Assembly: GCF_009765755.1 (NCBI RefSeq)
Contig: NZ_LMUV01000011.1
Coordinates: 1-64,000 of the forward strand
Direction of reading: 5' to 3'
Length of the DNA: 64,000 nucleotides
Source of the DNA: Rhodanobacter sp. L36
GTDB lineage: Bacteria > Pseudomonadota > Gammaproteobacteria > Xanthomonadales > Rhodanobacteraceae
Below the pieces are notes generated by a model. It ran no database searches. It was not told where the DNA came from and saw only the letters and a list, made by a program, of their open reading frames with translations. Below, one piece after another: positions 1-64,000 of the stretch; within the stretch, counting starts at the first letter, position 1, and every line of letters starts with the position of its first letter. A program made the position numbers and the translations under genes.

Positions 1-2
1 TG

Positions 3-668
3 AGCCAGACACACAGCTTCAAGGCGATCTGGAAACCGGACTTCATCAGCAAGCTCGCACCGGAAGATCGCTGCCACCTCAACGGCCTGGCGATGGTGGA
101 TGGCGCGCCGAAATATGTCACCGCGGTGTGCAAGAGCGATGGTGTCGACGGCTGGCGCGATCGACGCAGCGAAGGCGGCGTGGTGATCGACATGGACACC
201 AACGAGATCGTCTGCGAAGGCCTCTCGATGCCGCACTCGCCGCGCTGGGCGAACGGCAAGCTGTGGCTGCTCAATGCCGGCACCGGCCAGCTCGGCTGGG
301 TCGACTTCGCGACGAAATCGTTCGTGCCGCTGGCGTTCCTGCCGGGCTTCGCGCGCGGCCTCTCGATCACCGGCAACACCGCGGCAGTGGGCTTGTCCAA
401 GCCGCGCAATCAGCGTTTCGAAGGCCTGCAACTGGATGCGGAACTGATCAAGCGCGACATCGAACCGTGGTGCGGCGTGCAGATCGTCTCACTCACCAAC
501 GGCGACGTGCTGCAATGGATCCGCTTCGAAGGCGACATCTCCGAAATCTTCGACCTGTGCTTTCTGCCGAACGTGCGCAACCCGATGGTGGTCGGTCTGC
601 GTACGCCGGAGATTCGCGATCTAATCACGTTCGAAACAGAACTGCCGAAGCAGGATGTGAGCGCATGA
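3..668 (+). CDS. TIGR03032-family beta-propeller protein, 5' end outside window
   Basis: The frame is open from the window edge to the stop at 666-668, so only the C-terminal ~221 residues are seen and the start is missing. The text DRCHLNGLAM, then blocks such as PHSPRWANGKLWLLNAGTG and LPGFARGLSI, is typical of the TIGR03032/DUF4915 family, which is predicted to fold as a beta-propeller. Its biochemical function is unknown. The stop overlaps the start of the next gene in ATGA, so the two are probably translationally coupled. An N-terminal fragment of the same family is found in inverted, broken form near 13.4-13.6 kb, and the last ~55 bp of this gene are repeated at 24.5 kb. Confidence 0.8.
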   Translation, partial: SQTHSFKAIWKPDFISKLAPEDRCHLNGLAMVDGAPKYVTAVCKSDGVDGWRDRRSEGGVVIDMDTNEIVCEGLSMPHSPRWANGKLWLLNAGTGQLGWVDFATKSFVPLAFLPGFARGLSITGNTAAVGLSKPRNQRFEGLQLDAELIKRDIEPWCGVQIVSLTNGDVLQWIRFEGDISEIFDLCFLPNVRNPMVVGLRTPEIRDLITFETELPKQDVSA

Positions 669-1112
669 ACATGACGTGGCGAAAAATGAACCTGGTGTTC
701 TGCATGGTCATGATGCCGATCGCAGCGAACGCGTTGCAGACTCAGCCACGCTCATTGACGACTCCGATCAAGGCATCGATGACGCCCGCATCATCGCAAG
801 CCAGTGGACCGAATGCGCTCTTCACTCAATGGGACACGAATCACGATGGAACGCTGTCGCCGGCTGAGTTCAACGCAGGATGGGAGAAGCTTCAGTCAGA
901 TGCCGCGCTGCATCGGTTGCACGAACAATTTACAGCCCTGGACACCGACAAGAGCGGCAGCCTGGATGCGGCGGAGTACGCCCATCTGGAATTGATCAAG
1001 CACGCGGGAGCTTCAGAACCGCCCATGTCGGCGTTCGATACGGACAAAAACCAGCGTCTGGATTTCAAGGAATATGTCAACGCTGTGAACTACCTGCTAC
1101 AGCACGAACAGA
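613..1112 (+). repeat. direct repeat copy 1 (3' end of propeller gene plus EF-hand gene)
   Basis: This 500-bp segment is closely similar to 24497-24996 in the same orientation. It covers the last ~55 bp of the TIGR03032 gene and nearly all of the EF-hand gene. Copy 1 has intact reading frames. The two copies differ by scattered substitutions, one deleted A near the second copy's start and one inserted G in its third EF-hand. Confidence 0.85.
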
Positions 1113-1120
1113 GAAAATAG
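665..1120 (+). CDS. secreted EF-hand calcium-binding protein
   Basis: This 151-residue protein starts at the ATG of an ATGA overlap with the propeller gene. Residues 1-25 look like a signal peptide (positive start, hydrophobic core, Ala-Asn-Ala-Leu near the cleavage point). Three EF-hand loops follow: DTNHDGTLSPAEF, DTDKSGSLDAAEY and DTDKNQRLDFKEY. The first two keep the expected acidic and glycine positions; the third has Gln-Arg where Gly usually sits and may bind calcium weakly. It is probably exported and calcium-responsive, but the target is unknown. Decayed homologues lie at 13.27-13.38 kb (minus strand) and 24.57-25.02 kb. Confidence 0.85.
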   Translation: MNMTWRKMNLVFCMVMMPIAANALQTQPRSLTTPIKASMTPASSQASGPNALFTQWDTNHDGTLSPAEFNAGWEKLQSDAALHRLHEQFTALDTDKSGSLDAAEYAHLELIKHAGASEPPMSAFDTDKNQRLDFKEYVNAVNYLLQHEQRK

Positions 1121-2200
1121 AACTGTTGTAATCATACACTTCAGATAGCCTTGGAAAGGGCGGTTACCGGTGACACCATAAAGTTCCACGTGCCGAACAT
1201 ATTGAGCAAATTTGGTGTTGATTCGAGAAGCATGTACTGAGATGTCCATCCTCAAGGCTTCAGCAGTCCGTCTGACGAGCCAAAGGCCAAGACCGAGCCC
1301 TTCTGAGTGTGAGTCCGCATGCCGAAAAGCTTCGAACATCGAGTCAATCTCAGTGACCTCCATACCAATGCCAGTGTCGATCACTTGCACTTCAATACGA
1401 GTCTTTCGACGCCGACACCCAAGCAAGATCCGATTACCTTTGGGTGTGTATTTCACCGCATTGGCAACGAGGTTGCCTATCAACGTTTCGAGTTGTGCAG
1501 CGTCTGTCAGCACATGCAGACGGGGTTGAACCATCCGAACATCAATCTGCTTTCGTTTGGCGGCAGGCGTTGCAATCGTTTTGACAGCGTCGAAGATGGC
1601 GCCAAGATCTGTGTCTCCAAAGGCTGCAAGCGAAAATGTCGAGTTGCCACTTCCAGCCGGGAGCATACGGATGAACCCTTGCTTGAGGGACTCCATCGAC
1701 TCGTCCGCCATGTCCAGATACTTCATCTGGGCTGGCGCTGCATCGGTCCTCGCTTTTTTGACCGAATGCATCGCCACGGTCAACGGACTTCGTAGGTCAT
1801 GACTCACAGCAGCCAGAAGCCTTGCACGGTACTGGCTAGTCTCTTCACTGCCCTTGAGTAACTTTCGAAGTTCAAGTTGCACCATGACTTGGCGAGCCAG
1901 TGCACGAAGTGCGTCGAGCTGACTGGTGTCCAAGTTCCGCGTGACGGTAGCCGACACGCAGACCGTGCCGATGGGAAGGCCGTCGGGCCTTTTTAAAACG
2001 ACGCCCGCATAGAACTTCAGCTTGGGTTCCCCGACCACAAGCGGGTTGTGGGATGGTCCGCTGATCTCGTGCTTGACGGACATCGCCGCGCTTGAACCAG
2101 AAATTTTAGACGCAGAGCTGGGTGGAGCGTTGGAAAGGGTTCGTTTGCGCGCGCGTTGTACGCAGTCTTTGGAATGATCGTGTCTCGAACGAGATTGCAT
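1097..2200 (-). CDS. sensor histidine kinase with truncated GAF domain
   Basis: This 367-residue protein is probably cytoplasmic because no membrane segment is visible. Residues ~45-112 match only the C-terminal half of a GAF sensor domain (NPLVVGEP, FYAGVVL, GLPIGTVCV, LDALRALARQVMVQLELR). The kinase core is complete: H-box AVSHDLRSPL with His134, N-box NLVANAVKYTPKG (~243-255), G1 box DTGIGM (~275-280) and G2 box GLGLGLW (~301-307). No receiver domain or response-regulator gene is adjacent. The first ~40 residues are Ser/Arg-rich and unlike GAF, so the sensor may have been shortened by deletion; an internal Met at residue 40 is an alternative start. The 3' end overlaps the convergent EF-hand gene by 24 bp. 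Confidence 0.75.
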   Translation of the reverse strand: MQSRSRHDHSKDCVQRARKRTLSNAPPSSASKISGSSAAMSVKHEISGPSHNPLVVGEPKLKFYAGVVLKRPDGLPIGTVCVSATVTRNLDTSQLDALRALARQVMVQLELRKLLKGSEETSQYRARLLAAVSHDLRSPLTVAMHSVKKARTDAAPAQMKYLDMADESMESLKQGFIRMLPAGSGNSTFSLAAFGDTDLGAIFDAVKTIATPAAKRKQIDVRMVQPRLHVLTDAAQLETLIGNLVANAVKYTPKGNRILLGCRRRKTRIEVQVIDTGIGMEVTEIDSMFEAFRHADSHSEGLGLGLWLVRRTAEALRMDISVHASRINTKFAQYVRHVELYGVTGNRPFQGYLKCMITTVLFSLFVL

Positions 2201-2306
2201 AAGTCCCCAGTGATCTGTCGTAAAAACTTACATGTTGACAATGCTCTTAGTGCGGTCGCACCCTGATTCACGCCTGAGCGCAACGCCGGGTCGGAGGGGA
2301 ACGTAG

Positions 2307-5300
2307 ATGCGTACTTGGCAAGGGATCTGCCTCGCGGCAGTGCTGTTGGTTCTATCCGTTGGGTGCTATGCCCAGTCGACGCCTGATCAGGAATATCAAA
2401 AGCTGATCCAAGTCGATCCGAGCATTCAGCCGTTAGGTGAGCATCCGTTCGGCGAAAACGTCAACCTGTACGACGGCAGCTTCTCGTTCAACGTCACCGA
2501 CGTTTCCTTGCGCGGCAATGGTCCGAGCATCACCGTGGGACGAACTGCGCAGGATTTCGAGTGGATCAACGACACTCCGACTTCTAGTCCGCAACTCCCT
2601 CTCGGTAACTGGGATTTGGACATCCCTCGCATCGAAACTTTGGTGGCAACCCAGTTAGGCTGGCAGACAGGGGTAGGGGGGGCGACTTCAACGGTGGGTA
2701 CGACGAACCGATGCACCACGTTCAACATGCCACCCGGTATTGCTTCCACATCCAGCGAGGGGGGCTGGGTGCCGGATGAATGGTGGTACGGATACAACCT
2801 GTTGGTGCCGGGCGAAGGTAAACAACTTTTGATGCAACGCACAGCAGCCAATTCGCTGTCGCCTACCATCAGCGGCAAGAGTTTTTCGGTTGTCACCAAG
2901 AACAACTGGATGATTGGTTGCGGAGTCACTGCGAGCGATGGTGGAGAAGGATTCCTAGCAATCGCACCCGATGGCACGCGGTATACCTTTGCTCATCTCG
3001 TCTATCGTCCTTGGTACCGGATTGTAGGCGCAGGTGAGTTAACCCCTGACGTTACCCATCTCGCCAAATCGAGCGGCGCTTCGGCACAGAGTGCGTCGCC
3101 AATGGTTGGCGCTCCGGGAGGCATCGGAATCTTGGACCGAGAAGATGCGTTGATGTACGTCACGCAGATCCAGGATCGCTTCGGCAATACGCTGACCTAT
3201 AACTACGATCCTAGCTCGGGTTATCTCTCTAGCATCACCGCGAGCGATGGTCGCGAAGTGGATGTTGCCTATGTATCCGGTTCGCCGTTGATCCACACGA
3301 TCACTGCTAAAGCTACCAACGTAGCATCACGTACCTGGACTTACACCTATGGGTCTGGTCTGACGGGCGTGCAACTGCCCGATGGAAGTGCCTGGTCATA
3401 CAACCTGCCTCTTGGCCCAATGACCTTCAATGTATCGAACAGCAATTGTCAGCTTGACCAGCTTCCATACTTTACTTACCCCGTAGCAGGTGAGGTTGCT
3501 GGGACGATAACCACACCTTCCGGACTGACGGGTACATTTAGCTTCGGCATGAAACTAAGCGGCCGTTCGTACTCACCTAAATCGTGTTACGGATTCGATA
3601 ACGGGACCGCACCTTCGGCACTTTATCCGGAGTGGTCTATTCAACCTGCCATTACGGCCGAAGTACTGTCAGGTCCGGGTATGCCTGCGCAAAGTTGGAG
3701 CTACAGCTACTCGCCGGCAAACCAGAGTTGGGGCACTGACACCTGCGCAACGAGCGATACGTGTGTCAGCACTGTCTACACCGACGTCGTGGATCCCGAA
3801 GGGAACGACACCCGCTATACCTATAGCAATCGCTTCGATGCCACGGAAGGCCAGCTCAACCGAACGGATTACTACAGCGGAGCAGCGGGCGGCACCTTGA
3901 TGCGTTCGGAGGTCAATACGTATGCCAATCCCGTAGGCGGTCCATGGCCTGCCGCTTACGGAGCCGACATGCTGTACCGGGACAATCAAACACAAGTCAC
4001 GGAACTGTCGCCGATGAGTCAACGCGTCATCACGCAGAGTGGTGATACGTACACTTGGCAAGCGATTGGGTTCAACGCTTATGCCCAGCCGACCGACGTC
4101 AAGCGGTACAGCTCGATCACTGGTCAGGTCGGAGGAATCGAAGAGACGACGTCGTATCTCAACGACACCAGCTACTGGGTGCTAGGTCTGCCACTGCAGG
4201 TGACTAACCTTGGCACCGGCGATATCGAATCAGCCAACACCTATATAGCCAACGACACGCTGCTTACTCACTCTCGTTTCGGCCAGCCGCTGATGAGCTA
4301 CACCTTCAACAGCGCTGGTCAGCTGGCCAGTTTCACAGATGGCAACAGCAAGACAACATCGCTGGGCAACTACAAACGCGGCATTCCGCAGACCATCAAT
4401 TATCCGGATAGCACCAGTAAGACGCTGATCGTTGACGATCTTGGGCAGGTTTCCAGCATCACTGACCAAGCCAGTCACACCACCAGTTACAGCTACGATG
4501 CGATTGGGCGGGTCACAGGCATCATCTATTCCGCCGGTGACGAGGTGGCGTGGGCGCCGGAAACGTTCTCCTATAACTTTGTGACCAGTGCGGAGCGCGG
4601 TATCGCTGCCAACCATTGGAAGCGCACCGTCACCACTGGCAACGCCAACACGGTGACCTACTTTGACGCCATGTTGCGTCCTGTGCTGAGCGATAGCGAC
4701 ATCGGCAGCACGGTGCAGGCCAGCACGCTGACCACGTATGACTTCAAAGGGCAGAAGGTTTTCAGTGCTTATCCCAGCGCCACGGCGTTGACATACACGC
4801 CGACGCCCACCATCGCAGGCAGCATCACGACGTACGATGCATTGGAGCGCGTTACACAGATCCAGCAGACCTCGGAGCTAGGCACTCTGACAACCGGCAC
4901 CAAGTATCCACCCGGTGCAGAACAACAGGTCACCGATCCGAAGGGCAACGTCACTACCACCGGTTATCAGGTGTTCGACAGCCCGAGTTATGACGCGGTT
5001 ATCTGGGTTGATGCACCGGGTGGCATTACCCAGATCATTGCGCGCGACATCTACGGCAGTCCGACGTCGATCACGCAGTCAGGGCTATATGGTAGCGAGA
5101 GCGACAGTCTCAGCAAAACCATGGTCTACGACATCTATCACCGCCTGTGCCGCACGACTGAGCCGGAGAGCGGTGACACCGTAATGGCTTACGACGGCGC
5201 CAACAACATACGGTTCAGTGTGTCAGGGTTTACCGTTCCGCCCGGGTCCAGCCCATGTGGCAAGGAAACGGTTCCCACGAGCTCGCAGACCACATTTACT

Positions 5301-7451
5301 TACGACGCGATGAATCGCCTCAAGACGATTGTGCCGCCCGCTGGTACGCAGAGCACCACCTATGGGTACGATTCGGTCGGCCGCATGACCAGCGCCGTGA
5401 CTAATGCAGCCTCGGGAGATAACACTTGGAGTGGCACCTATAACTTCCGCGGCATGCTCACCGGCGAAAGTCTGCAAGTGGGCAGCCAAAGTCCCTGGGC
5501 GATCGGGTATGCGCACGACGCCAACGGCAGCCTCAGCTTTGTTCACTACCCTGACGGCGAAAATGTTAGCTACGTGCCAGATGCGCTCGGTCGCCCGACC
5601 CAGGCCGGCAGCTATGTCAGTGGCGTCGAATACTTCCCCAACGGGCAAGTCTCGGGATTTGTCTACGGCAATGGCATTGGCTATGCCGCCGAGCAAAACA
5701 CCCGGCAACTGCTGAGCAACTTCAGTTATGGACCGAGCAGCGCGGCGCAGCTGAGCGAAGACCTGGTTTACGACCAAAACGCCAACATCACCACCGTGAC
5801 CGATCTGGTTTCGGGTGGTCCACGCAGCAAGGCTTTCGGCTATGACGGGCTAAACCGGTTGACGAGCGCAACCGCCTCGGGTCTATGGGGTACGCAGGCG
5901 TACACCTACGACGCACTTAACAACCTGCGCACGCTGCAGACAAACGGTCAGACCGCGACTTACGCGTACGACACGAGTAACAAGTTGACAGGCATCAGCG
6001 GCGCACTCACCGCCAGCTACACCTACGATCCGCGCGGCAACGTGGCGACCAAGAACGGGATCACGTTGTTGTTCGATCAGAAAAACCAACTTACCCAGAT
6101 CGTCGGCACCGATAGCTACCAGTACGACGCGGCGGGTCGTCGGGTGAAGAAGACCTCGGCCGGTGCGGATACCTACTACTTCTACAACCAGGCCGGGCAA
6201 TTGATGTACCAGAACGGTCCGGGACCTGTTTCGACCAACTTTATTTACCTCGGCAGCAAGATAGTCGCGCGCAATGTCGATAACGCGCCCACGATCAGCG
6301 CACCGGCGCTCAGTAACAACGGTAGCTTTACGGTGAGTTGGTCGACGTTTGCCGGCGCCACAGGCTACAACTTGCAAGAGCAAGACAATGGTGGAACCTG
6401 GACATCGATCCTGAACGGAAGCTCTACCGCTAGCGCTATCACTGGCAAAAGCAATGGTAGCTACTCCTACGAGGTGCAGGCATGCAGCGCTAGCGCATGC
6501 ACTCCTTGGAGCAACATCGTGACCACTACCGTGCTCTTCATACCGGTCACACCATCAACCCTTACCGTGCCGACAACCAGTACAGGCACAGTGGCGGTGA
6601 GCTGGTCGGCCAGTGCCACGGCAAGCAGTTACACCCTTCAGCATCGTCTGGGCACCGGCGCATGGACGTCCGCTTACAGCGGTGCGGCAACCAGTGCTAG
6701 CGTCAGTGAAACTACCTCCGGCAGCTATACATACCAAGTAGAGGCCTGCAATGCGGGCGGCTGCAGCGCGTTCAAGCTCAGCAGTGCAGTGGCGGTGACG
6801 CGCCCCCCCACCAGCGCGCCGGTGTTGACGATACCAGCCACCAGTAGCACTGGCAGCTACTCGGTCAGTTGGGGTGCAGTGGCAAGCTCTGCGACGTATA
6901 CGCTGCAGGAAGCAGTGAATGGTGGCGCGTGGGCAACTATACAGGGAACCGGTGCGACCAGCGATGCCATCAGCGGCAAGGGTAGCGGTACGTACGGATA
7001 TCACGTGCAAGGCTGCAACGTCGCCGGATGTGGGCCATGGAGTACGACGGCGTCGATAAGCGTTTTACGCGTACCCGCGGCGCCTGCATTAGTCTCGGTA
7101 CCAAGCACAGCTTGCTATCAAGGCCCGGGATGTGGCTTCACTGTTGGCTGGTCCTCGGTAAGTGGAGCGACCAGTTATAACGTTCAAAAAACCACTACCA
7201 GCATAGCGTCAAATCCGGTCACAGCGGTTTACACGGGTACTGCAACCAGTGTTACCCAATTGGTTCTTGCAGGCACGTACGTGTATTCAGCGCAGGCTTG
7301 TAATGCTTCCGGGTGCTCAGGGTGGACAAATTCCGGCACTGTAACTGTGGTGACTTGCTCGTCCGAGGCGGTCAAGACGAGTGGCATGCAACCCGGCATT
7401 CCCAAGTGTGGAAACACGGCCACGGCAGTCCGTCAGGGAGGCACACCATGA
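2307..7451 (+). CDS. secreted RHS/YD-repeat protein with C-terminal FN3-like repeats
   Basis: This is a 1714-residue protein with a strong ribosome site (GGAGGGGA) just before the ATG. Residues 1-23 form a signal peptide ending ...GCYAQ. From about residue 290 to 1325 there are many YD repeats (for example TYNYDPSSG, SYSYDAIGR, YGYDSVGRM, YTYDPRGNV), which build the shell of RHS proteins. After IYLGSKIVARN, where the hyperconserved RHS core normally follows, four FN3-like repeats of ~90 residues occur instead (residues ~1327-1682, each with Val-Ser-Trp-Ser and a Cys-containing Tyr-x-Val-x-Ala-Cys strand). The core is encoded by the next gene, which overlaps in ATGA. The protein is probably exported through Sec; the role (toxin delivery shell, surface or adhesion function) is inferred. 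Confidence 0.85.
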   Translation: MRTWQGICLAAVLLVLSVGCYAQSTPDQEYQKLIQVDPSIQPLGEHPFGENVNLYDGSFSFNVTDVSLRGNGPSITVGRTAQDFEWINDTPTSSPQLPLGNWDLDIPRIETLVATQLGWQTGVGGATSTVGTTNRCTTFNMPPGIASTSSEGGWVPDEWWYGYNLLVPGEGKQLLMQRTAANSLSPTISGKSFSVVTKNNWMIGCGVTASDGGEGFLAIAPDGTRYTFAHLVYRPWYRIVGAGELTPDVTHLAKSSGASAQSASPMVGAPGGIGILDREDALMYVTQIQDRFGNTLTYNYDPSSGYLSSITASDGREVDVAYVSGSPLIHTITAKATNVASRTWTYTYGSGLTGVQLPDGSAWSYNLPLGPMTFNVSNSNCQLDQLPYFTYPVAGEVAGTITTPSGLTGTFSFGMKLSGRSYSPKSCYGFDNGTAPSALYPEWSIQPAITAEVLSGPGMPAQSWSYSYSPANQSWGTDTCATSDTCVSTVYTDVVDPEGNDTRYTYSNRFDATEGQLNRTDYYSGAAGGTLMRSEVNTYANPVGGPWPAAYGADMLYRDNQTQVTELSPMSQRVITQSGDTYTWQAIGFNAYAQPTDVKRYSSITGQVGGIEETTSYLNDTSYWVLGLPLQVTNLGTGDIESANTYIANDTLLTHSRFGQPLMSYTFNSAGQLASFTDGNSKTTSLGNYKRGIPQTINYPDSTSKTLIVDDLGQVSSITDQASHTTSYSYDAIGRVTGIIYSAGDEVAWAPETFSYNFVTSAERGIAANHWKRTVTTGNANTVTYFDAMLRPVLSDSDIGSTVQASTLTTYDFKGQKVFSAYPSATALTYTPTPTIAGSITTYDALERVTQIQQTSELGTLTTGTKYPPGAEQQVTDPKGNVTTTGYQVFDSPSYDAVIWVDAPGGITQIIARDIYGSPTSITQSGLYGSESDSLSKTMVYDIYHRLCRTTEPESGDTVMAYDGANNIRFSVSGFTVPPGSSPCGKETVPTSSQTTFTYDAMNRLKTIVPPAGTQSTTYGYDSVGRMTSAVTNAASGDNTWSGTYNFRGMLTGESLQVGSQSPWAIGYAHDANGSLSFVHYPDGENVSYVPDALGRPTQAGSYVSGVEYFPNGQVSGFVYGNGIGYAAEQNTRQLLSNFSYGPSSAAQLSEDLVYDQNANITTVTDLVSGGPRSKAFGYDGLNRLTSATASGLWGTQAYTYDALNNLRTLQTNGQTATYAYDTSNKLTGISGALTASYTYDPRGNVATKNGITLLFDQKNQLTQIVGTDSYQYDAAGRRVKKTSAGADTYYFYNQAGQLMYQNGPGPVSTNFIYLGSKIVARNVDNAPTISAPALSNNGSFTVSWSTFAGATGYNLQEQDNGGTWTSILNGSSTASAITGKSNGSYSYEVQACSASACTPWSNIVTTTVLFIPVTPSTLTVPTTSTGTVAVSWSASATASSYTLQHRLGTGAWTSAYSGAATSASVSETTSGSYTYQVEACNAGGCSAFKLSSAVAVTRPPTSAPVLTIPATSSTGSYSVSWGAVASSATYTLQEAVNGGAWATIQGTGATSDAISGKGSGTYGYHVQGCNVAGCGPWSTTASISVLRVPAAPALVSVPSTACYQGPGCGFTVGWSSVSGATSYNVQKTTTSIASNPVTAVYTGTATSVTQLVLAGTYVYSAQACNASGCSGWTNSGTVTVVTCSSEAVKTSGMQPGIPKCGNTATAVRQGGTP

Positions 7452-8461
7452 AGCTCGCTTTGATCATGTCGGCGGCGGTACTTCTGGGCCTTGGGAGGAC
7501 GACTCATGCAGGTTCAGTCACCTACGTCTACACCGATCCACATGGCACGCCACTGGCGGAAGCGGATGCGACCGGTACGATTACTGCGAAGTTTGACTAC
7601 GCGCCCTATGGTGCGGCGTCGACGGCGAGTGGCATGAGTGGGGCGCCAAATGGACCGGGGTATTCGGGCCATGTGAACGACCCAGAGTCGGGGCTCGTCT
7701 ATATGCAGGCTCGATACTACGATCCAAATGTGGGAAGGTTCATAAGCACCGATCAAGTCGCGCCTGATGCAGGCAATTCGTTTAGCTTCAACCGTTATGC
7801 ATATGCGAATAATGGGCCGGTCGTCCACGACGATCCGACGGGCATGGCCCCCGGCGATCCAGATGATTTCGATCATTCGGCCTATCCCGTCGGAGTGACA
7901 ATGTTTGGAGGGAATGATGATAGCGGTTCAGAATCTTCAGCGCCGCCCCAATCGAGTCCTAATCCGACAACGGGTGCGCCAACATCGACACAGAGCGCAA
8001 GCACCGATACTCCGACATCAACGGCATCGCAGATAGCAGCACAGCTTAATGGGTACAATAACGGCTTTGATATAGTGCCCGCCATCGACTTTACCAGCTG
8101 GAAAGTCGCAGCAGAAATTACAGAAGGAGAGTCTGCATCTGTCATTTCGCGCGGCGGTATCTTGGTCCAAGCTAATTCGGTCGGTGGCCCTTTCAAAACA
8201 GACGCCTTTGGATTTTACGTTGGTCAAAGACCACTCGATTTAAATGGCAATTATTTGTCGGTATCGGCGTCGCAAAAATGGAGTGACCCGACATATAACA
8301 GTAGTGGCTTGACAGGGTATGGAGCTGGCCACTCATTCAGATATTACGCGTTACCTGGGCCTGGTGGAAATAAGTGGACCGTTACTTTTCCATTGCAAGA
8401 GGATTGGCATCAAAATGCATCATTTGAAACGATTAGAATTTATACTCCTATGCACAATTAG
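7448..8461 (+). CDS. secreted RHS core-domain protein with variable C-terminal tip
   Basis: This 337-residue protein begins at the ATG of the ATGA overlap with the long RHS gene. It has its own signal peptide (residues 1-21, ending THA). Residues ~23-137 are the RHS-associated core: YTDPHGTPLAEADATG, FDYAPYG, GPGYSGHVND, YMQARYYDPNVGRF, NRYAYANNGP and the closing DDPTG. A Ser/Thr/Pro-rich linker (~155-200) leads to an unrecognised tip of ~137 residues. Base composition becomes clearly AT-richer in the tip, as expected of an exchangeable RHS tip. By analogy with polymorphic toxins the tip may be a toxin, but no catalytic motif is recognised. A small lipoprotein gene overlaps its 3' end. Confidence 0.8.
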   Translation: MKLALIMSAAVLLGLGRTTHAGSVTYVYTDPHGTPLAEADATGTITAKFDYAPYGAASTASGMSGAPNGPGYSGHVNDPESGLVYMQARYYDPNVGRFISTDQVAPDAGNSFSFNRYAYANNGPVVHDDPTGMAPGDPDDFDHSAYPVGVTMFGGNDDSGSESSAPPQSSPNPTTGAPTSTQSASTDTPTSTASQIAAQLNGYNNGFDIVPAIDFTSWKVAAEITEGESASVISRGGILVQANSVGGPFKTDAFGFYVGQRPLDLNGNYLSVSASQKWSDPTYNSSGLTGYGAGHSFRYYALPGPGGNKWTVTFPLQEDWHQNASFETIRIYTPMHN

Positions 8462-8798
8462 CTTATGTGCTTGCCGTCATCAGAAAGAGCTCCCATTTCG
8501 AGCGGACTGCATTGTCGAAGTAAAAGCGACGGATCTGACCTTGCCGAGTTTCCAAGAGAGCGGTCTAAACACTCTTATGAACGTGTCCTGGCAACTCAAA
8601 ATTCCGCTAGCGGGATATTCCGTCCAAAGTAAGAATGTCGCATATTTTCAATTCAAGAGTCAGTGTCCGTCCAGAGTGGCTTTGAGCAATACCCTTTTAT
8701 CGAAAATATTCCCTCAAGGGGGATACGTTGTTAGTGCCAATAACGTCGAGCCTGGAACCAATACTGTCGAAATAAGGGGGGCAAGTTGGCGCGACTAG
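8415..8798 (+). CDS. small lipoprotein, candidate immunity protein
   Basis: The 127-residue product starts inside the 3' end of the RHS tip gene (47-bp overlap, different frame). Its N-terminus is basic and hydrophobic and ends in the lipobox-like LCAC (Cys20), so export and lipidation are likely. The mature part is of mixed alpha/beta character and not recognised. It lies directly downstream of a variable RHS tip, shares the AT-rich composition of that tip and is predicted to be periplasmic, which fits an immunity protein against an exported toxin. This role is inferred from position only. Confidence 0.6.
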   Translation: MHHLKRLEFILLCTISLCACRHQKELPFRADCIVEVKATDLTLPSFQESGLNTLMNVSWQLKIPLAGYSVQSKNVAYFQFKSQCPSRVALSNTLLSKIFPQGGYVVSANNVEPGTNTVEIRGASWRD

Positions 8799-9423
8799 CT
8801 GTCGTTCTACACACTGTGAAAAAGGATCAAGGAAGTTACGACGCTGAGCTCCGGGCTTGAAGGAAGGCGAATTGGCCGCGCGTGCTCATAGTTTATAACG
8901 CGTGTGCTCGCGATGAGTAGGCTGCTAGCGTTGAAGTCAGAGAGGTCCGCATTCGACGGCAGTCTCAGCCGGTCGATGCAAGGACCTGTTTGTGTTGCTT
9001 GCTGTTAGCTAGAAGAAATTTCGTTCTTGGTCGAACGGGCTGTAGCTGAAATGAAGGTGAGTCTTTAAGAGCTGCCTACACTTCGCCTGCCAGGCCCAAA
9101 GCATTACATCCAAATCGGATGGATTCTTCGCTATAGTCAAACGGCGCCCGTTGCCACGGTTACAGTGCGCCACAGGTGACACCGGCGGATGGAGCAAAAG
9201 GTGGTTTACGTTGCAAGCCTGGACTTGCGACCTCAATGAGGCTTTGCCTCTAAAACGGTTGTGTTTGGCACCTTGAAGTTGGCGAGTTCTAAGTGTCCGC
9301 CGTTATCAGCCAATGAGCATTGGGCAGGTACGGCGCGAAGCCTCTGCTCCGATCGAAAGAATTCGATTGGCCTCTTCCGCAAATGCGAAAAGTCATCTGA
9401 GTCGGCGATTCATCAGCGTCGAA
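8799..9423. other. intergenic stretch without recognised gene
   Basis: These ~625 bp follow the candidate immunity gene and precede the 3' end of the HxlR-type gene. Short open frames exist on both strands but none has a convincing start, codon pattern or family resemblance. No hairpin with a T-run was found. Confidence 0.5.
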
Positions 9424-9792
9424 CTAAGGCAAAGAGTCGCGCTGGGCGAAGATGCTCACCATTTCCGCCATGTTCTGTGTGCCCCATGTGCACAGCGGAA
9501 CGATTGCGTCGGCCAGGCTGCGACCAAATGGGGTTAACGCGTAGTCCACGCGCGGCGGCACCTCCTTGTAGTCGGTCCGCGCCAGCACGTGATAGGCCTC
9601 CAGATCTTTCAGTTGCTGGATCAGCACCTTATCGCTGACGCCGCGGATCGTGCGCTTGAGTTCGCCGTAGCGCTTCGGTCCGTCAAGCAGGAAATACAGA
9701 ATTTGCGGCTTCCACTTGCCCGAGATGACGCGGAGCGTGGCAGCCAGCCCGTGGGAATAGCGACCACCACAGTTCTCAGAACAGTCCGTCAT
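9424..9792 (-). CDS. HxlR-family winged-helix transcriptional regulator
   Basis: This 122-residue protein has the full-length HxlR pattern: an N-terminal Cys-containing segment (MTDCSENCGG), then ISGKWKPQILYFLLDGPKRY, ELKRTIRGVSDKVL, LKDLEAYHVLARTDY and VPPRVDYALTPFG. Members are small dimeric regulators, often responding to electrophiles or redox stress through a cysteine. It is divergent from the SDR operon at 9902 and probably controls it and itself from the ~110-bp shared promoter region. Cys4 and Cys8 are candidate sensing residues, by inference. Confidence 0.9.
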   Translation of the reverse strand: MTDCSENCGGRYSHGLAATLRVISGKWKPQILYFLLDGPKRYGELKRTIRGVSDKVLIQQLKDLEAYHVLARTDYKEVPPRVDYALTPFGRSLADAIVPLCTWGTQNMAEMVSIFAQRDSLP

Positions 9793-9795
9793 TTG

Positions 9796-9819
9796 ATACT
9801 TACCAAAAAGTGCATACTT
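9796..9819. promoter_or_regulatory. candidate HxlR operator (direct ATACTT repeats)
   Basis: Between the divergent HxlR and SDR genes the hexamer ATACTT occurs at 9796-9801 and again at 9814-9819, spaced 18 bp start to start, in an AT-rich island. This is consistent with a regulator site immediately upstream of the HxlR start. Assignment to HxlR is inferred from position. Confidence 0.35.
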
Positions 9820-9901
9820 GTTGTTAGGTTATCTCGATCACATCCTTGTACTCAAGCAAGCGGCTCCCGCTTCCGCACAACTTCAACCAAGGACACATGA
9901 C

Positions 9902-10636
9902 ATGAACAGACTGAAAGGTAAGACCGCCGTGATCACCGGCGGCGCGACCGGCATCGGCCTCGCTGCAGCAAAGCGCTTCATCGAGGAAGGCGCATTCGTC
10001 TTCATCTACGCCCGCCGACAGGAAATGCTCGACGCTGCTCTAGCGGAACTCGGACTCAACGCTCGGGCAGTGAAGGGCTCTGTATCGGATGAGGCCGATC
10101 TCGATCGACTCTACGCGGCGGTGAAGGCCGAGCGCGGAACGCTCGATATTGTGTTCGCCAATGCCGGCGCCGGAAGTCAGGCTGCGCTTGGCAAGATCAC
10201 CGCCGAGCACATCGACGAGCACTTCAACACCAACGTGAAGGGCACGATCTTCACGGTCCAGAAGGCGCTGCCGCTGATGGGTAAAGGCGGCTCGATCATC
10301 CTGACCGGATCAAGCGCCGGCACCACGGGTGCTCCGGGCATGAGCGCCTACAGTGCGAGCAAGGCGGCAGTGCGCAATCTCGCGCGCACCTGGGCGGAAG
10401 ATCTGAAAGGCACCGGTATCCGGGTCAACGTGCTGTCGCCCGGGGCCACGGCCACCGAACTCGCAAAGCAGGCGCTGGGCGAGGAAGGCCAGAAGGTTTA
10501 CGCATCGATGACTCCGCTCCTGCGCATGGCAGACCCGGCGGAAATCGCGGCGGCGGCTGCGTTCCTCGCGTCATCGGACAGCAGCTTCATGACCGCCAGC
10601 GAAGTCGCGGTCGATGGCGGCTTGGCGCAACTTTGA
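9902..10636 (+). CDS. SDR-family NAD(P)-dependent oxidoreductase
   Basis: This is a classical short-chain dehydrogenase of 244 residues. It shows the nucleotide motif TGGATGIG (12-19), FANAGAG (86-91), a catalytic serine in LTGSSAG (137/138), and Tyr150 and Lys154 in YSASK, then the LSPGATATE loop and a C-terminal VDGG motif. The substrate cannot be inferred. The ATG at 9902 was preferred to upstream in-frame codons because the family N-terminus begins there. It is the first gene of a three-gene operon divergent from an HxlR-type regulator, a common arrangement for stress-induced reductases. Confidence 0.9.
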   Translation: MNRLKGKTAVITGGATGIGLAAAKRFIEEGAFVFIYARRQEMLDAALAELGLNARAVKGSVSDEADLDRLYAAVKAERGTLDIVFANAGAGSQAALGKITAEHIDEHFNTNVKGTIFTVQKALPLMGKGGSIILTGSSAGTTGAPGMSAYSASKAAVRNLARTWAEDLKGTGIRVNVLSPGATATELAKQALGEEGQKVYASMTPLLRMADPAEIAAAAAFLASSDSSFMTASEVAVDGGLAQL

Positions 10637-10707
10637 CGCATACGTCCGGCAGCACTCCATTCGATCGTCTGGAGTGCTGCCGGGCTTGGTAACCCGAGGA
10701 GAAAAGC

Positions 10708-11307
10708 ATGAGCTACGCCATTATCGGCTTCGGAAATATCGGCCAGGCTCTGGCCAAGGCCTTTGCCCGCAACGGCATCGAAGTATCCGTGGCAACCACA
10801 CGCGACCCGGAAAGCTTTGCATCCGACGCGGCCGCGATCGGGCCCGGCATCATTCCCAAAAAACTGGACGAAGCGCTCAAAGCGGACATTGTCTTTTTGG
10901 CCGTCCGTTTCGAGTCTCACCAGGATGTCGCGAAGGCGCTGCCCCACTGGAAGGGCAAGATCATCATCGATGTGACCAATGCCTACGGCGTGCCCCCTGA
11001 GGAACTGGGAGGTCAGCCTTCATCGAAAGCCGTGGCGCAGGTTTTCACGGGTGGAAGACTGGTCAAGGGTTTCAATCATTTGGGTGCTGCCGTTCTTGGC
11101 CAGGATCCTGCGGTCCATGGCGGCAGGAGAGTCGTGTTTCTTGCGAGCGACGATAACGATGCTGCAACAGAGGTTTGCGCGCTTGCGGAAAGCCTCGGCT
11201 TCTCGCCAATCAAACTCGGCGGGCTTTCGGAAGGTGGGCTGCTTGTGCAGGCGCGCGGAAACGTCTGGGGTCCACTGATCTTCAAGGACCTGATCAAGTT
11301 CGACTGA
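10708..11307 (+). CDS. NAD(P)-binding oxidoreductase, F420-reductase-like (COG2085)
   Basis: This 199-residue protein begins with a Rossmann fold (YAIIGFGNIGQALAKAF), followed by IVFLAVRFES, KIIIDVTNAYG and VKGFNHLGA, the pattern of the NADPH-dependent F420 reductase/'predicted dinucleotide-binding enzyme' family. Proteobacterial members without F420 are probably general NAD(P)H-dependent reductases. A ribosome site (GAGGAG) lies just before the ATG. It sits 71 bp after the SDR gene and probably shares HxlR control. Confidence 0.85.
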   Translation: MSYAIIGFGNIGQALAKAFARNGIEVSVATTRDPESFASDAAAIGPGIIPKKLDEALKADIVFLAVRFESHQDVAKALPHWKGKIIIDVTNAYGVPPEELGGQPSSKAVAQVFTGGRLVKGFNHLGAAVLGQDPAVHGGRRVVFLASDDNDAATEVCALAESLGFSPIKLGGLSEGGLLVQARGNVWGPLIFKDLIKFD

Positions 11308-11376
11308 CAAGCCGTGGATCGCCGACTCGCTCGCGGCGCGCTTGTCGAATTCAAAAACGCAATGGAGGAAATCCCG

Positions 11377-12009
11377 ATGTACGACCCAACCAGGCAATCC
11401 GAATTGATCCGTTTCGCACGCGCAGGTGCGGGCTCCACCGTCATCGACGTCTATCCCGGCGACGGCGACTGGACGCGTCTCTTCTCCGACGTGGTGGGAG
11501 CCGAAGGACATGTCTACAGTTTCGTGCCGACCGAAATTGCCGACGTGAAGCCCGATCAATTGGACAACATGCGGGCGCTCGCGAAGGAGCCGGGCCGAGA
11601 GAACGTCGAAGCCGTCTCAGCGGACCTCGTCGCGATGCCGGACGTCACGCCACCAGCGGATGTCTTGTGGCTGCACCTGTTCTATCACGATCTCCATACC
11701 GCGCTCATCCAGGCCAAGGGTGCGACGGCGGCCGACTTCAACCGAGTCGTCTACGAACAACTCAAACCCGGTGGGTTCTACGTCATCGTCGACCATGCCG
11801 CTGCAGCAGCGGCTGGCACGAGCGACACCCAGTCGCTGCATCGGATCGACCCTGTGTCCGTTCGCGTGGAGGTGGAGGCGGCTGGCTTCGTGCTGGATGC
11901 GCAAAGTACTCTGCTCGCAAACAAGGATGATCCGCACTCGGTCAAGGTGTTCGACGCCTCGATCAAGGGCGAAACTGACCGGTTCGTCTATCGGTTCGTG
12001 AAGCCTTGA
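11377..12009 (+). CDS. predicted SAM-dependent methyltransferase (COG4798-like)
   Basis: This 210-residue protein has a class I methyltransferase-like fold: VIDVYPGDGDWTRLFSDVVG replaces the usual DxGxGxG loop, followed by GHVYSFVPTE, a central DVLWLHLFYHDL strand and LKPGGFYVIVDH. The start at 11377 has GGAGG 8 bp upstream; an in-frame ATG at 11362 would overlap that site. It is the last gene of the HxlR-flanked operon. Substrate unknown. A 7-bp-arm hairpin without a T-run (12052-12073) follows. Confidence 0.75.
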   Translation: MYDPTRQSELIRFARAGAGSTVIDVYPGDGDWTRLFSDVVGAEGHVYSFVPTEIADVKPDQLDNMRALAKEPGRENVEAVSADLVAMPDVTPPADVLWLHLFYHDLHTALIQAKGATAADFNRVVYEQLKPGGFYVIVDHAAAAAAGTSDTQSLHRIDPVSVRVEVEAAGFVLDAQSTLLANKDDPHSVKVFDASIKGETDRFVYRFVKP

Positions 12010-12340
12010 AGGACGCCGATCGCAAGTAATGTGGCCTGACCGAAGCGAAGGCATGCCAAGGCGGCGTGGCATGGGATACAGGAACTAGGCCGAGGCAAGT
12101 TTCAGCCTGTAAGTGCCTCGCTACTAGCCTAAATTTTTTCCCTGCTTGGCCGCTTTGGATTCCCTGCAACAAAGTGTAGGGAATTGCCCAGCCTTCCTAG
12201 GCGGCGGGCCTATTTTTAGCGCTCCTGATGGTGCTCGGATGGTTCTTTTCCCCAAATTCCCTGCTGTTTTCCCTGAAAGCAGGGAAAAAGGCCGTTGAGA
12301 CAAGTTCGCACGAGACTCGTAGCACCGCCAAACAGACAGA

Positions 12341-12370
12341 CCGCAGAGGACCTTTCTCTGCGGTTTTTTT
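12341..12370 (+). terminator. rho-independent terminator, repeat unit 1
   Basis: The 8-bp arms CCGCAGAG and CTCTGCGG (12341-12348 and 12356-12363) are followed by seven T residues. It belongs to the first unit of the tandem repeats. Confidence 0.75.
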
Positions 12371-12442
12371 GTACCCAAAATTTGGGTAGGGTCAGAAGTG
12401 TTACTGAGAGTTCGAATTCTGTTTAGCCCGCCAAACAGACAA

Positions 12443-12472
12443 GCCGCAGGGAATCCTCTCTGCGGCTTTTTT
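12443..12472 (+). terminator. rho-independent terminator, repeat unit 2
   Basis: The arms GCCGCAG and CTGCGGC (12443-12449 and 12460-12466) are followed by six T residues. It is the counterpart of the terminator ~100 bp upstream. Confidence 0.75.
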
Positions 12473-12585
12473 GCGACTAGACTTTCGTTCAGGCTCAGAA
12501 GTCTCACTGAAAGTTCGAATCTAGTTCGCCCGCCAAGCCTCGCTGGTGAACATCGGGCCAGCGTCAGTTGTAATTTTTATTTCGA

Positions 12586-13209
12586 ATGAGCGAGTTCTAT
12601 GGCTGCCGCTTAAGCCAAGGAGCGCATCGCACATGTTCGAACCGGCCCAATCGGTATCGCGGCATCGAACAGTTCGAACAGATCTTGCAGTCGTGGGATA
12701 CGGCCAACAAAAAGACGGAGATCTACGACTACAGCGTATGCACCAGGTGGGGCATCGTGAATAAAACGGTTTATCTGTTAGGTGTCGTTCGGCGCCGCAT
12801 GGAATATCCCGCTCTGAAACGAGCCGTACTCGCAGAAGCTGCCGTGTGGAAGCCGCAAACAATCCTGATCGAAGACAAGGCCTCTGGTACGCAGCTGATT
12901 CAAGAGCTTCGTCAGGAACATCTCTACCAAGTCAAGGCGGTGAAGCCGGTCGGCGACAAGGTCATGCGCATGCATGCGCAGACGGCGATGATTGAAAATG
13001 GTGTGGTGCGCTTTCCGGAGCGAGCATCGTGGTTAGACGGCTATATCCAAGAGCTGACCACCTTTCCGAATGGCAAATACGACGACCAAGTCGATTCCAC
13101 CTCGCAGGCACTAGCGTGGATCAATCACGAGTTCGATGAGCCGGCGTATCTCGTTTTTATGCGGGAACTGCTCAAGCGAGACGCGGAGGCGATGTGCGAC
13201 GATCGCTAA
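12586..13209 (+). pseudogene. phage terminase large subunit, C-terminal nuclease part only
   Basis: From about 12655 the frame matches the C-terminal RNase H-like nuclease domain of phage large terminases: SWDTANK, YDYSVCTRWG, ILIEDKASGTQLI, KPVGDKVMRMHAQTAMIENG, LTTFPNGKYDDQVDS and SQALAWI. The acidic residues expected at the active site are kept (Asp of SWDT, Glu-Asp of IEDK, Asp-Asp of YDDQ). The N-terminal ATPase half is absent and the first ~20 codons are unrelated, so the gene is truncated. No other phage gene is adjacent, marking this as the relic of a lost prophage next to possible attachment-site scars. Confidence 0.75.
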
Positions 13210-13231
13210 GCTAAGCACTCGAAAGGCGTAT

Positions 13232-13830
13232 CTAGGGCGGTTTGAGTGTCGGAGTCTGTCTCAAGTTCACTTGCGATCGAGCTTGATCAAGTAGTTCACT
13301 GCGTTGACGTATTCGTTGAAATCCAGACGCTGGTTCTTGTCCGTATCGAACGCCGACATGGGCTGTGCCGATGCGCCACAGCTGATACAGGCTGCCCAGA
13401 CAAATGCGCTGCGCGTTGTCGACGCTGCCCATCGCGCGTTCGAACAAACGCTCGAAGAACGACACGCGTCCCTGCTTGTCGCTGCCGACCAGCTAGACGC
13501 GTTCGGTCTGATACGACGAAATCGCCAGCGACGTGTTGTTGCCGGCGAGCCACGCGGCGAGTTCTCGCGAGCAACTCTTTTCGGCGACCTGCGGTTTGGC
13601 AACGTCGGCCGGCAGCTCCGAAACCTCTTCCGGTACCTCAAGGCTTGGGAGGTCATTCGGCTTCGGGTCGAGCCACGCGTCTATGTCGTCTTCGTGGATC
13701 GGAACGGGACACCGGTCGTGGCCTGCCTCCACAACCTCCAAGGGTGGGTCGTCCGTGATCGTCGCGAACGTGTAGAAGTCGGGATCATCGCCGGCGGCCT
13801 CGACATAGGTCCAGAGACAGGCCACAAAGA
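13232..13830 (-). pseudogene. composite relic: SRAP fragment, TIGR03032 N-terminus, EF-hand tail
   Basis: Read on the minus strand, 13819-13661 encodes a piece resembling the C-terminal half of an SOS-response-associated (YedK/HMCES-type) peptidase (CLWTYVEAAG, TFATITDDPP, RCPVPIHEDDIDAWLDP). The same frame continues into a TIGR03032 N-terminus (ELAAWLAGNNTSLAISSYQT), meets an amber codon at 13495-13493, and resumes in frame with VSFFERLFERAMG and GSLYQLWR. At ~13380 it joins, in another frame, the last EF-hand and tail of the EF-hand gene (FDTDKNQRLDFNEY ... ending at 13267). It is therefore an inverted, internally deleted and mutated copy of the propeller/EF-hand pair at the window start, joined to a third gene fragment. 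Confidence 0.65.
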
Positions 13831-14333
13831 GATGACAATCGAAGAATTTGGTTAGACTGAAGTTTGGATGAGGCCAGACAAATGTGCGTTTCCATGCCAC
13901 GCGCCCGTGCCCAGGGAGTTGCGCTCGAAACACACACACCCCGACTAGGTTGATTGAGGTTGGTCACTTGAACAAAGGTTATGTACTAGCAGACGGCAAA
14001 GCTGATCCACATGCAGTTTTCGCTTTGGGTTACACATGACCTAGGGTCGCACCGAGATATCGCCATGATTGATTGCAAGTCAAGCTATGCACCCGCTACA
14101 AGTATTGAGCCCTCGCGACGCAATGATCGGATCGGGGTTCCTTCGATGATAGGGTCGTCAGGTCGACCGCAACCAAGTTTTAGCAAATTCGAAGCCGAGC
14201 TCGATTTGCCACGACTCTGCTTACTCGTGACCGGGATCATCACCCAAGCCCGATGCGCGGCGTCATATCTGGCTGCTTCCTTCCAAACCTCCGGCGCCGT
14301 CGATGCGGGCTTGGTGAGCACTGGGCGTTGTGC
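13831..14333. other. intergenic stretch without recognised gene
   Basis: These ~500 bp are less GC-rich than the surroundings. The part nearest 13831 may hold further decayed SRAP sequence in other frames; the rest shows no convincing coding frame, RNA or repeat. Confidence 0.4.
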
Positions 14334-15341
14334 ATGAATCCACCGGCTTACACCCAAAGCTCGCTTGCGGCGTTGGGTATCAACGAATTGGAAGAGCGAC
14401 TGTATTGCGCGCTGCTTGCGCACGGCGCTTCCCTAGCAACAGATATCTCCGAACTGTTGTCTGTGCAACTACAAGAGACAACTCAATTGCTCGACGGTAT
14501 CGAGGCCAAGGGACTGGCGACTCATTCGCCGGGACAGCCAAGGCTCTATAACGCAGTGCCTCCCGGGCTGGCCATTGAGGCGTTGGCCAGTCAACGCCAC
14601 GCCGAGATTGAGCGAGCCCGGCAGAAGATCGCCGAACTGGAGAAGTTTGCTGACAATGCTCAGGGGCAAAAACAGGAGCAACTTGTTGAGGTGATTTCCA
14701 ATCGCGATACCTTGTGGCAGATCACGATGCACCTGCACCGAACGGCCCAAAAAGAGCTCTTCGGGTTCATACGCCTGCCTGTTAGTAATTCGCATCAGGA
14801 AGCCATACGTCCGGGTTTGCGCTATCGCAGCGTTTCCGACCTTGAGTTCGTTCAGTCGCCCGGTGCAATAGAGGGACTGAGCCGCGTCGCCGCCATGGGT
14901 GAAGAAGTGAGGGTTTTTCCGACACTGCCCATCAAAATGTTCATCATGGATCGCCGCATTGGCTTGATCCTCAATGCAGGTAGCAACTCAGCGGACCCCA
15001 TCCTGCTGGTTAGAGAAAGCCCGTTGCTCGACGCACTTTGCGCCCTTTTCGAATTGATATGGGAACGTGCAACGCCTCTAGCGTTCAGCGAGAGGGGAGC
15101 CGTTGAGCAAGGTGCGACCGGCAAACGACTTTCGGATGCGGCGAAGCAGATGATTCCTCGACTGGCTGCGGGTGTACACGACAAATCCATTGCCTTTGAG
15201 GAAGGCGTAAGCGCGGTTACGCTCAATCGACGCATCTCAGAGCTCATGAAGCATTTCGACGCCCGCACCCGCTTTCAATTGGGCTGGTGCGCAGCGCTGG
15301 AAGCGTTTCCTGAACGCGCATCGCCCGACAAGCGTAGCTAG
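14334..15341 (+). CDS. two-HTH transcriptional regulator (TrmB-like N-terminus, LuxR-type C-terminus)
   Basis: This 335-residue protein starts at the ATG giving MNPPAYTQ. Residues ~10-85 resemble a TrmB-type winged helix (ALGINELEERLYCALLAHG, LLDGIEAKGLATHSPGQPRL), followed by a short coiled-coil stretch (AEIERARQKIAELEKFA). A central domain of ~150 residues resembles the ligand/PLD-like part of such regulators. The C-terminus (ATGKRLSDAAKQMIPRLAAG, then AVTLNRRISELMKHF) fits a degenerate LuxR-type HTH. Similar proteins sit next to biosynthetic or secreted-enzyme genes. It lies ~400 bp upstream of the tandem S53 peptidases and may control them; this is inferred. Confidence 0.7.
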   Translation: MNPPAYTQSSLAALGINELEERLYCALLAHGASLATDISELLSVQLQETTQLLDGIEAKGLATHSPGQPRLYNAVPPGLAIEALASQRHAEIERARQKIAELEKFADNAQGQKQEQLVEVISNRDTLWQITMHLHRTAQKELFGFIRLPVSNSHQEAIRPGLRYRSVSDLEFVQSPGAIEGLSRVAAMGEEVRVFPTLPIKMFIMDRRIGLILNAGSNSADPILLVRESPLLDALCALFELIWERATPLAFSERGAVEQGATGKRLSDAAKQMIPRLAAGVHDKSIAFEEGVSAVTLNRRISELMKHFDARTRFQLGWCAALEAFPERASPDKRS

Positions 15342-15390
15342 TCGTTCATTCCCGCGAAACGGCCCGACTTTTGGACGTCCATTTGTTTGG

Positions 15391-15447
15391 CGATGAAATG
15401 ATATTTTTCTATCAAGATAGAAGTATAAACGTCTCTTTTCATTGCGC
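15391..15447 (+). repeat. duplicated leader element, copy A, with palindromic core
   Basis: This ~57-bp element is nearly identical to 23189-23245 and weaker similarity extends ~130 bp further downstream. At its centre is the inverted repeat TTCTATC-AA-GATAGAA (15407-15422), followed by GTATAAAC, which could serve as a -10 region. It lies in the 400-bp gap between the two-HTH regulator and the first S53 peptidase gene, so it may be the promoter/operator of the peptidase genes. The rest of this gap holds no recognised gene. Confidence 0.55.
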
Positions 15448-15743
15448 TGAAACCAAAAGCAAGCCTATTGTTGCCACGGTTCGGTAACAAGCCGGCAGGG
15501 GAAAGAGCTTTTCAGCTGGTTTATCGCGAGACGTCGGGATGACGTAGATCGCCGCCGGTTTGAGTCTATTGGTGCATTGAGTCTCGGCGTCCCTTTGGGG
15601 CGGCGTCGGGGGTTTTTGACTTAAATCACCCTGGGAACGTGTCGGCCAGTGCGTAGTAGTGGACAAAAAGCGACAAAAGCACCAATCACACAAGACCTTA
15701 GCGTCGTGTTCAAGCTTTTCCCTTTGCTCTTTGAGGATACTCC

Positions 15744-18140
15744 ATGAAAAACAGCCATCTCTCGTTGTGCGCAGCCATCTCGGCGCTGCTTGCAGCAAGT
15801 TCTACCTGTGCATCCGCTACAACTGCGGGCCCATCCAACGCACTTGCCTTGGCGGGCATCAATACCTCCGAGGTCGCTCGCGTCACCCAGACGGTAAGCG
15901 AGCAAGCCGTTTTGCCGCTCGTGCACACCCATCTGCCTTTTCTGACGGCCTACGCGACAACGGCGACCGGCACGCTGGCCGATGCGTCCGCCATGAATCA
16001 CATGCAAGTGGTGCTGAAGCCCAGCGCCCAGCGCGTCGCGGCTTTGAAACAGCTCGTCAAGGCGCAGCATGATCCCGCGTCGCCCGCCTTTCACCAGTGG
16101 ATCACGCCGGAGCAATACGGCCAGAATTTTGGCGTGGTGGATAGCGATATCGCCGCAGTCAGTGCTTGGCTGACCTCGCAGGGTTTCGTGGTCAACGCGG
16201 TGTATCCGAACAAATCGCAGATCGACTTCAGCGGCACCGCAGGCCAAGTTAATCAAGCATTCCACACGCAGGAAGCGCTGTACACCACCAAGCTCGGCGC
16301 GAACTACACCGCCAACAGCACCGACATCAGTGTGCCGGCGGCCCTGCAGCCGGTTATTGCTGGCGTGCTGGGCCTCCATAACTTTCATGCACAACCAAGC
16401 CTAGCCGCACCATTGTTCGGCAAATTCAACAACGGCACACACCGTTTTGATCAGGTCAATGCCACAAAGGGCGCATCGCTCATGCCTGCCACCCGACAGC
16501 CGCAAGGTATTCCGATGGCCATTACTCGGAGCACCTTACGCGGCTTGGTACCCAATGACTTCGCGAACATGTACGGCATCGTGGGTCCTGCAGGCCAGAA
16601 TATCCGAACCAACGGCATTACCGGCAAAGGCATCACCATTGCCGTGGTCGAGGATGAGGATATGCAGCCGGGTGACTGGAACAATTTCGTCCAGATATTC
16701 AATCTGGGCAGCTACGGTGGCACGTTCACGCAATTTCAGCCGCAGCCCAGCGGCCAAATCAATTGCATTGCCCCGAAACCGAATGCACTAAGAAATCCTA
16801 CAACTGATTATCTTGAGACCATCCTGGACGCGGAATACACCACGGGCATGGCGCCGGGTGCCAACGTCTGGGTCGCCACCTGCGACGATAGCGGCTCAGG
16901 CAACTTTTTTGGTGGAGAGTTCCTGGCGGCCAGTAACCTGGTCAACGCGGTCGCTCGGCCGAATGTCATCAGCGTCAGTTACGGATACGGTGAAGGTTCG
17001 GTCCCTGTCGCTGACAAGGCAGCGATCGACGCCATGTGGGCGCAGGCCGATGCGGAGGGTATTTCGGTGTTCGTATCGTCCGGAGACTCCGGCTCGAATC
17101 CGAGTTTCAACGGGCTTTGGATCTACTCAACTGGTATCGACGCCAACGCGATGGCCAGCTCGCCCAACGACACGGCGGTGGGCGGCACCGATACGGCAGA
17201 TATCTGGGACGGCACCACCAGCACCTATTTCAATAGCACACAAAATGTGGCGTACGGCACTGCCAAAGGGTATGTCCCGGAGATTCCCTGGAATGCAAGC
17301 TGTGGCAACGACGTCGCTGTCAAGGCAGCATGGGGCTTCTCCAATCCCCTCGATTTGTGCAAGCAATACCTCATCACCGATCCCAATGGCTTGTACGTGA
17401 CTTCCGAGGCCAGTAGCGGCGGCACGTCTTTTACGGATATCAAGCCCGAATGGCAGACAGCCGTCACGGGGGCGGCGCTGGACGAGACTCGTGATGTACC
17501 GGACGTGGCCATGTTCGGCGGATCCTACGGCCCAACCACGGCAGCCGTACTTTGCACGAATGCCAATCCATGCGTAGCAGGCTTTACGCAGCCGACGGAA
17601 CTGGTCCAGGGCACTTCGCTTTCAGCGCCGTTGATGGCTGGCGTTCAAGCGTTGATCGACCAAGGTATCGCGCAACGTGGGTTGCCGGCGAACCAGGGTA
17701 ATGCGGCGCCGACCCTGTATGCGCTCGCGGGCCAGGAATACGGCAATCGCCAGAGCCCGGTTCCAGCCAGCTTGGCCGCCTGTGCCAGCGTGGATAACGG
17801 CGACCCCAACGCCGGCGCGGGCTGTGTGTTCCACAACATTGTCCGCGGCAATATTTCCACTCAATGCATAACTAATGCCTTCCTCCAGGGACCGAACCCC
17901 TACACGACGGACTGCTACAACTACGGCACTGTTAGAAATCTCAGCATCTTCCTCGCAGGACTAGGTCCGTCAACCGTAGGCCTTACCAGCTTGGATCCGT
18001 ATAACTACGCGACAGCGACCAAGGCGTATTCCGCGCAACCAGGCTGGAGCTTCGCCTCGGGTCTAGGCTCGGTAAATGCCCGCAACCTGTTGATGGCCTG
18101 GCGTGCATACGTCAAGGCGCCTGCCGCTCCCGTCTTGTGA
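15744..18140 (+). CDS. S53 family pro-peptidase (xanthomonalisin/sedolisin type), copy 1
   Basis: This 798-residue preproprotein has a signal peptide in residues 1-~25 and an S53 propeptide in ~60-220 (MNHMQVVLKPSAQRVAALKQ, FHQWITPEQYGQNFG, NKSQIDFSGTAGQVNQAFHT). The catalytic domain has the Ser-Glu-Asp triad of sedolisins: Glu358 and Asp362 in ETILD, Asp448 (oxyanion) in SSGDSGSN, and Ser625 in GTSLSAPLMAG. The C-terminal SLDPYNYATATKAYS and GLGSVNARNLL match the usual calcium-binding region. S53 enzymes are secreted, self-activating endopeptidases active at acid pH. The start has GAGGAT upstream. A close paralogue follows 139 bp downstream. Confidence 0.92.
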   Translation: MKNSHLSLCAAISALLAASSTCASATTAGPSNALALAGINTSEVARVTQTVSEQAVLPLVHTHLPFLTAYATTATGTLADASAMNHMQVVLKPSAQRVAALKQLVKAQHDPASPAFHQWITPEQYGQNFGVVDSDIAAVSAWLTSQGFVVNAVYPNKSQIDFSGTAGQVNQAFHTQEALYTTKLGANYTANSTDISVPAALQPVIAGVLGLHNFHAQPSLAAPLFGKFNNGTHRFDQVNATKGASLMPATRQPQGIPMAITRSTLRGLVPNDFANMYGIVGPAGQNIRTNGITGKGITIAVVEDEDMQPGDWNNFVQIFNLGSYGGTFTQFQPQPSGQINCIAPKPNALRNPTTDYLETILDAEYTTGMAPGANVWVATCDDSGSGNFFGGEFLAASNLVNAVARPNVISVSYGYGEGSVPVADKAAIDAMWAQADAEGISVFVSSGDSGSNPSFNGLWIYSTGIDANAMASSPNDTAVGGTDTADIWDGTTSTYFNSTQNVAYGTAKGYVPEIPWNASCGNDVAVKAAWGFSNPLDLCKQYLITDPNGLYVTSEASSGGTSFTDIKPEWQTAVTGAALDETRDVPDVAMFGGSYGPTTAAVLCTNANPCVAGFTQPTELVQGTSLSAPLMAGVQALIDQGIAQRGLPANQGNAAPTLYALAGQEYGNRQSPVPASLAACASVDNGDPNAGAGCVFHNIVRGNISTQCITNAFLQGPNPYTTDCYNYGTVRNLSIFLAGLGPSTVGLTSLDPYNYATATKAYSAQPGWSFASGLGSVNARNLLMAWRAYVKAPAAPVL

Positions 18141-18145
18141 AACGC

Positions 18146-18180
18146 AGGGGCATGGCCGTCTTTGGACGCCATGTCCCCTT
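18146..18180 (+). terminator. hairpin between the two S53 genes
   Basis: After the stop of copy 1, AGGGGCATGG and CCATGTCCCCT arms form a stable hairpin around GACGGCC/TTTGGAC, but no T-run follows. It could attenuate read-through or stabilise the 3' end rather than fully terminate. Confidence 0.4.
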
Positions 18181-18279
18181 AGCGCGCACGCCATCGGCTT
18201 TGGACCAAAAAAAGTATTAACCACACAAGCAGCTCGGTGTCGTATTCCAGTCTTCCCTTTTGCTCTTTGAGGATATTCC

Positions 18280-20664
18280 ATGAAAAACGGCCATCTCTCG
18301 CTGCGCGCAGCCATCTCGGCGCTGCTTGCGGCAGGTTCTACCTGTGCATTCGCTACAACAACAAGCCCGTCCAACGCACTTGCTTTGGCGGGCATCGATA
18401 CCACTGAGGTCGCACGCGTCACCCAGACGGTGAACAACCAGCTCGTTGCGCCGCTCGCTCGTACTCACCTGCCTATCCGGATGTCCGCTGTAACGACGAC
18501 CGGCACGCTGGCCGACACGACCGCCATGAGTCACATGCAGCTGGTGCTGAAACCGAGCGCGCAGCGTGCGGCCGCGCTGGAACAGCTCGTCAAGGCGCAG
18601 CATGATCCCGCGTCGCCTGCCTTTCATCAGTGGATCACTCCGCAGCAGTACGGCCAGAATTTTGGCGTGGTGGACAGCGATATCGCTGCGGTCAGCGCAT
18701 GGCTGACCTCCCAGGGTTTTGTCGTCAACGCGGTGTATCCGAACAAATCCCAGATCGATTTCAGCGGCACTGCCGGTCAGGTCAAACAGGCCTTTCACAC
18801 TCAACAGACGCAGTTCACCACCAAAGGCGGTGCGAAATTCATTGCCAATAGCACCGATATTAGTGTGCCGTCCGCCCTGCAGCCTGTCATTGCCGGTGTG
18901 CTGGGTTTGAATAATGTCCACCCCCAGCCGTACATAACGAAGCCAATGATTGGCAAATTCAATGCCGGCACGCACCGCTTTGACATAGGCCAAGGCGGCG
19001 ATAAAAAGCACTTGTCTGCGAGCGGACAACCGCAAGGGATTTCGATGGCTTTGCAAGGTCAATTCTCGCGCGCTCTGGTGCCCAATGACTTCGCGAACAT
19101 GTACGGAGTCGTGGGTCCTGCCGGCAAGAGCATTCGCGACAATGGCATTACTGGCAAAGGCATCACGATCGCCGTGGTCGAGGATGCGGAGATGCAGCCG
19201 GGCGACTGGACCAATTTCGTCCAGACATTCAATCTGGGCACCTACGGCGGTACGTTCAAGCAATTCCAGCCACAGGCCAGCGCCGCAGGCTTCAAGAACT
19301 GCCTCGAGCCGGCCAATGGTGTGCAAGCTGATTTTGATGAGACCGCTCTGGATGCGGAATATGTGACGGCGATGGCGCCGGGGGCAAACGTCTGGGTTGC
19401 CGCCTGCGACAGTTTCAACAACAGCGCGAACTTGTTCGGGGGTACATTCACTGCGGCCGATAACCTGGTCAACGCAGCTGCCCGGCCGGATATCATCAGT
19501 GTCAGTTGGGGCTCCGGTGAAGCTAACGTCGATGGCGGTTCCAAGACCGCGATTGACATGATGTGGGCGCAGGCTGATGCCGAGGGTATTTCGGTATTCG
19601 TTTCCAGTGGCGATTCCGGTTCCAATCCAAGCTATAACGGAGCTTTCATCTACGGTCAGGGAATTGATGCCAACGCGTTTGGCAGCTCGCCCCACGATAC
19701 CGCCGTGGGCGGCACCGATACTGCGGACATTTGGGACGGCACCACGAGCTCCTACTTCAACGGCAATGGCAACGTGGACTTTGGCACCGCCAAGGGCTAC
19801 GTCCCGGAGATCCCCTGGAATGCGAGTTGTGGCAATGGCATCGTCGCTAAGTCGGTCTGGGGTCTCACAAGTGCGATTGACTTGTGCAAGTTGTACCTGC
19901 ATGCCGATCCCGATGGTTACACCATAACCTCCGAGGCAAGCAGTGGTGGTCCATCTAGCGTGGATGCCAAGCCCGCATGGCAGAGAATGGTGCAGAATGC
20001 CGCTCAAGACCAATCCCGCGATCTCCCAGATGTGGCGTTGTTCGCCGGTTCCTACGGCGAGACAACAACGACCGTCATATGCAAGCACTTCTACCCATGC
20101 AGCCCGACCTTTTCGACGCAGGTGGAAACGGTCGAAGGCACGTCGCTCTCCGCGCCGCTGATGGCGGGTATTCAAGCCTTGATTGATCAGGGGATCGCCC
20201 AGCGCGGACTTCAGGCTGATCAGGGCAATTCCGCGCCAACCCTGTATGCGCTCGCGGGCCAGGAATATGGCACCGGCCAAGGGCCCGTTCCGGATAGTCT
20301 GGCCGCCTGCGCCAGTGTAGACAACGGCAACCTTGACGCCGGTGCCGGCTGCGTTTTTCACAACATCGTTCGCGGCACTATTTCCAGCCAGTGCTTGACC
20401 GTTGTTGATGCCCAGACAGCCCCAACGACAAACTGTTACTTTTATGGCGGCATTAATAATTTGCTTGAAGATAAAATCTTCAACTTGGGCCCTGTCACTC
20501 TTGGCCTTACCAGCTTGGACCCGCAAAATTACGGGCCAACGACCAAGGCGTATTCGGCGCAGCCAGGCTGGAGCTTTGCCTCGGGCCTTGGTTCGGTGAA
20601 TGCTCGCAACCTGCTGGTGGCTTGGCGTGCATTCGTCAATGCGCCTGCCGCTTCTGTTCAGTGA
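18280..20664 (+). CDS. S53 family pro-peptidase (xanthomonalisin/sedolisin type), copy 2
   Basis: This 794-residue paralogue of the preceding gene has the same layout: signal peptide, S53 propeptide (~60-220) and catalytic domain with Glu354 and Asp358 in ETALD, Asp445 in SSGDSGSN and Ser622 in GTSLSAPLMAG. The C-terminal calcium region SLDPQNYGPTTKAYS is retained. All catalytic residues are present, so both copies should be active. The two leaders just before the ATG are also similar (CCCTTTTGCTCTTTGAGGAT in this copy), pointing to a tandem duplication that included the upstream region. Divergence is greatest in the propeptide-catalytic linker and surface loops, suggesting different substrate preference. 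Confidence 0.92.
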   Translation: MKNGHLSLRAAISALLAAGSTCAFATTTSPSNALALAGIDTTEVARVTQTVNNQLVAPLARTHLPIRMSAVTTTGTLADTTAMSHMQLVLKPSAQRAAALEQLVKAQHDPASPAFHQWITPQQYGQNFGVVDSDIAAVSAWLTSQGFVVNAVYPNKSQIDFSGTAGQVKQAFHTQQTQFTTKGGAKFIANSTDISVPSALQPVIAGVLGLNNVHPQPYITKPMIGKFNAGTHRFDIGQGGDKKHLSASGQPQGISMALQGQFSRALVPNDFANMYGVVGPAGKSIRDNGITGKGITIAVVEDAEMQPGDWTNFVQTFNLGTYGGTFKQFQPQASAAGFKNCLEPANGVQADFDETALDAEYVTAMAPGANVWVAACDSFNNSANLFGGTFTAADNLVNAAARPDIISVSWGSGEANVDGGSKTAIDMMWAQADAEGISVFVSSGDSGSNPSYNGAFIYGQGIDANAFGSSPHDTAVGGTDTADIWDGTTSSYFNGNGNVDFGTAKGYVPEIPWNASCGNGIVAKSVWGLTSAIDLCKLYLHADPDGYTITSEASSGGPSSVDAKPAWQRMVQNAAQDQSRDLPDVALFAGSYGETTTTVICKHFYPCSPTFSTQVETVEGTSLSAPLMAGIQALIDQGIAQRGLQADQGNSAPTLYALAGQEYGTGQGPVPDSLAACASVDNGNLDAGAGCVFHNIVRGTISSQCLTVVDAQTAPTTNCYFYGGINNLLEDKIFNLGPVTLGLTSLDPQNYGPTTKAYSAQPGWSFASGLGSVNARNLLVAWRAFVNAPAASVQ

Positions 20665-20671
20665 AATTGGA

Positions 20672-20706
20672 AACACGGCTGCCTTTGCAGGCAGCCGTGT
20701 TCCTTA
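20672..20706 (+). terminator. terminator after the second S53 gene
   Basis: Perfect 12-bp arms AACACGGCTGCC and GGCAGCCGTGTT (20672-20683 and 20690-20701) begin 7 bp after the stop codon, with only a weak T-rich tail (TCCTT). It probably ends the S53 transcript. Confidence 0.7.
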
Positions 20707-20840
20707 ACATAGCTGTTTTAATAAGTCGGTACTCGAGATGCGAACGTAGGTCTCCTCCGATCTGGTAATGCCGGAGGCTGTTTGGGATGAGTCGGCTCGA
20801 CATTGCATACCTTGACGATTCAACCCTTCGCTTTTACCAG

Positions 20841-20945
20841 CTACCCCCAGCGCGCATTCGACCACGGACCCTTCGGTGGTTTACCGGCTGTTTTCCACCG
20901 GGGTTTCCTATCCGCTTCGTCGAGCCCCGTGCGCTCTGGGGGTAG
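20841..20945. repeat. long imperfect inverted repeat, possible structured element
   Basis: The 16-bp arm at 20841-20856 (CTACCCCCAGCGCGCA) pairs with 20930-20945 with one mismatch. The 73 bp between them contain smaller pairings (ACCAC/GTGGT near 20861-20880). No gene overlaps it convincingly. It lies in the 640-bp gap between the S53 genes and the TPR-sulfotransferase; the rest of this gap (20707-20840, 20946-21304) shows nothing recognisable. Confidence 0.4.
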
Positions 20946-21304
20946 GCTTTTATCTTCCCACCCGATTCGTCGTATTGAAGTTAGGTAATCCGAATATTCA
21001 GGTGTGTGATGTGCTTGGGAAACCAATTGGCGTCACGATGACAAGCGCAGGGTTCATCCAAGCATTGAATGATCTTCTGATAGTTTCTCCGATTTGCTGA
21101 GGTCAGCCTCCATACGTCTTTCGCTTCTAGCTACGGGTCGCGCGCCACATTCAATGCCTTCTTCTGAGATGCTCCGCCGACACGCAAGCCACTGTGAGGC
21201 GAACTCACGCACGCGTACCAATGCGAACTGCATCTCCACCCTTTGGTGAAATACGCCGCAGCTTTTAGGCGTTCTGCAGTTGTGCCTCGTTCTTGAGCTG
21301 GCTC

Positions 21305-22888
21305 CTAGGAACCACAATCCACGCCTGCTGTTTCGAGCAGTGCTCGTAATTCCGTCAACTGGGGTGCGTAATTCTTCCAGCGTTTCAGCGCATGGCGATG
21401 CATCGGCGCGCGTACTTGCATGACACTGGCCGTGCTCAAGGCGGCATTGTTCTCTTCGAACCGAAGACAGGAGGCGTGCCACGGCAGGTCGCAGTGTTTC
21501 AGAATTCGGCGGGTGTTGAATTCTTGTTCTTCCACCAATGCTTCGTACTCGACTTCCAATATGCGTCCGGGCAGGACGCTCTTCCAGTGGGCCATCAGGC
21601 GGTCGAATTGGAGGTAGTGGTGGCCGGTGTCGAGCAGGTTCAGCGAATAGTCGTGAAATTCAGAACCGTGCGAAAACAGTTCGCGAAAATTGCTGAGGCA
21701 GGTATCCAGAGGGCTGCGTCTCAAGCAGATGATCTTGGCATTGGGTAACGCGTTGGCGATATGTCCAACATAGAAAAAATTATGCGGTAGCTTGTCGGTG
21801 AAACGTGGTTTGTTGTCGGTCATCGGGCGCGTGCTGTTCAGATAGTTTTCGCCCAGACGATCCCAACGCAAATCACGACTCTTTTCGAGCGTTTCCAAAT
21901 CCAGTAGCGCGGGCGTGTGTGTGCCCGCTGCCTGCTTGAGGGCAACTCCAAAATTTGGCAGTTCGCCAGCGGAATGGACGTATGGATGGCTGGAGACGAT
22001 TCGTTCCACAAGGGTGGTCCCTGTGCGTGGAAGACCCATAACGAAAATAGGTTCGCCGGTGGGAAAGCCTCGTGGCGGCGACCACGGCTCTGGAAATATT
22101 CGCATGATGGCGTCGACCATAGCTTGATCATGGAGGGCGGAATTCGTACGCGTACTCCCGACGGAGGCTTTGCCCCTAGTGAAATGGGCGAAAGCCTGCG
22201 GAAAGTCGCCAAGGTCTTCGTATTCCTTGCCAAGCGCCATATGCAGATTCATCAGCGCCTTGCTGTCGTCTGCATGTTTATGCGCCAACGCGAGCATGGT
22301 GTCGATGTGGTTGCTCTCCCGCGTCTGCCTGCGCACCTTCGGCAGGCTGAAATGAGCCCTCCAGTAGGTTGGGTCAAGTGCCAGGCATGCTTCATATTCC
22401 TTTTCGGCTGCCTCACTCTCGCCCGTATACATCAGGGTGGTTGCGTGGTTGTAGCGGCACACTGCGTTGGTCGGCGCCAGCTCGACAGCTCGCCCGAAAG
22501 CGCAGACAGCACGTTCGAGCACATTCGAGCGCGTGTAAACAATGCCCAGGATCTCGTACAACTGCGTATCGGTTGGGGCGAGGTTGAAGGCGCGATTAGC
22601 CATACGCAACGCCTCGCCCGGCATGTTCGTGATGGAAAGAACCTTCGCACAATGCGCGGCGTAATCGGCACGATGCATATCGAGCCGGGTTGCTCTGCGC
22701 AAATGGACCAGCGCTTGCGGCCAATGTTGCAGCTCCACCGCGGCTCGCCCGGCAATATAGCGGGAGCCAGCATGGTCGGGCTCCTTTTGCTGGAACTGCA
22801 TCGATAACTCGTAAGCGCGCTGCCAGTTTTTTTGCGTGAACTCGGCAATCGCCTGGGTATGCAAGTTGTGCGAGGCAAGATGGTCCAT
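21305..22888 (-). CDS. TPR-repeat sulfotransferase family protein
   Basis: This 527-residue protein has TPR repeats in residues ~10-260 (for example RYIAGRAAVELQHWPQALVH, ILGIVYTRSNVLERAVCAFG, MALGKEYEDLGDFPQAFAHF). A sulfotransferase domain (~275-500) follows with the PAPS 5'-phosphosulfate loop GLPRTGTTLVERIVSSHP, HSAGELPNFG, FTDKLPHNFFYVGHI, and the 3'-phosphate segment ICLRRSPLDTCLSNF. Such proteins transfer sulfate from PAPS to an unknown acceptor, with the TPRs probably binding it. No signal peptide is seen. It is transcribed alone on the minus strand. Confidence 0.9.
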   Translation of the reverse strand: MDHLASHNLHTQAIAEFTQKNWQRAYELSMQFQQKEPDHAGSRYIAGRAAVELQHWPQALVHLRRATRLDMHRADYAAHCAKVLSITNMPGEALRMANRAFNLAPTDTQLYEILGIVYTRSNVLERAVCAFGRAVELAPTNAVCRYNHATTLMYTGESEAAEKEYEACLALDPTYWRAHFSLPKVRRQTRESNHIDTMLALAHKHADDSKALMNLHMALGKEYEDLGDFPQAFAHFTRGKASVGSTRTNSALHDQAMVDAIMRIFPEPWSPPRGFPTGEPIFVMGLPRTGTTLVERIVSSHPYVHSAGELPNFGVALKQAAGTHTPALLDLETLEKSRDLRWDRLGENYLNSTRPMTDNKPRFTDKLPHNFFYVGHIANALPNAKIICLRRSPLDTCLSNFRELFSHGSEFHDYSLNLLDTGHHYLQFDRLMAHWKSVLPGRILEVEYEALVEEQEFNTRRILKHCDLPWHASCLRFEENNAALSTASVMQVRAPMHRHALKRWKNYAPQLTELRALLETAGVDCGS

Positions 22889-23188
22889 CGTGTTCTCGTG
22901 GAGAAGAATGCAAGAAATACGTTACACCTGCGAATCTTCAGCGAAAGAAGATTCGCAGGATTCTCGGAGCTGATTAAAAATGGCGAGAAGATAGTTTTAG
23001 GGAAGAAAGCCATACCTTGGTGCAAATGCGTTGCAAGCTTGTTCCTGCACATATTGAATGGTGTGGGACCACGAAACTAGTTTGTTAAACGCGATGGCGT
23101 CACACCGCGCTGAGGAACCGCGCCCTCTGTCTCAACCATATTTACATATTAAATCCAACGCTGACCGTTTGGACCTCTTTTCGTCAGC

Positions 23189-23245
23189 CGATGAAATGAT
23201 ATGTTTCTATCAGGATAGAAGTATAAACGTCTATTTCCATTGCGT
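23189..23245 (+). repeat. duplicated leader element, copy B, with palindromic core
   Basis: This is the second copy of the element at 15391-15447, same strand. The palindrome TTCTATC-AG-GATAGAA is kept at 23205-23220, followed by the same GTATAAAC. It lies ~300 bp upstream of the divergent TPR-sulfotransferase and has no clear gene immediately downstream on the plus strand. It may be an orphaned promoter of a lost gene or may drive a short transcript. The remaining sequence of 22889-23624 shows no recognised gene. Confidence 0.55.
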
Positions 23246-23624
23246 GGCAAGTGCAAAAAAGTCTACTGTGACAAGGGTTGGGCAACAAGCTGGTAGGAAA
23301 ACAGATTCTTGACAGAGGAAATCTGTTTTCAGTGGGTCATTGCGATGCGTGCAGCACGACGTAGCATTCAAGCGTAAGTTGGTCTTGTATCATTTGCTGG
23401 CGGCAGGACGCTGCCAGAATCTTTCGACCCATACTCGTGCATTCGCAGTTGATTTTAATCAATGGGCGGAATGCAGACATCAAATTTTCAGTAACAAAGA
23501 CGGCCGATCGTCAGAGCAACCTCCTGATTCCGCTTCGAACTGATGTCAGATACAGGCATCGTGTTGTTAGCTGCCGCAGCCTTAGCCATTGCTAGGCCTC
23601 ATCCGTTCGGGAAAAACTAAGAAG

Positions 23625-23834
23625 ATGATTCAGGTGCATCTGACAGTATCAATGGCGCTCGGCAAGAAATATCTAATTCTCTTGGCAAACGGATCGAGCC
23701 ATGACGTCGTCATTCGGGGTTCACACACCACGACTGCCGGTAACATGCTGATACTCGAGATTGACGGCAAGGTTTGTCAGTACCCGGGCCTAAACGATGC
23801 GATCGGACCGTTTATAGGGATATCGCCAGTCTGA
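23625..23834 (+). CDS. small hypothetical protein
   Basis: A possible 69-residue product has a beta-rich look (KKYLILLANGSSHDVVIRG, NMLILEIDGKVCQYPG). No family is recognised and no clear ribosome site precedes the ATG. It is the first sizeable plus-strand frame after leader copy B. It could equally be non-coding. Confidence 0.25.
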   Translation: MIQVHLTVSMALGKKYLILLANGSSHDVVIRGSHTTTAGNMLILEIDGKVCQYPGLNDAIGPFIGISPV

Positions 23835-23928
23835 TACTTAGTGGCATGGCTGAAACAAATTCCCATCGCTCAGAGCTGAAAATTTCAGACTCTAAGTTCC
23901 ACTCGAAGGCCGCGAGGCGTTCATCCTT

Positions 23929-24057
23929 ATGAAAGTTTTCATCGGTGGCGCCAACGCAAGCCCCGCCGACCGTCGCGCGAAATGGCCCACATATGAAGTC
24001 CTACTGACTCTTGGCGCAAAACCAACGACGCGTCAGTGTCACTGTTTCCTTAGGTGA
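23929..24057 (+). CDS. very small hypothetical protein
   Basis: This 42-codon frame begins MKVFIGGANASP and ends at a TGA that overlaps the start region of the next small frame, a typical sign of coupled genes. A weak GAGGC lies upstream. The product contains two cysteines near its end (QCHCFLR). No family is recognised. Confidence 0.25.
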   Translation: MKVFIGGANASPADRRAKWPTYEVLLTLGAKPTTRQCHCFLR

Positions 24058-24260
24058 TGAGCATGGACACAAACTCTCCGGATCAGTCGCTGTCGACGCC
24101 TGTTCAAGAGATAGCCGACGAGACAGATCGTGTGCACACAAGCCGCGCTGATGAAATTGACTGGCTATGGAGCAAATATCTAGCAGCCTCTTTGACCGAG
24201 CCCCAAATTCATCGCATGGTGGAGTTGATCCTTGCCGAGTCTGCCCAGTCGATCGGTTAA
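24057..24260 (+). CDS. small hypothetical acidic protein
   Basis: This 67-residue frame (ATG at 24057, GTG alternative at 24054) overlaps the preceding 42-codon frame. The product is acidic with a helical C-terminal half (ADEIDWLWSKYLAASLTEPQ, IHRMVELILAESAQSIG). No family is recognised. It ends ~240 bp before the decayed propeller/EF-hand repeat. Confidence 0.35.
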   Translation: MSMDTNSPDQSLSTPVQEIADETDRVHTSRADEIDWLWSKYLAASLTEPQIHRMVELILAESAQSIG

Positions 24261-24496
24261 ATTCTGATCGTGGCGCACTGGCCAATCTGAGTCCGACAGC
24301 GGAGCGGTGTTCTTCCCGTCGCTGTTGTGGGCATCGGCGGCGGTGGTCCAAGAGCTTTGAAATATCGCGTTCAATACGCGGCGGTGCTGGTCTGGCTGAG
24401 CGTGCAAGCCGTTTGCCAGCCAGCCGTGGAAGAAGTGGACGAAACGAAGGCTCTGCATCGATACGGGACCATCCGTGACAGAAACCAATTCGTGTT

Positions 24497-24996
24497 TTCG
24501 CGACCTGATCACGTTCGAAACAGAACCGCCGACGCAGGATGTGAGCGCATGAGCATGACCTGGCGAAAATGAATCTGGCGCTCTGCATGACCATGATGCC
24601 GATCGCAGCGATTGCGTTGCAGACTCAGCCACGCTCATCGACGACTCCGGTCAAGGCGCCGATGACGTCGGCATCGTCGCAAGCCAGTGGACCGAATGCG
24701 CTCTTCACGCAATGGGACACGAACCACGACGGAACGCTGTCGCCGGCTGAGTTCAGCGCGGGCTGGGAGAAGCTTCAGTCGGATGCCGCGTTGCATCGGT
24801 TGCACGACCAGTTTGTAGCGCTGGACACCGACAGGAGCGGTAGCCTGGATGCGGCGGAGTACGCGCACTTGGCATTGGTCAAGCACGCCGGCGCATCGGC
24901 ACCGCCGATGTCGGCATTCGATACGGACAAGAACCAGCGTCTGGATTTCGAGGGAATACGTCAACGCGGTGAACTATCTGCTACAGCACGAACAGA
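24497..24996 (+). repeat. direct repeat copy 2 (propeller 3' end plus EF-hand gene)
   Basis: This is the counterpart of 613-1112, same orientation, ~23.9 kb away. It includes the last ~55 bp of the TIGR03032 gene and the ATGA junction (24549-24552), but no upstream propeller sequence is recognised. It may reflect an ancestral duplication or a recombination scar. Confidence 0.85.
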
Positions 24997-25018
24997 ACAG
25001 CACAAACGCACCGGATGA
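24569..25018 (+). pseudogene. second EF-hand protein gene, frameshifted
   Basis: Compared with the intact gene at 665-1120, one A is missing just after the original start, which terminates that frame after seven codons. The internal ATG at 24569 can still begin a protein with a signal peptide (MNLALCMTMMPIAAIALQ). EF-hand loops 1 and 2 are intact (DTNHDGTLSPAEF, DTDRSGSLDAAEY). An extra G inside loop 3 (DTDKNQRLDFE, then a new frame) replaces the tail by an unrelated sequence of ~25 residues. It may still make a two-EF-hand protein, but is best treated as decaying. Confidence 0.7.
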
Positions 25019-25050
25019 CGCGCACATCGACAAGGAAAGGTTAGCTGTAG

Positions 25051-25296
25051 TTATTTGAAGCCATCACACGAGACCGAAGGCTGTGGACTCTGTGGAGCTT
25101 CCGGTGTGCTTGGTGGAGCGCCGTAGTACGGATGATCCTTATCGCGGGAGTCGTACCGAGACTGGTCTCTCATGCTCTGTGGATCTTGGCCTGAAGCATT
25201 CACTTGATAGTGAGTGCATGCAGCTTCTTGCTGCAGTCGTGACGCGACTCTTGTGTCATCCGATACGCAAGCGGTGATTGTGGTGTAGAGAGACAC
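25051..25296 (-). CDS. possible small lipoprotein, start unclear
   Basis: The minus-strand frame encodes TTITACVSDDTRVASRLQQE, then a Gln/Ser/Asp-rich and Pro-rich tail (YYGAPPSTPEAPQSPQPS). ITAC looks like a lipobox and the frame upstream is hydrophobic (FFFACIVSLY), but there is no ATG or GTG far enough upstream to give a full signal peptide; the GTG at 25296 leaves only nine residues before the Cys. Either a rare start is used or the gene has lost its 5' end. The rest of 25297-25450 shows nothing recognisable. Confidence 0.3.
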   Translation of the reverse strand: MSLYTTITACVSDDTRVASRLQQEAACTHYQVNASGQDPQSMRDQSRYDSRDKDHPYYGAPPSTPEAPQSPQPSVSCDGFK

Positions 25297-25450
25297 AATG
25301 CACGCAAAGAAAAAATGGCCCTATACGTGTCGCATTGTTACCTCACGTGCGGTTGTGCGAACGCAGGTGCCTGCGTTAGCGCGACATGTGTAGTAGCGAA
25401 AGCGACGCTTGCCGTTGACCGCAGGCGTCGGCATCAAACGGTTTGCGCTT

Positions 25451-26890
25451 TCATTTCCGCGAATCTATTTGCGCGCGCGGAAGAAATGCGATTGCCAACC
25501 AGCTCACCAGCGCGAACAGGTTCAGCCACGCGAACCAATCGTCGAAGCGTGAGTAAAGCGTATGCGTCTCGCGCAGCGACAAGTCTCCAACGACTTCGGC
25601 ATCCTGGTGCTCGCTTGATGCTTCGGCAAGGACGCGTCCCCGGTCGTCGCTCAACGTCAAACGGCCGGCATGCGCAGCGCGCGCGATGGCAAAACCATTT
25701 TCCACGCCACGCATGATCGCCATGCGGCTGTGCAGCCAGCCGTCGACTGTGAAATCGGATGCGGGTACCAACAGCAATTGCGTGTCACGCGCGGCGTACG
25801 CCCAGCCGATGTCGTGGAAGTCCATGTCCTTGCAAATTGCCAAACCAATGCGCGGCGTTGCATCCAGCATCGTGTAATCCGTCCCGGGTTTGTACTGCTC
25901 CAACCCGATGAGCAGGTGATGCTTGCTGTACGTAAAAAGCGTGGGCGTGCGAGGCCGAAACACCATAAGCATGTTGCGGGCGCTGGACGGATTCATTTCC
26001 GAATCGACGCCCGTTGCCATGGTGATTTCGCGTGCGTGTGCGAGCTGTGCAAACGCCGGAATGTTGGCGCTGGCGAGTTTGAAAGTGGTCTCCGGCATCA
26101 GCACAAGTTTCGCGCCTTGATCGCCAAGTCGATTCGCAACGGCAAGGTAGCGCACTTCAAGTGCCTGGCCTGCGGGTTCGCTCAGAGAAACGCCAGCGGG
26201 TTTCTGCAACGACACCAATCCAATGCGCATCGTGCTTGCGGCAGGCGTTCGCAAACGCCAGCTGCCATATATGGCCAGTGCCGCAACGATTGCCGCTGCC
26301 AGGAGGACAGGGGCTGAGCTACGAAGTTTCCCGGTCGTGCGTGACGCAATACATGCGGCAATCGCTGCTGGCAGCAGCAGCAATATGAAACCGACGCCCC
26401 ACAGGCCGGTCATGGCGGCGACCTGGATGATCGCCAACGCATCCATCTGTGTATAAGCGATGTTGCCGAACGTGCTATGCGGCGACAGCAAGCTGTAGAC
26501 GTATTCGGCGGAAACCCAGGCGGACGATACAGACAACGCCGCGACCATGACGTAGCCGCGCAACAACAATCGCCGGAACAACCACACGCAAAGTGCGAGC
26601 ATGACGCCCGGCATGGCGATGAAAAACATGATTGCGACCATCGGCAAACCGATAGCCTCATGCAGATACGACCACTCGTTGAGACTACCGATCGCGTAGG
26701 CCGTGAATGCAGCCAGCAACGCCCATGGCGTGCGCACTCTTGGCGCAAGCCAGAGGACCGGCAGCGGCGCGAACCATGTCAACCACCAAAGAGGTTGCAG
26801 GCCGCTCCCAAGCCACCACATCGCGGCTGTCAGCAGGGTCGCGGCAAGCCAGGTCAATTTGGCGAAACGATTATCGAGCCTTGATGCCAT
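25451..26890 (-). CDS. Lnt-like membrane protein with carbon-nitrogen hydrolase domain
   Basis: From MASRLDNRF the product is 479 residues. The N-terminal ~210 residues contain about six membrane segments. The rest is a nitrilase-fold domain with the Glu-Lys-Cys triad in LMPETTFKL, TYSKHHLLIG and GLAICKDMDFHD, and a final membrane segment (LNLFALVSWLAIAFL). This matches apolipoprotein N-acyltransferase architecture, but identity as the housekeeping Lnt is not certain: it is paired with a TetR regulator and may be a paralogue acting on another amine or lipid. The start lies inside the 3' end of the TetR gene (20-bp overlap). Confidence 0.75.
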   Translation of the reverse strand: MASRLDNRFAKLTWLAATLLTAAMWWLGSGLQPLWWLTWFAPLPVLWLAPRVRTPWALLAAFTAYAIGSLNEWSYLHEAIGLPMVAIMFFIAMPGVMLALCVWLFRRLLLRGYVMVAALSVSSAWVSAEYVYSLLSPHSTFGNIAYTQMDALAIIQVAAMTGLWGVGFILLLLPAAIAACIASRTTGKLRSSAPVLLAAAIVAALAIYGSWRLRTPAASTMRIGLVSLQKPAGVSLSEPAGQALEVRYLAVANRLGDQGAKLVLMPETTFKLASANIPAFAQLAHAREITMATGVDSEMNPSSARNMLMVFRPRTPTLFTYSKHHLLIGLEQYKPGTDYTMLDATPRIGLAICKDMDFHDIGWAYAARDTQLLLVPASDFTVDGWLHSRMAIMRGVENGFAIARAAHAGRLTLSDDRGRVLAEASSEHQDAEVVGDLSLRETHTLYSRFDDWFAWLNLFALVSWLAIAFLPRAQIDSRK

Positions 26891-27455
26891 CGAGTAATCT
26901 CCCGTGCGACTGTTTACAGAAAGCGCGGAATTGCGCTTCATCGAAGCTGAAGCGTCCGGCGCGGTAGAGCACGATCAGGCCATGCTGGTGAGCCCAGATT
27001 GTCATTCCGACGTCATGCGGATCGTCCTGTTTCAGAACGCCCTGAGCCATGCCATCGATGATGGCGTCGATGACGACATTGAAAGTTGGCGACGACCCGG
27101 CGCGAAAATCCTCCGGATAGAGTCGCGCGTCATCACGACGTACCGAGAAAGAGTGGTCAAACAAATGCGGATGCGCCAACGCGTAATCCAGATACGGATC
27201 CAGCAGCGTCATCAAGCGCCGTTCGATATCAGGATGCCGGGTGCGCGTTTCCCATTCCTCTGCGGCGATCTGAAAGCTGTCGTCGGAAAGTCGTTTCAAT
27301 AACGCGCTGCGGTTCGGGAAGTGCCGGTAGATCGCCATCGGCGTGATGCCGACCGCGTCAGCCACGCGACGCATGGTCACAGCTTCCGCACCGTCTCGAT
27401 CGAATATGCGATGGGCGGCACGAATCACTTTTTCGACGGTTGTGAGTCGCGGCAT
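26871..27455 (-). CDS. TetR-family transcriptional repressor
   Basis: This 194-residue protein has an N-terminal HTH (VIRAAHRIFDRDGAEAVTMR, VADAVGITPMAIYRHFPNRS) typical of TetR and an all-helical ligand domain behind it. It overlaps the Lnt-like gene, so the two form one transcript. A perfect palindrome lies directly on its start codon, consistent with autoregulation of the whole operon. Ligand unknown. Confidence 0.9.
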   Translation of the reverse strand: MPRLTTVEKVIRAAHRIFDRDGAEAVTMRRVADAVGITPMAIYRHFPNRSALLKRLSDDSFQIAAEEWETRTRHPDIERRLMTLLDPYLDYALAHPHLFDHSFSVRRDDARLYPEDFRAGSSPTFNVVIDAIIDGMAQGVLKQDDPHDVGMTIWAHQHGLIVLYRAGRFSFDEAQFRAFCKQSHGRLLDGIKAR

Positions 27456-27471
27456 GTATACAGCGTATACA
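27455..27471. promoter_or_regulatory. palindromic operator at the TetR start
   Basis: TGTATAC-AGC-GTATACA is a perfect inverted repeat with 7-bp arms and a 3-bp spacer, touching the TetR ATG (complement 27453-27455). Size, symmetry and position fit a TetR-family operator. Confidence 0.6.
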
Positions 27472-27794
27472 AATCAGGTGAAGCAGTGCAATACTCTGGC
27501 TAAAATCAGCGGAACGTGGCCAAAGCGACGTTGGCCTCTTCAAAGACCTGCATGAGTGGCTTCCTCGTGCACCCACGCTGCAGCTGATGCCGTCGTCTGG
27601 ATGGTCGCCGGCTCGTACAGCATTGCTCGCGTGATGGATACTGCAAAAAATATCAGTACCCCAAATTGCGAGGCACACGTAGCTTCTACTTGCCCCGGTC
27701 ATGCCACGCCGACGAGACGTCAGGGCGCAGACATCGGATGTCTGGTGGGATTTGACATGGACGGGCAAATGGTTGGCTCATCGCCCCTGAGCTA

Positions 27795-27825
27795 GAAGGC
27801 GCCCGCAAGGGCGCCTTCGTTTTTT
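27795..27825 (+). terminator. strong rho-independent terminator
   Basis: The 10-bp arms GAAGGCGCCC and GGGCGCCTTC flank a GCAA loop and are followed by GTTTTTT. It points in the plus direction, yet no firm plus-strand gene lies between the TetR promoter (27472) and here. It may end a small RNA or a short frame starting at the GTG at 27556 and ending at 27795. The rest of 27826-28146 shows no recognised gene. Confidence 0.8.
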
Positions 27826-28146
27826 GCGTGTCCGAAAATAAGAAAGCGTGCTTCGAGGATGACCACCTGCGCGTGGTGCCGGTCGTGGCAAGCCGTGCCA
27901 GCCATCAGAAGCAGCAAACGACGGGGCATGTTCCGTGCCTGCTCGTGCGGAGAACGAGTTGATGCCGCGAAGCGGATCAATGGAGGCCGGACTGTCAGTT
28001 GCCAGTTGCCGAATATGCCCGTTGCGCTGCCGAAAAAGCACTACCTTCTGCCGGATTTGTGCATTGACCTATTTGCTGCTGCTGTTCAATGAAGTGGACA
28101 TGCAACGGTCGAGTCATCCGCAATTTCGCAATGGAAGGTGAATTAG

Positions 28147-31100
28147 ATGAATCACATTTATCGCCTGATCTGGTGCCGTGCTCGCAATACTCTGGTGGTC
28201 GTCTCGGAGCTGGCTTCCTCCAAAGGTGGATCTTCGGTGCGCACGGGCTGCCGCAAGAAAGGGGTGCGATCGCTGCATCTGGCATCTCTGCTGCTGTGCT
28301 CACTCGCCATATCGCCGGTGTTCGCGCAGTCAACGGACAACGCGAAGTTGGCGGATCTTCTGCCGCTCGTCGACAAATACTCACCCGTCGCGCCGACACC
28401 ATTGAAACCCGTTGCGCAGGCAGGCGAGTCGCATGTCACCGCCATGCCTGAGCCGCAGGTATTTCAGCGACCTCTTTCGCCACGTTCGGCTACGCGTGCG
28501 CCGCGCGCTGAATCTCGCGTCGCAAAATCGGCAGCGATTCATCAGCCCGTTGTCGCTCGTGCAGAAGTTCACGAATCCTCTGAGGCAGTTCAGGCATCGC
28601 GCGCGTCAACGCCGCCGACGCCCAAGAGCATGACGACAGATGCGGGCAAGCCGATGGCGCAGGGGTCACTCGCTATCGACGGTTCGGTAGCCGATCGTCG
28701 GCGAAGCCACGAAACCAGCAAAAAATCCGCCAAGCACAAGTCGACGGATTCGGATGCGCTCGACGATGCGAGCACCGAATCAACGGCAACTGATACAGCT
28801 ACGGTCTCACCATCGCCGCTGGCTGCGTCGTGGAGTACGCGGTCGACCTTGGCGATGGCCGGGCCTTCGACATCCGCCATGAGTTCGAGCGACATGCTTT
28901 CGCCATCGATGTCGATCCTTTCAGCATCGCAGCCGGTGATACCTCTACCGGGACCTTCGCCCACGGGTATCATCGTGGGCAATGGCGGCGTCGTGGGCGC
29001 GGTTTCGCAATTGCTGGGGCCGACGACGAACAGTCTGTTTGGAAGTCCAGACGGCTATGTCAGTAACGGATCGTTACGCGTCAACAACGCGAATTTCACC
29101 CAGGGATATTCAACGCTGAGCGCGCTGGGCATCCCCCTGTTGAATCTGACGGCGGTTGGCACGGTGTTGACGTCGACCGGCGGTGCGCTCGTGGGCGGCA
29201 CCGGTATCAATTCGCATCTCACGCTGATCGGTGGCGTCACGTCCGACAGCTACATCGACAACATCAACAATGGCGGGCCGGGCGGTTTGCTTGGCATCGC
29301 TTTGCCAACTCATGCGCCGGCGTGGTCGTCCACGTGCCTGAACCTGCTTGGATTGGTGACGGAGTCGTGTTGGGGCCTTAATGCCGCGCAGGACTATCAA
29401 GTGCTTGTCGGCGATGGCGCTACAGCGAATGGATCAAAGGAAGTCGTGATCGGTACCGGCGCCAGCCACACCTTGCCAACGCAAGATGCCGACACGGTGT
29501 TTCCAGGGTCGGGCACGAATGATCCGAACAATCCAAGCGGCCTGCCGACAGCAGACTATGAAGCGCGGCTTGGTCACTCGGTGGTCATCGGCGACGACGC
29601 ATCCGGAACGGCAAATGCGCAAACCATCGTTGGTGCGGAGGCAAGCGCCAGTGCCGCCAACAGCGTGGCGCTAGGCTATCGATCAGTGGCCAATCGTGGC
29701 GCCCTGACTGGCTATGCTGCCTTTGGACTTGCCGCCTTGCAGAACTCGGCTGGTGAAGTGTCCATCGGCTCAGCCGGCAACGCGCGACAGATCACCAACG
29801 TTGCCGCCGGCAGTGCGCTGACTGATGCCGTGAATGTCGCGCAGCTCGAAGGCGTATCCACAGTGGCGGATAACGCCGTGCAATACGATGATGCCGGCAA
29901 AGCCGTCGTCACACTGGCGGGAGCGCCGAGCACGGACGGAGGCGTGACCGGCGGTACCACGATTACCAATCTGCATCAGGGCGCGCTTAACGCTACGAGC
30001 ACTGATGCAGTGAACGGATCACAGCTTTTTGCCACCAACCAAAGCATCACCAACGTTTTCAATACCGGAACCAAATACTTCCAGGCAAACAGCACCGGTA
30101 CGGCCAGCAAAGCGTTAGGTGCGGACGCGATCGCCGGTGGGGTGAACAGCCAGGCGATCAGCACCAACAGCATCGCCATCGGCAATAGCGCCATCGCGGG
30201 CAGCGCTGCAGATCTGACACGTATCAGTGAAGTGGCGATCGGCAACAACGCGGTGGCATCCGCGCAGAATTCCATTGCGTTGGGTGATGGTTCGTTGGCC
30301 AGTGGGCCGCAATCCACAGCAGTCGGCTCAGGTGCCCAGGCGATCTCGGCTCAGAGCACTGCGCTCGGCCGTAGTGCCACGGCCGGCAACAATGCAACCG
30401 CACTCGGCATGAACGCCATTGCGTCCGGCCTTCGATCAACCGCCGTAGGGCAGGGTGCGACAGCCGCGACAACCAATGGCACGGCAGTCGGCCAGGCTGC
30501 ACAGGTCACGGCTGCCGGAGGCGTCGCGTTGGGCTTCGGCTCCATCGCATCGACAGCCTCGGGAATCACCGGCTATGCACCCACCGATGCAACGCCCGCC
30601 ACCATCGCTGCGATCAACGCCACCACCAGCACGCTGGGTGCCGTATCGGTAGGCGACGCGACTAGCAGTCAGTACCGACAGATCACCGGCGTAGCAGCCG
30701 GTACGGCAGCGAGCGACGCGGTCAATGTGGCGCAGTTGCAAGCTGTTGACGGCGCGCTTTCGACGCTGGGCAATACAGCCGTGCAATACGACACGCGCCT
30801 GGATGGCACGCCGAACTACGACAGCGTGACACTCGCAGGCGCGCCTTCCACCGATGGTGGCGCGACGGGCGGCACCACGATCAGCAACCTGCATCAAGGT
30901 GCGCTCAACGCCACCAGCACCGACGCGGTGAACGGTGCGCAGCTCTACGCCACCAACAGCAATATCTCGAACATCTACGACACCGGCACGAAATATTTCC
31001 AGGCCAACAGTACGGGCGCCGGCAGTGCGGCAACGGGTGTGGACAGCGTCGCGGCGGGTACGGGCGCGCATGCGATCAACACGAACGACGTGGCCCTGGG

Positions 31101-32844
31101 TTCCGGTTCGATCACGGCAGCGGCACACGTGGGCACAACGGCATTGTTTGGTGGCACGGCCGCGGGTACGGCATCGTCGGTGCTATCGATCGGTGCCGGT
31201 GGCGCCGAGCGTCAATTGCAGAATCTCGCACCGGGCGTAGTCGCCGCAGCTTCCACCGATGCGATCAACGGATCGCAACTCTATTCGGTGGTCGCGGGAG
31301 TCAACACGATAGGCAGCTCCACGGCCACCGCGTTCGGCGGTGGCTCGTCGTTCGATCCGAACACGGGCGTAGTGATCGCGAACCTGACCTATGGCGGCGC
31401 TACTTACGCATCCGTGCAGAACGTGCTCGATGCGCTCACGGGCGGTGGGTCCGGCCAGGGCATCAAATATTTCCACGTGAAATCCTTGCTCGCCGATGGC
31501 AGCGCGAGCGGTGCTGACAGCGTGGCGGTAGGTCCGCTTGCCGAGGCCACGGGCGCGAGCAGTGTCGCGATCGGCAATGGTGCAACAGCCAGCGCCAACA
31601 ACGCTTTCGCAATGGGCACGGGTGCCAACGCCAGCATGGCCAACAGCGTGGCCCTTGGTGCCGGTTCGGTCACGCTGGTGGGCGCATTGACGAACTACAC
31701 CGCTTACGGGCTGACCGCGCCGCAGACATCCGCGGGCGAAGTGAATATCGGCAATCGCCAGATCACCGGCGTGGCTGCAGGCTCTGCCGCAAACGACGCG
31801 GTCAACGTCGAGCAGTTGCAGGCCGTGAACAACCAGGTGCAGTCGGTGGACCAGCTGGCCGTGAAATATGATGCGGATACAGCGGGCCATGCCACCAACT
31901 CCATCACGCTGACCGGTAACGGCAGTGGTGCACTGGTGCGCATCACGCAACTCGCTGCAGGTGCGGAGCTGTCCACCAGCAGCGACGCCGTCAACGGCTC
32001 GCAGCTGTGGCACTGGACGCAGGACGTCAACAACATCTACAGCAACTACAGCCTGTACACCGATTTGCAGAATCTTCCGACGGATGGTGGCGGCAGTTCC
32101 AAATATTTCCACGCGAATTCGACACTGGCCGATTCGTCTGCCAGTGGTTCAAACAGCGTTGCCATCGGTCCGGTGGCCAAGGCAAGCGGCAGCGACAGTG
32201 TTGCGGTCGGCAATGGCGCCACCGCGACTGCGGACAACGCCGTGGCCATCGGTGCCGGGTCCGTTGCAGATCGCGCGAACACGGTGTCGGTGGGCAGCGA
32301 TGGCAACACGCGTCAGATCACCAACGTCGCAGCGGGCACGCAGGTCACCGATGCGGTGAACATGGGCCAGCTCACCTCGACGGTGACCGCATCCCAGCAA
32401 GGCACCGTGCGCTACGACCAGCACGCCGACGGCAGCACGGACTACAACAACGTGACGCTGGGTAATGGCAGTGGCACGACCGTGATCCACAACGTGGGTG
32501 CGGGCATCGCCAACACCGACGCCGTGAATGTGGATCAGCTGAATGCCGGCATCGGTCAGGCAGTCAATTGGGCCAATGCATACACCGATCAGCAACTCCA
32601 ACGGATCAGCAATCGCGCCAACGCAGGCGTGGCTGCAGCCATGGCGATGAGCGGGCTGCCACAGGCATACGAGCCCGGCAAGAGCATGGCATCCGTTTCG
32701 GCCGGCAGCTTTCGGGGCGAGTCGAGCCTGGCTATCGGCGTCTCGACAATTTCCGAAGGCGGCAGGTGGGTTTACAAACTGACGGGATCGACCGATACGC
32801 GCGGCGATGCCGGTGTGACGATCGGAGCAGGCATGCAGTGGTAG
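28147..32844 (+). CDS. trimeric autotransporter adhesin (YadA/Hia-like)
   Basis: This 1565-residue protein starts after GGAAGGTG with an extended signal peptide (ESPR: MNHIYRLIWCRARNTLVVV), then a hydrophobic core ending VFAQS. A Ser/Ala/Pro-rich stretch (~60-270) precedes YadA-like head repeats (many Val-Ala-hydrophobic-Gly-x-x-Ala-x-Ala units) separated by neck motifs ITNVAAGSALTDAVNVAQL, ITGVAAGTAASDAVNVAQL, ITGVAAGSAANDAVNVEQL and ITNVAAGTQVTDAVNMGQL. A domain with LHQGALNATSTDAVNG is duplicated. The C-terminal YadA anchor (RANAGVAAAMAMSGLPQAY ... GVTIGAGMQW) forms the trimeric outer-membrane barrel. It should mediate attachment or autoaggregation. Confidence 0.93.
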   Translation: MNHIYRLIWCRARNTLVVVSELASSKGGSSVRTGCRKKGVRSLHLASLLLCSLAISPVFAQSTDNAKLADLLPLVDKYSPVAPTPLKPVAQAGESHVTAMPEPQVFQRPLSPRSATRAPRAESRVAKSAAIHQPVVARAEVHESSEAVQASRASTPPTPKSMTTDAGKPMAQGSLAIDGSVADRRRSHETSKKSAKHKSTDSDALDDASTESTATDTATVSPSPLAASWSTRSTLAMAGPSTSAMSSSDMLSPSMSILSASQPVIPLPGPSPTGIIVGNGGVVGAVSQLLGPTTNSLFGSPDGYVSNGSLRVNNANFTQGYSTLSALGIPLLNLTAVGTVLTSTGGALVGGTGINSHLTLIGGVTSDSYIDNINNGGPGGLLGIALPTHAPAWSSTCLNLLGLVTESCWGLNAAQDYQVLVGDGATANGSKEVVIGTGASHTLPTQDADTVFPGSGTNDPNNPSGLPTADYEARLGHSVVIGDDASGTANAQTIVGAEASASAANSVALGYRSVANRGALTGYAAFGLAALQNSAGEVSIGSAGNARQITNVAAGSALTDAVNVAQLEGVSTVADNAVQYDDAGKAVVTLAGAPSTDGGVTGGTTITNLHQGALNATSTDAVNGSQLFATNQSITNVFNTGTKYFQANSTGTASKALGADAIAGGVNSQAISTNSIAIGNSAIAGSAADLTRISEVAIGNNAVASAQNSIALGDGSLASGPQSTAVGSGAQAISAQSTALGRSATAGNNATALGMNAIASGLRSTAVGQGATAATTNGTAVGQAAQVTAAGGVALGFGSIASTASGITGYAPTDATPATIAAINATTSTLGAVSVGDATSSQYRQITGVAAGTAASDAVNVAQLQAVDGALSTLGNTAVQYDTRLDGTPNYDSVTLAGAPSTDGGATGGTTISNLHQGALNATSTDAVNGAQLYATNSNISNIYDTGTKYFQANSTGAGSAATGVDSVAAGTGAHAINTNDVALGSGSITAAAHVGTTALFGGTAAGTASSVLSIGAGGAERQLQNLAPGVVAAASTDAINGSQLYSVVAGVNTIGSSTATAFGGGSSFDPNTGVVIANLTYGGATYASVQNVLDALTGGGSGQGIKYFHVKSLLADGSASGADSVAVGPLAEATGASSVAIGNGATASANNAFAMGTGANASMANSVALGAGSVTLVGALTNYTAYGLTAPQTSAGEVNIGNRQITGVAAGSAANDAVNVEQLQAVNNQVQSVDQLAVKYDADTAGHATNSITLTGNGSGALVRITQLAAGAELSTSSDAVNGSQLWHWTQDVNNIYSNYSLYTDLQNLPTDGGGSSKYFHANSTLADSSASGSNSVAIGPVAKASGSDSVAVGNGATATADNAVAIGAGSVADRANTVSVGSDGNTRQITNVAAGTQVTDAVNMGQLTSTVTASQQGTVRYDQHADGSTDYNNVTLGNGSGTTVIHNVGAGIANTDAVNVDQLNAGIGQAVNWANAYTDQQLQRISNRANAGVAAAMAMSGLPQAYEPGKSMASVSAGSFRGESSLAIGVSTISEGGRWVYKLTGSTDTRGDAGVTIGAGMQW

Positions 32845-32893
32845 GGACGCGTGGCATCCACATACGGACGTAGACGAAAAAGGCCGCGTGACG

Positions 32894-33700
32894 ATGAAAA
32901 GCATGAGCTTGTATGGATGGATGCTGGCAGCTCTGATGACTGCGGGATGCGCAGATCAGCAAGCAAGAAATGCCGCAGCGAACGGACCGGCGATATTTCC
33001 CGATCAGGCAAAGTCGACCATGCCGGAAGGCGATTTCGTCAATCTGGACGATCTCGGTAAAGTCAAAACAGGGATGACCAAGGCGCAGCTGCACCGGTTG
33101 CTCGGGACGCCGCATTTCAACGAAGGCGTGTTCGGTGTTCGCACCTGGAATTATCTCTTCGACTTTCGCAACGCTGGTAGCAACGGGGACACTTTGCGTT
33201 GCCAATATCAGGTTGCGTTCGACAAACACGGACTTTCCACCGGCATGTACTGGATGCCGGCGTCGTGCAGCCGGGTCTTGTTGCCTGCGCCTCAGGCGGA
33301 AGTTGTACCCACGACAGCGCCGATGCCTTCCGAACCTGTTCGTCTTTCGTCGGACATGCTGTTCGATTTCGACAAGTCCGAACTGACATCGTCGGGAAAG
33401 CAGAAACTCTCACAAGTGCTGGCGCAAGTACGCAATGCGAGCGACATTCAGGACGTCGTCGTCGTCGGTTATACCGATCGCCTCGGCAGCGCGCGTTACA
33501 ACCTGGAACTGTCGCGTCGGCGCGCTTCATCCGTGCGCGACTACCTCGTCGCAGGCGGCGTGCCGGAAAATGTGATCACCGCGCACGGACGCGGTGCAGA
33601 GAATCCGATCGTGCACTGCGCAAACTCCGACAAAGCCACCCTGATCATTTGCCTCGCGCCAAATCGCAGGGTGGAATTGTCCGGAACTGCCAAGCCCTGA
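32894..33700 (+). CDS. OmpA-family lipoprotein, TpgA-like partner of the adhesin
   Basis: This 268-residue protein has a lipobox (LMTAGC, Cys19), a BamE/SmpA-OmlA-like segment (GDFVNLDDLGKVKTGMTKAQ, LHRLLGTPHFNEGVFG, WNYLFDF) and a C-terminal OmpA-like peptidoglycan-binding domain (DMLFDFDKSELTSSGKQKL, VVVGYTDRLGSARYNLELSR, RRASSVRDYL). The combination of an SmpA-like and an OmpA_C domain directly behind a trimeric autotransporter matches TpgA described in Acinetobacter, which ties the adhesin to peptidoglycan. A GTG at 32888 is an alternative start. It ends head-to-head with the AraC gene. Confidence 0.85.
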   Translation: MKSMSLYGWMLAALMTAGCADQQARNAAANGPAIFPDQAKSTMPEGDFVNLDDLGKVKTGMTKAQLHRLLGTPHFNEGVFGVRTWNYLFDFRNAGSNGDTLRCQYQVAFDKHGLSTGMYWMPASCSRVLLPAPQAEVVPTTAPMPSEPVRLSSDMLFDFDKSELTSSGKQKLSQVLAQVRNASDIQDVVVVGYTDRLGSARYNLELSRRRASSVRDYLVAGGVPENVITAHGRGAENPIVHCANSDKATLIICLAPNRRVELSGTAKP

Positions 33701-33701
33701 G

Positions 33702-34721
33702 TCAGTTAGTCATCCATTCGCCTGATGACGGTCGCAGCAGCGTGTCGTGTGGCAGCTCACCGAACAACCGTTTGTATGCTTCGGCAAATCTTGAGAGGTC
33801 ATGCATTCCGCAATCCATCGCGACGGACTTCACTGAGCGGCGGCTTGCGTCTGCTTCGTTCAGTTCGATGAAAGCAACACAAAGACGCAGCGACGAAAGA
33901 AATCGCATGGGCGAAATACCCAGGAGATCCTGGCAGGCATAGCGAAGCGTGCGTTCGCTGACCTCGGCGGCGTCGCACATGTCGGAGAGGTAGATGTCCA
34001 CGCCCAGATTCGCGCGTATGAAGTGCTCGGTGCGCTCGACGACACGGTAGTGTTTTCGTCGCGATCTGCAACAACCGAGAATGCTCTTCCCCGTTGCGGA
34101 CAGGCTTGCGGCGGCATGGCATTCGACAAGCGCTTGCAGATCGATCGGGGTGACGAACGAACTGTATGCAGCGTCAGCCTGAAGGATCACCTTCCAGCGA
34201 ATCTGCTGATAGATTTTTTCGAGCCGGGCGAATGTGTCGTTGCCAGCCGTTTGAAAAAGTTTGACGAACAGTCGCGGTTCGGCAGGTGCCGGCAGCGCTT
34301 TCAGGGAACCCGGGCGCATGCCACCCGTCGGCAGGAGAACGTGCGTCACGCGTGTGCCGGCTCCGAACATGAAGTCGGCGGTTTGTCCCGGCATCACGGA
34401 AAATGCAGTATCTGCCGTCATTGGCACGCCCTGGCACCAGCTGTTGTCGCCAGCGCGGTGCATGTATCCCAGCAGAAAAAAATCCGCGGGCATCACGAAG
34501 CGAGCGCGAAAACCGAAACAGTATTCGCTGCTGCAGGCAAATGATTGACCTTGTTTCAGCGAGCCGACGAATGCCTGCGGATCGGCGGTGTCCAGCAGCA
34601 GCACCTGCATCCTGCTGGATTTTAGTTGCGCAATGAACATGGCCAGGTCGCAATGCGACAGCTGCACTCCGGCAGTTCCCTGGGAGGCTGGAATCAATCC
34701 ATCGGGCCGAAAACTCGCCAT
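33702..34721 (-). CDS. AraC-family transcriptional regulator
   Basis: This 339-residue protein, taken from MASFRPDG, has an N-terminal ~200-residue domain resembling the AraC-binding-like domain of OruR/ArgR-type or MmsR regulators. A C-terminal AraC/XylS DNA-binding domain follows: NLGVDIYLSDMCDAAEVSER, TLRYACQDLLGISPMRFLSS, LRLCVAFIEL, VAMDCGMHDLSRFAEAYKRL and FGELP. An upstream Met (34889) would overlap luxI and is less likely. It lies 92 bp after luxI on the same strand and may be expressed with it. Targets unknown. Confidence 0.85.
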   Translation of the reverse strand: MASFRPDGLIPASQGTAGVQLSHCDLAMFIAQLKSSRMQVLLLDTADPQAFVGSLKQGQSFACSSEYCFGFRARFVMPADFFLLGYMHRAGDNSWCQGVPMTADTAFSVMPGQTADFMFGAGTRVTHVLLPTGGMRPGSLKALPAPAEPRLFVKLFQTAGNDTFARLEKIYQQIRWKVILQADAAYSSFVTPIDLQALVECHAAASLSATGKSILGCCRSRRKHYRVVERTEHFIRANLGVDIYLSDMCDAAEVSERTLRYACQDLLGISPMRFLSSLRLCVAFIELNEADASRRSVKSVAMDCGMHDLSRFAEAYKRLFGELPHDTLLRPSSGEWMTN

Positions 34722-34813
34722 GACGTCACCAGGGAAAACACTACGAATTGGCCAGGGCGACCGTGAAAAGGGGACTTCGACATCGGTTCCTGGTTTCCGC
34801 GTCGAGGCGCTAC

Positions 34814-35425
34814 TCAGTGAGAAAGACGGATGCTTGCGTCCTGCTGGATGTTCAAGGCCTGGCATGTTTGTGCATCGAGTTCGATCCACATCGCGAGCAC
34901 CGGCTTGCCGTCGACCAGTTGTGGTGGGCCGACACGATGAGCGTGCATGCCGATGCTGCGCAGAATCCGCTCGACACCCATGGCGGTGAACGTGATCAGT
35001 CGCGTGGCACCATGTTCCATGGCAGCGGTGACCAACGCTGCGAACAACAGGCAGAAATGTTGACGCGCATCCTCACGTGACAACGCAGATGTTTCGTGTG
35101 TCGTCTTCGTGGAGAAGCGCGAAAGCTCCCAGACTTCCGGCGAGTGTGGCGCGCACTCTCCGTTCATGAGGTGTGGAAACACTTCGTCGAGCAGATATGC
35201 CTGAGTGGTCGGCAGCAGCCGCGCGCATCCGCAGATGACTCCCAGCTCATCCTTGGCCACGACATACAAGGTGTCGGGGCGATCGAACTGGTCCCGCTCA
35301 AGACCGTCGACGACAGGCAACTGCCAATGCAGTGTCTCGATGAATATCGAGTGCCGGTAGGAAGCCAGTTCTGCTTCCAGTCCCACCGGCAGCTGTTTCC
35401 TTGTGCCTGCCAGCATCGTCACCAT
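34814..35425 (-). CDS. acyl-homoserine-lactone synthase, LuxI family
   Basis: This 203-residue protein carries the LuxI-family invariant pattern: Arg and Phe in YRHSIFIETLHW, Trp, the Asp pair in RDQFDRPDT, Arg in GCARLLPTT, and Phe, Glu and Arg in LLDEVFPHL and VWELSRFS. These residues bind SAM and acyl-ACP and make the N-acyl-homoserine lactone. The acyl chain cannot be predicted. A consensus-like lux box lies 60-80 bp upstream, so it is probably auto-induced by the LuxR encoded at 36096. Confidence 0.9.
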   Translation of the reverse strand: MVTMLAGTRKQLPVGLEAELASYRHSIFIETLHWQLPVVDGLERDQFDRPDTLYVVAKDELGVICGCARLLPTTQAYLLDEVFPHLMNGECAPHSPEVWELSRFSTKTTHETSALSREDARQHFCLLFAALVTAAMEHGATRLITFTAMGVERILRSIGMHAHRVGPPQLVDGKPVLAMWIELDAQTCQALNIQQDASIRLSH

Positions 35426-35484
35426 GGTCCGTCACTCTGCGAAGGCTGAATGAAGACATTGAAGGTGAAAGCAAGCGGTGGGAG

Positions 35485-35504
35485 AACTGTAGATTCCTAC
35501 AGTT
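35485..35504. promoter_or_regulatory. lux box upstream of luxI
   Basis: AACTGTAG-ATTC-CTACAGTT is a perfect 20-bp inverted repeat (8-bp arms) matching the classic lux-box form ACCTGT-N8-ACAGGT closely. It is centred ~70 bp before the luxI start. A second inverted repeat, GTACGCG...CGCGTAC (35506-35512 and 35523-35529), lies next to it. Confidence 0.8.
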
Positions 35505-35557
35505 GGTACGCGAGACGTAACGCGCGTACTAGCTGGCAAGTAAAAATCGAACGTGGA

Positions 35558-35998
35558 TCAAAACGGCCATGGAGCCGAGTCATTCGAAACGAGCGTCACG
35601 ATATTGTCGGACTCAAGTGTTGTCTGCCACGCAACGCCTGAAAGCCATGCGTGCAACAACTCATTCGTTTTTTTGCATCCCAGGTCGAAACGTTGCGAAC
35701 CTACCAGCATGAGATTGGTGCTCAACCCGCCCGGCGCGAGAAGCACACGTCCAGTTTGTGACACGAACCACGCCCAGCCAATGCTGATTTGTCGTGCGGT
35801 CCCCGACGCACTCCATTCGCAGTATCCTGCCCGGAGAGCGGGAACATCTTCGTGAGCAAGGTCTTCTCTCAGACTCTCGTCCTCCCAAGCGTGTCTTTCA
35901 GAAAACACGACTTGGGCCAATGCATCGAACGTGATGCGGACGTAGCCATCGAAAAGTCCTTTGGGGGAGACTTGGGATGAAGAAAATGCGGATGCCAC
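35558..35998 (-). CDS. DUF4902 / RsaM-like quorum-sensing modulator
   Basis: This 146-residue protein has the look of the small proteins encoded between luxI and luxR in Burkholderia and relatives (GLFDGYVRITFDALAQVVFS, HEDVPALRAGYCEW, ISIGWAWFVSQTGRVLLAPG, GLSTNLMLVG). RsaM-type proteins dampen AHL production, by established work in Pseudomonas fuscovaginae and Burkholderia. The family assignment is from sequence feel and position between luxI and luxR. It reads in the same direction as luxI, separated by the lux-box region. Confidence 0.65.
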   Translation of the reverse strand: MASAFSSSQVSPKGLFDGYVRITFDALAQVVFSERHAWEDESLREDLAHEDVPALRAGYCEWSASGTARQISIGWAWFVSQTGRVLLAPGGLSTNLMLVGSQRFDLGCKKTNELLHAWLSGVAWQTTLESDNIVTLVSNDSAPWPF

Positions 35999-36095
35999 GG
36001 CGTGTTCCAGGTAGGGCAGGGTCTTTTACCTTATGCCGTTCCTGCCATGGCACACAGCTGTCAGCTTTTGCAGATTGACAGAAGTGATCGCACGC

Positions 36096-36809
36096 ATGAC
36101 ATGGCGCGAAGATTCCCTCCACCGACTCGCCCTTGCGGCGAATTCCGCGGACGATATCGTCAAGGAGCTCGCTGGCATCGTCGGTGACCTCGGCTTCGAA
36201 TACTGCTCCTACGTGTTGCGCATGCCGATTCCTGTTTCAGAACCTTCCGTCGTATGGGCAAGCACGTATCCCGTGCATTGGCTCGAGCATTACTTCAGCA
36301 ACAAATATCTGGAAGTCGATCCGATCATCCACAAGGTCGTGCAAGACATGGCGCCACTGACGTGGGCCGATGCGCGCGATACCAGCGAGCCGGCGTTCTG
36401 GGAAGACGCGCAGGCGCATGGCATACGGCATGGCTGGGCCATGGCCACGTATGGTCGACACATGACGACAGGCATGCTGTCGCTGGCGCGCTCTTCTCGA
36501 CCGGTGACGGAACTCGAGCTCGCCGACACGGAGATGAAACTGGTATGGCTGGCGCATGTGGTCCATGGCCTGATCGGCTCGGTTGAACTGCAGCGCGTCA
36601 TGCCGGAAACCATTCGCGAATTGTCGAATCGCGAACGCGAAGTGCTGCGATGGAGTGCGGCGGGAAAAACCGCTGACGAGATCGCGACCATCCTGGGCAT
36701 CACCGAACGTACAGTGACATTTCATATCGCCAGTTCGCTGAGCAAGCTCAATGTCGTCAACAAGACGCAGGCGGTGGCCAAGGCTTTGTTACTCAATGCA
36801 CTGGATTGA
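36096..36809 (+). CDS. LuxR-family AHL-responsive regulator
   Basis: The 237-residue form begins MTWREDSLHR; an ATG at 36033 would add 21 residues. An autoinducer-binding domain occupies ~15-160 (GFEYCSYVLRMPI, YPVHWLEHYFSNKYLEVDPI, APLTWADA, with the conserved Trp, Tyr and Asp positions). A LuxR HTH follows (ELSNREREVLRWSAAGKTAD, EIATILGITERTVTFHI, SSLSKLNVVNKTQAVAKAL). It is divergent from the DUF4902 and luxI genes and is their expected receptor. Confidence 0.88.
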   Translation: MTWREDSLHRLALAANSADDIVKELAGIVGDLGFEYCSYVLRMPIPVSEPSVVWASTYPVHWLEHYFSNKYLEVDPIIHKVVQDMAPLTWADARDTSEPAFWEDAQAHGIRHGWAMATYGRHMTTGMLSLARSSRPVTELELADTEMKLVWLAHVVHGLIGSVELQRVMPETIRELSNREREVLRWSAAGKTADEIATILGITERTVTFHIASSLSKLNVVNKTQAVAKALLLNALD

Positions 36810-36905
36810 TCGCACGACGAACATCCGGTTTTCGAGACAACGGTGAGCTCGGAGACTGGATGCCCATGTTCCATGTCGGATCTGCAAAATGAGAGGGACT
36901 CGCCC

Positions 36906-37610
36906 ATGAAATCGATCACCCGATACGCTTCGACAGCCGTGTTCTTGCTGATGTTTGCCGGAACCGCCACCGCGGTTTTCGCCCACCCGCCGGCGCCGGG
37001 AGAAGACTCGCCGGATTCTTCGGCTGCCTCCGAAAGCACGATCGCCAGTCTTCAACGATTGATCGCCAGCCACGATGTGGCGGAAGTGCGCAGCACGCGC
37101 AACGGCAGCTACAGCGCGAGCCTGCTTTTCCAGGCGGATACGTTGAACTACTTCGTCACGCTTTCGCATGACCAGTCGTTCTGGCGCGTCATCCAGACCG
37201 ACTCGGTGAAGAATGCAGAAAACACCTTCCGCGTATTTGCAGATCAGACGGCGAAGCTGGCTGAAGTGGACATCGATACCTTGCGACTGGAAGCGGGCAA
37301 GCAATATGCGCAGCATCTCGTGGCCCTGAACGAATCGCGCCTGCACAAATTGCAGCAAGACGCGCTGCTACAGCAACGTCAGGGTCAGCAGGTCGCGGCT
37401 TTGCAGGAGCAGGGACGACAGAAGGCGGTTGCGCTGAGCGGAGATCTGCGCGCTACAAGCAGCCAGCTGGATGAGGTTCAGCAGAACATCCACAAGCTCG
37501 AAGCACAGCAGGGGAATCCCGACCTGAGCCTTCCAGCAGGCGCGGCCTCTTCTGCAGGCGCTGCATCCTCGCCGGCACAAGCCGACACGAGCCAGACGTC
37601 TTCTCCGTAA
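36906..37610 (+). CDS. secreted DUF2968-family protein
   Basis: This 234-residue protein has a signal peptide (residues 1-27, ending VFAHP) and a DUF2968 domain (STIASLQRLIASHDVAEVRS, YSASLLFQADTLNYFVTLSH, FWRVIQTDS, TAKLAEVDIDTLRLEAGKQY) followed by a long coiled coil rich in Gln (~150-205) and an Ala/Ser/Pro tail. Function is unknown; it is probably periplasmic. It lies 96 bp behind luxR and may be part of its transcript or regulon. Its stop meets the convergent subtilase gene. Confidence 0.75.
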   Translation: MKSITRYASTAVFLLMFAGTATAVFAHPPAPGEDSPDSSAASESTIASLQRLIASHDVAEVRSTRNGSYSASLLFQADTLNYFVTLSHDQSFWRVIQTDSVKNAENTFRVFADQTAKLAEVDIDTLRLEAGKQYAQHLVALNESRLHKLQQDALLQQRQGQQVAALQEQGRQKAVALSGDLRATSSQLDEVQQNIHKLEAQQGNPDLSLPAGAASSAGAASSPAQADTSQTSSP

Positions 37611-37642
37611 ATCACGCGTCGCTATTCGCTTCGATGTAGCCG

Positions 37643-38944
37643 CTACGGCGCGACTTGCTGTGCGCGAAGCGCCGCTACCGCTGCCGCCGCGTTCACCTGC
37701 AACACGCCGCCGGATACCTTGCTGCTTCGAAGCAGAAGATCGTGTGCGGTGCGTGCATCCAGTCCAGGCGCGATGGACAGCAACAACGCGACGATGCCGC
37801 TCACATGGGGAGCGGCCATCGACGAGCCCGAGGTGAAGTCGTAACCGCCGCCGGGTTGCGTGGTCAGGATGTCATTGCCGGGAGCACTGAGAATGCCGTG
37901 CGGTGCTGCTGTGGGTGCACTCATGCGGACCACGATGACGCCCGGCGTATCGACTGGAAATCCGTCGATGCTTCCATCAGGCGGCATCGCCGCCACCACG
38001 ATGCGACCCTGCTCGAGCAAGTGCACGAGCAGGCGATGCAGCAGCGGATCGGCGGGCCCGCCGAGGCTCAGGTTGACGATGCGCGCATCGGTATCGATGA
38101 CGCCGGCCAGCGCCTTCGCCAAGGTAAAGGAATTGCAGCGGGCGCCGGCGTTGGTCGTGGCTGGATACCAGCAGGCCTTGTAGATGCTGAGCATGGCCTT
38201 GGGCGCCATGCCGACGATGCCTTGATGGTTGTCACCGCTTGCGGCGATGACGCCGGCGACTTCGGTGCCGTGACTATCGCCATTGAACGACGCGGTGTTG
38301 CCGTCGTCCATGTCGTGCGTGTCGCTGATGCGGCCCTGGAGATCCGGGTGCACGACGTCGACGCCGGTATCGACGATCGCGACATGCACGCCGCTACCCT
38401 GGCTGACGCTTTGAGCGACGGCGGCATCGGTTTCGACGAAGCCGCGCTGAAGGTTCACGTAGGGATCGTTGTACTTGCGTGCAGCGCTGGCCTTGTCCGC
38501 ATAGACGGCATAGTCATGCAAAGGCTGCGCTAGTTGAACGCGTTTGTCCTTGGCGAGCATCTTGATGAGCGCATCGCGCGTCACGCCGGCGGGCGGTTCG
38601 AGCACGACGCAATACACATCGAGCGCCTTGATCGGCCAGCCGGTGACTTCACGCATTCCATACTGTCGCTTCAGCGCGGCAACGGTGGCGGCGGCACGCT
38701 GGCCGGCACCGTAGATTCTCGATGGCGCATAACCAAGCAGGCTCGAACCGGCATGAATCGGTGGCGGCTCCAGCGGATTGTCGACAGCCAGCACGATGTC
38801 GCGCCCGCTGTTCATCGATGACACGCTCGATGCCGCGACTGCACGATGGCCGGCCTGGTCGTTGCGCGGCATCGTCGGGCGCGACAGCGCGCACGCATTC
38901 AATGCCGCCACGACTGCAACAAGAAAAAGGACGCGGTACTTCAT
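37643..38944 (-). CDS. S8 family serine peptidase (lipoprotein subtilase)
   Basis: This 433-residue protein has a lipoprotein-type signal (AALNAC, Cys18), a spacer, an I9-like prodomain (~98-145, VYCVVLEPPAG ... KDKRVQLAQPL) and a subtilisin domain with Asp192 (AIVDTGVDVVHPDL), His225 (GDSHGTEVAGVIAASG) and Ser375 (TSGSSMAAPHVSG). The usual oxyanion-hole Asn motif AAGN is replaced by VAAMPPDG, so catalysis may be altered. It overlaps the anti-sigma gene in ATGA and is the third gene of the sigma operon. It is probably anchored in the envelope. Confidence 0.87.
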   Translation of the reverse strand: MKYRVLFLVAVVAALNACALSRPTMPRNDQAGHRAVAASSVSSMNSGRDIVLAVDNPLEPPPIHAGSSLLGYAPSRIYGAGQRAAATVAALKRQYGMREVTGWPIKALDVYCVVLEPPAGVTRDALIKMLAKDKRVQLAQPLHDYAVYADKASAARKYNDPYVNLQRGFVETDAAVAQSVSQGSGVHVAIVDTGVDVVHPDLQGRISDTHDMDDGNTASFNGDSHGTEVAGVIAASGDNHQGIVGMAPKAMLSIYKACWYPATTNAGARCNSFTLAKALAGVIDTDARIVNLSLGGPADPLLHRLLVHLLEQGRIVVAAMPPDGSIDGFPVDTPGVIVVRMSAPTAAPHGILSAPGNDILTTQPGGGYDFTSGSSMAAPHVSGIVALLLSIAPGLDARTAHDLLLRSSKVSGGVLQVNAAAAVAALRAQQVAP

Positions 38945-39573
38945 GGCGTGGCGTTGATGGGCTCCGCCAGGCGAATACCGCGCGTGGCACGCAACTGCTG
39001 CAGCGCATGCGTAGTGGATGTCGATGCGATCGACGCGACCGTATACGCGCCGACGTCGTTCGGACCGTCCACGACTTTCAATTGCAAGGTGTGCAGCAAG
39101 GCATTCCAGTCCGCGACAGTCATCGCGACATCGGGTACGACGCGAATGCTGCCGGCAGGAACAGCGGCAGATTCCTGGCTGAGCGTGCGATACAGGGGAT
39201 TTTCGCCCGCCGACCACAGCTTCAACCCAAGTGCACCGATGCCCAGTGCCTGGATCAGCACGGTGGCCACCAGCGCGCGGCTCAACCAGTTGACCGATCG
39301 CGAACGCACGCGCACTTCCGGAACTTCAGGGCGATCGAGGCGACCCATCAGACGGCTGAAGCCGGCGTTGGCATCGAGTGGAATATCCGAAGGCAGCGAC
39401 ATCGCCATTCGCAGGCGACTCTGCTGCGCGAACTCTGCACGACACTCGGCGCAATGCGCGAGATGGCCTTCGAGCCAGTCTTTCTGATCCTGCGGAGCAT
39501 TGTCCTGCAACACCCAGGGCATCGCTTCCCAGGCGCGGACGCATTCCCTGCCGGAATCCATCGGGAACGTCAT
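38941..39573 (-). CDS. membrane anti-sigma factor with zinc-finger-like domain
   Basis: This 210-residue protein has a strong ribosome site (AAGGAGAA). The N-terminal part holds a ZAS-like motif LEGHLAHCAECRAEF (His-x3-Cys-x2-Cys), which binds the sigma factor in this family. A single membrane segment (~98-118) follows. The C-terminal ~80 residues (MTVADWNALLHTLQLKVVDG, VGAYTVASI, LQQLRATRGIRLAEPI) resemble a subtilase I9-like prodomain. It overlaps the sigma gene and the subtilase gene in ATGA on both sides, so the three are co-translated. Confidence 0.85.
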   Translation of the reverse strand: MTFPMDSGRECVRAWEAMPWVLQDNAPQDQKDWLEGHLAHCAECRAEFAQQSRLRMAMSLPSDIPLDANAGFSRLMGRLDRPEVPEVRVRSRSVNWLSRALVATVLIQALGIGALGLKLWSAGENPLYRTLSQESAAVPAGSIRVVPDVAMTVADWNALLHTLQLKVVDGPNDVGAYTVASIASTSTTHALQQLRATRGIRLAEPINATP

Positions 39574-40169
39574 GGTGCGTTCTCCTTGTGAAGTGGCGCT
39601 TCGCCGGCGAGAGCCGGAAGCACGTTGCGTAATTTGACCCGGGCGTGAAACAGCCGCGCCTTCACCGTACCCACCGGGCACTGCATGATCACGGCGACTT
39701 CGTCCAGCGAATGGCCCACCCCGTAAACCAGTTCGACCACGACCCGCTGGTCTGCAGAAAGACGCTCGAGTCCCTTGCCGAGCCAGTCGCGCAGTTCGCG
39801 ATCGTCGTCCAGATCGTGCGCTGGCGTGCGCAGCTCCGGCAGGTTGCTTTCCTCCACGGGCTCGTCGCCGTGCTGGCGCAGCGCCTTCAGTCCGCAGCGA
39901 TAGGCAATGCCCATCAGCCAGGTGGAAACGCGCGAGTCGCCGTGGAAATTGCCGGCTTTCTGCCAGGCGATCCAGAAACAATCGTTGATCACTTCCTCGA
40001 TCACGTCGGGGCGTCGCGTCAATCGCGAAAGGAAGCGGCAAAGTCGGCCGTGGTATCCACGGTAGAGAATGCCCAGCGCCACGCGATCGCCCGCCGCCAT
40101 GCGCTGCAGCAGCATGCGGTCGGTCGCGTCGGCATCGATATCAGCGTCGTTCATAGGCTCGGAAGTCAT
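39570..40169 (-). CDS. ECF-family RNA polymerase sigma factor
   Basis: This 199-residue protein has sigma region 2 (ALGILYRGYHGRLCRFLSRL, PDVIEEVINDCFWIAWQKAG, STWLMGIAYRCGLKALRQ) and region 4 (ERLSADQRVVVELVYGVGHS, LDEVAVIMQCPVGTVKARLF, HARVKLRNVLP). No ribosome site clearly decides between ATG 40169 and ATG 40154. It is first in the operon with anti-sigma factor and subtilase. The signal is unknown; the layout suggests an envelope or surface-proteolysis cue. Confidence 0.9.
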   Translation of the reverse strand: MTSEPMNDADIDADATDRMLLQRMAAGDRVALGILYRGYHGRLCRFLSRLTRRPDVIEEVINDCFWIAWQKAGNFHGDSRVSTWLMGIAYRCGLKALRQHGDEPVEESNLPELRTPAHDLDDDRELRDWLGKGLERLSADQRVVVELVYGVGHSLDEVAVIMQCPVGTVKARLFHARVKLRNVLPALAGEAPLHKENAP

Positions 40170-40264
40170 CCGTCGGATCGCGGTGGGTTCGCTACCCGTA
40201 AGTACCGCATCAGCGCCAAAAGGTTGCCCCGCGCTCGAAGGATCGAGGAACAGCCGATACCCGG

Positions 40265-41104
40265 TCAAAAGGATCGCGACAGCGTGCCGATCCATGGCGA
40301 TGCATTCAGGCTTGCCCATTGCTGCCGGGTCGCGGCATCGGCCATGACCCGGGCCACTTCGATCCGCCACGGCCCGCGGCTCCACATCAAACCCACCTGA
40401 CCGTAACCGAGCAGGCCACCCTCATGAAGGTAGGCGTAGGTACCCGTGCGACCGTACTGGTAGCGGGTATACGGCGCAACCAGCGCCTGGGCAACCCCGA
40501 CGCCGGCCGTGAGAGACAGGTTCCAAGCCAGCGGCCAGTGAAAGCCGAGATCGGCGGCGCCGCGCATGCGGTGCGTTTTAGCGCCGAGCACATAGATGGC
40601 CGATACGCCCATGGTCAGCACGTCGCGATAGGTCCAGTTGACGCCGCTTTCGGCCCGGTCGTAGGCGCGGACACCGGCGCTTCCGGGGTAGCGGTAATAC
40701 AGCGCGCTGGCCTGCATCTGCCAGTCGCCGGAAAGCGACCAGTAGTGAGAAACCTGCGCGAGCCCTTCGACCAGCCGGCCGGGCGAACCGGACTTGGTAC
40801 CTGCCGACACACCCAGCGACCAGCCGCTGACCGATGTCCACGAAGCGGCGGCCTGCAGTATCGGCGTGTTGCCGGTGATTGCCTGACCGCGGTCCATCAG
40901 CTCCGAACTCACCGCTACCGTGCCCCCGAACGTCGAGGATTGCGCATGCAGCATCGGTGAAGTGCCGGAGCCGGCGATCAGCGCCAACAGCGCAAGGTGT
41001 CGCGCGCTGCGGTAGCGATGATCGATGCCGATCCTGCGATGCGGGAGTTGAAAGGAACGATGACGCAAACACAACGCTGCGCGCGGGAAGCGTTGGTTGG
41101 TCAT
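40265..41104 (-). CDS. TorF/Gcw_chp-family putative outer-membrane porin
   Basis: The 279-residue product has a long basic N-terminus, a hydrophobic signal core (HLALLALIAGSGTSP, MLHAQ) and a beta-barrel with alternating residues. The opening FGGTVAVSSELMDRGQAIT and later SVSGWSLGVSAGTKS and YYRYPGSAG are typical of TorF-like proteins. A role in transport is inferred. The signal peptide may really start further in. It lies between the cytochrome genes and the sigma operon on the same strand. Confidence 0.7.
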   Translation of the reverse strand: MTNQRFPRAALCLRHRSFQLPHRRIGIDHRYRSARHLALLALIAGSGTSPMLHAQSSTFGGTVAVSSELMDRGQAITGNTPILQAAASWTSVSGWSLGVSAGTKSGSPGRLVEGLAQVSHYWSLSGDWQMQASALYYRYPGSAGVRAYDRAESGVNWTYRDVLTMGVSAIYVLGAKTHRMRGAADLGFHWPLAWNLSLTAGVGVAQALVAPYTRYQYGRTGTYAYLHEGGLLGYGQVGLMWSRGPWRIEVARVMADAATRQQWASLNASPWIGTLSRSF

Positions 41105-41194
41105 GTCCGGATCATCGCTCCCTTGGCCGGGCGATCCATGCCGACGCGAAAGTGAAGCGCATCATTCCGATGGCTTGCGGGTTACGTAAAATCA

Positions 41195-41584
41195 TCAGTG
41201 GATCGTACCGAGGTAGGAGATGAGATCGTCCAGATCCTTGGCGTTGCTGAGTCCATCGTATTTCATCTTGGTGCCGGGGTCGGCCTGTTTGGCCGGCTGC
41301 GACAGATAACTGTGAATCTTGTCCGCTGTCCACACCCAGTCGGTGTGGCTGCGCAGTGCGTCGGAATAGTTGTAGTCAGGCAGCGAGGCCGCCTTGCGCC
41401 CCACGATGCCGAACAGGCTCGGGCCTTTTTTATTGCGACCCTGCTTGACGCTGTGGCATTCGGCGCACTCCGACTTGAAAACATCCGACCCCGCGCTGGC
41501 GTCACCGGCGCGGACCAGGGGCGAGTCCAGCGTCCAGCCGAGAATAAGCACTGCGGCACAAAGGCCCAAGGTTGACTTCGTCAC
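41195..41584 (-). CDS. class I cytochrome c, periplasmic
   Basis: This 129-residue protein starts with GTG (AAAGGAA 9 bp upstream). It has a signal peptide cut near residue 26 (LVRA), the heme motif CAECH (Cys40, Cys43, His44), GPSLFGIVGRKAASLPDYNY and the distal Met107 in PGTKMKYDG. This is the standard soluble cytochrome c layout with one low-spin heme. It lies 23 bp after the cytochrome-porin gene and is a plausible electron acceptor for it. Confidence 0.9.
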   Translation of the reverse strand: MTKSTLGLCAAVLILGWTLDSPLVRAGDASAGSDVFKSECAECHSVKQGRNKKGPSLFGIVGRKAASLPDYNYSDALRSHTDWVWTADKIHSYLSQPAKQADPGTKMKYDGLSNAKDLDDLISYLGTIH

Positions 41585-41607
41585 GTTTCAGATTCCTTTG
41601 CGTGTTT

Positions 41608-42984
41608 TCAGAATGCTGCACTCACCGAAACGGTGAACGCGTTCAGATCGCCTGGCTTGGTGCTTTCGACGCCCAGCGGAACGCCGAAAATATTGCTGGT
41701 GGCGCCGTTGAAGCGGGTGAAGCGAAACCAGGTGGCGGAAATTCTCATGTTCGCGATCGAGGTGAACGAATCGTCCTTGCCGAACGGCGTCCAGAACACG
41801 CTGAAGAGATTGGCCGCGGTATCGGGATTGCCGTATGGCCCGAAGCGAACGTCGTCGCGCGTTCCGTTGCTCTCGATGTGCGCCACCTGCACGCCGTAGC
41901 TCTGCTTGAAGATGTACGCGACGCTCAGGGTTTCGTCGTGCAGCGCGCCGCGCGACGAAGCGAACAATCCCGGAACGGTCGGGCTCTCGAACGTACTGCC
42001 GTACTTTCGTTTTTCGAGAATGTTCACGTAACTGACCTGCACGATGTTTTCCCGGTTGCCGAGAAACTGGTACGACAGGTCGTAGCCCAGATCAGTGAGA
42101 TCGTCCGCTGGTCCGACGCGCTGCAGCTCACGTTTTGTCGTCAATCCCACCACGCCGACGGAGAAGAACTGCCGCTTGAGATCCTTCATGTACGCGAAGC
42201 GGAAATAGCCGGTGTCGCTGATTTTTCCCGGGTCGCCGGAGATGTTGTAGCCGAGGTGATCCTGGGTGGATCTCGGCAGCGAATCGTAGGTGCCCACTTC
42301 GCCGTACCAGTTGGCGTCGTAGAGCCCGTAGAACGTGGCGCCGATGACGCGGTTGGTCGGCGAGTTGGCGCTGGAAAGATTGAGGAACGTGCCAGTCGGC
42401 CCTTGTCCGCCCGGCGGCCCGAAGCTCATCGCCGCCGGCAATATCGAGATGGGATCGTCGAAGCCGGGACTGTTGTTGACGCTCACGCCGAGGGTCAGGT
42501 TCTTGCCGCCGAGCTTGAGCTCTTTGGCGACGAAGCGCAGGTCCACGGTGCTGAGTTTGGTGTTGTACGTGTCGTGCCCGACATGATCGGCCTCGACCTT
42601 GATGTAGCCACCGATCTGATCGGTCAAACGTCCGGCGATGTACAAATCCGCTTCGGTCAGGTTGGTCGTGCTGACGCCTTTCGCCGGTGCGCTATGTGAT
42701 TCCGTGAGCTGCGCGGCCAGCGGAATCTTGGTGCCGTTGCCATCGGTATCGGTGTATCCGTTCAACTTGAAACGCATGCCGTAAGGCGTGAGGTTCGGGC
42801 CGGCGCCGGCTGCGCCGTAGGCTGCGGCATGGCAATCGGCGCAGGCCGACCCGGTCTGTCGCGCGTATACAGGAATGGCGTGTGCGGTGCTGGCGCAAGC
42901 GAGCAGCACGAGCGCCGCAACGCTACTCCACACATGCCTTTTGTCGGGTGTGCGCGCCGCGCGTCGATGCAGAAAAGACAACAT
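41608..42984 (-). CDS. Cyc2-like fused monoheme cytochrome-porin
   Basis: This 458-residue protein has a strong ribosome site (AAGGAGA) and a signal peptide ending at Ala36 (STAHA). The mature N-terminus is VYARQTGSACADCH with one heme motif (Cys48, Cys51, His52), then LTPYGMRFKLNGYTDTDG. The remaining ~380 residues are an outer-membrane beta-barrel (many alternating strands, final residue Phe, SVSAAF). ARQTG-C-x-x-CH followed by Phe-Lys-Leu-x-Gly-Tyr and a porin is the pattern of Cyc2-type outer-membrane cytochromes, known as iron oxidases in Acidithiobacillus and Zetaproteobacteria. Substrate here is not known. Confidence 0.72.
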   Translation of the reverse strand: MLSFLHRRAARTPDKRHVWSSVAALVLLACASTAHAIPVYARQTGSACADCHAAAYGAAGAGPNLTPYGMRFKLNGYTDTDGNGTKIPLAAQLTESHSAPAKGVSTTNLTEADLYIAGRLTDQIGGYIKVEADHVGHDTYNTKLSTVDLRFVAKELKLGGKNLTLGVSVNNSPGFDDPISILPAAMSFGPPGGQGPTGTFLNLSSANSPTNRVIGATFYGLYDANWYGEVGTYDSLPRSTQDHLGYNISGDPGKISDTGYFRFAYMKDLKRQFFSVGVVGLTTKRELQRVGPADDLTDLGYDLSYQFLGNRENIVQVSYVNILEKRKYGSTFESPTVPGLFASSRGALHDETLSVAYIFKQSYGVQVAHIESNGTRDDVRFGPYGNPDTAANLFSVFWTPFGKDDSFTSIANMRISATWFRFTRFNGATSNIFGVPLGVESTKPGDLNAFTVSVSAAF

Positions 42985-43023
42985 GATGTCTCCTTGTTGC
43001 GGTGGTGCGGTAATGAAGCGTGA

Positions 43024-43650
43024 TCAGCGCCGGCGTTGCGGCAACATCCTGCGCAACACGCCGTCGCGCACGACGAAGTGATGCCAGAGCGCAGCGGCGA
43101 TATGCAGTATCAAAAGGGCGAGCAACAGCCATGCGGCGTCCTGGTGCCAGGCCTGCAGGCGGTCCGCGAGGTCTTCATCGGCGCCCACGAGCGCGGGCAA
43201 CGTCAGTCCGAAAAAATGAACCGGCTTGCCCTGCGCACTGCTGAGCGTCCAGCCAAGTAGTGGTTGCGCCAGCAACAGCGCATACAGCGCGAGATGATTC
43301 AACACCGCAAGCAGGTGGACGAGGCGCGACGGGTTGTCTTCGGAAGGCAGCTTGCCCAACCGGATGCGCAGCGCGATCCGCACAAAGAAAAGGATCAGCA
43401 CGAACAAGCCGAAATGCCGGTGACCCTCCAGCAGCCACATGCGCAGCGCGCGGCCGGAAACTTCATCGCGCGTGAGGATCAGCGCAGCGGCCAGCGTCAC
43501 GCAGAGCGCCGTCAGCCAGTGCAGAACCACCAGTTTTCGCGGGCGTGCGAGCGGTGATGCCATCGCATCGGACGGATGCCCCGAATCACCCACGACGTCC
43601 GCTGCGGACGTCACGCTGCCATCGTGCTGCGCGTTGTTCTCCAATCCCAT
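43024..43650 (-). CDS. cytochrome b561-family membrane protein
   Basis: The 208-residue form uses the ATG preceded by AAGGA; a Met at 43563 would give a shorter 179-residue protein. Four membrane segments carry heme-ligand histidines: LVVLHWLTALCVTLAAALIL, LLEGHRHFGLFVLILFF, LLAVLNHLALYALLLAQPL and WLLLALLILHIAAALWHHF. B561 proteins pass electrons between quinol and other carriers. It is upstream of the cytochrome-porin gene by 39 bp and probably heads that transcript. Confidence 0.85.
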   Translation of the reverse strand: MGLENNAQHDGSVTSAADVVGDSGHPSDAMASPLARPRKLVVLHWLTALCVTLAAALILTRDEVSGRALRMWLLEGHRHFGLFVLILFFVRIALRIRLGKLPSEDNPSRLVHLLAVLNHLALYALLLAQPLLGWTLSSAQGKPVHFFGLTLPALVGADEDLADRLQAWHQDAAWLLLALLILHIAAALWHHFVVRDGVLRRMLPQRRR

Positions 43651-43921
43651 TCCGAGAGGTCCTTGCGCTTCGCCGTCGTCGAACAATTCCCGCGCCCGCT
43701 CAGGCGTTGCCGCTCTGAACGAAGGATGCGCAGGCCGGAGTGACCATGTACGAATGAGTGCCGGCCGTGCCGCGAAAGGTTGCATCGCGTCATCGGTGAC
43801 GCGCACGCATCGGAGTCGCGCGTTGAAGACAGGCGCCTTCGCTGCAACACGTACAACCTTTCGCTCGCGAGCCGGCACTCAAAGAGGTCGGTGAACTCCC
43901 ATCCACGCCTTGGGGCCAAAC

Positions 43922-44359
43922 ATGGAAATCGAGCGAGTCCAGTTGCAGAAGCATGGTGACGGCCGCGGCATGCTCATCGCGCTGGAGCAGGATCGAAACG
44001 TGCCGTTCGAGATCAAGCGCGTGTACTACCTGTTCGCCACGAAAGAAAAAGTGCATCGCGGCCAGCACGCGCATCGCCATCTCAATCAACTGGCGGTGAC
44101 GGTGCGTGGTTCGGTAACGTTTCTGCTCGACGACGGCACCGGGCCGGTGGAAGTAACGCTCGACGATCCATCGCAGGGCCTTTTGCTCGGCAGCATGGTC
44201 TGGCGCGAGCTCTACGATTTCAGCGATGACTGCGTGCTGATGGTGCTGGCCGACCAGTACTACGACCCGGCCGACTACATCACCAACTACGACGATTTTC
44301 TGGGCGAAGTGAACGGCACGCTGCGGCGGGAGGGCTCGGCAGCATGGCCAGGCCGCTAG
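43922..44359 (+). CDS. fdtA: FdtA/QdtA-like sugar 3,4-ketoisomerase
   Basis: This 145-residue cupin-fold protein has the WxcM/FdtA pattern: GDGRGMLIALEQ, FEIKRVYYLF, RGQHAHRHLNQL, VRGSVTFLLDDG and YDFSDDCVLMVLADQYYDP, with the conserved catalytic histidines in HAHRH. It isomerises dTDP-4-keto-6-deoxy-glucose at C3/C4, the committing step to dTDP-3-amino-3,6-dideoxyhexoses. Product stereochemistry (Fuc3N or Qui3N) cannot be told. It starts the polysaccharide operon and overlaps the next gene by 16 bp. Confidence 0.85.
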   Translation: MEIERVQLQKHGDGRGMLIALEQDRNVPFEIKRVYYLFATKEKVHRGQHAHRHLNQLAVTVRGSVTFLLDDGTGPVEVTLDDPSQGLLLGSMVWRELYDFSDDCVLMVLADQYYDPADYITNYDDFLGEVNGTLRREGSAAWPGR

Positions 44360-45009
44360 TCCTGATCGGCGCGGGCGAGTTCGCCCAGATCGCCTGCGAA
44401 TACTTCGCACACGACAGCGATCGCGATGTCGTCGCCTTCAGCGTGGATCGCAAGTACCTCGCGCAGCAGGAGCTCGCCGGTCGCCCCGTGATCGCCTATG
44501 AAAACATCGAACAAAATTATCCGCCGTCGGATTTCGATGTCTTCGTTGCGATTCCCGCCAGCGAACTCAACCGCGTGCGCACGCGTTTCTATCGCGACGC
44601 GAAATCGCGCGGTTACCAGTTCGCCACGTACATCAGCACGCGCGCATTCGTATGGCGCAACGCGGAAGTCGGCGAGAACAGCTTCATCTTCGAGGGCAAC
44701 GTCATCCAGCCTTTCGTCGAGATCGGCAACAACTGCATCCTGTGGAGCGGCAACCACGTCGGCCATCGCACTGTCGTTCGCGATCACGTGTTCGTCGCTT
44801 CGCACGCGGTCATTTCCGGCTATTGCGATGTCGGCGAAAGCAGCTTCATCGGCGTGAATGCCACCTTCAACGACCACGTGAAAGTGGCGGCGGACAACAT
44901 CATCGGCGCCGGCGCACTGGTCACGCGCGACACCGAGCCGGGTCGCATTTATGTCGGTTCTCCCGCGCGCGCCGTGCCGGACAAATCCAGTCTCGACGTG
45001 AGGCTTTGA
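44344..45009 (+). CDS. NeuD/PglD-like sugar O/N-acyltransferase (left-handed beta-helix)
   Basis: This 221-residue protein has an N-terminal Rossmann-like PglD domain (PLVLIGAGEFAQIACEYF) and a hexapeptide-repeat beta-helix (AEVGENSFIFEGNVIQPFVE, IGNNCILWSGNHVGHRTVV, FIGVNATFNDHVKVA). The catalytic-type His lies in GNHVGHR. It probably acetylates the amino sugar made with the FdtA- and FdtB-like enzymes. It overlaps the preceding gene. Confidence 0.85.
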   Translation: MARPLVLIGAGEFAQIACEYFAHDSDRDVVAFSVDRKYLAQQELAGRPVIAYENIEQNYPPSDFDVFVAIPASELNRVRTRFYRDAKSRGYQFATYISTRAFVWRNAEVGENSFIFEGNVIQPFVEIGNNCILWSGNHVGHRTVVRDHVFVASHAVISGYCDVGESSFIGVNATFNDHVKVAADNIIGAGALVTRDTEPGRIYVGSPARAVPDKSSLDVRL

Positions 45010-45016
45010 AGAACGC

Positions 45017-45973
45017 ATGCCTGCATGGAGCAAGCGAGGACTGGTGTTCGAGACTGCGCGCCATGGTGTGGGCAGATGGATGGCTCACTCGGCGCTGACG
45101 CCCACGCCGCATCGCATAAATGAAAATCTGATTCGCGTCTACGCGGGTTTTCGCGACGGCGAAGGCGTAAGCCGCATCGGCTATGTCGATGTGCGCGCCG
45201 ATGATCCCACCGTCATCGTGAAAGTCGGTGATGAACCCGTGCTCGACATCGGTCGCCCGGGTTGCTTCGACGATCACGGCGTGATCCTCGGCGACGTCGT
45301 CGATGCACCGGGCGGCCTGCACATGTTCTATGTCGGGTTCCAGCGCGTGGCCAGGGCGAAATTCCTCGCGTTCACGGGTCTTGCCGTTTCCACCGACGGC
45401 GGCCATCGTTTTCATCGCACGCAGGAAACGCCGATCCTCGATCGCGCTCCGGGACGTAGCACGATCGGCGCGGTGCATTCGGTGCTGTACGAAAACGGCC
45501 GCTGGCGCATCTGGTACGCCGTGGGCGACGACTGGGAAATCATCGGCGATCAACCGTTTCCGCGTTACCACATCCGTTATGCAGAGACGGACGATCTCGC
45601 TGCGATACCGCGCAACGATCATGTGTGCCTGTTACCACAGGGCATTGAATATCGCATCGGCCGGCCACGCGTCTACCGGTGCGATGATGACGGTTACCTG
45701 ATGTACTTCACGCGCGGCAATGTCACCGGCGAATATTTCCCCGGCGTGGCGCACAGCACGAACGGCATCGACTGGGAACGTCGCGACGAATCGTTCGGCA
45801 TGGTGCTGTCCGAAAGCGGATGGGATTCGCAGGTGATCTGCTATCCGGCATTGATTCGTCAGCGCGACAAAATGCTGATGTTCTACAACGGCAACGACAT
45901 GGGCGTGGACGGTTTCGGCGTGGCCGAATGCGACAGTGCAGGCTTCGATGGTGGTGTCGATGCCCACGGTTAG
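45017..45973 (+). CDS. five-bladed beta-propeller protein, glycosyl-hydrolase-like
   Basis: The 318-residue product shows repeated propeller-like signatures (RINENLIRVYAGFRDGEGVS, GLHMFYVGFQ, WRIWYAVGDDWE, DDDGYLMYFTRGN, QVICYPALIRQRDKMLMFYN) similar to GH43/GH32-like or 'glucosidase' propellers found in glycan loci. No signal peptide is seen, so a cytoplasmic role in precursor handling is possible. Function unproven. Its 3' end overlaps the next gene by 14 bp. Confidence 0.65.
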   Translation: MPAWSKRGLVFETARHGVGRWMAHSALTPTPHRINENLIRVYAGFRDGEGVSRIGYVDVRADDPTVIVKVGDEPVLDIGRPGCFDDHGVILGDVVDAPGGLHMFYVGFQRVARAKFLAFTGLAVSTDGGHRFHRTQETPILDRAPGRSTIGAVHSVLYENGRWRIWYAVGDDWEIIGDQPFPRYHIRYAETDDLAAIPRNDHVCLLPQGIEYRIGRPRVYRCDDDGYLMYFTRGNVTGEYFPGVAHSTNGIDWERRDESFGMVLSESGWDSQVICYPALIRQRDKMLMFYNGNDMGVDGFGVAECDSAGFDGGVDAHG

Positions 45974-46892
45974 AGCCTACGACGCCTCGGACGCCAAAGC
46001 CTGGGATGCTGCGGTCGAGCGATCCCGCAACGGCAATTTCCTGCATCGACGCAGCTACATGGATTATCACGCCGATCGTTTCGTCGACTGCTCGCTGGTG
46101 ATCGAGCAGCGTGGCGAGATCGTTGGCGTTTTCCCCGCCAATATCACGGACGCGACAGTGACCAGTCACGCAGGCCTTACGTACGGCGGCCTCATCACCA
46201 CGCACGCCTTGCGCGCGGAGTCGACACTCGAAGTATTCCAGCAGATGGCCGAACGCTTCCGCGCGCTGCAGGTGAATCGCGTGATCTACAAGGCGGTGCC
46301 GCACGTGTATCACGCGTACCCGGCGGAAGAAGATCTGTACGCGTTGCACCGGATGGGCGCGCGATTGCAACGGCGCGATCTTTCCTCTGCGATCGCGCTG
46401 CAGGAAACCTTCCACTTCACCGAGGGCCGCAGGCACGCGATCGACAAGGCGCGCAAGGCCGGAATTCGCATAAGCGGCACCGACGACATCGACACGTTTC
46501 ATGCGCTGCTCGTTGACGTTCTGCGAAAACATGGCGTCGCGCCAACGCACAGCCTCGCGGAATTACGGCTGCTGCAGTCGCGTTTCCCGCAACAGATCTT
46601 GGTGCACGAAGCACGCATCGATGATGAGCTGCTCGCCGGTGTACTCGTTTATGATTTTGGTCGCGTCGCACACACGCAGTACATGGCCGTCTCGGATGAA
46701 GGGCGTCGGCTTGACGCGCTCACCTTGCTGCTGGCCGATCTCATCGGTAATACCTACGCCACGCGACAGCATTTCACCTTGGGTATCTCCACCACGCAGG
46801 AAGGACGCGAACTCAACGGCGGACTGGTTGCGCAAAAGGAATATTTCGGTGCGCGTGCGCTGGTGCACGACTTCTACGAGTGGCCTCTGTGA
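45960..46892 (+). CDS. GNAT/FemAB-like acyltransferase
   Basis: This 310-residue protein resembles the FemAB-type double-GNAT fold: an N-terminal block with [20 protein letters not shown] and VFPANI, and a C-terminal block with [29 protein letters not shown] and [20 protein letters not shown]. Such proteins in glycan loci are suspected to attach acyl or aminoacyl groups to sugars. The ATG at 45960 gives the shortest overlap; 45948 is an alternative. It overlaps the aminotransferase start by one base. Confidence 0.7.
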
Positions 46893-48019
46893 TGGATGCC
46901 TCGGTGAAAGACGTGCTGTTTCTCAGCCTGAAGGACGTCAATGCTCGGCATGCCGATGCACTGAAAGCCGCTGCTGCGCGCGTGATCGATTCGGGCAGGT
47001 ATATCCTCGGTGAAGAACTCATTGCGTTCGAACACGAGTTCGCTGCGTACTGCGGCGTGCAGCACGCCATCGGCGTCGGCAACGGGCTGGATGCGCTGTC
47101 GTTGATCCTGCGCGGTTACAAGGAGCTCGGCGCGATGAAAGAGGGCGACGAAGTCATCGTGCCCGGCCATACCTTCATCGCCAGCTTTCTCGCCATCACC
47201 GGCAACGGACTGGTAGCGGTTCCGGTCGAGCCCGATCCGCTGAGTTTCAACATCGATCCGGCAGTCGTGGAGGCGGCTATCGGACCGCGGACGCGCGCCA
47301 TCATGGCCGTGCATCTCTACGGCCAGCTGGCCGACATGGCCACGCTGTCGGACATCGCGCGCAGGCATCGGTTGCTGCTGATCGAGGATGCAGCGCAAGC
47401 GCATGGCGCGATGAGCGACGGCCGCAAGGCCGGTACGTTCGGTGATGCTGCGGCTTTCAGTTTCTTTCCCGGGAAAAATCTCGGCGCGCTCGGCGACGGC
47501 GGTGCGGTGGTGACCGACGATCCCGTGCTTGCTGCGCGTGTCGCGGCGCTGCGCAACTACGGCTCCGATGTGAAATACCGTCACCTGTTTCAGGGCGTCA
47601 ACTCGCGGCTCGACGAAATGCAGGCCGCGATGCTGCGGGTGAAACTTCAGTACCTCGATGAGGACGTGGCATCGCGCCGACTTGTCGCGCGCCGCTATCG
47701 CGACGGCATCCGGCATCCGTATATCCGCACGCCGACCGTGGCGCGCGAGGAACAACACGCATGGCATCTGTTCGTGGTGCGTTGCAGCCGGCGCGATGCG
47801 CTGCAACGACACCTGCAGGCGCAGGGCGTCCAGACCCTGGTGCATTACCCGGTGCCGCCACACCGGCAGCCGGCGTATGCGGCGATGCGTGATATCCGCC
47901 TTCCGCTGACCGAGCGTCTGCACGACGAAGTGCTCAGCCTGCCAATGGGTCCCACGCTGAGCGACGACGACGTGGCCCGCGTTATCGACGCATGCCAGAC
48001 CTTCGGACACGCCGCATGA
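46892..48019 (+). CDS. fdtB: DegT/DnrJ/EryC1 sugar aminotransferase (FdtB-like)
   Basis: This 375-residue PLP enzyme has [15 protein letters not shown], a Thr/His-containing [10 protein letters not shown], the Asp of [12 protein letters not shown], the PLP lysine Lys195 in [16 protein letters not shown], and a C-terminal [13 protein letters not shown] block typical of sugar 3-aminotransferases. With the FdtA-like gene nearby it should make a dTDP-3-amino-3,6-dideoxyhexose. It overlaps both neighbours (TGATG and ATGA). Confidence 0.9.
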
Positions 48020-49266
48020 ACATCGTTCGCACTGGCGCGTACACCGCGGTCGCCACGGCAGCACGGCTGCTCGCCGGACTGATCGCCATCAAGCTGGTGG
48101 CGTGGTTCGCCGGCCCCGAGGGCGTGGGCAAGCTCGGCCAGTTCATGAGCTTGATGTCGTTGCTGGCGGTGTTGGCCGGTGGCGGCATTGGTGCCGCCAT
48201 CGTGAAGTACGTTGCCGAATATCGCGAGGACGACGGCAAGCTTTCGCGCCTGCTTTCCGCAGCGCTCTGGTATGCATTCTGTGCGTCGTGCCTGATGGCT
48301 TTCGTGGCGCTTGTGCTCAGCCGGCCCATTGCCACATGGCTGCTTGGCGACCCGCAGGACGCCGGCCTGATCCGCATCCTGGCGATCGCGCAGATAGGCA
48401 TTGCGCTGGTCAACTACATGCTCGCAGTGATCAACGGCTTCATGGACGTGCGCCGGCTTGCCTTCATCCAGGTGGCGGGCTCGGCCGTCGGTATCGCGAT
48501 GATGATCTGGCTGTCGCAGTGGCTGCATCTCTACGGCGCGTTGCTGGCGCTGGTGCTGAGCCAGGTGTCTTGGCTGGCGATCGGGCTGCCGGCGTGGTGG
48601 CGCAGCGCCTACTTCCGGCCGGCCATGCTGCGCATGCGCTTCGATCGCGAGATGACCGTGCGGCTGGCGATGTTTTCGATGATGACGCTTTCGTCGGCGC
48701 TGCTCGCGCCACTGGTCAACATCGCGGTTCGAGATCATCTGGCCGTCCATTTCGGTTGGCAACGCGTCGGCTACTGGCAGGCAGTGAGCAAGGTATCGGA
48801 CGCCTATCTACTGTTCCTTACCACTGCGATCAACATTTACTACCTGCCCAAACTTGCCTCCACGCACACACGCGAAGCATTGCTGTTCGAGCTGCGCAGT
48901 GCTTTCCGCTACATCATGCCGGCCGTGATCGTTCTCGCGACACTCGTCTATGTGCTCAGGGAATGGGTGACACGCCTGCTGTTCACCGCGGACTTTGAGT
49001 CCGCCAACTTTCTGTACGGACCGCAGCTGGTGGGCGACGTGATCAAGATCGCGTCCTTCATCCTGTCGTACATCATGCTGGCCAAAGCCATGACGCGGCT
49101 GTTCGTGATCTCCGAGTGCGTGTTCGCGTTCACCTATCTCGTGCTGGTCTACGTGTGCACGGCGCACTACGGCCTGGTCGGCGCGATGTATGCATTCGCG
49201 ATCAACTATCTGCTGTATTTCGCCTTCAACGTGCTGGTCGCCCGACGTTACCTGGGGGCGCTGTGA
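48016..49266 (+). CDS. wzx: Wzx-type lipid-linked O-unit flippase
   Basis: This 416-residue membrane protein has about 12 hydrophobic segments. The start [20 protein letters not shown] and [20 protein letters not shown] match the MATE/MOP polysaccharide flippases (WzxE-like). It moves the undecaprenyl-linked oligosaccharide across the inner membrane. It overlaps the aminotransferase gene in ATGA. Confidence 0.88.
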
Positions 49267-49268
49267 CA

Positions 49269-50216
49269 ATGAACAATGACATCGCGATGGATGCATCGTC
49301 GTTGCCGCTGGTCTCGGTACTGATCCCCGCGTTCAACCACGAGCGCTTCGTGGAACGCTGCCTGGACAGCGTGCTGGAGGACCCGTATCCGGCGAAAGAA
49401 CTCATCATCGTCGACGATGGCTCAACCGACGGCACGGCCGATCGCATCGCCGACTGGGTCGCCACGCACTGCATGGATATCCCGATCGAATACGTGCGCC
49501 GGGAAAACCGTGGCGTCGCCGCCACGCTCAATGAACTGGCCGCGCGCGCCAACGGCGAATTTCTGCGACCAGGCGCGAGCGACGATTACCTGCTGGCCGG
49601 CGGCCTCGATGCGCAGGTGCGATACCTGCTCGCGCACCCGAACAAGGGCGCGGTGATCGGCGATTCGGTGGTGGTCGATCAGGATGGCCAGAAGCTGCAC
49701 GACAGCGGCATGCGCGATCTGCATGGCGCCGACAAGCGTCTCTACAGTTCTGACGACGGCATTCGTCGGGCGGTGATCAGCCAGTGGGCGATCGGTGGTC
49801 CGGTCACGCTGATTCGCAAGAGCGCGCTCGACACGGTGGCGCGCTGGAGCGAGGGCCTGCGCATTGAGGATTGGGATTTGTTCCTGCGGCTCGCCGCGCG
49901 CGACGCGCTGGGCTTCATCGACGTCAACGTCTGCGCCTATCGCATCCACGGCAGCAACCTGAGCAAGACGCGACACGCGGGAACGCGCGTCGGCAATCTC
50001 ACCGAGTCGAAGCACATCGCGATGCGCCGCGCGAATCTGTTCGACGAACCGTACCGCACCTTGCTCAAGGCGCAATCGCATTTCATCAGCGCCAAGATTT
50101 CCTACCTGGAACGACGGCTTTGGTCGCTGCTGCGGCATCTGCTGGCGTACGCCGCGCTGCTCGCGCTTTCCAGGGTTCGTTTCGCTTCCACGCATCCGCA
50201 TTCGGAGGAGGCATGA
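49269..50216 (+). CDS. family 2 glycosyltransferase
   Basis: This 315-residue GT-A enzyme has LVSVLIPAFNHERFVERCLD, ELIIVDDGSTDGTA, VRRENRGVAATLNE, then an acceptor-side ASDDYL (DXD-like) and IEDWDLFLRLAAR. It adds one sugar to the growing unit on the cytoplasmic face. A short hydrophobic segment near the C-terminus may touch the membrane. It overlaps the polymerase gene in ATGA. Confidence 0.87.
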   Translation: MNNDIAMDASSLPLVSVLIPAFNHERFVERCLDSVLEDPYPAKELIIVDDGSTDGTADRIADWVATHCMDIPIEYVRRENRGVAATLNELAARANGEFLRPGASDDYLLAGGLDAQVRYLLAHPNKGAVIGDSVVVDQDGQKLHDSGMRDLHGADKRLYSSDDGIRRAVISQWAIGGPVTLIRKSALDTVARWSEGLRIEDWDLFLRLAARDALGFIDVNVCAYRIHGSNLSKTRHAGTRVGNLTESKHIAMRRANLFDEPYRTLLKAQSHFISAKISYLERRLWSLLRHLLAYAALLALSRVRFASTHPHSEEA

Positions 50217-51358
50217 CGAACCTGCTGCGCCTTCCGTCCACTTATCTCGGCGCGCCGATCCTGCTGGCTTGCGCGCTGACATGGTTCACCTATGACCTTT
50301 CGGTGGATTACATGCAAGGTCTGCTGCTGCTTACCGTGGTGGCGGCGGCCATCATCCTGTTCGACGTGCAGGCGCGCATCAGGATTCCGGACACGGCACG
50401 TTTTCGTTCGCGGCATTACGCGGGCACGCGCGATGGATTCGTCGCACTCGCGCTCGCCGGTTTCATCGTGCTGTTCTGCCTGATCGACCTGGTGTTTTTC
50501 CCGGTGCCGCTGCTGGACAAACCATCGGCGTATGCATCGATGGATGGCGGGCGTGAACATATCCGGCACGTGTCGGACATGTGCTGGATCCTGCCGGTGA
50601 TCGGCGTGCTCTGCACGCGCAGTCGTTGGATGCGCAACACGCTCATCGTTGTCGGCTTCCTGTTTCCGATCGTGGTGATCGATCGCAACCGGCTGTTCGC
50701 CACGGTGTTCTCTTTCGCGATCGTCATCCTGTTGCGACGGGACGAGGCCAAGGTGCTGCCGTGGAAGGCGGTAGGGTTGCTGGCGATCGGTGGGCTCAGC
50801 GCGTTTTCCATTCTCGGCATGTTGCGCTCCGGCCCGCTGGATCACGTGACGCTGCCGTTCAGTGCGATGTACCGGGCTGCGCCGCAAGGCATCAAGTGGC
50901 TGTTGCTGTATGGCAGCGCGGGCCCGTACAACTTCAGCGCGATGCTCGCCAGGCACTACACGAACGCCAGCTTCCTGATCAATCAGGTCGTACCGCTGAG
51001 TGGTTCGGTGGCGACGGCTGGCACCGACATCCCGCTTGATGCATCGAACATCAACGTCGGCACGGAGTTTTTTCCGTTCCTGCTCGCACTGGGTCCGTTC
51101 GGCGCCACGCTCTCGATGGTTGCGTTGTACGCGTGGCTGCTGTGGAGCGTGCAGCGGCTTCGACCGACAGTGCCGCTGTTTTCGTTTCTGATCTTTCTGC
51201 GCGTTTCCTACGTGTGCGTGATGTCGCCGTTCGCGCCGCAGGCTTTCACCTGGACCAACGCCGGCTTCATCGGCCTGTGCCTGGTGCTGCAGGTGCTGTC
51301 GGCCTGGCTGCCCAACCGGCGGGCGCACGCCTCGACCCTTTATCCAGTGAGCGAATAA
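50213..51358 (+). CDS. wzy: O-antigen polymerase-like membrane protein (Wzy candidate)
   Basis: This 381-residue protein has about 10-11 membrane segments (LGAPILLACALTWFTY, LLLLTVVAAAIILFDV, FVALALAGFIVLFCLIDLVF, and others) and a long extracytoplasmic loop around 215-275 (ASFLINQVVPLSGSVATAGT). Wzy proteins share little sequence, so the call rests on topology and on lying between a flippase and a Wzz-like gene. An O-antigen ligase-like role cannot be excluded. Confidence 0.65.
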   Translation: MTNLLRLPSTYLGAPILLACALTWFTYDLSVDYMQGLLLLTVVAAAIILFDVQARIRIPDTARFRSRHYAGTRDGFVALALAGFIVLFCLIDLVFFPVPLLDKPSAYASMDGGREHIRHVSDMCWILPVIGVLCTRSRWMRNTLIVVGFLFPIVVIDRNRLFATVFSFAIVILLRRDEAKVLPWKAVGLLAIGGLSAFSILGMLRSGPLDHVTLPFSAMYRAAPQGIKWLLLYGSAGPYNFSAMLARHYTNASFLINQVVPLSGSVATAGTDIPLDASNINVGTEFFPFLLALGPFGATLSMVALYAWLLWSVQRLRPTVPLFSFLIFLRVSYVCVMSPFAPQAFTWTNAGFIGLCLVLQVLSAWLPNRRAHASTLYPVSE

Positions 51359-51360
51359 CC

Positions 51361-52182
51361 ATGGAACAAGACGAAATCTATCTGGTCGACCTCTGGCGGA
51401 TTTTTTCCCGCGAGTGGAAGTGGTTTGTGGGCGTGCTGCTGCTGACGCTGGCGTGCACCTATGCATTCGCACATCTCGTGAAACGTCAGTGGGAGTCGAC
51501 CGCATGGATCCAGATCGGGCAGGTCGGGCAGGTGCCGGGAGGACAGAATCCGCTCGTCGAGCCGCTCGCCCGCGTGCTTGAGCGCCTGCAGATGGTGCCG
51601 TTCCAGAACGAGATCATGAAGAGCCTCGGCTTTGCACCCACGTCGGCCGAGGCGCAACTGTTCCGCAAGAGCATGAAACTGGAGCCGCTGCCTTACGCCG
51701 GTCCGCTCATACGGATGAACGTGCGAGGCTTTTCGCAGGAGCAGGCCATCGCCATGGCCAACGCGACCGTCGCCCAGCTTCACCTTCTGCATCAGCGTCT
51801 GGAACAACTTCCGACGAAGTCGGCGCAGGCGCGCCTGGTCGAGGTTCAGGGCGATTTGCAGACAGCGCTGGCGGATCGGGATCGCTTCATGCAGGCCAGC
51901 GCGGCAGGCGATGGCAAGAACACGCGCGATCCCTTGCTCGCGAACATGCTCCTTTCCAGCAAGAACGACGAGATCCGCAACCTGCAGCAGGCGAAGAACG
52001 ATCTTCTCGATCGACTGGGTCCCGTCTACACCTTCGAGACGTCGATGCCCTGGCCCGCCTACGTGCCGGACAAGCAGGCTTTCCCGAACCCCGAGCTGAC
52101 TTACGGCATCGGCGTGCTGCTGGCGTTCTTTCTCGCGTCGCTGGCCACGCTCGCGCGCAGCGCCACGCGTCGATCGGCCTGA
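51361..52182 (+). CDS. wzz: Wzz-like chain-length determinant protein
   Basis: This 273-residue protein has the Wzz topology: membrane segments near residues 21-38 (WFVGVLLLTLACTYAFAH) and 248-266 (GIGVLLAFFLASLATLA) flanking a helical periplasmic domain (QAIAMANATVAQLHLLHQRL, NDEIRNLQQAKNDLLDRLG) with a Pro-containing strand before the second segment (FPNPEL). It sets the chain length made by the polymerase. Confidence 0.82.
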   Translation: MEQDEIYLVDLWRIFSREWKWFVGVLLLTLACTYAFAHLVKRQWESTAWIQIGQVGQVPGGQNPLVEPLARVLERLQMVPFQNEIMKSLGFAPTSAEAQLFRKSMKLEPLPYAGPLIRMNVRGFSQEQAIAMANATVAQLHLLHQRLEQLPTKSAQARLVEVQGDLQTALADRDRFMQASAAGDGKNTRDPLLANMLLSSKNDEIRNLQQAKNDLLDRLGPVYTFETSMPWPAYVPDKQAFPNPELTYGIGVLLAFFLASLATLARSATRRSA

Positions 52183-52299
52183 ACGACGCACGGCATCAGT
52201 GTCGATATCGACATCGAATGCGCCGGGCGCATTCAACCAAAGCGTCCGGCAACGGCACTCACGGAGAAGGCCGCGGATTCGTGGTGATGAAGGACGCAC

Positions 52300-53208
52300 G
52301 TGGTGGAGCACAGATCGATCGACATGAGCACGCAGCAGGCACATCACGACGCACGCCAGCTTGCAGCTGACTCCAGCGCAGCGCGACGTCAGCGACACGT
52401 GCCACTGGATGAAGCGCAACTGCTCGAGACACAGCGCGCGTTCGACAGTGTCGCCGCCGACTACGACGGGCCGCGCGGCAACAACGAGTTGATCCAGCGC
52501 ATGCGGCTCACGCTGTGGGACACCGTGCACAGCGAACTGCCGCCGAATGCGCGACTGCTCGATCTGGGTTGCGGCACCGGCATCGACGCGCTCGAATTCG
52601 CACGGCGCGGTTTTCATGTCGTTGCCACCGACTGGTCGCCACAGATGGTCGAACGCACGCAGGCACGCGCGGCGGCGTGCGGGCTGCAGTCACGCGTCAC
52701 CGCAACACATCTTGGCGTGCAGCAACTGGATCAACTGGACGGCTCATTCGACGGCATCTATTCGAACTTCGGCCCGCTGAACTGCGCGCCCGACCTGCAG
52801 GACGTGGCGAACGAGTGTGCGCGCCTGCTGAAACCCGGCGGCAAACTTGTTTTTTCGGTGATGGGCCGAATCTGTCCGTGGGAAGTGGGCCATTACACCT
52901 TGCGCGGCCGCTTCAAACGCGCGGGCGTACGCGCGACGCGTGGTGCCACGGCGGTGGGAATGAACCGGCACACGATCTGGACCTACTACTACATGCCGCG
53001 CGAATTCTTCCGCGCATTTGCCGGCGATTTCTCGCTGCAGAGTTATCGTGCGCTGAGCTTGTTCATGCCGCCGCCATACCTCGTGGATTACTACCGTCGT
53101 CGTCGTCGCTGGTGCGAGCGGCTTGGCCGTCTCGACGATCGCTTCGGCAACCTGCCGCTTTTGCGCGACATGGGCGACCACTTCCTGATCGTGATGCGGA
53201 AACGTTGA
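52300..53208 (+). CDS. class I SAM-dependent methyltransferase
   Basis: This 302-residue protein starts with GTG behind AAGGA; ATG 52324 is an alternative. SAM loop LLDLGCGTGIDALEFARRG, an acidic end of strand 2 (VVATDWSPQM), and YSNFGPLNC and LLKPGGKLVFSVMGRICPWE identify class I fold. It probably methylates a sugar of the unit or its lipid-linked precursor. Preceding sequence 52183-52299 holds no gene. Confidence 0.85.
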   Translation: MVEHRSIDMSTQQAHHDARQLAADSSAARRQRHVPLDEAQLLETQRAFDSVAADYDGPRGNNELIQRMRLTLWDTVHSELPPNARLLDLGCGTGIDALEFARRGFHVVATDWSPQMVERTQARAAACGLQSRVTATHLGVQQLDQLDGSFDGIYSNFGPLNCAPDLQDVANECARLLKPGGKLVFSVMGRICPWEVGHYTLRGRFKRAGVRATRGATAVGMNRHTIWTYYYMPREFFRAFAGDFSLQSYRALSLFMPPPYLVDYYRRRRRWCERLGRLDDRFGNLPLLRDMGDHFLIVMRKR

Positions 53209-53211
53209 GCC

Positions 53212-54444
53212 GTGGATATTCTCCAGGCCGCGATGGATGTGACGTTGTGCCGCGCGGGTTCGGTGACGCCCGACGGTGTCGTGCGCACGCCGCTGCCGAT
53301 TCGTGGCGGCCGCATCGGCTCATCGCTCGCCGCACGCGCCTATCGCGTCGATCTTCGCGACCACCTGATTTTCCCCGCGCTGATCAATGCGCACGATCAT
53401 CTGCACGTCAACACCGTGCCGCCGTTGCGCAAGGTCGCGCCGTTTCCCAACAGCTACGCGTGGATCGCCGCGTTCAAGGCGCACTTCGAAGAGCCAGCGG
53501 TCGTCGCCGCGCTGCAGGTACCGAAGGAACATCGGTTGCGCCACGGCGCACTGAAGAACCTGCTCGCCGGCACCACCTGTGTCGCGCATCACGACCCGTG
53601 GCACGCCGCGCTCGACGTCACGGATTTCCCCGTGGCCTTGCTGCGCGATTTCGGCTGGAGCTACGCACTCGGTTGGCCGGATTATGGTCCGCCGGTGCAG
53701 CAGAGTTTCGCCGCCACGCCAAGTCATCGTCCATGGATGATCCATCTCGCCGAAGGCACCGACGACATCGCGCAAGCCGAATTGTCGCAACTGGATCAAC
53801 TGGGTTGCCTCGCATCCAACAGTGTTCTGATCCACGGCGTCGGGCTGCGCGAACAGGACGTGGATCGCGTGATCGCCTGCGGCGCCGCGGTGGTCTGGTG
53901 CCCCACCAGCAATCGCAATCTGCTCGGACGCACGCTTGATCCGAAACGCCTGCATGCGGCCGGCCGGCTGGCGCTCGGCAGTGATTCGCGGGTCAGCGGC
54001 GCACGCGATCTGCTCGAGGAAATGCGTGGGGTGGATGAGCGCGGCGAACTCGCACCGAAACATCTGCTCGAACTGGTTACCACGCACGCGGCCGGCATTC
54101 TGGGATTGCCACAACGCGGCAGCCTTGCAGCGGGATCGCGCGCGGATATGTTGATCGTGGCCGATCGCGGCGGCGACGAGTTGCGCAATCTGGTCGGCAT
54201 CGATCGCCGGCATATTCGCGCGGTCGTGCGCGATGGTGTGCCGCGCATCGCCGATCCGGATTTCGCCGAATGGTTTGCAGCCACGGGTACGGAAACCGTG
54301 GCGGTGACTTTGGACGGCCAACCGAAATTGATGGCCCGCGCGCTGGCCGAGCCAGCGTTGGTTGCGCTCGAGCCTGGCCTTGAATACAAGGCGGCCATCA
54401 ACGTGCGCGAGCGTGAACGCGTCGTCGAAGCGGGATATCGCTGA
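53212..54444 (+). CDS. amidohydrolase-family metal-dependent hydrolase
   Basis: This 410-residue protein, GTG start at 53212, follows the previous gene by 3 bp. Metal ligands expected of the chlorohydrolase/cytosine-deaminase-like branch are visible: NAHDHLH (His61, His63), IHLAEGTDD, VLIHGVGL and ALGSDSRVSG. N- and C-terminal small beta-sandwich parts frame the barrel (GSLAAGSRADMLIVADRGGD). It presumably hydrolyses or deaminates a C-N bond of an unknown metabolite. Such a gene is unusual inside a polysaccharide operon. Confidence 0.83.
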   Translation: MDILQAAMDVTLCRAGSVTPDGVVRTPLPIRGGRIGSSLAARAYRVDLRDHLIFPALINAHDHLHVNTVPPLRKVAPFPNSYAWIAAFKAHFEEPAVVAALQVPKEHRLRHGALKNLLAGTTCVAHHDPWHAALDVTDFPVALLRDFGWSYALGWPDYGPPVQQSFAATPSHRPWMIHLAEGTDDIAQAELSQLDQLGCLASNSVLIHGVGLREQDVDRVIACGAAVVWCPTSNRNLLGRTLDPKRLHAAGRLALGSDSRVSGARDLLEEMRGVDERGELAPKHLLELVTTHAAGILGLPQRGSLAAGSRADMLIVADRGGDELRNLVGIDRRHIRAVVRDGVPRIADPDFAEWFAATGTETVAVTLDGQPKLMARALAEPALVALEPGLEYKAAINVRERERVVEAGYR

Positions 54445-55142
54445 TGTCGCGCGCGTCCACGCTCGATCCGTCCGATGCGTACGCACTGTGGGCAGCCAGT
54501 TATCCGGCGCATGCGCATAATCCCGTGATGCAGGCGGAAGAGCGCGCGATGTTCGCGCTGATGCCGGCCAGCCTGCAGCAGCAGACCGTGCTCGACATCG
54601 GCTGCGGCAGCGGTCGCTACATGCTGCACGCATTGAGGCGGGGCGCATCACGCGTCAGCGGTGTCGACCTGTCGCCGGAAATGCTCGTGCGCGCCGATGT
54701 GGAAATGGACGCCTATCGCTCGGTCGCCGAGATCGCGTTGGCCCAGGGCAGCCTGATGGCGTTGCCGCTGCCCGATGCGATGGCCCACCTGACGATCTGC
54801 GGACTGGTGGTCGGGCATCTCGAAAATCTGGCGCAGGCGCTGGCCGAGCTGCATCGCGTGACGCGCCCGGGCGGCACGATTCTTTGCAGCGACGTGCACC
54901 CCATCGGGCACGCACTCGGATGGCAACGCGATTTCAAATCCGACGGTACGCGCTACGCCGCGCGGCACACACAGCATCTCTACAGCCAATGGCACACGGC
55001 CTGCGTCGAGCTCGGGTTGACGATCGAGCGCGTGCTGGAACCGATGCTCGACCCGGCCGACATTCCCGCGGATGCGCAATTCGATCGCATGGCTCTGCAG
55101 GTGCCCGTCGCATTGGTGTTCCAGCTGCGGCGCGCGGCCTGA
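54444..55142 (+). CDS. class I SAM-dependent methyltransferase
   Basis: This 232-residue protein shares one base with the amidohydrolase stop (TGATG). SAM motifs are VLDIGCGSGRYMLHALRRGA, VSGVDLSPEM, a variant post-I block LTICGLVVGHLENL, and TRPGGTILCSDVHPIG. UbiE-like fold. The substrate may be the product of the amidohydrolase or the radical SAM enzyme that follows. Confidence 0.85.
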   Translation: MSRASTLDPSDAYALWAASYPAHAHNPVMQAEERAMFALMPASLQQQTVLDIGCGSGRYMLHALRRGASRVSGVDLSPEMLVRADVEMDAYRSVAEIALAQGSLMALPLPDAMAHLTICGLVVGHLENLAQALAELHRVTRPGGTILCSDVHPIGHALGWQRDFKSDGTRYAARHTQHLYSQWHTACVELGLTIERVLEPMLDPADIPADAQFDRMALQVPVALVFQLRRAA

Positions 55143-55164
55143 TCCTCCTGACGCAGTTTTCGCC

Positions 55165-56682
55165 ATGACCCATTCGCCCCATACCTTGCTGATCAACCCG
55201 ACCATCACGTCGCGTTCGAGCGCGCGTTTTCCGTTGTCGTTGCTGCACCTGTCGGCGTCGCTCGACAAGTTCGGCAGCAGCCAGATCATCGACGGCAATG
55301 TCGATCGCGATATCGTCGGCGAAACCTTGCGCGCACTGGAAGGCGGCAGTTTCGACACGGTCGGCATCAGCGTCATGGGCGGACCACAGATCGCGCCGTC
55401 GATCGATGTTTCCAAGGCGATCCGCGAACGCTTTCCGTCGATGCCGATCATCTGGGGCGGCTATTTCCCCACCCTTTACGCGGACACCGCGCTGGCCGCG
55501 CCATATGTCGATTACGCCGTGCGCGGGCAGGGTGAAGACAGCCTGCCCGAACTGGTGTCCGCGATCAGTCGCGGTGCGCAGCCCGAGGCGCTGGCGAAGA
55601 TCGGCAGCCTGTCGTGGCGCAACGATGGCGCCGTCGTGCACAACCCTAACCGTCGCTACACGATGAGCGACGCGGGACTGGTGCTGCCGTACGACAAGCT
55701 TGGCGATCCGCGACGTTATCTCGCGCGCACGTTTCTCGGTCGGCGCACGGCCGCACACCAGGCATCGATCGGCTGTCGCTTTCGCTGCACGTTCTGCGGC
55801 GTGAACGCGATGTTCGGGGGCACCACGGTATTGCCTGGTGCAAGCCGGCTCGAGCGCGATCTGAGCTATCTCAAGTACGAGGTCGGTGCCGACTCGATCC
55901 AGTTCTTCGATCACAACTTCTTCGACCGCGAAGTGGACATGATCCCGCTGCTCGAAGTGATGGCCAAGCTCGAGATGCCGTGGTGGTGCTACGCCCGATC
56001 GGACGCGCTGCTGAATCTGTCGGAGAGCACCTGGAAACTCGTGCGCAAGAGCAAATTGCGCATGGCGTATGTCGGCGCCGAATCACCCAGCGGCGCCATG
56101 CTCAAGGAAATCCGCAAGGGCACGCGACCGGATCAGACGCTGGAGGTCGCCGAACTCTGCCGGCGTAACGGCGTGATCCCCGAACTCTCTTTCATGGTTG
56201 CGCCACCGGAAAACACCGAGGAAGAAACCGAGCACACCTTCGAGTTCATCCGAGAATTGAAGCGCATCAATCCGCAGTCCGAGATCATCGTCTATATCTA
56301 CACACCGCTGCCGGAAAGCAGCAAGCACGAGAGCGATCGCGGCAAGCGATCGTCGATGGCGTTGCTCGATCTCAACGGTGAGCCGGTGGTGTTTCCAAGC
56401 ACGCCGGAGGGATGGATGGAAAAGCGTTGGGTCGATTACGCGTGTCATGCCGATGCGCCGTGGCTGACCGACAAGTTGCGCAACCGCATCCACGATTTCG
56501 TGACGGTGCTGCGTTGCCGCTTTCCCACCGTGCAGGATCTGCGCTCGCCGCCATGGGCCAAACGCAGCCTGAGCATCATGGCCGGATGGCGTTATCGCCG
56601 CGGAAATTATGACAAGCCGTGGGAACTGAATCTGGCAAACAAGCTGGTGCGCCTGCGCATGCCGCAAGTCTCCGGCCTCTGA
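55165..56682 (+). CDS. B12-binding-domain radical SAM protein
   Basis: This 505-residue protein has an N-terminal cobalamin-binding-like domain (LLINPTITSRSSARFPLSLL, FDTVGISVMGGPQI, MPIIWGGYFPTLY, YAVRGQGEDSLPEL), then the radical SAM core with Cys204, Cys208 and Cys211 in CRFRCTFC and GAESPSGAMLKEIRKGTR. The DxHxxG-type cobalamin histidine is not obvious, as in many members that bind B12 base-off. Family members methylate or rearrange unactivated carbons. The acceptor is probably a glycan precursor. Confidence 0.85.
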   Translation: MTHSPHTLLINPTITSRSSARFPLSLLHLSASLDKFGSSQIIDGNVDRDIVGETLRALEGGSFDTVGISVMGGPQIAPSIDVSKAIRERFPSMPIIWGGYFPTLYADTALAAPYVDYAVRGQGEDSLPELVSAISRGAQPEALAKIGSLSWRNDGAVVHNPNRRYTMSDAGLVLPYDKLGDPRRYLARTFLGRRTAAHQASIGCRFRCTFCGVNAMFGGTTVLPGASRLERDLSYLKYEVGADSIQFFDHNFFDREVDMIPLLEVMAKLEMPWWCYARSDALLNLSESTWKLVRKSKLRMAYVGAESPSGAMLKEIRKGTRPDQTLEVAELCRRNGVIPELSFMVAPPENTEEETEHTFEFIRELKRINPQSEIIVYIYTPLPESSKHESDRGKRSSMALLDLNGEPVVFPSTPEGWMEKRWVDYACHADAPWLTDKLRNRIHDFVTVLRCRFPTVQDLRSPPWAKRSLSIMAGWRYRRGNYDKPWELNLANKLVRLRMPQVSGL

Positions 56683-56692
56683 GTTGGCGTTG

Positions 56693-57814
56693 ATGCACGC
56701 CGTGCACATCAACTTCGTGCCTGCACCGCCGGGGCATTCGCCGGAGCAGCTATTTGAACTCTGGCCTTCGCTGGCCGACATCCCCGAAGCGGCAGCGAGT
56801 GGTGGCGCGCGCGTGTCGGTCATTCAAGCGGCAGCTCAGCAGGCGCGGATCACGCGCAACGGCATCGACTATTACTTCGTCGATGTTGTCGGCATGCGCG
56901 TGGCGGCTCGCGCCCGTCGTTTTGCGGACGTGCTGTTGCAGATCGACGCGGATGTTGCGCATGTGCACGGCCTCGGTTTCGCGCGCGATATTTTCGCGCT
57001 TTCCCGATGCCTGCCGCAGCTGTCGATCATCGTGCAGGACCACGCCGATCGCCTGCCACGCTGGTGGCGACGGCTGCGATGGAAGCGCTGGTTTTCGGTT
57101 GTTTCCGGCGTCGTTTTCACTGCACGAGAACTCGCTTTGCCATTCACGCGCGCGGGCGTGTTCGGATCGCGCACGCGCTTGTTCGCGATACCGGAATCGA
57201 GCAGCCGCTTCACGCCTGGCAGTCGCGTCCACGCACGCGCGGAGACCGGACTGTACGGGGATCCTTGCGTGCTCTGGGTCGGACATTTGAATGCTGGCAA
57301 GGATCCGCTCACCGTTCTCGAAGGCATCGCGCAGGCGAGCGTGACGTTGCCGGATGTGCAACTGTGGTGCGCGTTCGCCAACGCGCCGCTGCTTGAACAA
57401 GTGCAGCAGTACACCGCCCGCGACTCACGACTTGCCGACCGCGTGCATCTGCTGGGCAAGGTGGCGCATGCGGATGTGGAGCGACTGATGCAATCGTCGG
57501 ATATTTTCGTTTCCGGCAGCCACGCGGAGAGCTGCGGCTTCGTCGTGCTGGAAGCGATGGCTTGCGGTGTGGCACCGGTGATCACCGATATCCCGTCGTT
57601 TCGCGCGTTGACCAACGAAGGTCGTGTCGGCCATCTCTGGCCTTGTGGTGACGCCGTACGCCTTGCGGAATCGCTCGTTGCCGCGGTGTCGAATCCGACG
57701 GCGCCGGAACGCATCCGCGCGCACTTCGATGCCACGCTGTCGTTCAAGGCCGTGGGTCGTCAGTGGGCGACTGCATATGCGCAGGTGCTCGACGCGCGAA
57801 GGCGCGCGCCATGA
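56693..57814 (+). CDS. family 4-type glycosyltransferase
   Basis: This 373-residue GT-B enzyme has VHINFVPAPPGHSP at the N-terminus, VAHVHGLGFARDIFALSRCL, LSIIVQDHADRLPRWW, and in the C-terminal half CVLWVGHLNAGKDPLTVLEG, VHLLGKVAHADVERLMQSSD and SHAESCGFVVLEAMACGVAP (Glu-x7-Glu donor site). ATG 56693 was chosen; a TTG at 56684 also fits. It overlaps the next glycosyltransferase in ATGA. Confidence 0.87.
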   Translation: MHAVHINFVPAPPGHSPEQLFELWPSLADIPEAAASGGARVSVIQAAAQQARITRNGIDYYFVDVVGMRVAARARRFADVLLQIDADVAHVHGLGFARDIFALSRCLPQLSIIVQDHADRLPRWWRRLRWKRWFSVVSGVVFTARELALPFTRAGVFGSRTRLFAIPESSSRFTPGSRVHARAETGLYGDPCVLWVGHLNAGKDPLTVLEGIAQASVTLPDVQLWCAFANAPLLEQVQQYTARDSRLADRVHLLGKVAHADVERLMQSSDIFVSGSHAESCGFVVLEAMACGVAPVITDIPSFRALTNEGRVGHLWPCGDAVRLAESLVAAVSNPTAPERIRAHFDATLSFKAVGRQWATAYAQVLDARRRAP

Positions 57815-58941
57815 AAATCGCGCTGGTGGTTCCCGGTGGCGTGGACCGCACAGGAGAGTTTCGCGTGATCCCCGTGCTGCTCGCGTTGATCGAACGACTC
57901 GCGCGAACACACGACGTGCACGTCTTCGCGTTGAACCAGGAGCCGTTGGCGGGTCACTGGAAACTCGTTGGCGCCACCGTGCACAACATCGGTGTCCACT
58001 GGACTCGCGTGCGCGCGATCGCCGCGATCCACGCAGAGCATCGCCATGCGCCGTTCGATCTTATCCACGCGATTTTCTCCGGGTCGTGCGGCTTCATCGC
58101 GGTGGTGGCAGCCAAGCTGCTGGGCTTGCCGAACCTGGTGCATATCGCGGGCGGCGAGCTGGTGGCCTTGCATGCGATCGGTTACGGCGGAAGGCAAAAA
58201 TGGAAAGGGCGCTTGCGTGAAGCGTGGGTGTTGCGAAACGCCGACGTCGTCACGGCGGCCAGCACGCCGATCATCGATTCGCTGCGGGCGCTTAGGATAG
58301 AAGCGCAGCGCGTGCCGCTCGGCGTGGATCTTCGGGCATGGCCGCCGCGCGCACCACGCGAGCGCGCGGAAGTCGCGCGCTTGATTCACGTCGCCAGCCT
58401 CAATCGCGTCAAGGATCAGCCAACGCTGCTGCGGGCGCTGGCAGTGTTGGCCCCGACGGGCCTGGCGTTCGAGATGGATATCATCGGCGTGGACACGCTG
58501 CAAGGAGAGATGCAACAGCTGGCTCGGCAGCTTGGACTGGAATATCACGTGCGCTTTCACGGCTTCAAGACGCAGCGCGACTTGCGTCCGCTGATGGAAT
58601 CCGCCGACCTGCTGGTGATGTCTTCGCTGCACGAAGCCGGTCCGCTGGTGTTGCTCGAGGCAGCCGTGGCGGGTGTACCTGCGGTCGGTACAGCGGTGGG
58701 ACATTTCGTCGAATGGTCGCCTTCGGCAACCTTGTCAGTGCCGATCGGGGATTCGGAGAGATTGGCGAAGGCCATCTGGCAGATGCTCACCGACGAGGGG
58801 CTGCGACTGCGACTCGCAAATGAAGCGCAACGTCGCGCGTTGGAGGAAGACGCCGATGACACCGCCCGAACATTCCAGGCTTTGTACGAGCGGCATTCCC
58901 GCTCCGCGCGGAGTCCGATCACGCATGTCGAATTCGACTGA
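57811..58941 (+). CDS. family 4-type glycosyltransferase
   Basis: This 376-residue GT-B enzyme has MKIALVVPGGVDRTGEFRVI, FDLIHAIFSGSCGF, RLIHVASLNRVKDQPTLLRA, FHGFKTQRDLRPLMESADLL and SSLHEAGPLVLLEAAVAGVP. It is a second retaining GT-B transferase of the operon, not closely similar to its neighbour. It overlaps the acyltransferase gene by 17 bp. Confidence 0.88.
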   Translation: MKIALVVPGGVDRTGEFRVIPVLLALIERLARTHDVHVFALNQEPLAGHWKLVGATVHNIGVHWTRVRAIAAIHAEHRHAPFDLIHAIFSGSCGFIAVVAAKLLGLPNLVHIAGGELVALHAIGYGGRQKWKGRLREAWVLRNADVVTAASTPIIDSLRALRIEAQRVPLGVDLRAWPPRAPRERAEVARLIHVASLNRVKDQPTLLRALAVLAPTGLAFEMDIIGVDTLQGEMQQLARQLGLEYHVRFHGFKTQRDLRPLMESADLLVMSSLHEAGPLVLLEAAVAGVPAVGTAVGHFVEWSPSATLSVPIGDSERLAKAIWQMLTDEGLRLRLANEAQRRALEEDADDTARTFQALYERHSRSARSPITHVEFD

Positions 58942-60055
58942 CCAGCGCATGCCGTCGCTGGACGGGATCAGGGCGATCTCGATCCTGCTGGTGCTCTACG
59001 GACACCTCAGCGGCACGCGCCATTTCCCTGTCACCAATGCGACGTACGGGCGCTGGTTTGGCGACGTCGCGCATCTTGGCGTGTACCTATTTTTCGTGAT
59101 CTCCGGTTTCCTCATCACTTCGCTGCTGACGAGCGAGCGCGAAGTCACGGGAACGATTTCACTGAAACAGTTTTACTTGCGCCGCGTATTGCGCATTTTC
59201 CCTGCGTTCTATGCATTCGTGATGACGCTGGCGATCGCAGCGGCGTGGGGCGGGGCACATCTGACGGGCCGGGATTTCGCTTATGCGCTTACCTTCACCT
59301 TCAACTATTCCCCCGACCACCCGTGGTTGCTGGGTCACCTGTGGTCGTTGTCGATCGAGGAGCAGTTCTACCTGCTGTGGCCGGTGCTGTTCGTGTTCAT
59401 GCGCGCACGTCACGCGTTGATCGTCGCCATCGCGGCGATTTTCGCGAGCGCCTTGCTGCGTGCGGCGATCCGCGCATGGGTCATCCATGCCGGCCCTCTC
59501 GTGCTGATCAGCAAGATGACGATTTTCCCCGCGATGTGCGATTACCTTGCAGCCGGTTGTGCGTTGGCGATGCTGCGGCCGTGGCTGCTCACGCAAGGCT
59601 GGTATCTGCGTCTGACGTCCAGTCGGTGGCTGATGCTGACGGTGCCCGTTGTGCTCGCGATCAATCGGGTGGGCGGTGATCCGATGGCGATACTTCTCGG
59701 TTCACCGGTGACCAACGTGTGTCTTGCACTACTGATCGAATCAAGTACACGCCATGCGAATTCGTTGGCAGGACGATTGCTCAACTGGAAGCCGATCGCG
59801 TTCATCGGCACGCTGAGTTACTCGCTGTATCTGTGGCAGGAAATCTTTCTTGATCGCAGTTCGAGTGCGTGGATGAACGCGTTTCCACAAAATATGGTGT
59901 TCGCGTTTCTGGCCGCGCTGGCATCCTATTTTGTGATCGAGCGCGCGTTCGTTCGCTTGCGCAGGCGGTTGCGACACGGCGCTGAACCCACTGATCGCGC
60001 GCGCAGCCATGCAGTCGTTCGAGCTGCGCCGACGGCCATCCAGCGGGACGTGTGA
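58925..60055 (+). CDS. OafA-type acyltransferase 3 family protein
   Basis: This 376-residue membrane protein starts MPSLDGIRAISILLVLYGHL after a short leader; the His in YGHLSG and the Arg-containing YLRRVLRIFP are typical. About ten membrane segments follow, with WSLSIEEQFYLLWPVLFVF and FIGTLSYSLYLWQEIFL. Such proteins O-acetylate surface polysaccharides. It is the last plus-strand gene of the locus and faces the minus-strand operon. Confidence 0.9.
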   Translation: MSNSTDQRMPSLDGIRAISILLVLYGHLSGTRHFPVTNATYGRWFGDVAHLGVYLFFVISGFLITSLLTSEREVTGTISLKQFYLRRVLRIFPAFYAFVMTLAIAAAWGGAHLTGRDFAYALTFTFNYSPDHPWLLGHLWSLSIEEQFYLLWPVLFVFMRARHALIVAIAAIFASALLRAAIRAWVIHAGPLVLISKMTIFPAMCDYLAAGCALAMLRPWLLTQGWYLRLTSSRWLMLTVPVVLAINRVGGDPMAILLGSPVTNVCLALLIESSTRHANSLAGRLLNWKPIAFIGTLSYSLYLWQEIFLDRSSSAWMNAFPQNMVFAFLAALASYFVIERAFVRLRRRLRHGAEPTDRARSHAVVRAAPTAIQRDV

Positions 60056-60081
60056 ATCGCAGGTCGATCGCCGGAAGTTGA

Positions 60082-61005
60082 TCAGATCTCGGTCAGCGGC
60101 ACGCGCTGTCGGCGACGCCAGGCTTGATGAAAGCCTGCCGTGTGATGCAGCTGGGTGCCATCGGCGAGTTTTTCATCTGAAGCGATACGACCGAGGAAGA
60201 ACGTGTGCAAGCCGACTTCCTGGCTGTGCACGATCGCCAACTCCTGAATGCGCAGCGCCGCCGCGACGACGGGTACGCCGAATTCTTTCGACGGTCGCAC
60301 GGGAATCGACGTCGCGTCCCAGCCCTGCAATGCCTGCTTGTGCTGCGCACTGAGCTTGTAAACATCGGCCTTCATGGTTGCAGGCACGCTGGAGAGTGCG
60401 ACGCGGCGCACGTCGCGCATGACCGGAACGGAAACGTTGGTGCTGCGGAGCGCGAGCGAAAAGAATCCGCTGCGCTCAAGCGGCCCGATCAGATCCATCG
60501 GAAAAATATTCTGATGTCCTTGCGCGGCGATGGAGACGAGCACGACCGGACGAGGACACAGATAATCGATCATGAGTTGCTGCACGCCGGCCTTGTCCAT
60601 ATTGAAATGATTGGACGGTCGGTTTTTCTCCATCTGCCGGTTCTGCAGCCATGCGTTCCATGAACGACGTGGCCAGGGCAGGCATCGATGTTTTCCCGAA
60701 GCCACACGGTAAAGCGTGAGCGTCGTCTGCTCGATCGTGATGGACGTCGTCTGCGCCAGATGGAGAGAGCCGAGACGCTTTCCCGTCGCGCGATCGCGAT
60801 ATTCCAGAACGGGACGCTGACCGCCATCGACGCTGGTGGCGATGACCAGCGGATACAGTGACGCGACAGTGTGGTCCGCCGTGACATCGGCCGTCTGGCC
60901 GTCCCAATGCAAGGTCGCGGTGACAAGCCGCTGCGGAGCGGCTACGGCGACGGTGGCCCATTGCGGCAGCGGACGCACGAGTGGCTTGATCCATTCCTTC
61001 CACAT
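60082..61005 (-). CDS. flavin-reductase-like domain protein
   Basis: This 307-residue protein starts MWKEWIKPLVRPLPQWATVA. The first ~130 residues are beta-rich and unfamiliar. The C-terminal half resembles flavoproteins of the FMN-binding split-barrel/flavin-reductase type (CPRPVVLVSIAAQGHQNIFP, MDLIGPLERSGFFSLALRST, VSVPVMRDVRRVALSSVP). It may reduce flavin for an oxygenase or oxidase elsewhere. It lies 1 bp behind the methyltransferase stop-start junction in the minus operon. Confidence 0.65.
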   Translation of the reverse strand: MWKEWIKPLVRPLPQWATVAVAAPQRLVTATLHWDGQTADVTADHTVASLYPLVIATSVDGGQRPVLEYRDRATGKRLGSLHLAQTTSITIEQTTLTLYRVASGKHRCLPWPRRSWNAWLQNRQMEKNRPSNHFNMDKAGVQQLMIDYLCPRPVVLVSIAAQGHQNIFPMDLIGPLERSGFFSLALRSTNVSVPVMRDVRRVALSSVPATMKADVYKLSAQHKQALQGWDATSIPVRPSKEFGVPVVAAALRIQELAIVHSQEVGLHTFFLGRIASDEKLADGTQLHHTAGFHQAWRRRQRVPLTEI

Positions 61006-61006
61006 G

Positions 61007-61642
61007 TCAGGTGCGCCGAAGCAGCAGGAACATGAAGGGTTCGGTGGCCCATCCGAAACCGCGTGGAAAACAGCGCTCCAGTCGAAAGTGCGGTGACGCC
61101 GCCCGGGCCACAATCCCCGGCGAAAAACGATGGATGTTGCTTTCGCTGGCAATCGCGTAACGGCCGTACCGCAAAAGCCTCACGATGTTCGCGCGCCACC
61201 AGCCGTATCGCGCATCGCCCAGGTAATACGGATTGAGCATGCTGGCCAGGACGAATCCTTTTTGACGGACCACCGCCGACAGCTCCTCGAAAAGATCCGT
61301 GTGATCCGCGAAATGATTGAGCACCGCGAAGTTCGCCACGACCGCATGCACCTTGCGCGTGAGCGGCAACGCCACCGGCACGATGGTCTCGCGGGCAATT
61401 TCCTCGTGGCAGTGTTGCAGTAGATAGTCGCGCATGGCCGCCGATGGTTCGTATACATCGGTCGGGTGTCCATTCGCGGCGTATAACTTCGCGTCGATGC
61501 CGGTGCCTGCACCGAAGTCGAGCACGTTCGATCCCGCTGGCAGGAGATCCAGTGCCATCTTCTGGAATTGCTCGCGCACCACACGGTCGCGCTGCGAGGT
61601 TTCAATGAACTCGTGGTACTGCTTTCCGGTATGCACGATCAC
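61007..61642 (-). CDS. class I SAM-dependent methyltransferase
   Basis: This 211-residue protein has the SAM loop VLDFGAGTGIDAKLYAANGH, TDVYEPSAAM, VHAVVANFAVLNHFAD and RQKGFVLASMLNPYYLG. It overlaps the preceding methyltransferase gene by 4 bp (ATGA). Substrate unknown; probably acts with its neighbours on one glycan or lipid. Confidence 0.85.
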   Translation of the reverse strand: MIVHTGKQYHEFIETSQRDRVVREQFQKMALDLLPAGSNVLDFGAGTGIDAKLYAANGHPTDVYEPSAAMRDYLLQHCHEEIARETIVPVALPLTRKVHAVVANFAVLNHFADHTDLFEELSAVVRQKGFVLASMLNPYYLGDARYGWWRANIVRLLRYGRYAIASESNIHRFSPGIVARAASPHFRLERCFPRGFGWATEPFMFLLLRRT

Positions 61643-62589
61643 GCTTCCTTGCGGGCTTCATAAAGCCGAAATTTCGATGGTTCCCTGCGGCCGCGAAATT
61701 TCGCCATCAGTGGCCGCACGGCCCACCGCGGGCCATACCACGGCCGATGCACTTTCCAGCGGATCGACAACGCGGCTTCCATCGAATGCAGACGTTCGTC
61801 GGTGAGGTAGCCAAGGCCCGCCACGGAATCCGCAGACGTGCCGTGGCGTTGCAGGAAAGAGGCGCGACGCTCGGCAAGCATCTGCCTGCCGCTTTCATCA
61901 CGCGCATACCAGGGCGTGTCGCTGATGATCACCATGCCGCCGGTTATCACGCAGCGCATCGCTTCGCGCAGCGCGACTTCGTAATCTTCCGCATAGTGAA
62001 ACGACGCGTTGAAAATGGCGGCGTCGAACTGTTCGTCCGCAAAAGGGAGATGGCGAATCTCGGCCTGGAAACGCGGGAAAAGTGTTGGCAGTTGCGATCG
62101 ATAATGCCGGGCGGCGCCGAGCCCATCGCTGTCGTTGGCGAGCAGGTCCACCGCGCACGGTCGAAACCCTGCAAGCGCCAGGCGAAAGCTCATCCATCCG
62201 TTGCCCGCACCGAGATCGAGAACGCTGCCGCCACGATCGATGTCGTTCAGCAGCTGTCGCACGAGGTAGTCGTAGCTGCGCGCACGCATGCGCCATTGCT
62301 CGCGGTTTCTTCCTGACGTGTCGCGATAGGGAAGGCCGAGATAAAAATCCTCGTTGGCGCTGCCATGACCTTCCGCAGCGCGTATCCGTTCGTAATCTTC
62401 GATGAAGCGGGCATGGTGTTCGATCGACGCCGGCGGAAGCGCTCGCGCGATGCCGTCGCTGATCACGATCGAATAGCTGCACGCGGGGCAATCCAGTTCA
62501 CCGATGGGGGTTCCGCAGCGCGGACATTGCAGGCGAAGATCCGAAAGCAGCGACTCCTCGGCATGCGTGCGTGCGTGTTGCGCCTGCAT
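61639..62589 (-). CDS. class I SAM-dependent methyltransferase with zinc ribbon
   Basis: This 316-residue protein has an N-terminal zinc-ribbon-like segment with Cys22, Cys25, Cys34 and Cys37 (CPRC and CPAC), then a class I domain (SVLDLGAGNGWMSFRLALAG, PCAVDLLANDSDGLG, LPFADEQFDAAIFNASFHYA, VITGGMVIISDTPWYA). The layout is that of Trm112-like-headed methyltransferases in surface-glycan loci. It sits between the nucleotidyltransferase and the second methyltransferase. Confidence 0.85.
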   Translation of the reverse strand: MQAQHARTHAEESLLSDLRLQCPRCGTPIGELDCPACSYSIVISDGIARALPPASIEHHARFIEDYERIRAAEGHGSANEDFYLGLPYRDTSGRNREQWRMRARSYDYLVRQLLNDIDRGGSVLDLGAGNGWMSFRLALAGFRPCAVDLLANDSDGLGAARHYRSQLPTLFPRFQAEIRHLPFADEQFDAAIFNASFHYAEDYEVALREAMRCVITGGMVIISDTPWYARDESGRQMLAERRASFLQRHGTSADSVAGLGYLTDERLHSMEAALSIRWKVHRPWYGPRWAVRPLMAKFRGRREPSKFRLYEARKEA

Positions 62590-62592
62590 CGA

Positions 62593-63858
62593 TCAACCCG
62601 CTCCGACGGGTGTCGGGTGGTCGGCGGACCGTTGCCGGGTTTCGGGAGTCGAAGCATCCAGGGCGGCGCGCACCGCGTACAAGGTGTCCATTCGCGGCAC
62701 CGCGCCAAGCAGCCGCGTCAGCATGCGTCGACCATGTTTCAAGGTGACCCAGCTTTGGCCGCGCAGCCACAATTGAGTCCGTACCATGTCGGCGCGTTCC
62801 TTGATGGATTCCTCCGTCGGACGGACCCGATTCGCGAGGTAGCGACCGACATCGCGAAAGGAGCGCGACCATTCGATGCCGGGAAGCGCGTGAAGCCACA
62901 AGTCCGAACACGAAACGTCGGTCAGTTTCTGATGCCGCGACATTGCTCGCAACAGCGGCGGGCAATCGCGTTCGAGCCGGGTGATCACGGCCTCGGGAAT
63001 CGCGTTCGTGTAATAACGAGCCACCAGAGACAACGGTGGAAATGCCCACCACGGAGATTCGGTCGCGCGCTCGTCCCACAGCACGTCCCAGTCGCTGGCG
63101 ACCATGCGCGTGGCCAGCAGCGAGATATCGTTCAGATGCATCAGTCGCAGGCTGCGACCGCAGATGTTGCCCGCGGCATGCAGCAGCAGGTGGCTCATCA
63201 ATGCGCCGTTCGACGGATACGGATTCACGCCCGGCAGGGGCGCGTGCGGGAGAATTCGTTCGGTGATGTCGACGGCTGCGATCGGCAAACGTTCCTGGAT
63301 GTGCGTGTGCAGTTCGATGTTGATCGGCGTGTCGCGATGTTCGCCCAGGCTGAAGACGGGATGATCCGTCGCCGGCTTGAACACGCGATGTTTCCATTGC
63401 ACGAAGGATTCGACGTAGCCGAGGTCCAGCAGCAACCTGATTGCCACATTGACATCGCATTCGCGCACCAGCAGATCGATGTCGGCCATCGGCCGCTCGC
63501 CCGGCGTGTAGATTCCCAGCGCGTGCAGCGCGGAACCTTTCAGCGCGACGAGACTCAGCGAGGCGTCGCGTGCGCTTTCGTCAACGCGTGACAGCAGCGC
63601 AGTGATGCGTCGATGGCGATGTTCGACATGCTCGCGCTGGCTTGCCAGGAATTGTTGCCATGGACGATGTTGCCAGGTCGAGAATCCGCTGAGCAGCGGC
63701 GACACGCCGTGAGTCGCCGCCGATGCGCAAGCGAGCTGCCATTCGAGCGCGCTCCACGAAGGCGTCGCGCTGCCGGGTCGCGCAGCCGCCAGTTCAACGG
63801 CCAGCCCCTCGGTGGTGCGGCGCAAACCACGCCTAACGGTTTTGAGTGGTGGCAGCAT
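62593..63858 (-). CDS. nucleotidyltransferase-family protein (PF14907-like)
   Basis: This 421-residue protein contains VALKGSALHALGIY and GERPMADIDLLVRECDV, with the Asp-x-Asp of a minimal nucleotidyltransferase site, then IELHTHIQERLP and a mostly helical C-terminal half (HLLLHAAGNICGRSLRLMHL, DISLLATRM). This matches the 'uncharacterised nucleotidyltransferase' family found near glycan and peptide-modification genes. The substrate is unknown. Its start overlaps the upstream partial gene. Confidence 0.78.
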   Translation of the reverse strand: MLPPLKTVRRGLRRTTEGLAVELAAARPGSATPSWSALEWQLACASAATHGVSPLLSGFSTWQHRPWQQFLASQREHVEHRHRRITALLSRVDESARDASLSLVALKGSALHALGIYTPGERPMADIDLLVRECDVNVAIRLLLDLGYVESFVQWKHRVFKPATDHPVFSLGEHRDTPINIELHTHIQERLPIAAVDITERILPHAPLPGVNPYPSNGALMSHLLLHAAGNICGRSLRLMHLNDISLLATRMVASDWDVLWDERATESPWWAFPPLSLVARYYTNAIPEAVITRLERDCPPLLRAMSRHQKLTDVSCSDLWLHALPGIEWSRSFRDVGRYLANRVRPTEESIKERADMVRTQLWLRGQSWVTLKHGRRMLTRLLGAVPRMDTLYAVRAALDASTPETRQRSADHPTPVGAG

Positions 63859-64000
63859 GGCGCAGCGGCGGAAGATTGACTTTCGATGACGTCGCCGGCG
63901 TAGGGAACGTTGCGTCCATGTTGCGGTGTAGTTGCTCCGAAGCGATCAGTGCGTTCCACTGCGCGTCGAGTGCAATGCACGATTGACGATGCTGTTCCGG
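63833..64000 (-). CDS. 3' end of an unidentified gene cut by the window edge
   Basis: On the minus strand a frame is open from the window end to a TAG at 63835-63833 (55 residues, containing WNALIASEQLHRNMDATFP). It overlaps the start of the nucleotidyltransferase gene, which is the usual spacing in this operon. The product cannot be identified. Confidence 0.35.
   Translation of the reverse strand, partial: PEQHRQSCIALDAQWNALIASEQLHRNMDATFPTPATSSKVNLPPLRHAATTQNR

Follow-up and report, generated by a model that had tools for sequence, protein, structure and literature searches.

Can an RHS cage, which is thought to fold around its own cargo in a single chain, be made from two separately exported proteins? 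The question is raised by a locus in a window of 64,000 nucleotides from the soil bacterium Rhodanobacter sp. L36, which comprises two genes overlapping in ATGA, two signals, a shell without a core, a core without a shell, a hypervariable tail and a small gene after it (Table 1). This split RHS gene pair was described in an earlier note and is confirmed here. We consider it rather likely that the locus encodes an RHS polymorphic toxin whose plug and cargo form a separate exported protein that completes an open shell in trans. Such an arrangement probably lets cage and cargo join outside the cytoplasm.

Table 1. Features of the split RHS locus; positions are counted from the first nucleotide of the window.
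Feature	Position	Strand	Description and basis
Large gene P0001	2307..7451	+	1714 aa; secreted YD-repeat shell with C-terminal FN3-like array; ORF, RHS_repeat match, shell HMM
Large-protein signal peptide, probable Sec	2307..2372	+	residues 1-22; by eye from the sequence
YD shell	2376..6275	+	residues 24-1323, complete to the usual core-joining point; shell HMM, AF2 model, Foldseek
Four FN3-like repeats	6291..7346	+	about residues 1329-1680; repeat alignment, AF2 strand pattern, Foldseek
Coupled junction	7434..7451	+	CAGGGAGG; Shine-Dalgarno-like (7434-7441) and ATGA stop/start overlap (7448-7451)
Small gene P0002	7448..8461	+	337 aa; secreted RHS core with variable C-terminal tail
Small-protein signal peptide, probable Sec	7448..7510	+	residues 1-21; hydrophobic segment, cleavage-like end
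RHS core, C-terminal plug/aspartyl protease region	7511..7843	+	residues 22-132; both aspartates; DDPTG at the end
Variable C-terminal tail, candidate toxin domain	7844..8458	+	near-unique among 398 genomes; low AF2 confidence
Overlapping third ORF	8415..8798	+	127 aa; candidate immunity protein; lipoprotein probable by eye, with ...LCAC in its signal

The earlier note had further claimed that both chains carry an export signal, that the core is encoded by the second gene and that FN3 repeats take its place on the first chain, all of which held. Both N-termini are hydrophobic; the signal peptides were called by eye and from hydropathy, with cleavage of the large protein (P0001) placed by eye between GCYA and QSTP. 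A Pfam search matched RHS_repeat on this protein (E 6e-29), and neither Pfam nor TIGR03696 searches found a core domain on it. The Pfam search gave no PAAR or VgrG match, the N-terminus being a signal peptide instead, and no NHL match, the FN3-like repeats coming after the YD shell. The shell HMM match stops at residue 1323, after IYLGSKIVARN, and the four repeats follow. They are weak by sequence (fn3 E 0.2, under the cut-off of that model; ChitinaseA_N E 6e-7), and their FN3-like identity is clearer from the predicted fold, namely the strand pattern in an AF2 model of residues 570-1714. Foldseek searches with this model retrieved shells of the Rhs, teneurin-like and Tc types, the top match being the bacterial teneurin-like protein 9ifo, and the FN3 part matched the fibronectin arrays 6tpw and 3t1w.

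The signal of the small protein (P0002), MKLALIMSAAVLLGLGRTTHA, ends in THA before G, often AHA before G in relatives, and the mature protein begins at the core of about 110 aa. TIGR03696 matched residues 51-133 at E 9e-21, with all 76 model positions covered. The core region also matches solved T6SS Rhs structures including Tse5 and RhsP, and successive segments of the single chain 8h8a align with the two proteins (879-1015 with P0001 1172-1293, and 1048-1151 with P0002 22-132). The small-protein core is the counterpart of the C-terminal plug with aspartyl protease by which RHS barrels are closed. The window core retains the presumed autoprotease aspartate pair, as do 142 of 142 distinct cores that lie outside YD chains; the first aspartate was equated by alignment only, and its DPxG is degenerate. 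The usual cleavage site appears altered in small cores because the residue after DPxG is R or K in 103 of 137, versus L or M in 22 of 28 fused cores; at the PxxxxDPxGL cleavage motif the window reads DPTGM. The tail has a full match to itself alone in 398 genomes, besides one weak partial match. Sorting of 92 tails gave 38 families, a few of which resemble a nuclease, deaminase, lysozyme or peptidase; the tail counts omit L036, L046, L079, L091, L093 and L168 (fragments or other RHS families), and one minus-strand row (L172) was removed by hand, which kept 93 of 94 references. In an AF2 model of the small protein alone, built from 50 sequences whose tails differ, and without a control fold, confidence exceeded 90 for about the first 30 residues only and was low in the tail. 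The third ORF, which overlaps the small gene and was absent from the earlier account of the locus, lies where its counterparts lie in relatives and was called signal-peptide-like by a rough classifier; it is a candidate immunity gene for the small-protein tail. Among the features of RHS polymorphic toxins, the locus has the YD shell, the TIGR03696 core (on the second gene), the hypervariable tail after DPxG and the aspartate pair. The one-chain union of shell and core usual in these toxins is lacking at the window locus, which has two ORFs.

The two-gene arrangement recurs beyond chance, with 56 shell/core gene pairs with distinct small proteins in the taxonomic order of the host. This count supports a coupled and conserved arrangement. 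A separate shell-bearing chain lay at most 400 nt ahead of the core in 57 cases and contained FN3 in 56 of them; the exception, L046, is a short frame from another RHS family. In the 56 pairs, which were chosen for FN3, the first chain carries 1-9 FN3 copies and matches the shell HMM up to its last positions (1294-1296), where the model stops by construction, so that the match speaks for completeness of the shell and not for an exact breakpoint. The core starts at a median of 87.5 nt past the first-chain stop; 25 pairs offer a start with a 4-nt overlap, and 45 offer one within about 30 nt. Among the 37 pairs from a 139-row locus survey, 36 encode a small protein with a hydrophobic stretch at its N-terminus, and at one locus the shell is itself divided into two signal-bearing pieces with a separate core. 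A co-divergence test on 50 pairs gave no contact signal specific to the shell tail: core distances correlated with those of the shell middle (r 0.775) and tail (r 0.715), and the partial r was 0.156 (p 0.046) for tail given middle and 0.449 for middle given tail, or 0.085 and 0.367 inside the family of the window.

A continuous YD-FN3-core gene in relatives, which the earlier note would have read as the sign of a break, was sought among 40 chains bearing YD repeats and core; FN3 preceded the core in none (0/40). A Fisher test of FN3 against the split state was set up as 56/0 and 0/40, with the L046 row excluded. Of these 40 chains, only L065, L067, L099, L182 and the fragment L096 fall within the P0001 clade, the rest being more distant RHS genes. 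Seven of the latter (L039, L075, L085, L086, L090, L097 and L100) are second chains of another two-gene type, in which FN3 ends the first chain. In L065, L067 and L099, the same shell passes into the core via 3-8 residues, without FN3. Two such single-chain lineages sit inside the split clade in trees that were quick and had program-flagged long branches, and an AU test against all fused genes lying outside that clade, set after the tree was seen, gave p 0.0045. Such nesting is what a joint function of shell and core would predict. A recent frameshift in a single RHS gene, with a chance start codon after the break, could appeal to these single-chain genes with the same shell and to L126, where one FN3 remnant is joined in an open frame to a signal-peptide core without YD. 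We give it a practically negligible probability in view of the recurrent pairs, their hydrophobic N-termini, the lack of YD-FN3-core chains and a split state that spans the clade around nested single chains, and a frameshift or pseudogene was rejected on these grounds. FN3 stands where single chains have the core and is missing from the re-fused genes, which would also suit a transient complex in which the small core displaces FN3, the putative occupant of the mouth, only at the target or cell surface, the large protein being mainly a receptor-binding carrier. The teneurin YD superfold carries an FN-plug (excerpt of PMC13018210), which points the same way; we judge this version improbable.

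A small core acting by itself is a more serious alternative, in which a secreted toxin retains the core to aid folding or recombination, and the YD-FN3 protein serves separately as an adhesin or other surface protein. It draws on the small genes without an adjacent shell gene, which made up 44 of 139 and 29 of 50 rows in two locus surveys; among these rows are fragments, members of other RHS families and second array copies, and L142 was wrongly scored as an orphan. A hydrophobic segment lies directly ahead of the core in 37 of the 44. In the genus, tallied by hand in 45 genomes with a P0001-type shell defined by a best E of at most 1e-200, shell and small core occurred together in 20, the small core only in 2 (G014 and G023, of the 22 that carry small genes), the shell only in 0 and neither in 23. 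G009 enters this tally via a single-chain gene, and G039, G040 and G042 via incomplete frames. The association (Fisher p 7e-11) ignores kinship and mostly reflects the coupling itself. In another family, P0001 was matched at 1e-40 in 14 of 17 genomes, compared with 0 shells in 16 controls without small genes, which come from the window's own family, so that family and trait are confounded (the control G272 matched the FN3 part only). Only uncoupled small genes were found at the surveyed loci of 7 of the 17, with the shell elsewhere in four, namely G306 and G114 (in both next to a coupled small gene), G293 (pieces only) and G097, and no detectable shell in three (G202, G155 and G121, one of them a single contig). 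Starting from 32 of 78 named loci, 30 genomes were reached, of which 26 had a P0001 match at 1e-40, including G072 (a single-chain gene) and G073 (the FN3 part only); of the other four, three carry MAG in the title and the fourth is a genome-mining bin. The proposal that a shell in trans accompanies every uncoupled small gene was not upheld in G014, G023, G202, G155 and G121, and these genomes favor a lone core. Against it stand the tight coupling across the 56 pairs, the two lineages that re-join shell and core, the poor fold predicted by AF2 for the isolated core and the invariant aspartates, which in known RHS proteins act inside the shell (excerpt of PMC8636562). On this evidence, a core acting alone is unlikely.

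The earlier note took single-chain closure to be the norm for RHS shells, which is too strict, since Tc toxins form a hollow RHS shell from two polypeptides, TcB and TcC. As a precedent for the reading proposed here, the orphan YenC3 assembles with YenB (excerpt of PMC11067744). The likeness to Tc (YenB with YenC1-3) lies in the two-chain RHS shell logic, the variable toxin tail on the smaller second chain and the existence of orphan second-chain genes, that of Yen-Tc assembling in trans. In Tc, however, the split lies within the barrel, whereas here it falls just ahead of the core, both chains bear a signal peptide and the first chain terminates in an FN3 array. To our knowledge, Tc chains have no Sec signal peptides. 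We regard a Tc (ABC) toxin, with the large protein as TcB and the small one as TcC, as very improbable. P0001 has no match to TcB domains (SpvB, TcdB-mid) at E up to 1, and PF18276, the only TcA domain searched, is absent from the window genome and found in 1 of 45 congeners; Tc membership was rejected on the missing TcB domains and TcA partner domain. The small chain, whose mature form starts at the core, also lacks the several hundred residues of YD barrel of a Tc second chain; its core has about 110 aa, against a length of 851-1050 aa in 97% of TcC (excerpt of PMC7861908).

The inferred exported toxin with a separate plug shares the YD barrel, aspartyl protease plug and hypervariable tail with T6SS Rhs effectors (Tse5, RhsP and P. 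laumondii Rhs1, in which the protease plug is C-terminal; excerpt of PMC8636562). Those effectors are single chains with T6SS-specific N-termini, whereas here plug and tail are a separate exported protein. T6SS dependence was rejected because the signal peptide replaces PAAR/VgrG and TssC, which the window genome has, is absent in 6 of 20 shell-bearing genomes of the genus (G001, G010, G011, G013, G039 and G043). All Sec-exported RHS/WapA toxins known to us have core and shell on one chain. The resemblance to RHS/WapA polymorphic toxins is that of a Sec-exported YD toxin with a variable tail (PMC12704120; excerpt of PMC3482391). With bacterial teneurin-like proteins, the locus has in common a YD shell, a fibronectin-type domain, a polymorphic tail and partly a signal peptide (9ifo; excerpt of PMC13018210, where a single teneurin chain runs FN-plug, NHL, YD). 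Unlike in those proteins, FN3 comes after the shell here, and NHL was searched for without a match. Orphan Rhs toxin modules were reportedly described by Koskiniemi in 2014. They resemble the extra core-tail-immunity cassettes observed here, some of which lie beside tail remnants of a parent gene (L043, L048, L181 and L186). Orphan modules are incomplete gene fragments (excerpt of PMC11067744), whereas most small genes here start with a signal-like segment of their own, so that their products could arise without a recombination event. An exported, split cage would also suggest that short "RHS repeat-associated core domain-containing" proteins of the host's order are in many cases cargo plugs of a carrier and not gene debris. 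We found no published description of a shell and a toxin-carrying plug as two neighboring, separately exported proteins.

For assembly in trans, both chains would cross the inner membrane, and the large chain would fold into an open YD barrel. The small chain would supply the last strands, plug the barrel and keep the tail inside or at the mouth, and the FN3 array would remain on the shell, where it may serve as cap, spacer or binding arm. An exit route, possibly type II secretion, would release the complex; GspD was found in 45 of 45 genomes and is therefore uninformative on delivery. The tail would act on a neighboring cell, and the lipoprotein would protect the producer. With the core as a gene of its own, cargo could be swapped through substitution or gain of a small gene. 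As a tentative extension, which we regard as possible though unlikely, Lysobacterales would assemble RHS cages extracytoplasmically from exported parts, a shell in one or two pieces and a plug-toxin. Any of several plug-toxins, encoded adjacently, in tandem arrays or elsewhere, could close a shared shell, and FN3 would hold the still-open mouth until a plug comes in. More generally, a split at the barrel/plug boundary with export of both parts would allow the cage to be closed and loaded after translocation and would give a clean handle on cargo entry into RHS shells, and the natural re-fusions and divided-shell versions are ready comparisons.

We found the RHS protein of this locus divided between two probably exported polypeptides, as an earlier note on this DNA had proposed: each has its own probable signal peptide, the large and small reading frames share an ATGA, and in Pfam and NCBIfam searches RHS_repeat (E 6e-29) matched only the large protein (P0001) and the TIGR03696 core (E 9e-21) only the small one (P0002). 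The four FN3-like repeats read at the end of the large chain were likewise recovered. The 3.98 Mb host genome has a single TIGR03696 match, and the window is the start of contig 4 of that genome.

Features of the two-gene RHS locus and its neighbors in the window
Feature	Position	Strand	Description
EF-hand protein	128-1120	+	weak XopAW-family match, under cut-off
GAF sensor histidine kinase	1097-2200	-	
Large gene (P0001)	2307-7451	+	1714 aa; signal peptide, YD shell, four FN3-like repeats (ORF translation)
Small gene (P0002)	7448-8461	+	337 aa; own signal peptide, RHS core, 205-aa tail (ORF translation)
Third ORF	8415-8798	+	127 aa, probable lipoprotein; overlaps 3' end of small gene

The same note suggested a search for the two-gene arrangement in other genomes, where it proved to be recurrent. 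Within the genus, 29 of 45 genomes gave TIGR03696 matches, around which 74 regions were fetched; 78 named loci from the best 80 of 137 were added, together with 40 regions hand-picked from the matches listed for the order Lysobacterales (at 1e-22, matches occurred in 124 of 299 genomes). Classification covered 139 rows, with identical core-to-end sequences counted once, and 50 order rows. Fifty-six cores (37 + 19) sit behind a chain that carries both shell and FN3, 14 (13 + 1) behind a frame bearing FN3 alone, and 40 (39 + 1) share a single chain with YD repeats; 44 + 29 have no nearby shell, five lie at contig edges, and one, from another RHS family, follows an FN3-less shell; the small core partly guided the choice of loci, and these are class counts, not frequencies. 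Removal of duplicates over all sets again left 56 pairs. Their large chains carry 1-9 FN3 copies, and the core starts a median of 87.5 nt past the large-gene stop. A start codon in 4-nt overlap with that stop is available in 25 of the 56, and 45 have a start within about 30 nt. The hydrophobic segment of the small proteins often ends in AHA, with the core directly after it.

The alternative of a recent frameshift, with relatives carrying one continuous gene in the same order, did not hold, as none of the 40 YD + core chains has FN3 between the YD repeats and the core. A tree built from 102 shell tails places all 65 FN3-ending shells within one group of 71 (support 99), which also contains five single-chain genes and L175, with no FN3 detected in its frame. 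The single-chain loci L067, L099, and the fragment L096, as one group, and L065 lie within this group of 71; L182, from a Rubrivivax MAG, adjoins shells of a second family. In the full-shell tree (72 rows), placing all eight fused rows outside was rejected (AU p 0.0045), for a group named after the first tree was seen and with long branches flagged by the program. The nested single chains, the AU test, and the lack of YD-FN3-core order in all 40 chains together rule out a broken gene. In the single chains of this clade, the core lies 3-8 residues past the shell and FN3 is gone, and the simplest history suggested by these sequences would be a split ancestor followed by two re-fusions, with FN3 lost in each. 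Proteins that are encoded separately in some genomes and fused into a single chain in others often act together.

We consider it probable that the pair constitutes an RHS toxin with plug and cargo on a chain of their own, which is exported separately and completes the open shell in trans, with assembly presumably in the periplasm. The anatomy of the two genes, their recurrence, the nesting of the single chains, and the variability of the cargo are direct observations from sequence. That the small core protein works without the large one appears unlikely, although two observations slightly raised this reading against completion in trans: by a simple hydropathy cut in the 139-row set, a hydrophobic N-terminal segment opens 37 of 44 uncoupled small proteins, as it does 36 of 37 coupled ones, and in locus L126 an FN3 remnant lies in frame ahead of the core, without YD repeats. 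Two further results count against completion in trans: core/shell co-divergence showed no sign of contact, and small genes occur in some genomes without a detectable P0001-type shell. The two-chain RHS shell that we propose for the window pair is a feature of Tc toxins, in which, according to PMC11067744, one shell is made from two chains and the second chain may come in trans from an orphan gene. Identity with Tc toxins was rejected, as P0001 had no SpvB or TcdB-mid match up to E 1 and the one TcA domain searched, PF18276, is absent from the window genome. T6SS dependence was rejected as well, 6 of 20 genomes of the genus with the shell lacking TssC; the toxin would leave the cell by a separate route, perhaps type II secretion. 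No description of a split shell with an exported plug was found among the open-access papers searched, and 'fibronectin' and 'FN3' are absent from the portion of PMC3482391 examined.

The core itself resembles known plugs. Residues 24-135 of P0002 align with the final part of P. laumondii Rhs1 (7pq5 1236-1344); PMC8636562 places the C-terminal plug of Rhs1, described as an aspartyl protease domain lying deep in the barrel, at residues 1263-1357, and the two numbering schemes may differ. Successive segments of RhsP (8h8a) are matched by P0001 1172-1293 and P0002 22-132. Among distinct cores that lie outside YD chains, all 142 keep both aspartates. DPxG is followed by R/K in 103 of the 137 small cores from the order, and by L/M in 22 of 28 fused chains; fused genes of the P0001 clade resemble the small cores in having R, and the window core has M. 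Because most small cores have R/K here, autocleavage may be altered, and the cleavage site or the protease may differ in small cores of the order. AF2 modeled mature P0002 with a mean confidence of 49.8, high for about the first 30 residues only, and P0001 570-1714 with a mean of 84.4 (pTM 0.62); a fold search with the latter model ranked a teneurin-like protein, RHS, and Tc shells best and fibronectin arrays lower.

The cargo is variable, with 92 tail sequences falling into 38 families. Known domains occur in few of 93 scanned members: Tox-REase-7 in three, OTT_1508 deaminase in two, and lysozyme, M91, HNH (two models), MafB19 deaminase, and M15 in one each, with BPSL0067 and endolysin-type matches also present. 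In a search of 398 genomes, the window tail had, apart from itself, a single match, weak and partial. A rough classifier assigned the next gene, in 97 rows including some dropped later, as signal-like (42), lipoprotein-like (9), membrane (12), cytosolic (31), or none (3); by these calls, most of the products would be exported or membrane proteins. Tails and next genes fit a candidate toxin-immunity arrangement with mixed targets, and the tails would be toxic.

Further divisions of the shell were observed. In another family of the order, it is cut again near position 581 of the shell HMM: in L225 and L229, the first gene holds the shell to 580-581 and the second a signal-like N-terminus, the remaining shell, and the core. 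In L230 (reverse complement 5833-12209, G262) there are three genes: one covers HMM positions 2-581 of the shell, the next positions 581-1295 with a single FN3, and the third, about 0.9 kb further along, encodes a core with a signal peptide; L226 has these three parts in a different order. A second type in the genus pairs an FN3-ending chain with a chain of a few hundred YD residues plus core (L039, L075, L085, L086, L090, L097, L100), the signal-like N-terminus of the core chain being clear in several. Across the loci examined, the chain with the shell end almost always bears FN3 if the core is encoded apart from it; FN3 may serve as a cap, spacer, or binding arm.

Other loci vary locally. 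In two Dyella loci, a secreted-looking protein of ~380 aa lies between shell and small core genes (stop-to-stop, L138 4522-5677 and L140 4114-5248), and two short secreted-looking ORFs take this place in L133 and L167. In L126 (836-2099), the FN3 remnant shares an open frame with the signal-peptide core, and its genome (G073) matches P0001 in the FN3 part only. At E 1e-40, P0001 had no match in the genomes that carry the signal-peptide core genes of L189 (G202), L190 (G121), and L187 (G155); those of L189 and L190 are in tandem. Small core genes are also in tandem in L043, L048, L181, and L186, later copies following a short large-gene-tail remnant, as if the duplication unit were large-gene tail, core, variable tail, and immunity gene. 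L053 (1074-15963, G038) carries a truncated core-tail three times at a spacing of about 7.3 kb, the third copy cut short, and an ORF judged by eye to be integrase-like.
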